Source: an uncultured bacterium (lineage in GTDB: Bacteria; Cyanobacteriota; Vampirovibrionia; Gastranaerophilales; Gastranaerophilaceae). Taken from it: 35,339 nucleotides of DNA. Positions 1 through 35,339 of the stretch are shown in pieces. A program made the translations under genes and the position numbers. How positions within the stretch are numbered: position 1 is the first letter of the stretch; each line of letters begins with the position of its first letter. Location of the stretch: NCBI GenBank assembly GCA_946636615.1, contig CAMPBE010000013.1, positions 1-35,339 on the forward strand. The letters are read 5' to 3'. The notes under the pieces are model-generated. The model was not told where the DNA came from. It saw nothing but the letters and a program-made list of their open reading frames with translations, and searched no databases.

Positions 1-1175
1 CAAATGTTTCAGAAGATGCATTGAGGCACTTGGATGAACGTGGTATTGTTCGTATCGGTGCAAGAGTTTATGCTGACGATATTTTGGTTGGAAAAGTTAC
101 ACCGAAAGGTGAATCAGAACATCCGCCTGAAGAAAAATTGTTGAGAGCTATCTTCGCTGAAAAAGCAAGAGATGTTAAAGATAATTCTTTAAGAGTTCCT
201 CACGGAGAAGGCGGCAGAGTTCTCGATGTTAAGGTATTTGACAGAGAAAAAGGTGACGAATTGCCACCGGGTGCAAATACAGTAATAAGAGTTTACATTG
301 CTCAAAAACGTAAAGTATCTGTTGGTGATAAACTTTCAGGTCGTCACGGTAACAAAGGTATAGTATCTCGTATCTTGCCTAAAGAAGATATGCCATTCTT
401 GCCAGATGGTACTCCTGTAGATATCGTATTAAATCCGCTGGGTGTTCCTTCTCGTATGAATGTTGGTCAGACTTACGAATTGCTGCTAGGTTTGGCTGCA
501 TACTTAAGTGGAAACTACTATGAAGCTCCTTCTTTCGATGAAAGATACGGTGACAACCAATCTGAAAAAGCAACTAAAGAAGAATTAATTAAAGGTATTA
601 AGGCTTCGGGTTGCGATTGGGTAAACGAAGATGGTAAGGTAAGATTGATAGACGGCAGAACCGGTGAACCGTTTGATGAACCTGTTGCAGTTGGTCTTTC
701 TTATATATTGAAACTTGTTCACCTTGTAGATGATAAAATTCACGCAAGATCTACAGGTCCATATTCATTGGTAACTCAACAGCCTTTGGGTGGTAAAGCT
801 CAATTCGGCGGTCAGAGATTCGGTGAAATGGAAGTTTGGGCATTAGAAGCATACGGTGCTGCTTATACTCTGCAAGAAATGTTAACTATCAAATCAGATG
901 ATGTTAACGGACGTAACAGAGCATATGAAGCAATCGTTAAAGGCGATAATATTCCAAGACCTGGTATTCCTGAATCATTCAAGGTACTTGTAAGAGAATT
1001 GCAAAGTATCGGTTTGGATATCACGGTTGCGAAGAAAGACGGTGCGGAAGTGGATTTGATGACTGATATGGACGATTTGAGAAAATCTGCTCCAAGAAGA
1101 GTTCTGTCAGATATGGATTCAGAACTTCTGAACATCAATTTCTTTGAAACACCGACTACATTTGGCGATATTTAA
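1..1175 (+). CDS. rpoB: RNA polymerase beta subunit, C-terminal part (5' truncated by window edge)
   Basis: This is the C-terminal third of the beta subunit of RNA polymerase. The open frame runs in from the window edge (first full codon at base 3), so the true start lies outside. Visible family motifs are [33 protein letters not shown], and near the end [24 protein letters not shown], which contribute to the active-site region and the beta/beta-prime interface. It ends 54 bases before rpoC1 on the same strand, the normal rpoB-rpoC order, so the two are almost certainly co-transcribed. A perfect hairpin lies in the gap. Nothing about the visible part is unusual. Confidence 0.97.
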
Positions 1176-1184
1176 TAATATAAA

Positions 1185-1206
1185 GGCAAGAGGTTTACCT
1201 CTTGCC
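1185..1206 (+). promoter_or_regulatory. Hairpin in the rpoB-rpoC1 gap
   Basis: A perfect 9-bp inverted repeat (GGCAAGAGG / CCTCTTGCC, 4-base loop) fills the space between rpoB and rpoC1. Adenines, not a T-run, follow it, so it does not look like an intrinsic terminator. It ends 23 bases before the rpoC1 ATG, just upstream of the AAAGGAG ribosome binding site. A role in RNA processing or in setting rpoC1 translation is possible but is inference. Confidence 0.6.
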
Positions 1207-1229
1207 GATAAAAAAGGAGAATTACAGAA

Positions 1230-2939
1230 ATGTCAACAAGCATAGATTATTTTGACTATATACGAATTAGTATCGCGTCGCCTGAAAGGATTTTGAAATG
1301 GTCATACGGCGAAGTTACTAAACCGGAAACAATTAACTACCGTACATTGAAACCGGAACGAGATGGTTTATTCTGTGAAAGAATTTTTGGACCATCAAAA
1401 GATTGGGAATGCTATTGCGGTAAATATAAAAGAGTAAGACACAAAGGTATTATCTGCGAACGATGCGGTGTAGAAGTTACAGACAGTAAAGTAAGACGTC
1501 AGAGAATGGGTCATATTAAACTTGCTGCCCCTGTTTCTCATATCTGGTTTTTGAAAGGTATTCCTTCATATTTAGGTTTACTTTTAGATATGACTTTGAA
1601 AGATCTTGAACAAGTAATTTATTTCAACAGTTATGTTGTTCTTGATCCTGCAGATAGCGAATTTAAAAAGCTTCAGTTATTAACAGAAGAAGAATATGAT
1701 GATTATATGGCAGAGCACGAAGAGTCTGAACTTAGAGTAGGTATCGGTGCTGAAGCTATTAAAGAACTTCTTTCTGAAGTAAATACAAAACAATTGGCTG
1801 AAGAAATTAGAGCAGAACTTGCTGATGGTGTAAATTCTGTTCAAAAGAAAAGTAAATTAATTAAACGTTTAAGATTACTTGATTCTTTAATTTCGTCAGA
1901 AACTGATCCAACTTGGATGATTATGGATGTGCTTCCTGTTACACCACCTGATTTGAGACCTATGGTTCAATTGGATGGTGGCCGTTTTGCAACTTCTGAT
2001 TTGAATGATTTGTACAGACGTGTAATTAACAGAAACAACCGTTTGCAAAGATTGTTGGAAATGGGTGCTCCTGAAATTATCGTAAGAAACGAAAAAAGAA
2101 TGTTGCAAGAAGCTGTTGATGCTTTGATTGACAACGGTCGTAGAGGTAGAACTGTTGTTGGTCCAAATAACAGAGCTCTTAAATCATTATCAAATATTAT
2201 TGAAGGTAAACAAGGTCGTTTCCGTCAAAACTTGTTAGGTAAACGTGTTGACTACTCCGGTCGTTCAGTTATCGTTGTAGGTCCTCAATTAAAATTGAAT
2301 CAATGTGGTTTGCCAAAAGAAATGGCTATCGAATTGTTTAAACCTTTTGTAGTTAATAAATTGATTGAACGTGGATATGTTCAAAATATAAAATCAGCAA
2401 AGAAAAAGATTGAAAGATCTGACGCAGTTGTATGGGATATCTTAGAGGAGGTAATTGAAGGACATCCTGTTCTATTGAACCGTGCCCCAACTCTTCACAG
2501 ATTAGGTATTCAAGCATTTGAACCGAAATTGGTAGAAGGACGTGCTATTCAACTTCATCCGTTAGTATGTACAGCTTTCAACGCTGACTTTGACGGTGAC
2601 CAGATGGCTGTTCACGTTCCACTTTCAATTGAAGCTCAAACCGAAGCAAGAATGTTAATGTTGGCTACTAACAACATTCTAGCTCCTGCTACAGGTAAAC
2701 CAATCATTACTCCTACTCAGGATATGGTCTTGGGTATGTATTACTTGACTATCTTGAAAAATCCGGAAATGGAGCCAAAAGGTTATTTCTACAACTTCCA
2801 AGATGCTATTTCAGCTCTTGAAGTAGGTGTAATTGATTTGCACGACAAAATCGTTGTTAGAGATGAACACGGTGACAGAATTGAAACTACAGCCGGAAGA
2901 ATAATCTTCAACGAAGCTGTAAGAAACGCACTTGCATAA
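1230..2939 (+). CDS. rpoC1: RNA polymerase beta-prime, N-terminal subunit (gamma)
   Basis: RpoC1 is the N-terminal piece of the split beta-prime subunit and carries the catalytic centre. The first zinc site is visible as C61, C63, C76 and C79 (CYCG...CERCG). The Mg-binding aspartate motif NADFDGD is at about 451-457, and [16 protein letters not shown] and [16 protein letters not shown] are both present. The start is supported by AAAAAAGGAG eleven bases upstream. At 569 aa it is somewhat shorter than photosynthetic cyanobacterial RpoC1 (about 620). It stops cleanly with TAA, and RpoC2 resumes with the next family segment, so this is a true gene split, not a frameshift. A split rpoC is a hallmark of Cyanobacteria, their non-photosynthetic sisters and plastids. 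Confidence 0.97.
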
Positions 2940-3123
2940 TGTTCTTTAAAACAAAGCAGGTGCGAAGAGGACAAGTTCCTCAGTGCTCGAAAAAAATAAT
3001 CAAAATACCTCGAGTGCGTTAATTATTAAAAGCCGCTAATAAAAATATATTATAGATTATAGAAAATTTATAAAAGGCGGTACTACGAAAATCGTAAGCT
3101 ATAATAAAAAAAGGAAAATATAA
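2940..3123 (+). other. 184-base spacer between rpoC1 and rpoC2 with small hairpins
   Basis: I see no coding frame here. Three short inverted repeats are visible: GAGGA/TCCTC (2967-2981), GTGCTCG/CGAGTGC with two G-T pairs (2983-3017), and TACGA/TCGTA (3084-3096). None has a following T-run, so none looks like a terminator. The last 15 bases hold the rpoC2 ribosome binding site (AAAAAGGAAAATATAA). The spacer is long for two subunits needed in equal amounts. Confidence 0.5.
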
Positions 3124-6100
3124 ATGGAAACATTACATGCACATGGTAAAAAAACTGTAGATTTCATTAACAAGCAAATGGACAAAAAAGGTTTGAACAA
3201 TTTGCTTGCTCAAATGTATCTGGAGTTTGGCGGAGCAAAAACCGCAGAATTGGCTAACAGCCTAAAAAACCTTGGCTACAGATATGCAACCAAATCCGGT
3301 ACAACTATTTCTATCGCTGATTTGCAAGTTCCTGAAGCTAAGAAAGAAATGTTGAAAGATGCTGAAAAAGAAATTGAAAAATCAACAAACAGATATTTAA
3401 AAGGTGAAATTACCGAAGTTGAAAGATACACAAAAGTTATTGACACTTGGTCTGAAACGACAGCTAAACTGACAGCATCGGTTGTTGAAAATTTTGACAG
3501 ATTGAACCCTGTATATATGATGGCATTCTCTGGTGCGAGAGGTAACTTATCTCAGGTATCACAGTTGGTTGGTATGAGAGGTTTGATGGCTGATGCGCAA
3601 GGTCAAATTATCGACTTGCCGATTAAGTCAAACTTTAAAGAAGGCTTATCCGTTACAGAATACATCATTTCATCTTATGGTGCAAGAAAAGGGTTAGTAG
3701 ATACAGCATTAAAAACAGCAGACTCTGGTTATTTAACAAGACGTTTGGTTGACGTTGCTCAAGATGTTATTATTCGTGCTGATGATTGTCATACTGATAA
3801 ATATATCAATATGAAACCTATTACAGACGGTGATAATGTTATTGTTCCGTTGATTGACAGATTATTAGGCAGAACTATTGCTGAAGATATTAAAGATACT
3901 GATGGTACGGTTCTTGTCTCTGCAGGAACTACAATGAACAGAAGCGATGTCAAAAAAGTTGCACACTTGAACTTACAAGAATTAAAAGTTCGTTCAGGTT
4001 TGACTTGCGGACTTGAATACGGTATTTGCCAAAAATGTTACGGTTGGGCAATGACAACTCAAAAACTTGTTGATATCGGTGAAGCTATCGGTATTATTGC
4101 TGCTCAGTCAATCGGTGAACCTGGTACTCAGTTGACAATGAGAACATTCCACACAGGCGGTGCGGTTGGCGTTAAAGATGCAATAAAAGAAGTTATTGCA
4201 AATATTGACGGTGAAGTTGTTTCTACAGTAAAAACAAGAGAATTGAGAACACGTCACGGTGATGTTGTTAATATTTCAAATTACGAAACTGATATTGAGA
4301 TTAAAGGTGCTAAGAAAACTGAGAAATATCATATTCCTGCGGGTTCTACAGTATTCTTTACTAACGGTATGAAAGTTAAAAAAGGCTTTAAATTAGCTCA
4401 ATACGAACCTGCATCTCAAGGGTCTTCTTCTCGTTTGACTGAAAAAGCTACAAAGGATATTACATCTGATTTGTCAGGTGAAGTATTATTTGAAGATTTT
4501 GTTGCAGATGAAAAGAAAGACAGACAAGGCAACATTTCAAGAACAACAAATAAACAAGGTATTATTTGGGTTCTTGGTGGTGATGTATACAACCTTCCTG
4601 GCGGTTCAAAAGTTCTTGTTAAAGATGGTCAAAAAGTTAAAGAAGGTGAAAAACTTGCAGAAACATTGACTATCTGCGAACATGGCGGTGAAGTCCGTTT
4701 TGGTGAAGATTTAGCTATTGAAGATGTTAAATTTGAGGGTAAAAATATTAAGAAGATTGTTCAAGGTAAAGAATTGACAATTGTTATTGCTTCTTTGCAG
4801 CCCGAAAATGCTTCATTTGAACAAACTAAGAAAGAACAAATCTGGACAGTTAATAAAACAGGTGAAAAATATATTGTTAAGGCTCCTGTAGATACTACAG
4901 TTGAAAACGGTATGATTATTGCCGAACTTGTCGATGATGAATGTGCAGTTACATCTTCAGGTGAAATCAGATATGTTGATGTTGAGGTTGATGAAAATCA
5001 AATTATTACAAAACCGGGTAAAGTTGTATTTATTCCGGAAGAAGTTCATCAAATCAACAAAGATTCAACTTTAAAAATGGTAGATAACGGAACAAAAGTT
5101 ACTGCCGGAACTGAGGTTGTAAAGGATATATACTGTCATATTGACGGTATTGTTGAATTTAAAGAATACAATGATGTAATTCACGAAATTACGATTCGTC
5201 CGGGAGAAATTCATTCGTTACCGAGCGTTTCTGAATTAAAAGTAGACGAGGGTGAAGTTGTCAAGAAGGGTACTATAATTGCTGATGGTATAAAAGCTAA
5301 AGAAACTTCTATCGTTACAATTATGGATTCATCAATGGATGATTTGGATATTGATGATTTGGATGAAGAATTAGATGGCGGTTTGTCATTAGATGAAGAT
5401 TCTATTTCAAATCAACCAATTCAAATCCTTGTAAGACCTGTTCAAGTATTGGATGTTGAACAAAAGAATGTTTCAATTAAATTTAATACTTCAGACAGCT
5501 TGATTGATATTGTGCCTGTTACTCAGTTGCAATATAAAGATGGTGCAAGGGTTAGAAATCTTGATGGCTCAACAATTACAAGAACAAGTTTAGTTCTTCA
5601 AATGCAAGGTTATCTGTCACACTTAAAAGGTATGGTTGAATTGGATAGCAAGAATGCTTTGAGGATAGTTGTTCTTGAAAACTTAATTGTTCGTCGTGAA
5701 TTTGAAGGCAATTCTAAATTGATGTCTTCTTTGCAAACTGAATTATTAGTAAAAGACGGTCAAACAATTGATCCAAAGACACCTGTTGCAAAAACTCAGG
5801 TTTTGGCAATTAACGATGGTGTTGCATCTATAAAGAGTGATGATGAAGATGCAAGAAGATTATTGTTAACAAGTTCTACTTATGAAACTGTAGTTCCTAT
5901 AAAAGGAAAAGCAAAAGTTAAAAAAGGAGAATTTGTAAGACTTGATTCAGTGTTAGCTGATAGTGACGAAAAATCAACAGTATCAGGTATGGTAACAGCT
6001 GTTAATAAAGGTGAAATTACAATTAGAAACGGTCGTCCATACTTGATTAGTCCGGGTACTATGTTGCAGGTTGATGCCGGAGCATTGGTTCTACGTGGTG

Positions 6101-6978
6101 ATAACATTGCGACTTTGGTATTTGAAAGACAAAAAACAGGCGATATCGTTCAAGGTCTTCCGAGGGTTGAAGAACTTCTTGAAGGTCGTAAACCAAAGGA
6201 CTGCGCTATCTTAGCCGAAGAAGACGGTGTTGCTGAAATTGTTACAGATGAAGATTTACCGAGACTTTATCTTGTAAATGATAATGGCAGAACTGAAATC
6301 AAATACGCAATTGATGCTAATATCATTGTTCAAAACAATCAAAAGATTACAAAAGGTCAGCCTTTAACAAGCGGTCCTTTGAATCCACATGATATTATCA
6401 GACTTTGCGGACCTGAAGCAGCTCAACAATACCTTGTGGATGAGGTACAAAGAGTATATCGTTCTCAAGGTGTAGAAATTGCTGATAAACACGTTGAAAT
6501 CATCGTAAGACAAATGACTAAAAAAGTTAAAATTGTTGATGCTGGTGATACAACATTGTTACCTGGCGAACTTGTTGAAATGCAAACATTCGAAAAAGAA
6601 AACAAAGAAGCTGAAGAAAAAGGTGTAGCTCCTGCAACTTGTGAGTACATGTTGTTAGGTATCACAAAAGCTTCTTTGAATACAGAATCATTTATTTCAG
6701 CAGCGTCATTCCAGGAAACAACAAGAATTCTTACAGAAGCTGCAGTTGACGGTAAGAAAGACTTGTTAAGAGGCTTGAAAGAAAACGTAATTATTGGTCG
6801 TTTGATTCCTGCCGGAACAGGTTTCCATCACTTGTCAAATGCAAATGAAGAAAAGGAAAGAGAAGAAAGAAAACGCGCAGTTGCTCAAAGAAATCAAGCT
6901 CGTAAACCATCTGCAATTTTGGAAGAAATTGAAGGTATGTTTGGAGCTCCTGATTTTCAATTAGGCGATGAAGAATAA
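3124..6978 (+). CDS. rpoC2: RNA polymerase beta-prime, C-terminal subunit with large SI3 insertion
   Basis: RpoC2 completes beta-prime. Family segments in order are: FGGAKTAELANSLKNLGYRYAT near the N-terminus; ARGNLSQVSQLVGMRGLM at about 137-154; a second zinc site with a Cys near 222 and the TCGLEYGICQKCYGW cluster near 293-307; the trigger-loop MRTFHTGG near 339; and, much later, GLPRVEELLEGRKPKD near 1010. The roughly 640 residues between the last two are the trigger-loop insertion (SI3). It is built from repeated small beta domains (for example NLPGGSKVLVKDGQKVKEGE) and is characteristic of the cyanobacterial phylum. A very acidic stretch (MDDLDIDDLDEELDGG) sits near 735-750 inside it. 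The start has AAGGAAAATATAA upstream, and a strong terminator follows the stop. Confidence 0.96.
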   Translation: METLHAHGKKTVDFINKQMDKKGLNNLLAQMYLEFGGAKTAELANSLKNLGYRYATKSGTTISIADLQVPEAKKEMLKDAEKEIEKSTNRYLKGEITEVERYTKVIDTWSETTAKLTASVVENFDRLNPVYMMAFSGARGNLSQVSQLVGMRGLMADAQGQIIDLPIKSNFKEGLSVTEYIISSYGARKGLVDTALKTADSGYLTRRLVDVAQDVIIRADDCHTDKYINMKPITDGDNVIVPLIDRLLGRTIAEDIKDTDGTVLVSAGTTMNRSDVKKVAHLNLQELKVRSGLTCGLEYGICQKCYGWAMTTQKLVDIGEAIGIIAAQSIGEPGTQLTMRTFHTGGAVGVKDAIKEVIANIDGEVVSTVKTRELRTRHGDVVNISNYETDIEIKGAKKTEKYHIPAGSTVFFTNGMKVKKGFKLAQYEPASQGSSSRLTEKATKDITSDLSGEVLFEDFVADEKKDRQGNISRTTNKQGIIWVLGGDVYNLPGGSKVLVKDGQKVKEGEKLAETLTICEHGGEVRFGEDLAIEDVKFEGKNIKKIVQGKELTIVIASLQPENASFEQTKKEQIWTVNKTGEKYIVKAPVDTTVENGMIIAELVDDECAVTSSGEIRYVDVEVDENQIITKPGKVVFIPEEVHQINKDSTLKMVDNGTKVTAGTEVVKDIYCHIDGIVEFKEYNDVIHEITIRPGEIHSLPSVSELKVDEGEVVKKGTIIADGIKAKETSIVTIMDSSMDDLDIDDLDEELDGGLSLDEDSISNQPIQILVRPVQVLDVEQKNVSIKFNTSDSLIDIVPVTQLQYKDGARVRNLDGSTITRTSLVLQMQGYLSHLKGMVELDSKNALRIVVLENLIVRREFEGNSKLMSSLQTELLVKDGQTIDPKTPVAKTQVLAINDGVASIKSDDEDARRLLLTSSTYETVVPIKGKAKVKKGEFVRLDSVLADSDEKSTVSGMVTAVNKGEITIRNGRPYLISPGTMLQVDAGALVLRGDNIATLVFERQKTGDIVQGLPRVEELLEGRKPKDCAILAEEDGVAEIVTDEDLPRLYLVNDNGRTEIKYAIDANIIVQNNQKITKGQPLTSGPLNPHDIIRLCGPEAAQQYLVDEVQRVYRSQGVEIADKHVEIIVRQMTKKVKIVDAGDTTLLPGELVEMQTFEKENKEAEEKGVAPATCEYMLLGITKASLNTESFISAASFQETTRILTEAAVDGKKDLLRGLKENVIIGRLIPAGTGFHHLSNANEEKEREERKRAVAQRNQARKPSAILEEIEGMFGAPDFQLGDEE

Positions 6979-6993
6979 TTTCTTTATAAATAT

Positions 6994-7029
6994 AAAGGAC
7001 AGTCAATATGATGACTGTCCTTTTTTTTT
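6994..7029 (+). terminator. Intrinsic terminator of the rpoB-rpoC1-rpoC2 operon
   Basis: The stem AAAGGACAGTCA / TGACTGTCC(TTT), with a 6-base loop (7006-7011), is followed by nine T residues. It begins 16 bases after the rpoC2 stop. Confidence 0.93.
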
Positions 7030-7033
7030 GTGC

Positions 7034-7063
7034 AAAAAAAACCGCTTTCTTTATGAAAACGGT
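7034..7063 (-). terminator. Intrinsic terminator for the small reverse gene
   Basis: Read on the reverse strand, the stem ACCGTTTTC / GAAAGCGGT (one G-T pair, 5-base loop) is followed by eight T residues. It lies downstream of the 54-aa reverse gene and back to back with the rpoC2 terminator. This supports that small gene being transcribed. Confidence 0.85.
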
Positions 7064-7105
7064 GAAAAATTTGTAGGGGAAAAATTAAATTGGAGTTAAA
7101 TATAA

Positions 7106-7270
7106 TTAGATTAAATGTAATGCCTGTTTATTTGCCATTGCAATAAAACTCATCTGCTCTAGCAACATTTCCGAACGGTCTTCATATGGTTGATTATTAT
7201 TTACTGTAACCTGATTGTCGTAAATATTTTTCAATTTGTCGTCAATTTTTGTCAAATTTGCAACAGCCAT
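7106..7270 (-). CDS. Small protein of 54 aa, function unknown
   Basis: A short reverse-strand frame encodes a 54-residue protein beginning MAVANLTKIDDKLKN and ending MANKQALHLI. Three things support it as a gene: a good ribosome binding site (AGAGAGGTTCAA before ATG), codon use like the neighbours, and its own intrinsic terminator 43 bases past the stop. It has no signal peptide or membrane segment and looks like a short soluble, mostly helical protein rich in Asn, Gln and Lys. It is transcribed divergently from the 724-aa membrane protein gene; the shared 158-base gap contains a perfect HLR1-type operator. I do not recognise the family. Confidence 0.7.
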   Translation of the reverse strand: MAVANLTKIDDKLKNIYDNQVTVNNNQPYEDRSEMLLEQMSFIAMANKQALHLI

Positions 7271-7352
7271 TTGAACCTCTCTTCTTATTAGTTATCTCTT
7301 ATGTATATATAAAGTATATACAAATTTTTAAATTTCACTTTTTAAATATCTT

Positions 7353-7370
7353 GTTACATTTCTTTACAAT
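7353..7370 (+). promoter_or_regulatory. HLR1-type operator (RpaB-like response regulator site)
   Basis: GTTACATT-TC-TTTACAAT is a perfect match to the cyanobacterial HLR1 consensus: two direct KTTACAWW repeats two bases apart, bound by the OmpR-family regulator RpaB. It lies 58 bases before the ATG at 7429 and 82 bases before the divergent small gene. That RpaB or a homologue binds it here is inference. Confidence 0.55.
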
Positions 7371-7428
7371 GTTTTTTAAAAGTCAATTTATTAGAACGAA
7401 ATGTTTTTATATTTATATAGGGGAAACT

Positions 7429-9603
7429 ATGCTCGACAATAATGTCAACAAAAATCAGCAACAAATAGCTTATCAAGCAATGCAATCTGGAATGCCTGAT
7501 CAAAATTCGGTTCCAATGGAGGCTGGCATTCAAGCTAATCCGGAATTACTTAAGGAAGAAATTCAGGATACTTATGTTGCAAATAGAGTGTCATCAACAA
7601 CAGATGACCCTAAAGCAATGCTTTATACGGCAGGAATAGCTGTTCCTACTTGGTTTGCAATTTCTCAAGGAATGGATGTTTATGCAAAACATTCTCGTGG
7701 TGATTATGAAAAAACTGTTCATGGGAAAATAGGACAATTTGGGGACAGAGTTTCAAACTATATTTCTAACAGTTCTTTTGGAAAATCAAGTTTTGCTAAT
7801 TATTTAAGAAATACATATTCATCATTTAAAGGTTTTATAAAAAATAAAGTAGTTGCTAATTCTCGTATTTTAAAAGCATTTGCTTATACTCCTTCTAAAC
7901 CGGAACTTGATATGGTTAAAGGCCAAGCTGAGGGTGGGGTTGGTTTTGTTGGTTTTGATTGTCATCAGCACAATGAAGAATTTGTAAAGCCTTTGAAAGA
8001 TATTAAAAATCTGGGCTGCTATGGTGGTACTTCTGCAGATATAAGTAAATATGAAACTTTATTAAAAAATGCAACAACTAATGAAGCAAAAATGGAAATT
8101 ATGCAGAATGCAGAATTCGAAATTCTAAGAAAAAATCAAGTTAATAATCCGGGTCTTATATCTTTAGATGAGTTTAAAGCTTTATCAAATGAAGCTAAAA
8201 CAAAGCTTTTGCAAGACATAAAAGCAAGAGAATGGGGATATAGAGATTTTTCACATTTAGAACAAGTCGGAAAGAATATGTCAGACCATCTTGATGATGT
8301 TATAAGAGCTGCCAAAAAAGCAAATCCAAAGATGTATGCTTTGATGACCGGTGTGGCAGGCGGTATAAAACATAAATTGTTTGGTCGTGATGTTTATGCT
8401 TCTGAAACATTAAATAAAATGGCAGCATTTGCAGGTGATACAAATAATCCAAAAATTCGACAAGCTCTTATTGATGCCGGTATGGATAAAAAAGTTGCAA
8501 AAACGGCTTTAGGTAAGTGGCTGACAAAATATACAAATTTGCTTATGGAAGGCGCTACAAACAGAGTTGCAGGAGGTAAACTTGTGGCAATTGCGCAGGC
8601 TGCATATTTGGCTGATGTAATTTATAAGTCAGCAAAGGCTGAAGGTGGCATAGGTGAAAAGGCTAAATCATTTGCTGAAAGATTTACAGAAATGGTTGCT
8701 TTCTTCGTTTGTATGCCGCTGGCAATTCAATTAATGCACAAAATTGGTGGTTTGCAGTATGCGGGTATGACTCCTGAACAAGTTGCAAAATATAGAGAAC
8801 ACTTAAAGATTCATAATGAAAGAGCAATGAAAGGTGGATTTTTAAGTAAGGATGCTTGGAAAGCAAGCCGTGATAATTTGAGAAATGAATTAAAAGCAGG
8901 AGTTAAAAATCCATTTACTAATCTTTGTAAGCGAATTGGCAGGATTGTGTCTGTCGGCTTAGAACAGATTAGACCTTATGATGCAAAAGATATTGCTGAT
9001 GTTGCAAAAGACGGAACTAAGACTTATAGAAGTGGTATTATGAGTAAAGTTAGAGATTTATTCAGACATCCTAAGTTTGGCTTGAAGCAAATGGCAGGTT
9101 ATCCTATGAGAATAGCTTTGGGTATGTTTATTTTGCTTCCAATGTTTAATAAAATAGCAGTAAAAGGCTCGCATTTGATATTTGGCAAACCTAAAAATTC
9201 TGTTCTTGATGAAGGAAAAGAAGAAGACAAGCAAGTACAAAGTCAGACTCAAATTCCTCCTCAACTGTTAAATCCAAATCAACAAGTTCAGCAAACATCT
9301 AAGACAACTCAGGCTGTTCAGCATAATTATGCTCAAAATAATGGTCAGGACAAAAGCCAAACAAACTTGTTGAACAAATATAAGAACCCTCAAGGTTATC
9401 ATAATACACAAACTACAACAACAACTTCGACAACGACTGTAAATCAAGCTAATACAGAGTCTCAGGAACCTGTAAGAACTTATGTTCCATCTCCGGTTGG
9501 TGTTGTATTGAATGGCAAGGAAGATTTATCGGCTGCTGATGCTGCTATGAAAAGGGCTGATTTTGCTGAACAGCAAGCGCTGCAAGCATTAAAAATGAAT
9601 TAA
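7429..9603 (+). CDS. Large membrane-associated protein, function unknown (724 aa)
   Basis: I do not recognise this protein. I place the start at ATG 7429, behind TATAGGGGAAACT. The frame stays open further upstream, but that would pass through the promoter and operator. The N-terminus is Gln/Asn-rich. Hydrophobic segments lie near 64-80, 422-442 and 555-577, so it is probably anchored at the membrane; the regions between are charged and helical. Residues about 600-685 form a low-complexity Gln/Thr/Asn-rich stretch with a run of threonines. The last 45 residues return to ordinary composition (VPSPVGVVLNGKED...). The architecture suggests a surface or envelope-associated protein specific to the lineage, but no enzymatic motif is visible. 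The next gene, 57 bases on, is another membrane protein and may be co-transcribed. Confidence 0.85.
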   Translation: MLDNNVNKNQQQIAYQAMQSGMPDQNSVPMEAGIQANPELLKEEIQDTYVANRVSSTTDDPKAMLYTAGIAVPTWFAISQGMDVYAKHSRGDYEKTVHGKIGQFGDRVSNYISNSSFGKSSFANYLRNTYSSFKGFIKNKVVANSRILKAFAYTPSKPELDMVKGQAEGGVGFVGFDCHQHNEEFVKPLKDIKNLGCYGGTSADISKYETLLKNATTNEAKMEIMQNAEFEILRKNQVNNPGLISLDEFKALSNEAKTKLLQDIKAREWGYRDFSHLEQVGKNMSDHLDDVIRAAKKANPKMYALMTGVAGGIKHKLFGRDVYASETLNKMAAFAGDTNNPKIRQALIDAGMDKKVAKTALGKWLTKYTNLLMEGATNRVAGGKLVAIAQAAYLADVIYKSAKAEGGIGEKAKSFAERFTEMVAFFVCMPLAIQLMHKIGGLQYAGMTPEQVAKYREHLKIHNERAMKGGFLSKDAWKASRDNLRNELKAGVKNPFTNLCKRIGRIVSVGLEQIRPYDAKDIADVAKDGTKTYRSGIMSKVRDLFRHPKFGLKQMAGYPMRIALGMFILLPMFNKIAVKGSHLIFGKPKNSVLDEGKEEDKQVQSQTQIPPQLLNPNQQVQQTSKTTQAVQHNYAQNNGQDKSQTNLLNKYKNPQGYHNTQTTTTTSTTTVNQANTESQEPVRTYVPSPVGVVLNGKEDLSAADAAMKRADFAEQQALQALKMN

Positions 9604-9660
9604 TTTAATTGTGTTGCCTAATTTTTCCATGACATGATAGTATGTTATAGGAGGATTAGC

Positions 9661-10332
9661 ATGACATCGACTTTTGATTATAAAGGTTTTGCTCAAAATT
9701 TGACAAAGCAGGCGGAAGAAATAATACCTAATGATATTGCTCTGCAGCATAAAAAAGAATTTCTCGATAGAATATATAATTTTACTTATATTGCAGGTGA
9801 GGCTTTTTCTAAAGATGACAATATTGATAGCGTTGATACTGCAAAAATGCTGACTCAAATTATTTCAGAATGGACGTTTCATAAATATATTGATTTGCTT
9901 CGTTCAAATATTCCTTCAATGTATCATGAAAGTATTCTACAAAAGTTAGCTTATGTGGCTTATGAAATGGCAAGAGAAGCTGCAATAGGAAAATTATCTC
10001 AAGATGAAATGCTTAAACTAGTTGAGGTTCAATTAAATAAAGCTTATGAAAAATCTTGTAAACAGCTTTTGGATAATAAACAAATAACTCAAGAAATTTA
10101 TAACAAAGCTGTTACATTGTCTAATGTTGATATGATGCCCAAGGCAAGTGAGACAAAAAGATTCAAAACATTTTATTATACTGTTTCAGCCTTATTTTTT
10201 GCTTTGTTTGTGGCTGGAATGAATGTGTTTTGGTATGAATATTCTCATTTGGATATTTTGAATACTGTAGCGCTTGTTGTTTTATCTATGTATATGGGTT
10301 TTTATATTGGAGTTAAAAATTTCTCCAAGTAG
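9661..10332 (+). CDS. Membrane-anchored protein of unknown function (223 aa)
   Basis: The start ATG is preceded by an excellent ribosome binding site (TAGGAGGATTAGC); an in-frame start 27 bases upstream lacks one. Residues 1-170 are soluble and strongly helical, and the C-terminus holds two hydrophobic segments, about 175-195 (VSALFFALFVAGMNVFW) and 200-218 (LNTVALVVLSMYMGFYIGV). This gives a tail-anchored hairpin with the bulk probably on the cytoplasmic side. I do not recognise the family. It follows the 724-aa membrane protein by 57 bases without an obvious terminator between them, so a shared transcript and related job are plausible. The promoter of the structured RNA begins seven bases after its stop. 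Confidence 0.85.
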   Translation: MTSTFDYKGFAQNLTKQAEEIIPNDIALQHKKEFLDRIYNFTYIAGEAFSKDDNIDSVDTAKMLTQIISEWTFHKYIDLLRSNIPSMYHESILQKLAYVAYEMAREAAIGKLSQDEMLKLVEVQLNKAYEKSCKQLLDNKQITQEIYNKAVTLSNVDMMPKASETKRFKTFYYTVSALFFALFVAGMNVFWYEYSHLDILNTVALVVLSMYMGFYIGVKNFSK

Positions 10333-10338
10333 CTTATA

Positions 10339-10367
10339 TTGATAATGATAATTACATATGTTATAAT
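10339..10367 (+). promoter_or_regulatory. Strong sigma-70-type promoter for the structured RNA
   Basis: TTGATA, a 17-base spacer and TATAAT, with TGT directly before the -10 box (extended -10), form one of the best promoters in the window. The start is predicted near 10374. No gene starts with a plausible ribosome binding site just downstream, so it appears to drive an RNA. Confidence 0.8.
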
Positions 10368-10373
10368 AGTATC

Positions 10374-10552
10374 AAGTTCTGTATAGATGTTTATTTTGTT
10401 CCTACATTTTTATTAAAAGGGAGAATTGACTCTGACAGGATGTGAAGTATACCCGCCGATTAATAATCGCCAGCGGGAAACGGATAATCCGAGGCGTTCA
10501 CCCACCTGCGAGACTCCGCAGGCAACAAAATCACATTTATGCAGGGCTTTTT
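10374..10552 (+). ncRNA. Structured non-coding RNA, family not recognised
   Basis: From the promoter to a T-run at 10548-10552 the predicted transcript is about 180 bases. Its 3' part is noticeably GC-richer than the surroundings and folds on paper into a closed multiloop. The closing stem has two parts: CTCTG (10430-10434) with CAGGG (10542-10546), and ATGTGA (10440-10445) with TCACAT (10531-10536). Three hairpins lie inside: CCCGC..GCGGG (10452-10477, with CGATT/AATCG nested within), CGGA/TCCG (10481-10491) and CCTGCG/CGCAGG (10505-10522). The closing stem followed by T-rich sequence could act as the terminator. The size and long closing stem resemble 6S RNA, but I cannot confirm that family. 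The tail runs into the end of the convergent sugar phosphomutase gene. Open frames over this region lack start signals and I do not call them. Confidence 0.65.
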
Positions 10553-10553
10553 A

Positions 10554-12008
10554 TTATCTCGCAGTTGTTAATATTTTATCAAGTAAACCAATCATTGTGG
10601 TTTTATAGCGTTTACATTCATTTTCTGTTTTACCTTCGAAGCGTAATGTAAATACCGGCTCTGTGTTGCTTTGTCTAATTAAAGCAAATCCCCCGTTAAA
10701 AACTATCCTCATACCATCTAACGTTATAACTTCCTTGATTTCTGAACCAAAAATGTTTCTTTTTACGTTTACTATTTGTTTCATTTTATCCATAACAGGT
10801 TTTTTTAAATTGTTAGGGCATGGATACCTTACTTCAGGAGAAGAATATACAGCATCAAACGGCTTCAATAAATCATTAATTGTAAAATTTGGATTTAATT
10901 TTTTGTTTTTAGCAATTATTTCAATGATTCGGCATCCTGCATAAATTGCGTCGTCAAATCCATAATATCTATCTTTAAAAAACGTGTGTCCGCTCATTTC
11001 ACCTGCAAGTAAAGCATCTGTTTCTTTCATTTTGTCTTTAATGTAGCCGTGTCCTGTTTTGCACATAACTGCATTTCCGCCAAGGCGGTTAATTTCATCA
11101 TATAACACTTGTGAACATTTAACTTCGCTAACGACTGTAGGAGTAATGTTTTTATTCTTACAATCATTTATTAAGTCAATTGCATAAATTAGTAGTAATT
11201 TATCACCTGTTAAGAATCTGCCGTTATTGTCAATTATACCTATTCTATCGCTGTCACCGTCATAGGCAATCCCTATATCTGCGTTATTCATTATAACTGC
11301 TGTTTTTAGCGTATCAAGAGTTTTTTCTACACTTGGATTTGGGTGGTGATTTGGAAAGTTTCCGTCTGGCTCTGAAAATAATTCAACAACTTCAGTCCCA
11401 ATTTCCCTGTATAATTGAGGTCCAACAACACCTCCTGTTGCATTTGCGCTATCAACAATAACTTTTACGCCAGAACCGATATTTCCAAATCGATTTTTCA
11501 TATCCTTTATGTAGTCTGGTATGATGTTGTAGTTAATTATTTTATCTTCGTCAAATTCTTTTATATCAAATGTCCAATTTGCGTACGTAGATTCTTTAAC
11601 TTCTGCTATTTGAGTTTCAGATAATGTCCTTTTATTGTAGGTCATTTTTAAACCATTGTATTCTTTAGGGTTATGGCTGGCAGTTATGATTGCTGCAGCC
11701 GTGATTTTGTAATCTCCGACTCCGACGACCTCTGAATAGTAGCCTATTGGAGTCGGTGCAAGTCCAAGGCTTATAACATTTGCACCTGTTGACAGTATAC
11801 CGTCTGAGAATGCTTTTTCTAAAGCAGGAGAGTGTAAACGAGCATCTCTTGTGACTGTAATATACATTTCATTGCTATTTAATGAACTTTGCTTTTTTAA
11901 CCATTCAACAAATCCGATACCAATGTTATAAAAAAGTTCTTCAGTTATATCTTGTCCATATATTCCTCGAATATCATTTTTCCCAAAAGCGTGCTCATAT
12001 TTTTGCAT
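10554..12008 (-). CDS. Phosphoglucomutase/phosphomannomutase
   Basis: This enzyme of the alpha-D-phosphohexomutase family interconverts hexose 1- and 6-phosphates to feed cell-wall and glycan sugar-nucleotide synthesis. All four family signatures are visible: the catalytic phosphoserine loop TASHNP (Ser111); the Mg-binding DGDSDR (250-255); the sugar-binding GEMSGH (336-341); and the C-terminal phosphate-binding RQSNTEP. At 484 aa it is normal length. The start has GGAGAGAAGAAT upstream. I cannot tell from motifs alone whether glucose, mannose or both are preferred. It is divergent from the ABC permease, with which it shares a symmetric -10 region, and its 3' end meets the tail of the structured RNA. 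Confidence 0.93.
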   Translation of the reverse strand: MQKYEHAFGKNDIRGIYGQDITEELFYNIGIGFVEWLKKQSSLNSNEMYITVTRDARLHSPALEKAFSDGILSTGANVISLGLAPTPIGYYSEVVGVGDYKITAAAIITASHNPKEYNGLKMTYNKRTLSETQIAEVKESTYANWTFDIKEFDEDKIINYNIIPDYIKDMKNRFGNIGSGVKVIVDSANATGGVVGPQLYREIGTEVVELFSEPDGNFPNHHPNPSVEKTLDTLKTAVIMNNADIGIAYDGDSDRIGIIDNNGRFLTGDKLLLIYAIDLINDCKNKNITPTVVSEVKCSQVLYDEINRLGGNAVMCKTGHGYIKDKMKETDALLAGEMSGHTFFKDRYYGFDDAIYAGCRIIEIIAKNKKLNPNFTINDLLKPFDAVYSSPEVRYPCPNNLKKPVMDKMKQIVNVKRNIFGSEIKEVITLDGMRIVFNGGFALIRQSNTEPVFTLRFEGKTENECKRYKTTMIGLLDKILTTAR

Positions 12009-12033
12009 ATTCTTCTCTCCATAATCTTTATTG

Positions 12034-12043
12034 TATAATTATA
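12034..12043. promoter_or_regulatory. Symmetric -10 element serving two divergent genes
   Basis: The palindrome TATAATTATA gives a perfect TATAAT on both strands. Forward, the box 12034-12039 ends six bases before the permease ATG at 12046. Reverse, the box 12043-12038 ends 29 bases before the sugar phosphomutase ATG at 12008. I see no clear -35 element on either strand. Confidence 0.55.
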
Positions 12044-12045
12044 TC

Positions 12046-12927
12046 ATGAAAACTTTTATAAAAGAGTTAACAAATAATGAAACATTTGCAGGTTTGGTTT
12101 TTATTTTGCCTGCTTTAATCGGCACTTTTATTTTTATTGTAATTCCTATTTTTTGCTCTTTCGGACTAAGTTTTGCAAAGTGGGATTTGTTAAATCCTGT
12201 TCAATTTGTGGGATTGGCTAACTACAAAGAGTTGTTTTCAGAGGCTTTGTTTTACAAGTTATTGCTGAATACGGTAGTTTATGCAGTGTCAGTTTCTGTT
12301 TTTGGTGTTATTATTCCTCTTATTTTAGCGGCTATTTTGAATTCAAAGATTAGAGGCTCAGAATTTTATAAAACTGCTTATTTTCTACCATTTATTACAC
12401 CTATGATTGTTATTGGGATAATTTGGGAATGGATATTTGATCCAAATATTGGTGTATTAAATAATATATTAAATTTGCACATAAATTGGCTTTATGATGT
12501 TCATTATGCTATGCCGGCTTTGATAATTGTTTCTGTGTGGAAATTAATTGGCTACAATATGATTATATTTTTATCCTCAATCAGCGGAATATCTCAGAGT
12601 CTTTTTGAAGCTGCAAAAATTGATGGAGCTAATCCTGTTCAGACTTTTAAAAGTATAACTGTTCCTTTGTTATCACCTACTATATTTTTTGTGGTAATTA
12701 TTACGGCAATAAGCTCTTTTCAGGTATTTGATTTAATTTATTTAATGACACAAGGCGGACCTTTGGATAGTACAAATGTTTTGGTTTATGCAATTTATAA
12801 AAATGCGTTTGAATATTTTAATGTAGGTAAAGCTTCAGCTATTGCATATGTTCTATTTACAATAATTCTTGTTTTAACTTTAATTCAGTGGAATTTGCGT
12901 AAAAAACTTGTTTACAACGAGAATTAG
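12046..12927 (+). CDS. Sugar ABC transporter permease, MalF/UgpA type (orphan)
   Basis: This is an inner-membrane permease subunit of a carbohydrate-uptake ABC transporter. Six hydrophobic segments are visible, and the cytoplasmic EAA loop that docks the ATPase is clear: EAAKIDGANPVQTFKSITVPLLSP. At 293 aa it is typical of the MalF/UgpA half of the heterodimer. The partner permease, binding protein and ATPase are absent here, which is unusual. I choose ATG 12046, not the TTG at 12031, because the latter overlaps the -10 box. The ATG lies six bases after TATAAT and has no Shine-Dalgarno sequence, so the message is probably leaderless. Substrate is unknown; the adjacent sugar phosphomutase makes a sugar link plausible. 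Confidence 0.9.
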   Translation: MKTFIKELTNNETFAGLVFILPALIGTFIFIVIPIFCSFGLSFAKWDLLNPVQFVGLANYKELFSEALFYKLLLNTVVYAVSVSVFGVIIPLILAAILNSKIRGSEFYKTAYFLPFITPMIVIGIIWEWIFDPNIGVLNNILNLHINWLYDVHYAMPALIIVSVWKLIGYNMIIFLSSISGISQSLFEAAKIDGANPVQTFKSITVPLLSPTIFFVVIITAISSFQVFDLIYLMTQGGPLDSTNVLVYAIYKNAFEYFNVGKASAIAYVLFTIILVLTLIQWNLRKKLVYNEN

Positions 12928-12973
12928 CCTGTTGTCTGATGTTATTTTTAAATAAAAATTCCATACTGTGTTT

Positions 12974-14338
12974 ATGAAAATTGTTATTATAGGTGGTGTT
13001 GCTGCGGGTGCTAAGGCGGCAGCAAAATCAAGAAGATTATTACCTGAGGCTGAAATAGAACTTTATACAGAAGATACACACATATCTTATTCTTCATGTG
13101 GTTTACCTTATTATATTGAGGGGAATTTTGAGGATTATCAACAGTTGCTCGTTATGTCACCTCAGGATTTTGAAGAAAAGAATGTTCATGTTTTTTTGCG
13201 TCACAGAGCAATTAAAATATTGCCGGCTTACAATAAAATTATTATTGACGACATCGAAGGTAAAAATGTTATTGTTGTTGATTATGACAAGCTTATTCTT
13301 GCAACAGGTGCAAGACCGATAATCCCGTCTATTAAAAATGTAAATCTAAAAAACATATTTACTTTAAGAAAAATAGAAGACGGTATTGCAATAAAAGAAA
13401 TTACTAAAAAGTCGAAGCGCGTAGCAATCGTTGGGGGCGGGTATATAGGCTTAGAGCTTTTGGAAGCCTTTGTAAGACAAAATTTGCATGTTGTTCTTTT
13501 TGAGCACAATCCGTTTTTAATGAAAAATTTTGATGAAGATATGTCAAATATTGTTATGGAGCAATTAAAAACTGCAGCCAATGGTAGATACGAAATTTAT
13601 ACATCAGAGATGGTCACAGAATTTTCTGGAGATATGAATGGTGTAAATTTGGTTAAAACTGCAAACGGGATTGAGGCTAATGTTGATTTTGTTGTTATTG
13701 CTGCAGGTGTAACTCCAAATTCCGAAATAGCAGGTGATGCAGGTATAGAGCTAGGCTATAAAAATGCAATTAAAGTTAATCATAGAATGCAGACAAATAT
13801 AGAGAATATTTATGCCTGTGGAGATTGTAGTGAGGACTATCATATTGTGTCAGAGCAAAAAGCTTGGATACCTTTGGGTTCTACGGCAAATAAAGAAGGG
13901 AGAACTGCTGCAATAAATGTTTGCGGTGGTGATGAAGAATTTAAGGGAGTTCTGGGATCTACAGTTACCAGATGTCTTTCTTTAACTATGTCTATGACAG
14001 GCTTGACGGTAAAGGATGCGCAAAATTGGGGCTTTGATCCTGTTAGTGTAACTGTAACAAAAAATGATAAAGTCGGTTTTATGCCTGATGTTAATAATAT
14101 TACGTTAAAGCTTGTTGGTGACAGAAAATCGGGGCTTCTCTTAGGTTGCCAGGCTGTTGGTACGGGTGATGCTGACAAGCGTGTTAACGTTGTAACTTCA
14201 GCTCTTGTTGGCAGATTAACTGTAAAAGAATTTTATAACAATGATATTACATATGCGCCGCCTTATTCTCCGACGATTGACCCTTTGCTAAATGCTGCGC
14301 AAATTCTTGTATCAAAGATCGAAAATTCAGATTTGTAA
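12974..14338 (+). CDS. FAD-dependent CoA-disulfide reductase / NADH oxidase family protein
   Basis: This is a pyridine-nucleotide-disulfide oxidoreductase of the single-cysteine class. The N-terminal FAD fold reads VIIGGVAAGAKAAAKSRR. The redox-active cysteine is Cys42 in SYSSCGLPYY, the position and context found in NADH oxidases and CoA-disulfide reductases. A second dinucleotide fold (VAIVGGGYIGLELLEAF) binds NAD(P)H, and IYACGDCSE is the C-terminal FAD motif. At 454 aa it is full length. It could reduce CoA disulfide or polysulfide, or oxygen to water; motifs alone do not decide. I choose ATG 12974 over GTG 12968. It has no ribosome binding site; a weak CATACT box ends six bases upstream, so a leaderless start is possible. 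It follows the permease by 46 bases. Confidence 0.9.
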   Translation: MKIVIIGGVAAGAKAAAKSRRLLPEAEIELYTEDTHISYSSCGLPYYIEGNFEDYQQLLVMSPQDFEEKNVHVFLRHRAIKILPAYNKIIIDDIEGKNVIVVDYDKLILATGARPIIPSIKNVNLKNIFTLRKIEDGIAIKEITKKSKRVAIVGGGYIGLELLEAFVRQNLHVVLFEHNPFLMKNFDEDMSNIVMEQLKTAANGRYEIYTSEMVTEFSGDMNGVNLVKTANGIEANVDFVVIAAGVTPNSEIAGDAGIELGYKNAIKVNHRMQTNIENIYACGDCSEDYHIVSEQKAWIPLGSTANKEGRTAAINVCGGDEEFKGVLGSTVTRCLSLTMSMTGLTVKDAQNWGFDPVSVTVTKNDKVGFMPDVNNITLKLVGDRKSGLLLGCQAVGTGDADKRVNVVTSALVGRLTVKEFYNNDITYAPPYSPTIDPLLNAAQILVSKIENSDL

Positions 14339-14344
14339 ATTTCC

Positions 14345-14386
14345 AACAAAAAAGCACCCTTATGAGGTGCGGTTTTGTTGTTTTTT
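14345..14386. terminator. Bidirectional intrinsic terminator
   Basis: A GCACC/GGTGC stem (loop CTTATGA), flanked by AACAAAA on one side and TTTTGTT on the other, forms a long hairpin with T-rich sequence on both strands. It lies between the convergent flavoprotein gene and the 104-aa reverse gene and can serve both. Confidence 0.85.
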
Positions 14387-14398
14387 GATGAAATATTT

Positions 14399-14713
14399 TT
14401 ATATTTGTTCCATTTCATCCATAGCTTGAAGCTGTTTCTTCTTGTAATTATGGATTACTGCATCCACAAGAAGCTCATAAGATTTGGATTTCTCAATGTT
14501 TGGAAATTCCTCTTTGAGTTGTTGTCTGACCATTGCTTCCAGCTTACGTTCGTCAGCACTTGATTTCAATTCACCAACTCCGCTAATCATACTGATATAG
14601 TCGGAAGATGATTTGTTGATTGTTTTATTTACAAAGTTTAACCATCTTAATTTAGGACTAATTTGTTCTTTTAACGTTCTTACAATTTTTAAGTTTTTAA
14701 TACGATTAAACAT
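14399..14713 (-). CDS. Small protein of unknown function (104 aa)
   Basis: A basic N-terminus (MFNRIKNLKIVRTLKEQ) is followed by a helical, charged protein ending MDEMEQI. It has no membrane segment, signal peptide or cysteine. ATG 14713 has AGTAGGAATCGCAAA upstream, an acceptable ribosome binding site. It lies downstream of glyS on the same strand, but the 94-base gap contains a perfect HLR1-type operator with extra TTTAC half-sites, so it probably has its own promoter. The bidirectional terminator follows its stop closely. I do not recognise the family. Confidence 0.75.
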   Translation of the reverse strand: MFNRIKNLKIVRTLKEQISPKLRWLNFVNKTINKSSSDYISMISGVGELKSSADERKLEAMVRQQLKEEFPNIEKSKSYELLVDAVIHNYKKKQLQAMDEMEQI

Positions 14714-14796
14714 TTTGCGATTCCTACTATTTTGTACCTTCTTTGTATTATTTTAAAGTATCCTGAAAAAAATAATTTACTATTTTACATACTTTA

Positions 14797-14814
14797 TTTA
14801 CATTTCTTTACAAT
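14797..14814 (+). promoter_or_regulatory. HLR1-type operator upstream of the 104-aa gene
   Basis: TTTACATT-TC-TTTACAAT matches the HLR1 consensus perfectly and is nearly identical to the site at 7353. Further half-sites, TTTACTAT (14776) and TTTACATA (14784), lie beside it. The last repeat overlaps the glyS stop codon. The next start codon on the reverse strand is 83 bases away, at 14713. Confidence 0.55.
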
Positions 14815-16853
14815 TTGCTAAAATCTGCAATATGATTGTATTTCGCCTTTAATAAAGTTAAAAGCGCAAGCCTGTTTTCCTTTACATTTTCATCTTTATC
14901 CATGACTAATACATCGTTAAAGAATTTCTCTACTGAAGGAGTTATGGCTTCTAACTGTTTTAAATATGCGTCATATCTTAAATTTTCATCAACAGTGTTG
15001 ATTTGTTCTAAAAGCATGTTTTCAGCAGGTACAACAAACAAATCTTTTCTTACTTGTTTTTTTGAATCCTCTTTTAAGATTCTCATAACCCTGTTTGCAC
15101 TTTCCAGCAAAGCCGGAGAGTCAAGTTTAGCGACAGCATCAACTCTTTCAATATAATCATTTAAGTCGGAGAGTGGGTTTTTGCTTGAAGCGCAAGCTTC
15201 TAAGATATTTTTAGGATATTTCTCAGACAAAAATATGATTAATCTTTGTATAAAGAAGTCATAAATTTCTCCTGTAACCGCACCTGTTGCTCTTGAAACA
15301 ACAGAACCAGCTGCGCTTTTTATTTTATCTACAAAATTTTCACCATTTTGGGCTATTGGTAGCAAAATTAAAGCTTCATTTACCAATAATGCTAAATCAA
15401 TTTTTAAATTATTTGCAAGAATTGTTCTTATAATACCCAGCGCTGCACGTCTTACACCTAACGGGTCAGAAGAACCTGTAGGCTTTTTGCCTTCTGCAAA
15501 CACGGCACATATATTATCCATTTTATCTGCAATACCGACAATTTGGCCTTCAAGAGTTTTGGCGATTTCTCCATCTGCATTCAATGGGAAATAGTGTTCC
15601 TTTATACCTTCAGCTACAGAATCTTTTTCACCGGCTACTCTTGCATAATCTGCGCCTATAAAGCCTTGAAGCTCTGTAAATTCAAATACCAATTTTGTTG
15701 CCAAATCTGCTTTTGCGAGTAATGCTGTTCTTTCTACAGTAGAATTATCGCCAATCATTAGTTTTGACAATTTAACAAGTCTTTGTGCTTTATCATACAT
15801 TGTCCCCATACCTTTTTGGAATGTGATACCCTTTATATCTTCAACGTATGCTGACAAAGGCTTTTTAGTGTCTTCGTTAAAGAAGAACACAGCATCATCA
15901 AGTCTTGCTTTAATTACACGAACATTGCCCGCTTTAATATTTTCAAATTCATCGCCTAAATAATTTGTCATTGTAATGAATTTGTTTATTAGTTTGCCGT
16001 CTTTATACAGAGCAAAATATCTTTGGTGTACTGCCATTACGGTAACAACCAATTCTTCAGGCAGTCTTAAATAATCAGGATTGAATTCGCAAGTTACCGG
16101 AACCGGATATTCGGTTATAAATGTAACTTCTTCCAATAGATCATCTGTGTAATACGGTTCTGCTCCTAATTTTTGAGCTTCTTCTTTAGCTTTTTCTATA
16201 ATTAATTCTTTACGTTCTTCCTGATTTACGATAACGTGTGCTTTTCTCATTTTTTCTACATATTCATCAGGATTGTTTATAATTATATTTTGCTCAGAGA
16301 ATCTGTGACCTCTTGAAATGTTGGAACTTTCTTTATCTATAATTTTTATTTTTACGTCTTCTTTGTCCAAAATAGATACAATCCATCTAATCGGTCTTGA
16401 AAATTTTTCGTCATTGTCTGACCAACGCATAAAGTGCGAACCTTGAAGTTTGAGTATAATAGTCGGAACATTATCTTTTAATAAGTCAACAATTGATTTC
16501 CCTTTGATAATTATTTTGGCGTGAATATAATCATCTTCTATATACAAATCTTCAGGTACAATTCCGTTTTTCTTACAGAAACCTTCTCCTGCTTTTGTTA
16601 AATTGCCATTTTCATCATACGCAACTCTTTTTATAGGACCTTTTATGATTTTTTCTTCGTCTTTGCTTTCTTTATCAAGTCCTGAAATAATAACAGCAAG
16701 TCTTCTTGGGGTTGCATAAACTTTTACATTTTCATATTTAACTTTATTTCCGTTTAAAAAACTTTCAAAACTTGTTGTTAATTGTTGAATTGCTGATGGA
16801 ATAAACTTGTAAGGCAATTCTTCGCATCCGACTTCTAATAGATATTTACTCAT
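14808..16853 (-). CDS. glyS: Glycyl-tRNA synthetase beta subunit
   Basis: This is the beta chain of the alpha2-beta2 glycyl-tRNA synthetase, which binds tRNA-Gly while the alpha chain (GlyQ) holds the active site. Family features include the N-terminal LLEVGCEELP, TPRRLAV at 48-54, and GADYARVAGEKDSVAEGIKEHYFP. At 681 aa the length is normal. Two in-frame ATGs lie six bases apart; I choose the second because AAAGGA sits seven bases before it but only one base before the first. The partner glyQ is not in the window, although the two are often adjacent. A good reverse promoter lies 36 bases upstream. nadD is divergent. Confidence 0.95.
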   Translation of the reverse strand: MSKYLLEVGCEELPYKFIPSAIQQLTTSFESFLNGNKVKYENVKVYATPRRLAVIISGLDKESKDEEKIIKGPIKRVAYDENGNLTKAGEGFCKKNGIVPEDLYIEDDYIHAKIIIKGKSIVDLLKDNVPTIILKLQGSHFMRWSDNDEKFSRPIRWIVSILDKEDVKIKIIDKESSNISRGHRFSEQNIIINNPDEYVEKMRKAHVIVNQEERKELIIEKAKEEAQKLGAEPYYTDDLLEEVTFITEYPVPVTCEFNPDYLRLPEELVVTVMAVHQRYFALYKDGKLINKFITMTNYLGDEFENIKAGNVRVIKARLDDAVFFFNEDTKKPLSAYVEDIKGITFQKGMGTMYDKAQRLVKLSKLMIGDNSTVERTALLAKADLATKLVFEFTELQGFIGADYARVAGEKDSVAEGIKEHYFPLNADGEIAKTLEGQIVGIADKMDNICAVFAEGKKPTGSSDPLGVRRAALGIIRTILANNLKIDLALLVNEALILLPIAQNGENFVDKIKSAAGSVVSRATGAVTGEIYDFFIQRLIIFLSEKYPKNILEACASSKNPLSDLNDYIERVDAVAKLDSPALLESANRVMRILKEDSKKQVRKDLFVVPAENMLLEQINTVDENLRYDAYLKQLEAITPSVEKFFNDVLVMDKDENVKENRLALLTLLKAKYNHIADFSKL

Positions 16854-16888
16854 TCTCATTTCCTTTAATTGTATATTTTTCCACTAAA

Positions 16889-16917
16889 GTTATAACAAAA
16901 GCAAACAATAATTGCAA
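16889..16917 (-). promoter_or_regulatory. Promoter of glyS
   Basis: On the reverse strand TTGCAA (16917-16912), a 17-base spacer and TATAAC (16894-16889) make a sigma-70-type promoter. The predicted start near 16882 gives a leader of about 30 bases before glyS. Confidence 0.65.
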
Positions 16918-16954
16918 ACGGAAAATACTTAGATAGCTTTTAATCTTTAGCTTA

Positions 16955-16963
16955 TGTTATAAT
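16955..16963 (+). promoter_or_regulatory. Extended -10 promoter of nadD
   Basis: TGTTATAAT is a perfect extended -10 element. It ends six bases before the nadD ATG, so transcription should begin at or next to the A of the start codon. No -35 box is obvious. Confidence 0.65.
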
Positions 16964-16969
16964 TGTTTT

Positions 16970-17554
16970 ATGAAATTATGTATATTTGCAGGAACATTTA
17001 ATCCTATTCATAATGCGCATATAGGTATGGCTGAATATGTGCTGGATAAGTTAAATTTTGATAAAATTATTTTTATTCCGGCTTACAAACCACCCCATAA
17101 AGATTATGATATTTCATATTCACAACACAGATATAATATGGTAAAATTGGCTATATCAGAAAATAAAAACTTTGATATTTCGGACATTGAATTTAATAGA
17201 GAAAGCAAATCCTATACGTATATTACTATACAAGAATTGTATAAGAAATATGATGTAGAAGGTAAAATTAATTTTATAATTGGTACTGATGCATTTAAAA
17301 ATATTGAATCTTGGTATGAAGCTGATAAACTTAAAGAATTGCTTGAATTTATTGTATTTATGAGGCAAGATGAAAAAGTTGATTTTACAAATCTTACAAA
17401 AAAAGGATATAAATATAGATTTGCAAATATGGATTTTGTTGATATCTCATCAACAGAGGTTAGGAATAAAATTAAGTTTAATGAAGATGTTTCCGATTTA
17501 ATTCCGGTGAGTATAAAGGGATATATTGAAGAAAATGGACTATATAAAAATTAA
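16970..17554 (+). CDS. nadD: Nicotinate-nucleotide adenylyltransferase
   Basis: NadD joins nicotinate mononucleotide and ATP to give deamido-NAD, the penultimate step of NAD synthesis. The nucleotidyltransferase signature GTFNPIHNAH is at 8-17, GTDAF...ESWYEAD lies near 105-119, and the adenine-binding ISSTEVR is at 159-165. Length is normal (194 aa). The usual GGSFDPIH appears as AGTFNPIH, a mild variant. There is no Shine-Dalgarno sequence; the ATG follows an extended -10 box by six bases, so a leaderless message is likely. yqeK starts inside its last codons, the common nadD-yqeK pairing of Gram-positive bacteria and relatives. Confidence 0.95.
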   Translation: MKLCIFAGTFNPIHNAHIGMAEYVLDKLNFDKIIFIPAYKPPHKDYDISYSQHRYNMVKLAISENKNFDISDIEFNRESKSYTYITIQELYKKYDVEGKINFIIGTDAFKNIESWYEADKLKELLEFIVFMRQDEKVDFTNLTKKGYKYRFANMDFVDISSTEVRNKIKFNEDVSDLIPVSIKGYIEENGLYKN

Positions 17555-18110
17555 AAAATGGTTAAAAGAAAATTTAAATGACGAAAGGTATATTCATACT
17601 CTAGGTACTGCAGATTGTGCGAGGGAATTGGCGCACAAGTATGGCTTAGACGAGGAAAAAGCATATCTTGCAGGATTGTTGCATGACTGTGCAAAGTGCT
17701 TTTCTACTGAAAAATTGTTGCAAATAATACATGATAATTTGGATGTTGAAGAATCCGAAATGCAAAATTATAAAACTTTGCATGCTCCTGTAAGTGCGTA
17801 TATTGCGGAAAAAGAGTTTGGGGTTAAAGACACTGAAATATTATCAGCTATTAGATGGCACACTCTGGGTAAGCTTGATATGTCTGATTTTGAAAAAATT
17901 ATTTTTATAGCAGATAAAATTGAACCAAATACAAGAGATCCAGAATATTCGTCAAAAATCAGAGAATTGATGGTTGAAGATAATGGGTTGAATAAGGCGC
18001 TTTTGAGGCTTTATAAGGAAACTATAAAAAGTTTGTGCAAAAGAAATTTAAAAATTTGTCTTTTGACAATAGAAATTTACAATAAACTTCAAGATTTAGT
18101 ACAAAATTAG
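17535..18110 (+). CDS. yqeK: HD-domain hydrolase YqeK (symmetrical Ap4A hydrolase family)
   Basis: YqeK proteins are metal-dependent HD hydrolases; characterised members cleave diadenosine tetraphosphate into two ADP. The metal ligands are visible: His21, the HD pair at 50-51 (LLHDCAK), His83, His109 and Asp127 (IADKIEPNTRD). The family signature WHTLGKLDMSDFEKIIFIADKIEP is intact. I choose ATG 17535, nine bases inside the longest frame, giving 191 aa and a 20-base overlap with nadD with GAAG just upstream. The overlap implies translational coupling with NadD. Confidence 0.93.
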   Translation: MDYIKIKKWLKENLNDERYIHTLGTADCARELAHKYGLDEEKAYLAGLLHDCAKCFSTEKLLQIIHDNLDVEESEMQNYKTLHAPVSAYIAEKEFGVKDTEILSAIRWHTLGKLDMSDFEKIIFIADKIEPNTRDPEYSSKIRELMVEDNGLNKALLRLYKETIKSLCKRNLKICLLTIEIYNKLQDLVQN

Positions 18111-18152
18111 CATGTTTATGGTAAAATAATTCTGAAGTGAGGAAGTTTTATA

Positions 18153-20252
18153 ATGAACGTTTTGGAAATTAAGAACAATTTATTAAAAATATCATATGAT
18201 GTAGCAGATAATTTATCGCTCTCCGGGTTTGTGATTATTGAGGATTCAAACAGTCCATATGTTGGGCAGGTTATGAATTTGAAATCTGAAGGAGATTCAA
18301 ATTATGCAATTGTAAAATTGTTATTTACATTTAATGATGAGGGTATTTTAAAAAATTACAATGGAACAATTCCGTCAACAAATGCGACAATATCAAAACT
18401 TCCAGCTAATGAACTTTTAGATGTTATTCCTAAAGATGATCCTCTGTTTATTGGTAAGATTGCTCAGCAAGATATTCCTTTAAATGTAGATAAATCAATT
18501 TTGGATAATAATTTGTTGATTTGTTCTGATAATTTGGAAAATACGTCTGAATTGGTGAAAAATTTATCTAAACAAATTGAGGAGAAGATTGTCATAATTG
18601 ATCCTGACGGTCAATTTAATTATTCTGACAAATTTGTTCCGGGTGTTGATTTTAAAATTCCTTTAAACGTAAGCGCAATTGATTTTATTTATGAAAATGA
18701 GCTTAACGATGTTGATCCTGTAAACAAGGCTGTAATTCAAGATATTTTAATTGAAGTTCAAAATTATATTAAAACATTGCCTGAAAAATTTCTTCCTTTT
18801 GATACTTTTGTTAATGTTGTTGACTCGCAGTATCAAGAAACAAAGATTCCGGAATTAATTTTGTTAAAAAACAAGCTTTTAAAATATAAAGACATGAATG
18901 TTTTTGCTCAAGATTTGAAAGAATCATTAGGCTTTAGTATTCTTGTTGAACAAGAAGATGTTTCTGTTCTCGATTTGTCTGTAGCTGACGCAAGTTTTCA
19001 GAAAGAAATTATTAAGTACATTTATTCTGTATTGAACAATATTAATGATTCTATATATGTTTTTGTGAAGGTTAATAATGACAACATAACAAAAAGTTTG
19101 TTGAAAAAATACTTAGCAAAAGATAATGTCAGAACTATAGTTATTTGTCCTCATGAGTTAAAATACATAGAAGAAGCAAAAGAGGCTTCTCAAAACGTAA
19201 TTTTCTTTGCGCCTTTGTCTGTTTCTCATGATTTTGCAAGCTATAATACTTACTTGAACAAGTTAAATAGCGACGAGTTTGTTATTTATGGTGCTCATAC
19301 TCAAAATATTCCATTGATTGTAGAAGTAACTGAATATTCTGATGAAGTTGCAAATTATGTTCCAAATGAAAAAAATACTGATGATGATGGCGTTGAAGAT
19401 GAACACGATGAAGCAACAGCTATTTCTGATATGTCAGAATCTGACAATATATTTGCGCAACAAGATGTTGGTGAAAATAATGAGTCTGATGAAAATTCAG
19501 CGGAAGCGTATGATGAATTGTTGGCTGAGGATGCGCTTGCTCAAGAAAATGTTATAGTAGAAGATCCTGTTGATGTTAATGATTTGCAGGATGAAAATGT
19601 TGTAGAATCTGATAATGATGACAATTTCGGTTTCGCAAATGAAATTCAGCCTGTTGACAATATATTAATTTCCGAGGATGAAGAGCCTTTAGCAGAACCT
19701 CTTGAGGTGAATGATAACTATAACTCTGATACTGTTATAACAGAGCTCCCTTCAGACACACAAAATGATGATAGTATGCTTGATTCAATATCGCTTGAAT
19801 CTCAAGATGATGTGGTTGAGCAAGTAGCAAAAGATGTTGACAGAGCTTTATATGAAAAATTACCGGAAGATGATGGTGATTTTATTTCTTCTGATGCAAA
19901 TATTGTTGATGGTGATGATTTGACAGAAGACGATTTGAACATTATTGACGATTTGTCTTCTGAAGACATTACTCTTGTTGGTGGTGATGAGAATGATGTT
20001 AATTCTATTGATATAGTTTCAGAAGAAGAAGTGCCTCCGGTAGTTCCGATATATCAAGCAGACGACATTGAGGAAAAGGATGGACTAACATTTAAACCCG
20101 GTGAAAAAGTTTCTACAGCAAAATATGGCGAAGGTGTTGTTGAAAAAATGATAAAATATGGTAATAAAATGTTATGCTCAATAGATTTCCCAAATATAGG
20201 CAGAAGGCTTTTAGATCCTGCAATCACTGAAATAACAAGAATTAATGAATAA
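18153..20252 (+). CDS. HerA/FtsK-like protein with degenerate P-loop, acidic linker and C-terminal Tudor-like domain
   Basis: I propose three parts. Residues 1 to about 390 resemble HerA-type DNA-translocase ATPases: a HAS-barrel-like start (SGFVIIEDSNSPYVGQVMNL, 24-43), LFIGKIAQQDIPLNVDKSILDNNLLI (98-123), a Walker B-like IVIIDPDGQFNY (146-157), and an ending like HerA (FVIYGAHTQNIPLIVEV). Where the P-loop should be (about 121-138) the sequence is LLICSDNLENTSELVKNL, with no glycine or lysine, so ATP binding is probably lost. Residues about 400-640 are extremely rich in Asp and Glu. The last 55 residues (FKPGEKVSTAKYGEGVVEKM...) resemble the C-terminal Tudor-like domain of UvrD/PcrA helicases. 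The start is supported by GTGAGGAAG. It follows yqeK by 42 bases; a weak TAAAAT box lies between. Confidence 0.6.
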   Translation: MNVLEIKNNLLKISYDVADNLSLSGFVIIEDSNSPYVGQVMNLKSEGDSNYAIVKLLFTFNDEGILKNYNGTIPSTNATISKLPANELLDVIPKDDPLFIGKIAQQDIPLNVDKSILDNNLLICSDNLENTSELVKNLSKQIEEKIVIIDPDGQFNYSDKFVPGVDFKIPLNVSAIDFIYENELNDVDPVNKAVIQDILIEVQNYIKTLPEKFLPFDTFVNVVDSQYQETKIPELILLKNKLLKYKDMNVFAQDLKESLGFSILVEQEDVSVLDLSVADASFQKEIIKYIYSVLNNINDSIYVFVKVNNDNITKSLLKKYLAKDNVRTIVICPHELKYIEEAKEASQNVIFFAPLSVSHDFASYNTYLNKLNSDEFVIYGAHTQNIPLIVEVTEYSDEVANYVPNEKNTDDDGVEDEHDEATAISDMSESDNIFAQQDVGENNESDENSAEAYDELLAEDALAQENVIVEDPVDVNDLQDENVVESDNDDNFGFANEIQPVDNILISEDEEPLAEPLEVNDNYNSDTVITELPSDTQNDDSMLDSISLESQDDVVEQVAKDVDRALYEKLPEDDGDFISSDANIVDGDDLTEDDLNIIDDLSSEDITLVGGDENDVNSIDIVSEEEVPPVVPIYQADDIEEKDGLTFKPGEKVSTAKYGEGVVEKMIKYGNKMLCSIDFPNIGRRLLDPAITEITRINE

Positions 20253-20256
20253 AAAG

Positions 20257-20284
20257 TTTGAGAGCTTAGGCTCTCAAATTTTTT
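20257..20284. terminator. Bidirectional terminator between the HerA-like gene and aroH
   Basis: The stem TTTGAGAGC / GCTCTCAAA has a TTAG loop, six T residues on the forward side and TTTTT on the reverse. The reverse-strand aroH stop codon lies in the loop, so the end of aroH is part of the hairpin. Confidence 0.88.
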
Positions 20285-20616
20285 GCATCTCTCAGGTATA
20301 CAAACTGCGGTTTAAATGTATCTTCGCAATTTAGCACAATTAGAATTCTTAAACACATAGGCAGTGAATTTGGAACATCAAGTTCGTGAAAACACATCAT
20401 GGCGGTATCGGCTAAGCCGAAATCAAGTCTTGCAAATTTCGCAGGAAAAGCAGCATTTACATCTTTTGTTGTTGTGAAAATTATGTGTGAAATTAAATCT
20501 TTGTTGATATTGTTAATTTTAAACAGTTCTTTTAATAGCTCAATCGTAGCTTCCTTTATTGCCTGTTCACTATTGTTGTTTATAGTAATAGCGCCTCTAA
20601 TTCCTCTTGTAATCAT
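20266..20616 (-). CDS. aroH: Chorismate mutase, AroH type
   Basis: This enzyme converts chorismate to prephenate, the branch-point step to phenylalanine and tyrosine. It belongs to the small trimeric AroH class. The Bacillus subtilis catalytic residues are in register: Arg7 (RGIRGA), Cys75, Glu78 and Arg90, with the signature FPAKFARLDFG at 57-67. At 116 aa it is slightly shorter at the C-terminus than the Bacillus enzyme. Its ATG overlaps the fmt stop in an ATGA, so it is translated as the last gene of def-fmt-aroH. No other shikimate gene is nearby. Confidence 0.95.
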   Translation of the reverse strand: MITRGIRGAITINNNSEQAIKEATIELLKELFKINNINKDLISHIIFTTTKDVNAAFPAKFARLDFGLADTAMMCFHELDVPNSLPMCLRILIVLNCEDTFKPQFVYLRDAKNLRA

Positions 20617-21524
20617 TTTTTTAACCCGTTAGCCCAATCTCTTGCAAGCATTTCACCTTTTCCTTCAGGTTTTACTTTAACAAGCAATAAGCAATCTTTA
20701 CCACATCCGACCTCAATGCCATCTTTTGTAACTCCTACAAATTCTCCACATTTACCTTCTTTGTTAAGTACTCTGGTTTCCAGAACTTTTATTATTTTAT
20801 CATTATGTATAAAATATGCGGATGGGAATTTGCATATTCCTCTCACAAGGTTATGAATTTCTTGTGCAGGTTTTGACCAATTTATAAGAGTTTCTTCTTT
20901 TGTTAATTTGTTAGCCATACATACGCCGGTTTCCGCTTGTTTTTCCGGAGTCAGGCTGCCGTTCACAATTCCTATTAATGTTTCTTCGATTAATTTTGGA
21001 GAATCTGCGCTTATTTTTTCATACAAATCAACACAAGTCATATTGTCATGAATATCAATAATTTGTCTTTTACAAACGTCACCACAATCCAATCCGAGTT
21101 CGGTAATCATTGTGCAAATGCCTGTTTGTTTATCTCCGTTAATTATAGCTCTTTGAATAGGGTTTGCTCCTCTGTATTTAGGTAAAAGTGATGCATGCAG
21201 ATTTATTGTTTCATATTTTGGAATATCTAAAACTTCTTGCGATAATATTTGACCGAATGCAAATGTTACGAAAAAATCAGGGTTTAATTTCTTTAATTCT
21301 GCTATAATTTCAGGCTCTTTTCTGATAGATTTTGGCTGAAGTACAGGTAAATTTTTTGACAAAGCAAATTCTTTAATCGGAGACATAGAAATTTTATGCC
21401 CTCTGCCAGCAGGTTTATCTGGCTGTGTCACAACTGCGAGTACATTAATTTTATCTGATTTATATAAGTACTCTAACGAATTCAATGCTATATAAGGTGT
21501 GCCAAAAAATACAATATTTATCAC
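20613..21524 (-). CDS. fmt: Methionyl-tRNA formyltransferase
   Basis: Fmt formylates initiator Met-tRNA using 10-formyltetrahydrofolate. The N-terminal fold shows VFFGTPYIALNSLEYL; the catalytic segment is INLHASLLPKYRGANPIQRAI at about 107-127, with Asn108 and His110; and the catalytic aspartate is in LGLDCGDV. Length (303 aa) is normal. The start codon is GTG, overlapping the def stop as GTGA, a four-base overlap that couples translation. Def-Fmt pairing is common because Def removes the formyl group that Fmt adds. Confidence 0.95.
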   Translation of the reverse strand: MINIVFFGTPYIALNSLEYLYKSDKINVLAVVTQPDKPAGRGHKISMSPIKEFALSKNLPVLQPKSIRKEPEIIAELKKLNPDFFVTFAFGQILSQEVLDIPKYETINLHASLLPKYRGANPIQRAIINGDKQTGICTMITELGLDCGDVCKRQIIDIHDNMTCVDLYEKISADSPKLIEETLIGIVNGSLTPEKQAETGVCMANKLTKEETLINWSKPAQEIHNLVRGICKFPSAYFIHNDKIIKVLETRVLNKEGKCGEFVGVTKDGIEVGCGKDCLLLVKVKPEGKGEMLARDWANGLKK

Positions 21525-22081
21525 TTTTTTAGTTCCTCATCAAGCGCTGAGTCATCGGCAAGCATATCAGGGTCTACAGGTGGAAGATTATGTTTTGCCA
21601 AAATTTCATCGGTTTCAAACCTGTTTACGCAGTGGTCAATGAATAAAATACCGTCTAAGTGATCGTTTTCATGCTGAATTGCTCTGGCTAAAAGCTCGCC
21701 ATCTTTAGCTTCAAGTACAAAAGGCCTTCCGTGACGGTCTAAAGCTTTTACCATAACATTTGCGTATCGTTTAACATCAGTATATGCTTCAGGAAAACTT
21801 ATGCAACCCTCTTGCGCAATTATTGCACCCGATTTTTTTATGATTTTAGGGTTTATAAATACAATTGGATTTAGTGGTTCATCATTTTTTGAACAATCTA
21901 CAACAAAAACTCTGTAGTTAACTCCAATTTGCGGAGCAGCCATCCCCACACCATTTTTTGCGTACATTGTGTCTAACAAATCTTGTACTAATTCTTGAAT
22001 TTTTCTTGAAACTTTATGTACTTCTTTTGACGGTTCTCTGAGTGTTTTCTCGCCGTACTGTAATACTCTTTTTACTGCCAT
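21521..22081 (-). CDS. def: Peptide deformylase
   Basis: Def removes the N-formyl group from nascent proteins using a metal bound by one cysteine and two histidines. All three motifs are present: GVGMAAPQIGV (44-54), EGCIS (91-95, ligand Cys93) and QHENDHLDG (136-144, HExxH). The C-terminus carries an acidic tail of about 30 residues past the core. The start is supported by TAGGAGAGATT. It heads the def-fmt-aroH operon, with a clear promoter 19 bases upstream. Confidence 0.96.
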   Translation of the reverse strand: MAVKRVLQYGEKTLREPSKEVHKVSRKIQELVQDLLDTMYAKNGVGMAAPQIGVNYRVFVVDCSKNDEPLNPIVFINPKIIKKSGAIIAQEGCISFPEAYTDVKRYANVMVKALDRHGRPFVLEAKDGELLARAIQHENDHLDGILFIDHCVNRFETDEILAKHNLPPVDPDMLADDSALDEELKK

Positions 22082-22099
22082 AATCTCTCCTATATTGAA

Positions 22100-22128
22100 A
22101 TTATAAACTAATAATGCTTATATTACAA
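22100..22128 (-). promoter_or_regulatory. Promoter of the def-fmt-aroH operon
   Basis: On the reverse strand TTGTAA (22128-22123), a 17-base spacer and TATAAT (22105-22100) form a near-consensus promoter immediately after the queE stop. The predicted start near 22093 gives a leader of about 12 bases that still includes the ribosome binding site. Confidence 0.75.
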
Positions 22129-22129
22129 G

Positions 22130-22846
22130 TTATTGTACATTTAAAAACTTATGCACTTGAGGAATCAATCTGACGTCTGAACAGTTCATTAAAAACTTAT
22201 CAAATATTTCTTGGCATTTATCAGGGCTTGAAGTGAAGTTATTGCCGTTCATTTCCGGTTGTAAGATTAATGGAATTTTGTGTTTCATCGCTAATTCGCA
22301 GCAAATGTCAATTTCATCCTGAACAATTTTATCGTTAAAAACGATTTTTGCGAATGTTTCTAAGCCTTTACAAGCTTCAAAAAATTTATCGTGTAAAATG
22401 TATGTGTTTTTTATCCCTGTTGCGCTTTCAAGTTTTATATCCGCAGAAATTATATCTATATAAGGTTTAACCTCTAACAAATTTTTATAAAGCGTTGCAT
22501 TGGTTTCAAGATAAATTTTTCTTTTTACTTTTGGTAAAAATTCTTTTAAAAAATCGGCGTATAAGAGAGGTTCACCGCCGGTTAGAGAAACCGAATGAAT
22601 ATCATTAAACTTATTGACTTCATTTGCAAGTTCAAAAGGGTCGTATTCTTTGTAATTATTGATTGCAGAATAATCTGTATCGCAGTAATTGCAATTTAAA
22701 TTGCATCCGCAAAAACGTATAAACAACTGTTTATAACCAATATATGGACCTTCGCCTTGGATAGATGCAAATATTTCTTTTATTTTGGCTTTTTTGCTTA
22801 ATTGACAATTCTGAACTTGATTTGGAATCTCATTATTATTACTCAT
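22130..22846 (-). CDS. queE: 7-carboxy-7-deazaguanine synthase (radical SAM)
   Basis: QueE is a radical-SAM enzyme that contracts the carboxy-tetrahydropterin ring on the way to queuosine-modified tRNA. The N-terminus has ASIQGEGPYIGYKQLFIRFCGCNLNC. The [4Fe-4S] cysteines are Cys48, Cys52 and Cys55 (CxxxCxxC), and SLTGGEPLLY is the SAM-binding GGE motif. Length (238 aa) is normal. The start overlaps the dnaJ-like stop by eight bases, with GAGAG upstream, so the two are co-transcribed. No other queuosine gene is in the window. A 20-residue N-terminal extension precedes the core. Confidence 0.93.
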   Translation of the reverse strand: MSNNNEIPNQVQNCQLSKKAKIKEIFASIQGEGPYIGYKQLFIRFCGCNLNCNYCDTDYSAINNYKEYDPFELANEVNKFNDIHSVSLTGGEPLLYADFLKEFLPKVKRKIYLETNATLYKNLLEVKPYIDIISADIKLESATGIKNTYILHDKFFEACKGLETFAKIVFNDKIVQDEIDICCELAMKHKIPLILQPEMNGNNFTSSPDKCQEIFDKFLMNCSDVRLIPQVHKFLNVQ

Positions 22847-23843
22847 TAAATATATTCTCTCTTATATCTTTTGATGACATTTTCTTTAATTTTTCATAAA
22901 GTTTAATCTCATCATCTGACAAAGATGAAGAAAATTCAATATTTACAATGACAATAATATCTCCAATTTTTCCGTTTTTCTTAATTCCCTGACCTGATAT
23001 TCTGAATTTTTGACCTGAATTAGTTTTGGGCGGAATTTTTAGAGAAATATTTCCATTATGTGTCGGTATGTTGATATTTGTCCCTAATGCGGCTTCATAT
23101 GGGGTAATTGGAAGCTTGTATATTAAATCATTATTTTCATAATTTAAATGAGAATTTTTTTGAATATTCACAATTACATATAGGTCCCCATTTTTCCCTC
23201 CGTTTTTGCCTCTATTGCCTTCTTTTGCAATTCTGAGCTTTGTGCCGTTTTTTACCCCTGCCGGAATTTTTAATGTTATTTTTTTTAGTTCGCTTTTTTC
23301 GCCTGTGCCATTACATAAGTCACACTCTATGCCGTTAATAAATTTTCTGCCTTTGCAATGAGGACAAGTTTGTGCGTGTAGAATATTTATTATTTTACTT
23401 GTGCCCTCTATTGCTTCTTGCATTGTTATTAAGACTTCTTCTGTTATATCTTCTCCGTTTTGTGCCGTTTCTTTTTTATTGTTGTTTTTACCGAAACCTT
23501 TTAAGATATCATTCAGATTTTTATGTATATCAGGTTTTTTTGTTTTATTTTTAGATTCTTCAGAAGGTTTAGTTTTAACGTATTCTTCTTTTGCTTTTTG
23601 TGAAGATGTGTATTGTTTTTCTTCTTTTTTTTGTGTTTTGAAAAATCCGTTTATCGTGTCATAATGAAGTTTCTTTTTGTGATCTGATAATATTTCGTAT
23701 GCTTCTGTAATATCTTTAAATTTAGCTGCTCCTTCAGAATTTACATCAGGATGGTATTTTCTCGCAAGCGAACGATATGCCGATTTTATTTCTTCAGCAG
23801 TGCTGTCGGGTGTAACTCCTAAAATAGAATATAAGTTCTTCAT
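22839..23843 (-). CDS. DnaJ-family co-chaperone with a half zinc finger
   Basis: An N-terminal J domain (1-65) has the HPD motif at 31-33, so it should stimulate an Hsp70. Instead of the Gly/Phe linker there is a Lys/Glu/Ser/Asn-rich stretch (70-130). The zinc finger has only two cysteine pairs, CPHC (160-163) and CDLC (174-177), where a full DnaJ has four CxxCxGxG repeats. The two beta-rich substrate domains follow (LKIPAGVKNGTKLRI; LKIPPKTNSGQKFRISGQG). At 334 aa it is shorter than DnaJ (about 375). It may be a specialised DnaJ; the main dnaJ may lie elsewhere. No Shine-Dalgarno sequence precedes the ATG; a promoter lies just upstream. Confidence 0.88.
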   Translation of the reverse strand: MKNLYSILGVTPDSTAEEIKSAYRSLARKYHPDVNSEGAAKFKDITEAYEILSDHKKKLHYDTINGFFKTQKKEEKQYTSSQKAKEEYVKTKPSEESKNKTKKPDIHKNLNDILKGFGKNNNKKETAQNGEDITEEVLITMQEAIEGTSKIINILHAQTCPHCKGRKFINGIECDLCNGTGEKSELKKITLKIPAGVKNGTKLRIAKEGNRGKNGGKNGDLYVIVNIQKNSHLNYENNDLIYKLPITPYEAALGTNINIPTHNGNISLKIPPKTNSGQKFRISGQGIKKNGKIGDIIVIVNIEFSSSLSDDEIKLYEKLKKMSSKDIRENIFNE

Positions 23844-23851
23844 ACTATTTA

Positions 23852-23879
23852 TTTATAATGAAACCTTAAAATTTTTCAA
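23852..23879 (-). promoter_or_regulatory. Probable promoter of dnaJ-like/queE
   Basis: On the reverse strand TTGAAA (23879-23874), a 16-base spacer and TATAAA (23857-23852) end eight bases before the DnaJ ATG. The message would have a leader of about 0-2 bases, in agreement with the missing ribosome binding site. Confidence 0.5.
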
Positions 23880-25113
23880 CCTGCTCGCATATATCTTTGC
23901 GATATTTTATTCCTTCAAATTTAATCATTGATAAATCTTCGTAAAGCGATTTGCGAGCTCTGGATAATGTGTTAGCTGTGTTTGTTAATATGAAATTTTT
24001 ACCTTTTACTGTTTCATATTCAAAATAATTATTTTTATTAATTGCGAAAGGTGTAATTTCACTATCAACAAAATCTAATCCTTCAATAGTTTTACCTACA
24101 GTTCTTGATGATACAAGGCAAGCTACTGAAGCACCATCTGTTAACGAAATAGAGCTGTAATCTTCGAAAGTTCCGTCAAGGCAAGCACCAAATAAGTTTA
24201 GTAAATTTTCATCAACAATGCTTAATACTGCTTGAGCATCGTGATCTGAAAGAAATGATTTAAAACATAATGTGACTACCTGTCCATTATCCGTCAAAAC
24301 ACATTCAACTCCAAGAATTCCTGTATACGGCGTTTCTTTTTTTTGTAGCTGCTCTAAAACAGGATAAATTACTTTTTTCATTATACTGTTTTCAATATCT
24401 TTTGATATTTTGTAATCTGGAGTATAAGCACCTGTTCCGGCTGTTAAGATGCCTCCATCTCCATCTTCCATAAATTTGTAATTGGCAACAGCAGCTAGAG
24501 GAATTGCATGGTATCCGTCAGTTACTACATAAAAAGTAAATTCATGTCCATAGACGTAGTCTTCAAATACAACTTTATCTTCATTTTTTGTAAATAAATC
24601 TTCTACAAAAGTTTTTGCAGTAGAAAAAGTTGTGCATACAAGTCTGTCGCCTGATTCAAAAGAATTGTCCGCATGAATTACCTGTGGCATTGGTGCGTTT
24701 TTTAAATAGTCAATTGCCATAGATAGTTTGTCATACACTCCAAAATGAGGAGTTGTTATTCTTGCTTTATACAAAAATTTTTTAGCAACAGAGCGGGAAG
24801 TCGCAATTTCTGAGCTCTGAGCACTTGGTGCAAAAATCTGTTGACCATTATTTTGAAATAATGTTGCAATATCCATTTTTATTGATTTTTCTGATGTTGC
24901 AATAGTTAAATCAACGGCATTTTCCAAGGCGTATTCAAGAAGGCTGTTTATATTATCTTCCCTAATATCTGCGCATTTCGCAATTTCAGCTATTCTTTGA
25001 TTCCCCGGCGCAACTACAACTTCACAGTTTTTATACTCTTGTAATTTCTTTGCAAGTGCATATTCTTTTGCGGATGCACCAATGATTAACACTTTTTTAT
25101 TTTCCAAAACCAT
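23866..25113 (-). CDS. Divergent PurD-like ATP-grasp protein (glycinamide ribonucleotide synthetase homologue)
   Basis: The overall plan follows PurD: VLIIGASAKEYALAKKL (8-24) for the N-domain, VVVAPGNQRIAEIA, VDLTIATSEKSI, a central ATP-grasp domain with DGDGGILTAGTGAYTPDY (217-234), and a C-terminal domain. Key positions are altered. The IKADGLAAGKGV ATP-binding loop is HADNSFESGDRLV (147-159), losing the lysine. EFNxRFGDPExQ, which supplies Mg ligands, is CFKSFLSDHDAQ (283-294). Catalysis as GAR synthetase is therefore doubtful; it may be an inactive or repurposed paralogue. Length (415 aa) is normal. No ribosome binding site precedes ATG 25113; TATAAT (25125-25120) ends six bases upstream, suggesting a leaderless message. 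Confidence 0.75.
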   Translation of the reverse strand: MVLENKKVLIIGASAKEYALAKKLQEYKNCEVVVAPGNQRIAEIAKCADIREDNINSLLEYALENAVDLTIATSEKSIKMDIATLFQNNGQQIFAPSAQSSEIATSRSVAKKFLYKARITTPHFGVYDKLSMAIDYLKNAPMPQVIHADNSFESGDRLVCTTFSTAKTFVEDLFTKNEDKVVFEDYVYGHEFTFYVVTDGYHAIPLAAVANYKFMEDGDGGILTAGTGAYTPDYKISKDIENSIMKKVIYPVLEQLQKKETPYTGILGVECVLTDNGQVVTLCFKSFLSDHDAQAVLSIVDENLLNLFGACLDGTFEDYSSISLTDGASVACLVSSRTVGKTIEGLDFVDSEITPFAINKNNYFEYETVKGKNFILTNTANTLSRARKSLYEDLSMIKFEGIKYRKDICEQVEKF

Positions 25114-25241
25114 AAATTAATTATACGACAAAAAACTAATCTAAACATATGAATTTGTAAAGAAATTTTAAAATTTTAAACAAAAGTATGTTAAAATGAT
25201 GACAAACAAATTTAAATTATTAAATCTATATTGAGGTAGAT

Positions 25242-25469
25242 ATGGCAGGTATTGTAAATTTATTATCGCAAATGTTTGTTCCGCAGACTTCCCAGGCAGT
25301 AGTGCCGGTAAGAAGTTCTAATCCGTATAGTAATAACCCCTTTGTTAGTTATAATGGAAATACTTTGAATACTTATGGTAAAAATGCTCCTGTTAGAGGT
25401 GGGTATTTTGCAGGTTATTACAACGGAAAACAAAATATTGTAGGTAGACGGTTATTTATAGAAGTTTAG
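25242..25469 (+). CDS. Small Asn/Gly/Tyr-rich protein (75 aa), function unknown
   Basis: The frame starts at ATG with TTGAGGTAGAT upstream. The protein opens with a short hydrophobic stretch (MAGIVNLLSQMFV), then is rich in Asn, Ser, Tyr and Gly (SSNPYSNNPFVSYNGNT), and ends RRLFIEV. It has no cysteine, no clear signal peptide and no domain I recognise. A TAAAAT box and a partial HLR1-like sequence (25154-25171) lie upstream. The prepilin genes follow, but a strong promoter seven bases after its stop suggests separate control. It may be a small structural or surface protein; that is a guess from composition. Confidence 0.65.
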   Translation: MAGIVNLLSQMFVPQTSQAVVPVRSSNPYSNNPFVSYNGNTLNTYGKNAPVRGGYFAGYYNGKQNIVGRRLFIEV

Positions 25470-25475
25470 AGCCAA

Positions 25476-25504
25476 TTGACATTAGTGCCAAATAATGTTA
25501 TCAT
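25476..25504 (+). promoter_or_regulatory. Promoter of the prepilin-cutA operon
   Basis: A perfect TTGACA -35 box (25476-25481), a 17-base spacer and TATCAT (25499-25504) form a strong sigma-70-type promoter. The predicted start near 25511 leaves the AAGGGAG ribosome binding site at the very 5' end of the message. Confidence 0.8.
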
Positions 25505-25521
25505 GTGATAAAGGGAGTCGA

Positions 25522-26202
25522 ATGAAAAAAATATTTGGATTTACTTTATCAGAGTTGGTTATAGCCTTGGCTATTGTTGGTGTTATAGCTGCAGTAACTG
25601 TCCCAGGAGTTGTTGGACATTACCAGAAAGATTCTCAAGCTCTTATGATTAAAAAAGTGTATATGAATCTTCAGGAGAATTTGGCTAAATTGCAAACTGA
25701 AAAAATAGGTCAGGATTTGTATAACTCTACTTTAGGAACTTCTGGTACTCCGGCTAATATCGCTGACTTTTTTGATAATTATTACAGCGTTAAACGTAAC
25801 TGCGCAAATAATTTGCAGCCTTGTTTTGAAAGCCAATATAAAAGTTTAAATAAAACCTCAAGTAATTTTAGGACTTCAAATATAGGTGGAAATTGTTATT
25901 CTGTTCAGTTAGCTGACGGAACGGCAATGTGTATTATTCCTGCAGTTAAAGATGAAGAACAGCCTGCTATTGTATATGTTGATGTGAATGGCAGCGAAAA
26001 ACCAAACATTGGTGGCAGGGATATGTTTAAATTGTTTATATATGAGGATTTTTCTGTTGATGTTGTTCCACCGTCTGTAATTGCTGATGGAACAGCTAGT
26101 ACAGCAAGAGAAACAAAATTTAATGATGAATGTAGAGCTTCTGCATTTGGCTCTGGATGTTTTGGAAAAATTTTAAATGATGATTGGAAAATGAATTATT
26201 AG
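25522..26202 (+). CDS. Type IV prepilin / type II secretion pseudopilin-like protein
   Basis: A prepilin signal is clear: a short basic leader MKKIFG, cleavage expected after Gly6, then FTLSELVIALAIVGVIAAV with Phe at +1 and Glu at +5. The hydrophobic helix anchors the subunit and packs in a filament. The C-terminal half has several cysteines and the motif VDVNGSEKPNIGGRDMF, which resembles the acidic metal-binding loop of major pseudopilins. The protein ends DDWKMNY. I choose ATG 25522 (AAGGGAGTCGA upstream); the longer frame starts before the promoter ends. It is 226 aa and followed by a paralogue 18 bases on. No assembly ATPase or platform gene is in the window. Confidence 0.88.
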   Translation: MKKIFGFTLSELVIALAIVGVIAAVTVPGVVGHYQKDSQALMIKKVYMNLQENLAKLQTEKIGQDLYNSTLGTSGTPANIADFFDNYYSVKRNCANNLQPCFESQYKSLNKTSSNFRTSNIGGNCYSVQLADGTAMCIIPAVKDEEQPAIVYVDVNGSEKPNIGGRDMFKLFIYEDFSVDVVPPSVIADGTASTARETKFNDECRASAFGSGCFGKILNDDWKMNY

Positions 26203-26220
26203 CAATTAGAAAGGATTAAG

Positions 26221-26844
26221 ATGTTGAAAAGATTTGCTTTTACTTTGACAGAATTGACAGTTGCACTAGGTATAATAGGTGTTGTATCTGCGTTAACTAT
26301 TCCTGCAATTGTTCATAATTATCAGGCAAATGCTTATACTGTAAAATTGAGAAAAGTTTTGAATGAAATTTCTGCTGCTGCAGATTTGTTAATTACAGAA
26401 GAAGGTAAGCAACATTTGGATCAAACTTCATTGTTTACTTCCCCAACGGGCGTTGCGGATTTCTTTAATAATAAATTTAAAGTAATAAGAACATGTCCTG
26501 CATCTACTACCGGATGTTTCCAAGGTACTTATAGGACTATAAATGGAGGAAGTTCTTCTTTTAGATGCGGCAATGCTCATTATATGTTGGCTAACTCAGC
26601 TTCAATTTGTCCTTTATTGTTACCTAGAGCTAATCATACATCATTGTTATTGTTTGAAATTGATACTAACGGACCGGATGCTCCAAATATCGGTGGCAGG
26701 GATATGTTTTATGTCGCTTTAGATTCTGATGCGCAAATAGATGTAGCTCCCCAGACAGCAAGGAGTGGTAGTTGTACTAATAGCTTTGCAGGGCAGGGAT
26801 GTTATCAACGTTTGATTAATAATAATTGGAAAATGAATTATTAA
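26221..26844 (+). CDS. Second type IV prepilin / pseudopilin-like protein
   Basis: This is a paralogue of the preceding prepilin. The leader MLKRFA ends in Ala, not Gly, at -1; then FTLTELTVALGIIGVVSAL with Glu at +5. It shares VADFFNN, a cysteine-bounded segment, the DTNGPDAPNIGGRDMF motif and the C-terminal NNWKMNY, but the core is otherwise divergent, as expected of two subunits of one filament. The start has AAAGGATTAAG upstream. cutA begins in its stop codon. Prepilin peptidase processes a -1 alanine less efficiently than glycine in well-studied systems, so this may be a minor subunit; that is inference. Confidence 0.88.
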   Translation: MLKRFAFTLTELTVALGIIGVVSALTIPAIVHNYQANAYTVKLRKVLNEISAAADLLITEEGKQHLDQTSLFTSPTGVADFFNNKFKVIRTCPASTTGCFQGTYRTINGGSSSFRCGNAHYMLANSASICPLLLPRANHTSLLLFEIDTNGPDAPNIGGRDMFYVALDSDAQIDVAPQTARSGSCTNSFAGQGCYQRLINNNWKMNY

Positions 26845-27152
26845 TGATTGTAATTTTATGTACTACAAATAGCATTGAAAGTGCTAAAAATATTGCTAAT
26901 ACTTTAATAAAAGGTTGTAATGCTGCGTGCGTTAATATCGTTCCAAGAGTTGTTTCTATATACAAATGGAATGATAAAATAATAACGGATGAAGAATATT
27001 TGCTTATTATTAAAACTAAGAAGAAATTGTTTAGTATTGTTGAAGAAAAAATAAAGCAAATTCACCCTTATGAAACTCCTGAAATTATTTCATTTAATAT
27101 TAAGAATGGTTCTAGGGAATATTTAGATTTTATTATTAACAGTTGTAATTAG
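26844..27152 (+). CDS. cutA: CutA1-family protein
   Basis: This is a small trimeric protein related in fold to PII signalling proteins, named for divalent-cation tolerance; its molecular role remains unclear in most bacteria. Visible family features are ILCTTNSIESAKNIANTLI, AACVNIVPRVVSIYKWNDKI and IIKTKKKLF, then HPYETPEIISF. At 102 aa it is normal. I choose ATG 26844, which overlaps the preceding TAA by one base; the longer frame would start inside the prepilin gene. Translation is probably coupled to the prepilins. Its TAG overlaps the convergent protease-like gene's TAA in TTAG. Confidence 0.93.
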   Translation: MIVILCTTNSIESAKNIANTLIKGCNAACVNIVPRVVSIYKWNDKIITDEEYLLIIKTKKKLFSIVEEKIKQIHPYETPEIISFNIKNGSREYLDFIINSCN

Positions 27153-30094
27153 CTTCTTTTTTCTACAGCTATTCCTTTTTTTGTTGCTTCTATTATTCTT
27201 AGAATAACATCATCACATTCTTTTAGTTCTTTTTGTTTTTCGGGTGGTTGTTTTTGTTTCCATTCGTTCAGTGCTTTTCTGAATTCATCACCATCAATGA
27301 TGCATTCTCCCGTACCAACACGCGAAGCATATTTTTCTGTAAATTCTTTGTTAAAATCTTCGTAAACTTCTGTTATTAAGTCGGATGTGATTTTTGCGTT
27401 GTTAAGTATAACTCGTTGATCTTCTTCAATAGTTTGTTTCATTTTGTCTGATAGTATATCAACATCGTATGCAGCCATTTTTCCTGTTTTTGCACCCATA
27501 CCCATAATGTTTACCATCGTTTCAGCTTCCTCTCTTGCAGATTCCATGTCTGCGGTAATACCCCATGAGCCATCGATGTCATAGAATCTGCTTTCTGCAG
27601 AATTGCCGCCAAAGCTGCAAACAATATCTGTAAATGCAAACTCAAAAGACCTTTCGGTATTGGTATCCATTCCGTGGTAAACTGCGCCGCCGTATATTCC
27701 TCTTGGATCTAAAGTTACAAAATTTACTTTTTGAGGTATGTGCCAAGGCTTTTGTTTGGTTTTTGCAAGGTTATTCATTACTTCTAAATTTGTTGCGTGA
27801 CCGCATTCATGTGATGCAACAATCTGTTTTTTGTGTGATTCCAGCTTGTCGATTGCAGGTCGGCCTGTTGTTAGCTGAAGATATGCTTCTGTGAGGTCTG
27901 CTTTATTTAAACTTTTGTTTCCTCGCTCAGATGCTACAGCTTTAGCTTTTTTAGCTAAATTTTGTAGATAAATGTAAGGGAAACCTGTTGTAATTTCTGA
28001 AGCATATTTTAAAATATTTTCTTTGTCAGGACCAGAAATTTTCAAATGTTGATCTTTGAATGCTTGTTCCAATATTTCAGCTCTTTCTTTTTTGTTATAA
28101 GCAGGTGATGAAACTTCTATTTTATCGACAAATTTAAATGATTTCATAGCTGCTTCCCCAATCAAGCTGGGGTCAGATACAGAACCTATAACGAGTATGT
28201 TTAGTCCTGCATTTTGTGCTTTATCCATTTCTCTTAATAGTTGAGCCATGGCTTTTTGATGATAATTTGATACCATTTCTCCAACAGAAAAGTATTCAAA
28301 GTTCTCAATAAACAATACTACAGATTTATTTGGGTTGGCTTCAGCCTGAGTTGTGACAAGAGAAAATAATTTCTTCATTGACTGTTCGGGAGATAAACCT
28401 GAACCAAAAAGATCAACGTCTTTTGTTCCAAAGTCCATTGTGTTAACTTCTACATACGGAACTTTTGCATCTCCTGCTATTGCTTTTGCCGTATATTTTC
28501 TTCCTCCTCCGGGTGTTCCGTCTTGAGAATATATTATTATCCCCTTTGTTCCCAATTTTTTAGATTTAATTTGTTTTACAAGGAATTCAGCTTCTTTTTT
28601 TGTTGAAGTTTTTCCTTTTAAATCTCGTATGTGTTTTTTTGTGTCATATATTACTTCTATAGAATTGTCTTCATTAGACTTCTTTAAAAGAGAGGTTGCT
28701 TCTTTCAGGTAGTTGTTAACATCAGTTTCGGATATTTCTTTTTTGTTGATGTTGTAGCTTGCAATTTTTTTCATTAGATCAATAGTTTTGGCAGGAAAAA
28801 CTCCGTCAAGCTGTGCTGATGCAAATGCTGCTTTTTCAATTGCAGCTTTTGAAAATGGAATTTTTACATCTTTTTTCATTATATGAGGGTTCTCTTTGAA
28901 AAATTTAACCATTTGTTCAGAATTCATTCCCGGTAATGACGTCTCTTGAAAATCGTTATATATTCCAACATTCATAAATGAATAATAGTTGTTTTTTGTG
29001 TCATAGAATAAGAATTTTACGTTTGCAGGTTTGTCTTTAACTCCATAGATAAGTTCTGCAGATATTGCAACTTGTGTTGCTCCATTACTTGTTTTGTCAT
29101 CTCCTGCAAGTTTTAAAAAGATTGAAGAAGGGTCTGCAGCAATAATATATTCATGCTCTTTGTCTTTTTTTGCTTTATTGATTGTATCGACTAGGTATTC
29201 AGCATTTGCGTACTGATTTAGCTCAATATACTTTAATTTCTTATTGTCACTTTTATCTATATGTCTTTTTAATGTATCTAAAAATAAATTTGGGTTTTCT
29301 TTGGCATAGTCATAAGTGATAAACATATCTGTTCCTAAAGACAGATTTTTCAGTACATTTTTTGCTTTGTCGTCATAAAATGAGAATGGGAAAAATTCAT
29401 CAGGTTCTTTTTCGTTTCTCATAACTTTATCGTTTATATCATCCATAAATTTATCTAAAAATTTAACCAGATTGTCATTAGAATCATCGCTTGCTGTTGC
29501 GCCAAGGACAGTTGATGGGGTTATTGTTTCGTTTTCTTTTGTTCTGTAACTCCAAATATAATCGATTAATTCATTTGATAACTTTGATTCTTTTGATTTG
29601 TCAAAATCTTCCGGTTTATTTTTGTCTAAAATTTCCATAGAATTTTTTACATAGTTTTCAATTACCGGTTTTACTTTTTTTCTTATGTCTTTATCTGAAA
29701 AAATAGAATAAGTTACGCTATCTCCAATCAAACTAACCATTTCCGGAGCTTTGTCCGATTTATAATCTTTAATTCCATTATCAAGATCGTTCATATATTT
29801 ATAAGTTTCATTAATTCCGTCATAGACAACATGCATAGGTGTTACGGTGTTATATTCTGTTTCTTTTGAAATATCAAATAAGTGATTAAATAATGCCTTG
29901 CAAGAGGAATCTGCATACATCATTATGTTTTCCAATTTCTTATCATTACTGCTTTTTTTGCTGTTTCCGCCTGAAAATGTAACAGTATCTAAAGGAACTG
30001 TTTGAAAACTTCTATTTGTTGTTTTATTAAAGTTATTTTTGTTGTTTGATTTATAGCTGTTAAATGCAGGAATAACGCTAATTTTTGTTATCAT
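27149..30094 (-). CDS. Clp-N / degenerate AAA / M41 peptidase chimera (FtsH-related)
   Basis: Four regions can be read. (1) Two Clp N-domain-like repeats, about 60-95 (LFNHLFDISKETEYNTVTPMHVV) and 172-205 (LSNELIDYIWSYRTKENETITPSTVL). (2) Residues 250-465 end like the ClpB first AAA module (AIEKAAFASAQLDGVFPAKTIDLMKKIASY) but show no P-loop. (3) An FtsH-like AAA module about 510-745: Walker A is GTPGGGRKYTAKAIAG (526-541), where FtsH has GPPGTGKT, and Walker B is VLFIENFEYF (593-602), where FIDE is expected. (4) An M41 peptidase with HECGH at 762-766 and a candidate third zinc ligand Asp849. No N-terminal membrane helices are seen, unlike FtsH. The zinc-ligand motif looks intact; ATP hydrolysis looks impaired. 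GGAGAAAAGTAT supports the start. Confidence 0.8.
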   Translation of the reverse strand: MITKISVIPAFNSYKSNNKNNFNKTTNRSFQTVPLDTVTFSGGNSKKSSNDKKLENIMMYADSSCKALFNHLFDISKETEYNTVTPMHVVYDGINETYKYMNDLDNGIKDYKSDKAPEMVSLIGDSVTYSIFSDKDIRKKVKPVIENYVKNSMEILDKNKPEDFDKSKESKLSNELIDYIWSYRTKENETITPSTVLGATASDDSNDNLVKFLDKFMDDINDKVMRNEKEPDEFFPFSFYDDKAKNVLKNLSLGTDMFITYDYAKENPNLFLDTLKRHIDKSDNKKLKYIELNQYANAEYLVDTINKAKKDKEHEYIIAADPSSIFLKLAGDDKTSNGATQVAISAELIYGVKDKPANVKFLFYDTKNNYYSFMNVGIYNDFQETSLPGMNSEQMVKFFKENPHIMKKDVKIPFSKAAIEKAAFASAQLDGVFPAKTIDLMKKIASYNINKKEISETDVNNYLKEATSLLKKSNEDNSIEVIYDTKKHIRDLKGKTSTKKEAEFLVKQIKSKKLGTKGIIIYSQDGTPGGGRKYTAKAIAGDAKVPYVEVNTMDFGTKDVDLFGSGLSPEQSMKKLFSLVTTQAEANPNKSVVLFIENFEYFSVGEMVSNYHQKAMAQLLREMDKAQNAGLNILVIGSVSDPSLIGEAAMKSFKFVDKIEVSSPAYNKKERAEILEQAFKDQHLKISGPDKENILKYASEITTGFPYIYLQNLAKKAKAVASERGNKSLNKADLTEAYLQLTTGRPAIDKLESHKKQIVASHECGHATNLEVMNNLAKTKQKPWHIPQKVNFVTLDPRGIYGGAVYHGMDTNTERSFEFAFTDIVCSFGGNSAESRFYDIDGSWGITADMESAREEAETMVNIMGMGAKTGKMAAYDVDILSDKMKQTIEEDQRVILNNAKITSDLITEVYEDFNKEFTEKYASRVGTGECIIDGDEFRKALNEWKQKQPPEKQKELKECDDVILRIIEATKKGIAVEKRS

Positions 30095-30181
30095 ATACTT
30101 TTCTCCGTATTATTTTAAAAACTATAAATTAAAATTTTGCTAGTTTGCAACAATTTTTTACATTTTGTTTACTTTTATTAC

Positions 30182-30210
30182 TTGATTTTTTATTTTTTTT
30201 AAGTTATAAG
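30182..30210 (+). promoter_or_regulatory. Promoter of rpsE-rpmD-rplO-secY
   Basis: TTGATT, a 17-base spacer and TATAAG make a good sigma-70-type promoter. The predicted start near 30217 gives a leader of about 138 bases before rpsE, so the ribosomal genes here start their own transcript instead of being read from rplR. Confidence 0.65.
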
Positions 30211-30233
30211 TATGTTTGTCAGAAAAGTTACCC

Positions 30234-30318
30234 AAAAATACGAATTCCAAATGCTATTTTTAGCATAGTTTGGCGTATTTTTAATATTTAAAGGTAAATA
30301 ACCATTAAACCTTTAAAT
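30234..30318 (+). promoter_or_regulatory. Two hairpins in the rpsE leader (possible attenuator)
   Basis: Hairpin 1 (30234-30282) has an outer stem AAAAATACG/CGTATTTTT, then CCAAA/TTTGG and TGCT/AGCA; its 3' arm ends in TTTTT, like a weak terminator. Hairpin 2 (30286-30318) is a perfect 10-bp stem, ATTTAAAGGT/ACCTTTAAAT, with a 13-base loop. Both lie in the predicted untranslated leader, ahead of GAAAGGTAAAAATCA and the rpsE ATG. Ribosomal operons are often feedback-controlled by such leaders; that use here is inference. The remaining bases of the 260-base gap show no gene. Confidence 0.5.
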
Positions 30319-30354
30319 TGTTAAATTGTAAACTAATATGAAAGGTAAAAATCA

Positions 30355-30996
30355 ATGGATTTAGAAAACAAAGATGAATTAACTGTGGAAGAAACTGTTA
30401 CAGAGGCAACAGAAACTGCTGCTGAAGAAGCAGTTGAAGCTGTAGTAGAAGAAGAAAAACCTCGCAAAAGAGGTCGTGGTAAAAAACAAAAAATTGAAAC
30501 AACTGAAGAAAAACCTCAATCTGAATGGATTGAACGTGTTGTTCAAATCAGCCGTGTAACAAAAGTTGTTAAAGGTGGTAAAAAACTGAGCTTCCGTGCT
30601 ATCGTTATTGTCGGAAACCAGAAAGGACAAGTAGGTGTAGGTTGTGCGAAAGCTGCTGAAGTTATTATTGCAATTCAAAAAGCAATTGCAGATGGCAGAA
30701 AAAATCTTATTACAGTGCCTATTTTCAAAACAACTATTCCACATCCTATTACAGGAAGATCAGGCGCAGGTGCAGTTATGTTAAGACCTGCATCTCAAGG
30801 TACAGGTATTATTGCAGGTGGTGCAGTTCGTTTGGTACTTGAACTTGCAGGTATTGAAAATATTTTGGCAAAATCATTGGGTTCAAAAGCTCCTTTGAAT
30901 GCGGCTAATGCTACTTTAGAAGCGTTGAAAGCATTGACTCCGTTTAGTGATGTTGCTAAAAGACGTGGCTTAACAATGGCAGAATTGTTAAATTAA
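30355..30996 (+). CDS. rpsE: 30S ribosomal protein S5
   Basis: S5 helps form the mRNA entry site and maintains decoding accuracy. The double-stranded-RNA-binding-like core begins near residue 57 ([31 protein letters not shown]), and the glycine-rich loops [24 protein letters not shown] are intact. The first 55 residues are an added tail, acidic ([21 protein letters not shown]) then basic ([12 protein letters not shown]), not found in E. coli S5; total length is 213 aa. In most bacteria rplF-rplR precede rpsE; here a reverse-strand protease-like gene and a fresh promoter do. Confidence 0.96.
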
Positions 30997-31000
30997 TAAA

Positions 31001-31067
31001 TTTGGATTCTTCGGCACGTCATTCTGAGCCTGTAAAGGCGAAGAATCCGAAAAAGTCTCAGAATGGC
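31001..31067 (+). repeat. Palindromic repeat with two interleaved stems in the rpsE-rpmD gap
   Basis: Stem A pairs GGATTCTTCG (31004-31013) with CGAAGAATCC (31039-31048). Stem B pairs GTCATTCTGAG (31018-31028) with CTCAGAATGGC (31057-31067, one G-T pair). The arms alternate A-B-A-B, so the RNA could form a pseudoknot or two exclusive hairpins. The CATTCTGAG...CGAAGAATCC words resemble a dispersed extragenic repeat I know from many bacterial phyla. The rest of the 92-base gap is the rpmD ribosome binding site. Confidence 0.7.
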
Positions 31068-31088
31068 AAATAATAAAGGAAAAATAAA

Positions 31089-31274
31089 ATGGCAAAAAAT
31101 AAACAAATAAAAATTAAACTTACAGGAAGCCTTATCGGTGCTTCTGATAAACAGCGTAAAGTTGTTGCTGGTTTAGGTTTGAAAAAACAAAATCAAATCG
31201 TTGAACATTATGATTCAGCAACTATTTTAGGTATGGTAAATAAGGTACCTCATTTAGTTGAAATAGTTGAATAA
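31089..31274 (+). CDS. rpmD: 50S ribosomal protein L30
   Basis: A 61-aa protein with the L30 signature: KIKLTGSLIGASDKQRKVVAGLGLKKQNQIVEHYDSATILGMVNKVPHLVEI, the short RNA-binding fold of the large subunit. The ribosome binding site AAAGGAAAAATAAA is identical over 17 bases to that of rplO. Photosynthetic cyanobacteria generally lack rpmD, so its presence agrees with a non-photosynthetic sister lineage (from general knowledge, not verified here). Gene order with rpsE and rplO is canonical. Confidence 0.95.
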   Translation: MAKNKQIKIKLTGSLIGASDKQRKVVAGLGLKKQNQIVEHYDSATILGMVNKVPHLVEIVE

Positions 31275-31439
31275 GTGAAAAGATCTTATCAGTTTGCTAA
31301 AGCAAACAAAAGATTTTTGAGCGAAGCGAGCTTAATAAACTTTTTATATTTCACTCAAAAATACTAGCCGCGTATGGCAGACGTAGTTTCTGTGACAGTG
31401 AAAGCGAGCGGCTATACAAGAAAATAAAGGAAAAATAAA
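31275..31439 (+). repeat. Two palindromic elements in the rpmD-rplO gap
   Basis: Element 1 spans 31275-31354, bounded by GTGAAA/TTTCAC, with an inner hairpin GTTTGC-TAAA-GCAAAC (31292-31307) and the word GAGCGAAGCGAGC. Element 2 spans 31365-31414, bounded by TAGCCGC/GCGGCTA, with CTGT-G-ACAG inside. The DNA is GC-richer than its surroundings and has no coding frame. In most genomes this gap is a few bases. No T-run follows either stem, so read-through to rplO is expected. Confidence 0.6.
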
Positions 31440-31886
31440 ATGACAATAACATTAGAAGATTTAAGACCTGCAGAAGGTGCAACTCACAAAATTAAAAGAG
31501 TAGGCAGAGGCCGTTCATCTGGTAGAGGTAAAACTTCTTGCCGTGGTCATAACGGTGAAGGCCAAAGATCAGGAAGCTCTGCTAAGAGAGGATTTGAAGG
31601 CGGACAGATGCCTGGTTACAGACAAATGCCGAAATTAAAAGGCTTTAAGTTAATTAATCAATTAAAATATGCTGAAATTAATGTTGGCAGAATTGCTCAA
31701 TATGGTTTGAAAGAAGTTTCTTTGGAATCACTTGTAGAATTGGGCAGAGTATCTAAAGATTGTGTTGGATTAAGAGTTTTAGGTAACGGAGAATTAAAAG
31801 GTGCTGTTACTGTAAAGGCTTGCTATGTAACACCATCAGCTAAAGAAAAAATTGAAAAAGCAGGCGGAAAGGTTGAGTTAGTATAA
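31440..31886 (+). CDS. rplO: 50S ribosomal protein L15
   Basis: The glycine/arginine-rich N-terminus is diagnostic (LRPAEGATHKIKRVGRGRSSGRGKTSCRGHNGEGQRSG...FEGGQMPGYRQMPKLKGF), and the C-terminal globular domain follows; 148 aa is normal. The start is supported by AAAGGAAAAATAAA. Its TAA overlaps the secY ATG by one base, the usual coupling of these two genes. Confidence 0.97.
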   Translation: MTITLEDLRPAEGATHKIKRVGRGRSSGRGKTSCRGHNGEGQRSGSSAKRGFEGGQMPGYRQMPKLKGFKLINQLKYAEINVGRIAQYGLKEVSLESLVELGRVSKDCVGLRVLGNGELKGAVTVKACYVTPSAKEKIEKAGGKVELV

Positions 31887-33223
31887 TGGCGCAAAATATA
31901 AAAATGCCAACAACTGAAGATTTAATGTCAATGTGGCAAGCTTCAGGCTTAAAAGAAAAGATTATTTTTACTTTTCTGATGATTGCGGCATTCAGGTTTG
32001 GTGTTCAAATGCCTTTGTTTGGTATTAATAACCAAATTTTTTCAAACATAGCTCAAGGAAACAATATTATTGGATTTTTGGACTTGTTTTCAGGTGGTGC
32101 TTTGGGTAAAGTTTCTATCTTTGCTTTAGGTATCGGACCTTATATTACATCATCAATCATTATTCAACTTGTTTCTGTAGTAATTCCTTCATTGGAAAAA
32201 CTTCAGAAAGAAGAAGGTGAAGCAGGCAGGAGAAAATTATCTCAATATACAAGGTTGTTTACTGTTGTTTTGGCAGTATTTCAGTCTTTGATTTTTATGT
32301 TGTATTTACATCATCTGCCGGGTGCTGTTTTACCGAATGTTAATCCTGTAATGTTCTTTATAAGTTCTATTGTTGTGTTGACATCCGGTTCTGTACTTGT
32401 AATGTGGATATCTGAATTGATTACCGAAAAAGGTATCGGTAACGGTGGTTCTTTGATAATCTTTATTGGTATTTTGTCAGGTATTCCTGTATATGCTTCA
32501 AGAACTGCACAAATTGTTGCAAATAATTCTATGATGCAGTTAGGGTTAGCAACGCTTCTTTTAATCTTCTTTGCTGCTATGGTATTTATTGTAATTATGC
32601 AAGAAGCTGTTAGAAAAGTAATAATTGTAAATCCTAAAAGGCAAGTAGGAAATAAGGTTTATGGCGGTATGAATTCGTTTATTCCGTTTAAGCTTAATCC
32701 GGGTGGTGTAATGCCAATTATCTTTGCAATTGCAATTTTGCTTTTCCCTTCAACTGTTTTAAGTTTGGTAGGACAAGCTAATTTTAAAAGTGAGGCTGTA
32801 AAAAATGTAGTTATCCAATTTACTCAATTTATGAGTCCTGACGGAATTATGTACTATATTTTGTATTTCTTGTTGATTGTTGCATTAACATTTTTCTATG
32901 CATCAATAATGCCAAATATGCAGCCAAAGGATATAGCGGACAATTTGAAAAAATACGGTTCTTCTATACCTGGCGTAAAACCTGGAAGACCAACTGCCGA
33001 AGCATTGGATAAAATTTTAACTAAGACAACTTTTATTGGTGCTATGGGACTTGGTATTATTGCATTGGTTCCTTCTCTTGCAAGTTATGTTACTAATATA
33101 AAAACATTGCAAGGTATTGGTGCTACTTCATTAATAATCATGGTTGGTGTTGCTTTAGACTTGATTAATCAGGTTAGAACTCACCTGTTGGCAAGAAATT
33201 ATGAATCGTTCTTAAAAGAATGA
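31886..33223 (+). CDS. secY: Protein translocase subunit SecY
   Basis: SecY is the channel of the general secretion pathway in the inner membrane. The 445-aa sequence has ten hydrophobic segments. Family motifs include the first helix region AFRFGVQMPLFGIN, the plug-region DLFSGGALGKVSIFALGIGPYITSSIIIQL, and the cytoplasmic RQVGNKVYGGMNSFIPFKLNPGGVMPIIFA. It overlaps rplO by one base. adk, map and infA, which often follow in this operon, are absent; a terminator comes 30 bases later instead. Confidence 0.97.
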   Translation: MAQNIKMPTTEDLMSMWQASGLKEKIIFTFLMIAAFRFGVQMPLFGINNQIFSNIAQGNNIIGFLDLFSGGALGKVSIFALGIGPYITSSIIIQLVSVVIPSLEKLQKEEGEAGRRKLSQYTRLFTVVLAVFQSLIFMLYLHHLPGAVLPNVNPVMFFISSIVVLTSGSVLVMWISELITEKGIGNGGSLIIFIGILSGIPVYASRTAQIVANNSMMQLGLATLLLIFFAAMVFIVIMQEAVRKVIIVNPKRQVGNKVYGGMNSFIPFKLNPGGVMPIIFAIAILLFPSTVLSLVGQANFKSEAVKNVVIQFTQFMSPDGIMYYILYFLLIVALTFFYASIMPNMQPKDIADNLKKYGSSIPGVKPGRPTAEALDKILTKTTFIGAMGLGIIALVPSLASYVTNIKTLQGIGATSLIIMVGVALDLINQVRTHLLARNYESFLKE

Positions 33224-33252
33224 TTTTAGATGAATGATAAATTAGAAGAAAA

Positions 33253-33292
33253 AAGGATTAGTCTTTTAAAGATAAAGGCTAATCCTCTTTTT
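33253..33292 (+). terminator. Terminator after secY
   Basis: AGGATTAG (33254-33261) pairs with CTAATCCT (33279-33286), loop 17 bases, followed by CTTTTT. The loop is long but the stem is perfect. Confidence 0.75.
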
Positions 33293-33323
33293 AGAATAAT
33301 ATAAGGATAAGACGAGCAGAGTA

Positions 33324-33389
33324 ATGGCTATTTATTTTGTGTCTATTATTCTTTTAATTTTTATTGATAAATTTATTGATAATGGCTAA
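33324..33389 (+). CDS. Possible 21-aa hydrophobic mini-protein (doubtful)
   Basis: ATG 33324 opens a 21-codon frame, MAIYFVSIILLIFIDKFIDNG, with one hydrophobic segment and a charged tail. A weak GAGCAGAG precedes it. It lies in a 373-base stretch without other genes, between the secY terminator and a second strong terminator at 33505, so some transcript may end there. It could be a small membrane protein or chance in AT-rich DNA; I favour chance slightly. The rest of the stretch shows no gene. Confidence 0.2.
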   Translation: MAIYFVSIILLIFIDKFIDNG

Positions 33390-33504
33390 TCATCTATTCA
33401 TCTAATCATTTTTTAAAATAATAAGCACAAAGTAGAATGAATTGAGGTGAAATAATTTGTAATATAAATATGTAAATCCTCAACTCTTCTGATTGCTCAG
33501 TATT

Positions 33505-33536
33505 TGCTCCTCATTATATAAGGGGAGCATTTTTTT
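33505..33536 (+). terminator. Strong intrinsic terminator with no assigned gene upstream
   Basis: TGCTCCTC (33505-33512) pairs with GGGGAGCA (33522-33529, one G-T pair), a 9-base loop, then seven T residues. The secY operon already ends at 33292, so this one points to a short RNA starting between about 33300 and 33490, or to a backup terminator. Confidence 0.85.
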
Positions 33537-33596
33537 GTTAAGATATCGACAAATTTGTAAATATATTGTATTATTAAAGCAAAAGAGGTTAGTAGT

Positions 33597-34187
33597 ATGA
33601 GAGAACTTGTTGAAAAAGATAGGCATATAATTGTTGTTCCTGCAGATTTTAAATGTGCAAACAAAGGGACAATAACAAATGTAGATTCAAAATATTTTAC
33701 AATTGAATTGCAATATGAACCAAAAGGTATTATGAGACATAATTATTGTGAATTTTATACTCAAACCAATCATGGAACGTTGTATTTTGACTCATATGCG
33801 GAAACAATTGAGGGTAATACTATTAAAATTGTTAATCCGGCAAAGCATAGATTTTTGCAAAGACGTCAGTATACTCGTATAAAATTCGTAAAAGATTTAG
33901 ATTTAAAATTTGATTCAGGTGTTCATAAGATAACGACATTAGATATATCTGCCGGTGGTATGAAATTTAGAACATCTGAAAATGTTGATATTGAAAAGAG
34001 TTATTCTATTACTTTACCTTTATCAGAAAAGCAATCTGTTGAATGTATGTTTAGTCCTATAAGAATTGAGAAAAATGAAAATGGCGGATATACTATGTCC
34101 GGCAGATTTGAGTATAATAACAGCAAGGATAAAATGACTTTGACTCAATATTGCGCAAAAAGAAGTATAGAAATTAGAAATAAATAG
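33597..34187 (+). CDS. PilZ-domain protein, probable cyclic-di-GMP receptor
   Basis: The C-terminal half is a PilZ domain with both ligand motifs intact: RxxxR as R90-R94 (RRQYTR) and DISAGG (D116, S118, G120, G121). The N-terminal 80 residues form a beta-rich domain like the YcgR-type partner domain. At 196 aa it resembles stand-alone YcgR-like receptors that change motility or pilus behaviour on binding cyclic-di-GMP. The start is supported by AAGAGGTTAGTAGT. It is the only recognisable signalling protein in the window; a link to the prepilins 8 kb away is conjecture. Confidence 0.88.
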   Translation: MRELVEKDRHIIVVPADFKCANKGTITNVDSKYFTIELQYEPKGIMRHNYCEFYTQTNHGTLYFDSYAETIEGNTIKIVNPAKHRFLQRRQYTRIKFVKDLDLKFDSGVHKITTLDISAGGMKFRTSENVDIEKSYSITLPLSEKQSVECMFSPIRIEKNENGGYTMSGRFEYNNSKDKMTLTQYCAKRSIEIRNK

Positions 34188-34190
34188 ATA

Positions 34191-34231
34191 AAGTCCCCTC
34201 TCCTATGGGGGAGGGTTAGGGTGGGGGCTTA
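34191..34231 (+). repeat. GC-rich palindromic repeat before the decarboxylase-like gene
   Basis: An outer stem AAGTCCCC/GGGGGCTT (one G-T pair) encloses an inner stem CCTCTCC/GGGGGAGG. The words CCCCTCTCC...GGGGGAGGGTTAGGGTGGGGG closely match a dispersed repeat I know from many unrelated bacterial genomes. It is strikingly G-rich in an AT-rich setting. Confidence 0.7.
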
Positions 34232-34233
34232 TT

Positions 34234-35259
34234 TTGAGTTTAATAAAATTGTTAAAAAAATCAAATCGAAAACTTTTGTTCACGACTCCGTCGCATGGGC
34301 AGAAGTTTTTTATTTTTAGTAAGTTTAGACAGTTTTATAAATATGATATATCAGAAACAGAAGCTCATGATCCTCAAAAAGCTCTTGATGAGGCTCAGAA
34401 AAGAGCTGCAAAAATATACGGTTCAAAATATACATGTTTTTTAACTAACGGTTCTACAAGTGGTATAATAGCCGCAGTATTAGCTTGTACAAACCGTGGT
34501 GACAAAATTTTAATATGGAAAAATGCGCACCCATCCCACCATAACGCAGTAAAACTTGCCGGATGTGAACCTGTTTATTACGATATACCCACAGATAAAG
34601 AATGGGATATTCCAACTAAAACAACACCTGATTTAATTGATATAAAGGGTATAAAAGCAGTAATTGTAACATCACCCACGTATGAAGGTATAGTGTCTGA
34701 TATTGTGGCATTAAAAGATATTTGCGAAAAAAATAATGTTTATTTGATTGTTGATGAGGCGCATGGAGCCTTGTATCCATTTTCAGACAGATTACCATCC
34801 AGTGCTGTTAATATTGCAGATTTTACAATTCAATCGCTACATAAAACTGCAGGCGGGCTTAATCCCACTGCCCTGTTGCATTCTAATTGTAATATAAACC
34901 CTGCTCAGGCTTTGTCTATGATAAATACCACATCACCGTCTTATCCTCTGTTGGCATCTATTGAAGCTAATATTAATTATTTAAATTCTCAAAAAGGAAG
35001 AAAAAAACTTGACGATTTGATTAATAATATAATGACATTAAAAGAACAATGCAAAAATGTTGACTTTGGAGGCGATGATATAACTAAAATACTCATTAAA
35101 AAAGATGGATTGTCTGGTTTTGAACTTTCTGAGATGTTATATGATAAATATAATATTGAAGATGAAAAAACAAATGAGATTTCTACAATGTTGTTGTGTG
35201 GAATTGGTACAAGTAAGAAAAAATTAATGAAATTAACTCATGTGTTAAAAAGCGTTTAG
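34234..35259 (+). CDS. PLP-dependent Orn/Lys/Arg decarboxylase-like protein
   Basis: The fold-type I PLP core of the basic amino acid decarboxylase family is clear: TPSHGQ near 18, AKIYGSKYTCFLTNGSTSGIIAAVLA, VTSPTYEGIVSDI, VDEAHGALYPF (PLP-binding aspartate), and SLHKTAGGLNPTALLH with the Schiff-base lysine. At 341 aa it lacks most of the C-terminal domain of full-length enzymes (about 450-490 aa). The substrate is not predictable. No ATG exists near the N-terminus. The best start is TTG 34234, which lies just after the G-rich palindromic repeat; the frame is open through the repeat back to 34192. The insertion may have replaced the original start region. Confidence 0.82.
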   Translation: MSLIKLLKKSNRKLLFTTPSHGQKFFIFSKFRQFYKYDISETEAHDPQKALDEAQKRAAKIYGSKYTCFLTNGSTSGIIAAVLACTNRGDKILIWKNAHPSHHNAVKLAGCEPVYYDIPTDKEWDIPTKTTPDLIDIKGIKAVIVTSPTYEGIVSDIVALKDICEKNNVYLIVDEAHGALYPFSDRLPSSAVNIADFTIQSLHKTAGGLNPTALLHSNCNINPAQALSMINTTSPSYPLLASIEANINYLNSQKGRKKLDDLINNIMTLKEQCKNVDFGGDDITKILIKKDGLSGFELSEMLYDKYNIEDEKTNEISTMLLCGIGTSKKKLMKLTHVLKSV

Positions 35260-35286
35260 CCTTGATATTCTTATGTTTTCTTTAAT

Positions 35287-35304
35287 AATGTAACGAAATG
35301 TAAA
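35287..35304 (-). promoter_or_regulatory. HLR1-type operator at the right edge
   Basis: On the reverse strand TTTACATT-TC-GTTACATT matches the HLR1 consensus perfectly. It lies 28 bases after the decarboxylase-like stop and presumably belongs to a gene beyond the window. No start codon follows within the visible 35 bases. Confidence 0.5.
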
Positions 35305-35339
35305 CAAAATAAAATAAAAAATTAAAGTTTTAACCTCAA

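Follow-up and report, generated by a model that had tools for sequence, protein, structure and literature searches.

Members of the order Gastranaerophilales (Melainabacteria), poorly studied bacteria that live in animal guts among other places, possess a HerA descendant that has no working ATP site and bears a long acidic linker and a UvrD/PcrA-type Tudor barrel at its C-terminus. The gene is single-copy and fixed in the order. HerA proteins are ATP-driven DNA pumps; the protein described here most likely serves as a passive platform rather than a motor. One of these genes (henceforth pseudo-HerA) was found in the window, i.e., the whole stretch of 35,339 nucleotides that was analyzed, as an open reading frame that starts with ATG and encodes 699 amino acid residues (Table 1). 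The window protein matched no Pfam or NCBIfam model above its cut-off, the best being a sub-threshold Tudor match, and homologues were therefore needed to prove the domain assignments.

Table 1. Features of the pseudo-HerA gene and its surroundings (positions are those of the window unless a locus is given).
Feature	Position	Strand	Basis
Whole pseudo-HerA gene, with acidic linker and Tudor tail	18153..20252	+	ORF; homologue in 39/39 relatives
HAS-like beta barrel, N-terminal, ~residues 1-103	18153..18461	+	model strands 2-103; HerA structures align from residue 1
RecA-like HerA core, ~residues 104-398	18462..19346	+	predicted structure, Foldseek, VIA-align, hhalign
Decayed Walker A position, residues 125-132	18525..18548	+	hhalign: SDNLENTS against GKSGTGKS of intact HerA; column counts
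D-P-D-G motif, retained, residues 150-153	18600..18611	+	D150 in 80/80 aligned rows
Decayed Walker B position, ~residues 303-308	19059..19076	+	hhalign and column counts, against hhhhDE
Acidic linker, mostly low-confidence, residues 396-640	19338..20072	+	structure model, composition; motif LTEDDLNII at ~residues 593-601
P-I-Y motif, residues 632-634, immediately ahead of the Tudor domain	20046..20054	+	
UvrD/PcrA-type Tudor barrel, residues 645-699; GRRLLDP = 683-689	20085..20249	+	Pfam in relatives, model, profile
nadD and yqeK-like HD-domain genes, directly upstream	16970..18110	+	gene order conserved in the window's family
Gene Y copies	L024:940-1425; L027:988-1446; L028:3877-4329; L099:2960-3412; L136:577-1035		
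comM-adjacent loci	L030, L024, L028, L098, L099, L133, L135, L136		

It is virtually certain that residues 1-400 adopt the HerA fold, in agreement with the earlier note, which had placed the first ~390 residues on the HerA plan. AlphaFold2 modeled this region from 56 aligned sequences with a pLDDT of 88.9 and a pTM of 0.85, and all of the 50 matches listed in the Foldseek search with the model were HerA entries or HerA complexes (a few of the 50 have no title beyond 'bacterial protein' or 'anti-phage defense complex'), with a best E-value of 3.8e-16 and 9.1e-16 for Sulfolobus HerA (4d2i_B). When the model was overlaid on the latter structure by VIA-align, 377 of the 400 residues were aligned with a Z-score of 26.3 and an rmsd of 3.6, while the Z-scores of other folds were lower, namely VirB4 (20.8), the C-domain of DndH (19.3), and FtsK (14); a fold unrelated to HerA was not seen. 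PF01935 did not match the window protein; nine orthologues, all from divergent members of other families, passed its cut-off of 23.2 bits, including L024 (33.8 bits, an E-value of 4.7e-8), and the best E-value among them was 2.9e-10. The comparison of alignment A3 with 22 HerA-type sequences (21 of which carry a P-loop by pattern) by hhalign gave a probability of 93.6 and an E-value of 2.1e-7 over 386 columns, spanning residues 2-398. This probability varies with the sequence placed first in the set (79 for L131, 89 for L141, and 93.6 for L160), and an earlier comparison with just two HerA sequences was weak (a probability of 58). With the fold, profile, and orthologue evidence in agreement, a chance resemblance to HerA was ruled out.

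The absence of GxGK from the P-loop position, noticed earlier in the window protein, extends to its relatives, and no homologue with a clear P-loop was found among those examined. The pattern [AG]....GK[S/T] was absent from the first 450 residues in all of the 97 rows surveyed, which were from two overlapping retrievals of related genes (69 and 28), so that the distinct genes are fewer than 97; a bare GK[S/T] occurred in five of these rows, each time away from the P-loop columns. A frameshifted or misread P-loop was ruled out by the same survey, together with the open frames of the relatives. We then counted residues by column in 80 aligned rows, comprising 65 of the window's family (the window included) and 15 from other families (among which L098, L099, and G035 are mutually close; the truncated L094 was excluded), and GK[S/T] was found at the P-loop columns in none of them. 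Both groups have lost the P-loop glycines with the exception of one G at the first position. At the column of the Walker A Lys, the window's family has T (54), S (7), or I (4), and neither K nor R in any of the 65 rows, while 13 of the 15 rows from other families have K (11) or R (2), the rest being N (1) and L (1). Likewise, D is missing at the column of the Walker B Asp from all rows of the window's family (K 42, Q 7, P 5, S 4, T 3, A 2, R 1, and E 1), while in the other families this column is occupied by D (7), N (4), E (2), A (1), and C (1). The Walker B acidic pair faces residues ~306-307 (KV) of the window protein in a register set by eye, and the catalytic Glu of the hhhhDE motif is absent from this protein. 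The decay is thus graded, the other families of the order representing an intermediate stage and the window's family being further gone. With decay at Walker A, at Walker B, and at the catalytic acid, neither ATP hydrolysis nor DNA pumping is expected, and catalysis has very probably been lost.

The values of dN/dS were 0.02-0.09 in the close pairs for which they were computable (saturation affected several pairs, and dS was above 1 in many cases), pointing to strong purifying selection, and no internal stops were present among the matches listed; a decaying pseudogene was ruled out on these grounds. As the low dN/dS values coincide with the loss of the ATPase motifs, strong selection acts on the fold even though the chemistry is gone. 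The Lys or Arg at the Walker A position makes weak nucleotide binding possible in the relatives, and the protein could accordingly be pictured as a nucleotide-binding switch, of which the fold would bind ATP or some other ligand in the absence of a classical P-loop, with signalling through the Tudor arm. The retention of D150 in every one of the 80 rows and of G153 in 72 of them is consistent with such a switch, as are the 13 basic residues at the Walker A column, but the P-loop glycines are lost and the window's family retains neither the Walker A Lys nor the Walker B Asp. We regard the switch as quite improbable.

All of the 39 relatives possess a homologue, 24 of them belonging to the window's genus (its own genome included) and 15 to other families of the order. 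In the class-wide search, 190 of the 289 genomes matched, with one match each, and the matching genomes listed were all of the window's genus, family, or order. Among 20 listed out of the 99 genomes with no match, three were of the same family and 17 were of the class outside the order. No match to the pseudo-HerA gene was found in phage and plasmid records, and PADLOC gave no match either; a defence system was ruled out.

The order is almost devoid of NurA and intact HerA. The co-occurrence survey proposed in the earlier note detected intact HerA in two and NurA in one of 60 genomes of the order, the latter as a weak match, and the window's own genome has no match to PF01935 and no NurA. PF01935 was above the cut-off in 11 of the 60 genomes, among which only G035 and G025 hold HerA with a P-loop and DEAH. 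These two genomes carry, besides their own pseudo-HerA, a HerA-like gene in which both GNTGSGKS and DEAH are intact (L131 and L132) and which was perhaps acquired later. Elsewhere in the phylum, intact HerA was found in 56 of 117 genomes at an E-value of 1e-10, two of which, G049 and G055, belong to the same class.

The pseudo-HerA gene begins ~40 bases past the yqeK-like HD-domain gene, with nadD likewise on the same strand, and aroH-like, fmt, and def genes lie downstream on the opposite strand. Among the 65 loci of the window's family (L032-L096), 63 have both nadD and yqeK directly upstream and two are interrupted by a contig end; neither gene was found beside pseudo-HerA in four loci of other families (L097-L100). 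We dismissed this neighbourhood as functional evidence since it does not recur in the latter. A different setting was seen in the other families. Gene Y, which encodes 151-162 amino acid residues with a conserved IWKGVTKHLGP, was found in six of the 39 relatives, and all six copies are directly beside pseudo-HerA on the same strand. Gene Y matched no known family in Pfam, NCBIfam, or PDB, and the search of viral contigs returned no useful match. In three of these other families, comM/yifB, encoding a Mg-chelatase-like AAA+ protein, stands divergently beside pseudo-HerA or gene Y (identified by Pfam in L024 and L030, and by a shared start sequence in the other loci). The setting with comM and gene Y weakly suggests a DNA-recombination context for the ancestral form. 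It is also what would be expected if the dead HerA helped to assemble a different motor or to load it onto DNA, as a regulatory subunit in a hetero-complex with gene Y or ComM, since an AAA+ ATPase gene is next door in three families and every gene Y copy found adjoins pseudo-HerA. Nevertheless, gene Y was found in none of the 24 genomes of the window's genus, where the neighbours are nadD and yqeK, so that it is not needed everywhere, and we consider the hetero-complex unlikely.

Several other features of the window were recorded. The end of rpoB is at 3-1175, followed by two genes for a split RNA polymerase beta-prime of the RpoC1/RpoC2 type (1230-2939 and 3124-6978), as in Cyanobacteria. 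An ORF of 784 amino acid residues after rpoC2 (7249-9603) had no Pfam match at an E-value of 0.001, and the minus strand encodes an AAA and peptidase M41 protein of 981 residues (27149-30094), which exceeds the length typical of FtsH. Rfam and tRNA scans of the window gave nothing useful.

Residues 396-640 contain 82 D/E out of 245 (33%) and just four K/R, matching the Asp/Glu-rich stretch of ~240 residues described from the sequence alone, and the median D/E content of the linker is 34% over 66 relatives. In the full-length model (44 sequences), pLDDT is below 50 at residues 405-550, 568-591, 601-627, and 629-643, with weak helices at 552-567 and 594-600. A short motif, [FLI][ST][DE]2-3 L..[FILMV], was found in 53 of the 63 linkers of the window's family and in seven of 12 others, i.e., 60 of 75 proteins, compared with a mean of 0.8 of 75 in shuffled linkers; the 60 of 75 is descriptive, as this loosened pattern was written after a stricter one had matched six of the 75 (none of the 63 in the window's family). 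Ahead of the Tudor domain, P-[VIE]-Y is conserved in 62 of the 63 linkers of the window's family and in ten of the 12 others; G307 and G031, both among the 12, are truncated by the end of the locus. The linkers of family f3 (L139, L135, L136, L133, and L099) contain repeated motifs, EFSDDDLxxFMDYDE and FQDESxLDY, which look like binding peptides.

The Tudor tail proposed in the earlier note is borne out by the relatives and the model. PF21196 (PcrA_UvrD_tudor) matched the window protein below its cut-off of 23.9 bits (15.6 bits, an E-value of 0.014) and exceeded the cut-off in three relatives, L028 (29.4 bits), L025 (25.2 bits), and L100 (25.1 bits). A profile of 31 tails retrieved solved UvrD tail structures (9dqs, 9.4e-7; 7egs, 1.6e-5; 6yi2, 2.4e-5), and the tail was modeled as a five-stranded barrel with a pLDDT of ~91. 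Of 75 rows, 73 have RR or KR at the basic pair R684/R685, and the remaining two are truncated by the end of their locus. The window's own genome encodes a separate UvrD-type helicase with a Tudor of its own, of which the tail reads GIKAMDA in contrast to the conserved GRRLLDP of pseudo-HerA; the partner of the latter Tudor may therefore differ. We know of no earlier example of a UvrD/PcrA Tudor outside a helicase anchoring such a scaffold.

According to PMC8318588, the Tudor of PcrA binds RpoB SI1 and UvrB by gripping a beta-hairpin that carries [VIL]-D-x-x-T-G-E-[VIL]-[VILT], the helicase interaction motif, and K727 of PcrA is critical. R684 and R685 are candidates for the K727 position, the exact register being tentative. 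The two known partners were searched for this motif. Neither the motif nor the SI1 hairpin was found in any of 25 RpoB sequences of the order (five of the 30 genomes gave no RpoB match); GRYK.NKKL runs straight into DIDHL and the SI1 insert is missing. The known PcrA-type link to RNA polymerase is thus not supported in this order, and the earlier idea of a polymerase-associated protein is weakened. If the Tudor nonetheless bound RNA polymerase, either as in PcrA/UvrD or on the beta lobe like the RID domains of CarD and Mfd, the dead HerA would ride with transcription. Such a polymerase scaffold would fit the UvrD/PcrA-type tail and the weak matches to CarD_TRCF_RID in relatives (at best an E-value of 0.0017 and 18.8 bits, against a cut-off of 23.0). 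An N-terminal RpoB hairpin, NRDTGEIKEQ, which lies near the docking place of Mfd and CarD, is kept in 15 of the 25 RpoB rows. On the other hand, NRDTGEIK is in another part of RpoB than SI1 and deviates from the published motif at two positions, the D and the last one, and the ten RpoBs with no TGE at that hairpin make up the entire set from the window's family. Altogether, we find the polymerase scaffold doubtful, keeping open a CarD/Mfd-like docking through this hairpin outside the window's family.

The strict motif was found in ten of 23 UvrB sequences, including that of the window's own genome (IDNVTGEII), and a relaxed form, [ILV][DN]..TGE[VI], counted by eye, in 15; the set consists of sequences of UvrB length, with seven loci of Mfd length left out. 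The remaining eight have neither form although the Tudor is conserved, so that UvrB is not an obligatory partner everywhere. We treat a UvrB-type partner for the Tudor as a tentative suggestion, somewhat more doubtful than not.

From these observations, we propose that the HerA-derived domain would act as a platform, perhaps still an oligomeric ring able to sit on DNA, from which the flexible acidic arm of ~245 residues would extend. The terminal Tudor would grip a beta-hairpin motif on a DNA-repair partner, most plausibly UvrB or some other carrier of the helicase interaction motif rather than the usual RpoB insert, and repair factors may thereby be tethered or concentrated, or UvrD competed off them. 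The earlier note favoured a scaffold over a motor: the decayed Walker motifs uphold the latter half of that statement, while the scaffold is an inference. A role as a scaffold or tether appears reasonably likely, and the scaffold reading as a whole, with the partner left open, comes close to an even chance without reaching it. A bolder version, in which an ATP-free HerA ring would serve as a passive clamp or hub on DNA, keeping repair factors on its acidic arm via the Tudor and replacing HerA-NurA altogether, is rather unlikely.

The open literature yielded no description of a HerA pseudo-ATPase with a Tudor, an absence that is unproven as the subscription literature is mostly outside this search. 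The present analysis adds to the earlier note the proof of the fold, the order-wide fixation, and the graded decay with its intermediate stage, as well as the near absence of HerA-NurA and the evidence against the standard docking site on RNA polymerase. An order-wide, single-copy, and strongly selected HerA descendant with no working ATP site, of which the relatives show an intermediate step of decay, makes it possible to ask, in a naturally occurring example, what role is left to a motor fold after its motor activity has been lost.

Pseudo-HerA shares with Sulfolobus HerA (4d2i; PF01935) the whole fold, comprising the barrel and the RecA-like core, the D-x-x-G motif, and the C-terminal strand. 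In contrast to the translocase, the window protein has no Walker A, Walker B Asp, or catalytic Glu, its genome has no NurA, and an acidic arm and a Tudor have been added. HerA and FtsK domains are treated in the setting of defence systems in PMC10853773 and PMC12839542. The SIR2-HerA and HerA-DUF4297 defence complexes likewise have the HerA fold, but pseudo-HerA has no adjacent effector gene, is not detected by PADLOC, and is order-wide rather than patchy. A degenerate ATPase domain, with the ATPase fold kept though the site is broken, is reported for EccC5 in PMC11154593; that domain belongs to a multi-ATPase secretion protein, while pseudo-HerA is stand-alone with a Tudor arm. Finally, the C-terminal Tudor of UvrD/PcrA (PF21196; 9dqs and 7egs) and that of pseudo-HerA are both small five-stranded barrels, probably with one or more basic residues near the partner-docking strand in each, yet the latter sits on a dead HerA domain instead of an SF1 helicase.

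Follow-up and report, generated by a model that had tools for sequence, protein, structure and literature searches.

Clp/Hsp100-fronted M41 proteins of Gastranaerophilales combine replaced ATPase motifs with a conserved zinc site

What does a protein do that joins the front half of a Clp/Hsp100 protein to the AAA module and zinc peptidase of FtsH, with the motor motifs replaced? The question is raised by a gene of an uncultured bacterium of the family Gastranaerophilaceae (assembly GCA_946636615.1), found in the 35,339 nucleotides of contig CAMPBE010000013.1 that were analysed here as one stretch, called below the window. The gene is a single ORF starting with ATG (27149-30094, minus strand, as are all features of the protein given below) and encodes 981 amino acids arranged as a leader, a Clp N-domain, a degenerate Hsp100 D1, an FtsH-type AAA module and an M41 peptidase. 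Only two Pfam matches exceed the cut-off, AAA (4.3e-12) for the FtsH-type module (residues 486-745, 27860-28639) and Peptidase_M41 (4.9e-11) for the peptidase domain (residues ~752-950, 27245-27841), which is also supported by FtsH structures. The C-terminal half aligns with apo-FtsH (3kds) over 414 residues, covering 485-943 of the model, with Z 30.6 and an rmsd of 3.1. Measured against FtsH, the protein has the M41 domain with HExxH and a third Asp ligand, and has neither a working AAA module (Walker A Lys, Walker B Glu, Arg fingers) nor the N-terminal transmembrane helix or helices: no transmembrane segment was found, the maximal 19-residue hydropathy being 1.14 versus 2.77 for the genome's own FtsH. 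The NCBIfam FtsH equivalog TIGR01241 is likewise not met, at 100.4 bits versus a 600-bit cut-off.

The front half is less accessible to sequence searches. Pfam Clp_N matched neither the window protein nor any of 13 orthologues, so that the Clp-like front lies below single-sequence thresholds. AlphaFold with 61 homologues gave the domain order Clp N-domain, Hsp100-type D1, FtsH-type AAA and M41 zinc peptidase; the full-length AlphaFold2 model built from these 61 sequences has a mean pLDDT of 85.8 and a pTM of only 0.53, which leaves the relative placement of the domains uncertain. Because VIA-align of the full model says little about the N-terminal half, residues 46-486 were folded separately, giving a model with pLDDT 91.3 and pTM 0.85. 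All 50 of the 50 PDB matches listed for this model were Clp/Hsp100 proteins (Foldseek, best E 4e-8; the same by VIA-align), the best VIA-align match being to Hsp104 NBD1 (Z 18.8, rmsd 2.9, 232 residues). Several alignments run in order from the Clp N-terminus to NBD1, for example that of 9rai_e (model 19-426 to chain 9-488), and their large rmsd shows a differently placed N-domain. In the list for the full model, tandem AAA proteins (Hsp104, p97, Rix7) align over residues 222-742, which suggests, at the level of predicted models, two AAA modules in series.

When the N-terminal half was compared, profile to profile, with 18 ClpB/ClpC-type Clp proteins of Gastranaerophilales, the N-domains matched each other (P 5e-5, or 5e-6 for the excised region) and so did the D1 modules (P 6e-5, or 1e-3 excised), the two matches being collinear; reversed controls reached 0.02-0.3. 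The Clp N-domain, a two-repeat helical structure (residues ~48-227, 29414-29953), thus rests on a cut-out match of P 5e-6 versus 0.02 when reversed, and on alignments of the half-model to ClpC, ClpA, ClpB and Hsp104 from their N-termini; the D1-type module (residues ~228-485, 28640-29413) rests on the VIA-align match to Hsp104 NBD1 and on a lid that matches the ClpB lid. In the relative L017, Pfam AAA_lid_9, which we take to be the lid of Clp D1 modules, is found above cut-off (1.6e-6) directly before the FtsH-type AAA module. As a class I Hsp100/Clp protein, the hybrid qualifies by its Clp N-domain, through structure and profile only and below the Pfam threshold; it does not qualify by a D1 with Walker A and B, the fold being present and Walker A absent in 102 sequences, nor by an Hsp100-type D2, whose position is taken by the FtsH-type AAA and M41. 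The original prediction had read the protein as Clp-N, a remnant like the first AAA of ClpB, an FtsH-like AAA and M41, and this dissection holds by AlphaFold, Foldseek, VIA-align and profile comparison; the separately folded N-terminal half has the Clp-N and AAA folds within residues 50-470 (pLDDT 91), so that the first of its two conditions for refutation did not come true.

How far the motor has gone was assessed from motif states, first in 62 distinct sequences and then, with the pattern already fixed, in 40 newly retrieved ones, many of which come from other genera. These counts come from related sequences and are not independent events; the point is invariance over a deep tree. In the FtsH-type module, Walker A is replaced by GTPGGGRK (residues 526-533, 28496-28519), the Lys being Arg in 62/62 and then 40/40 sequences; a 3-residue insertion precedes this motif relative to motor-intact relatives, and G529, G531 and R532 are invariant in the 102 sequences. 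Walker B reads FIEN (residues 595-598, 28301-28312), with Asn for Glu at 598 in 58/62 and then 38/40 sequences (96/102). In the pore-loop region (residues 560-571, 28382-28417), the YVG of intact relatives is replaced and about 8 residues are inserted. The Arg-finger site, RPGRF in FtsH, reads KSFKF here (residues 651-655, 28130-28144), and in most sequences both finger positions carry Lys or, within part of the 40-sequence set, are lost, with residual Arg at 651 in 2/102 and at 654 in 6/102. The pattern GxxxxGK[ST] is absent from D1 and from the FtsH-type AAA in all 102 sequences, its two matches falling in the peptidase part.

Since these substitutions are conserved and not random, one may imagine a non-canonical but working ATPase, in which Arg stands in for the lysine of Walker A and a further residue for the catalytic Glu. 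We regard this as very improbable, as the Walker A Lys, the Walker B Glu, the Arg fingers and the pore aromatic are jointly gone and D1 has no P-loop motif. Another reading keeps the pocket and drops the catalysis: the Arg/Asn site would bind a nucleotide or other anion without hydrolysis and thereby switch the peptidase on and off. The invariance of G529, G531 and R532, together with N598, exceeds the needs of a merely abandoned site, and LonC holds nucleotide without hydrolysing it (PMC3391209); there are no ligand data, however, and the residues could also serve folding or a subunit interface, so we hold this switch to be unlikely.

The zinc site shows the opposite pattern. HECGH (residues 762-766, 27797-27811) and Asp849, the third zinc ligand position (27548-27550), are kept, HExGH and the Asp together, in 61/61 and then 40/40 sequences (101/101). 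DPR, GGxxxE and GI are retained in these sequences as well, and the surroundings of the zinc site (DPR, GGxxxE, GIxxDM) are nearly invariant. The predicted models show preserved folds for the peptidase and for each of the AAA modules. That the protein is chiefly a substrate-holding chaperone or adaptor, with proteolysis secondary, would suit the Clp-N and D1 folds, which are those of the Hsp100 disaggregases, and the presence of lone Clp-N repeat proteins in the same genome, but such a role sits poorly with a full zinc site and neighbouring motifs conserved as for a working peptidase, and we consider it improbable. Those lone proteins are an observation in their own right: one of them, 452 aa long (L132:467-1822, G000:C21), has six Clp_N stretches without an AAA domain, and further genomes of the order encode similar proteins with lengths of 450-500 aa.

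The family was searched in 58 close genomes, in 286 genomes of the order Gastranaerophilales, in 292 of the phylum and by scanning 85,000 species genomes; this contig scan used two family-specific peptide patterns, and distant relatives elsewhere could escape it. Members above 560 bits occur in 87 of the 286 Gastranaerophilales genomes, in 17 genera that nearly all belong to one family of the order, and in the phylum sample all members above 560 bits fall within that same family. They measure 950-1060 aa and are almost always intact; one orthologue (L084:7968-11052) is split into two overlapping frames of 799 and 254 aa, through a frameshift or a sequencing error. By the Nei-Gojobori method, the window gene and that of L021 show a dN/dS of 0.03 in each of D1 and AAA, with dS saturated, and whole-gene values in other pairs are 0.05-0.13. 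The Clp-FtsH hybrid is thus a conserved family under purifying selection; a pseudogene is ruled out by dN/dS, and a lone decayed allele by a pattern common to 102 distinct homologues. The GTPGGGRK, FIEN and HECGH motifs and the Asp849 named by the original prediction are confirmed, and the tabulation of homologues that it proposed gave no family member with an intact Walker A; its word "decayed" has to be given up, the sites having been replaced by conserved alternatives that are fixed family-wide at a dN/dS of ~0.03-0.13.

A tree of the AAA and M41 parts groups the motorless sequences into a single clade (SH-aLRT 100), separate from FtsH and the soluble relatives; it stems from a quick search, and long branches meet near the base. 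Within the outer group of soluble AAA-M41 proteins, L016-L019 retain intact GxPGTGKT, FIDE and R-x-GRF motifs. With one motorless clade and motor-intact relatives outside it, the motor was probably lost once, and a soluble AAA-M41 protease probably came first, an order of events that is inferred. Two further soluble AAA-M41 groups were noticed (L086-L091, L020, L092, L093), one of ~750 aa with GPPGTGKT, the other of 820-900 aa, whose motor is altered in part (GxxGSGK, IDD or IND) and may be an intermediate state. The neighbouring cluster 35 (L048, L052, L071, L073, L080), considered as a paralogue, proved to be a DEAD/DSHCT helicase.

An invariant zinc site combined with the loss of the motor points to a protease that runs without fuel, an inference for which no activity data exist. 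We therefore favour, with a probability of roughly 0.55, a soluble, ATP-independent M41 zinc protease whose two AAA modules act as a static scaffold. What has been computed is the order of the folds, the state of the motifs, the conservation across the family, the purifying selection and the lack of a membrane anchor. The hexamer, the peptidase activity, the ATP independence and the role of the Clp N-domain are inferred, there being no biochemistry and a prediction of the monomer only. In such a particle, the M41 domains would form the cutting chamber, and the FtsH-type AAA ring with the Hsp100 D1 ring stacked on top would make a static barrel of two tiers, which governs entry into the chamber without pulling. 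Clp N-domains at the mouth would catch unfolded or adaptor-delivered substrates, and entry by diffusion would restrict cleavage to unfolded or short chains. The FtsH-type pocket, with its conserved GxGR loop, may still bind nucleotide structurally, as LonC does, without a hydrolysis cycle. The precedent is MtaLonC, whose AAA-like module has no ATPase activity, which forms a hexamer with six nucleotides bound without hydrolysis, and which degrades unfolded proteins without ATP (PMC3391209); it is by analogy with this enzyme that the same mechanism is inferred for the M41 hybrid.

Several points weigh against this reading: the invariant GxGR and Asn598 could mean an active role of the pocket, a sealed motorless M41 ring might admit little substrate, and, biochemistry being absent, the geometry of the zinc site is unmeasured and the ring is inferred from a monomer prediction only. 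A more far-reaching reading, possible but well short of even odds, is that of a new type of AAA protease, a soluble Hsp100-FtsH chimera whose two stacked AAA rings have changed from a motor to a passive or ligand-gated barrel; its invariant GxGR/Asn pocket would sense a nucleotide or other anion and gate a live M41 chamber.

The fuel could also come from outside, if the protein assembled with a working AAA partner that supplied the ATP motor, be it FtsH or, by way of the Clp N/D1 half, rings of the ClpB type. Mixed rings of active and inactive subunits are known from the plant FtsH12-FtsHi complex (PMC8197885, PMC8042743), and the genome encodes FtsH, two ClpB-like proteins and two ClpP. On the other hand, the D1 and Clp-N tiers would, by inference, sit on the face where FtsH meets the membrane, no conserved operon partner was found, the neighbours of the gene differing between genera, and a second soluble AAA-M41 protein is absent from the window genome, where the membrane FtsH is the sole other AAA-M41. 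We rate such a partnership unlikely without dismissing it. Among the functions offered by the original prediction, the ATP-independent soluble protease fits best, and the partner-driven one is less likely because of the missing second soluble AAA-M41 protein. A close ClpC orthologue was not found in the window genome (G000), where the best matches, ~50% identical, were to the two ClpB-like proteins; 18 of 21 searched genomes have a ClpC-like protein that Clp_N matches strongly, and the absence here may be an assembly gap.

Some features of the locus stand apart from these readings. A CutA1 gene (26826-27152, plus strand) converges with the protease gene, with a stop-codon overlap of 4 bases (27149-27152), and a tandem pair of pilin-like proteins with N-terminal methylation motifs lies at 25495-26844 (plus strand); other genomes, too, have such pairs close to their protease gene. 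The reading as a defence gene was rejected, with no PADLOC match. At 30355-30996, rpsE is not beside rplR; in this genome and its congeners the two lie either at a distance from each other or on separate contigs, so that the spc operon looks split genus-wide. An insertion of the protease gene did not cause the split, since rpsE and rplR are far apart or on separate contigs in 7/7 genus genomes with both found, including ones without the gene. The N-terminal leader (residues 1-47, 29954-30094) is predicted to be disordered (pLDDT <50) and carries the FxG motif DTVTFSGG (residues 36-43, 29966-29989), with F40 in 14/14 sequences and in at least 90% of 61. Short leaders ending in [VI]xFxG (e.g. 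DTVSFTG) also occur on unrelated proteins of the order, among them an adenylate-kinase-like protein and a DEAD/DSHCT helicase (loci with the leader, besides the window: L056:5334, L070:3324, L074:4759, L085:11126, L051:6817, L052:10912; L016-L018, L089, L090). The motif is present at residues 6-65 in 26/274 cluster representatives versus ~1-4% in segments farther along the chain, and may serve for sorting or processing as a signal peculiar to this lineage.

Compared with known systems, the hybrid shares with FtsH the order AAA then M41 and HExxH with a third Asp ligand, and differs by the lack of a membrane anchor, by replaced ATPase motifs and by the Clp-N and D1 added in front. With class I Hsp100/Clp proteins (ClpC, ClpB, ClpA, Hsp104), it shares the order and fold of the Clp N-domain and first AAA module, but its D1 lacks Walker A, an FtsH-type AAA stands in place of D2, and at the docking position of ClpP it has a fused M41 peptidase. 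Literature searches of open-licence papers found no description of a Clp-N/M41 fusion. The plant FtsHi proteins, named by the original prediction as a parallel, are FtsH relatives with one activity eroded and turn out to be the opposite case: they are membrane proteins whose peptidase motif is lost and whose ATPase is described as kept (PMC8197885), so that the definition of an FtsHi pseudo-protease is not met and its pattern is reversed. FtsH12 keeps HEXXH with a few ATPase substitutions, and a Clp front is not described for it (PMC8042743). With the LonC-like proteases the hybrid shares, by sequence, an AAA part without ATPase motifs beside an intact peptidase site, the other half of that definition, a hexamer that degrades unfolded protein without ATP, being inferred by analogy; MtaLonC (PMC3391209) is the closest mechanism, granted that activity of the hybrid is inferred, and differs in having a Lon-type peptidase and not M41, an unrelated N-terminus and one AAA-like module where the hybrid has two. 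Nearest by sequence are the soluble L016-L019 of Gastranaerophilales, with M41 and FtsH-type AAA and, in L016-L018, a D1-like region and the FxG leader as well; their motor motifs are intact, and no Clp-N match was found in them. Proteases of the FtsH family are regarded as machines driven by ATP, and in the eroded members known so far it is the peptidase and not the motor that was lost, the reverse of what is seen here. The Clp/Hsp100-fronted hybrid is a natural experiment on the role of the AAA ring in a protease unable to hydrolyse ATP, and its motor-intact relatives in the same bacterial order supply the comparison set.
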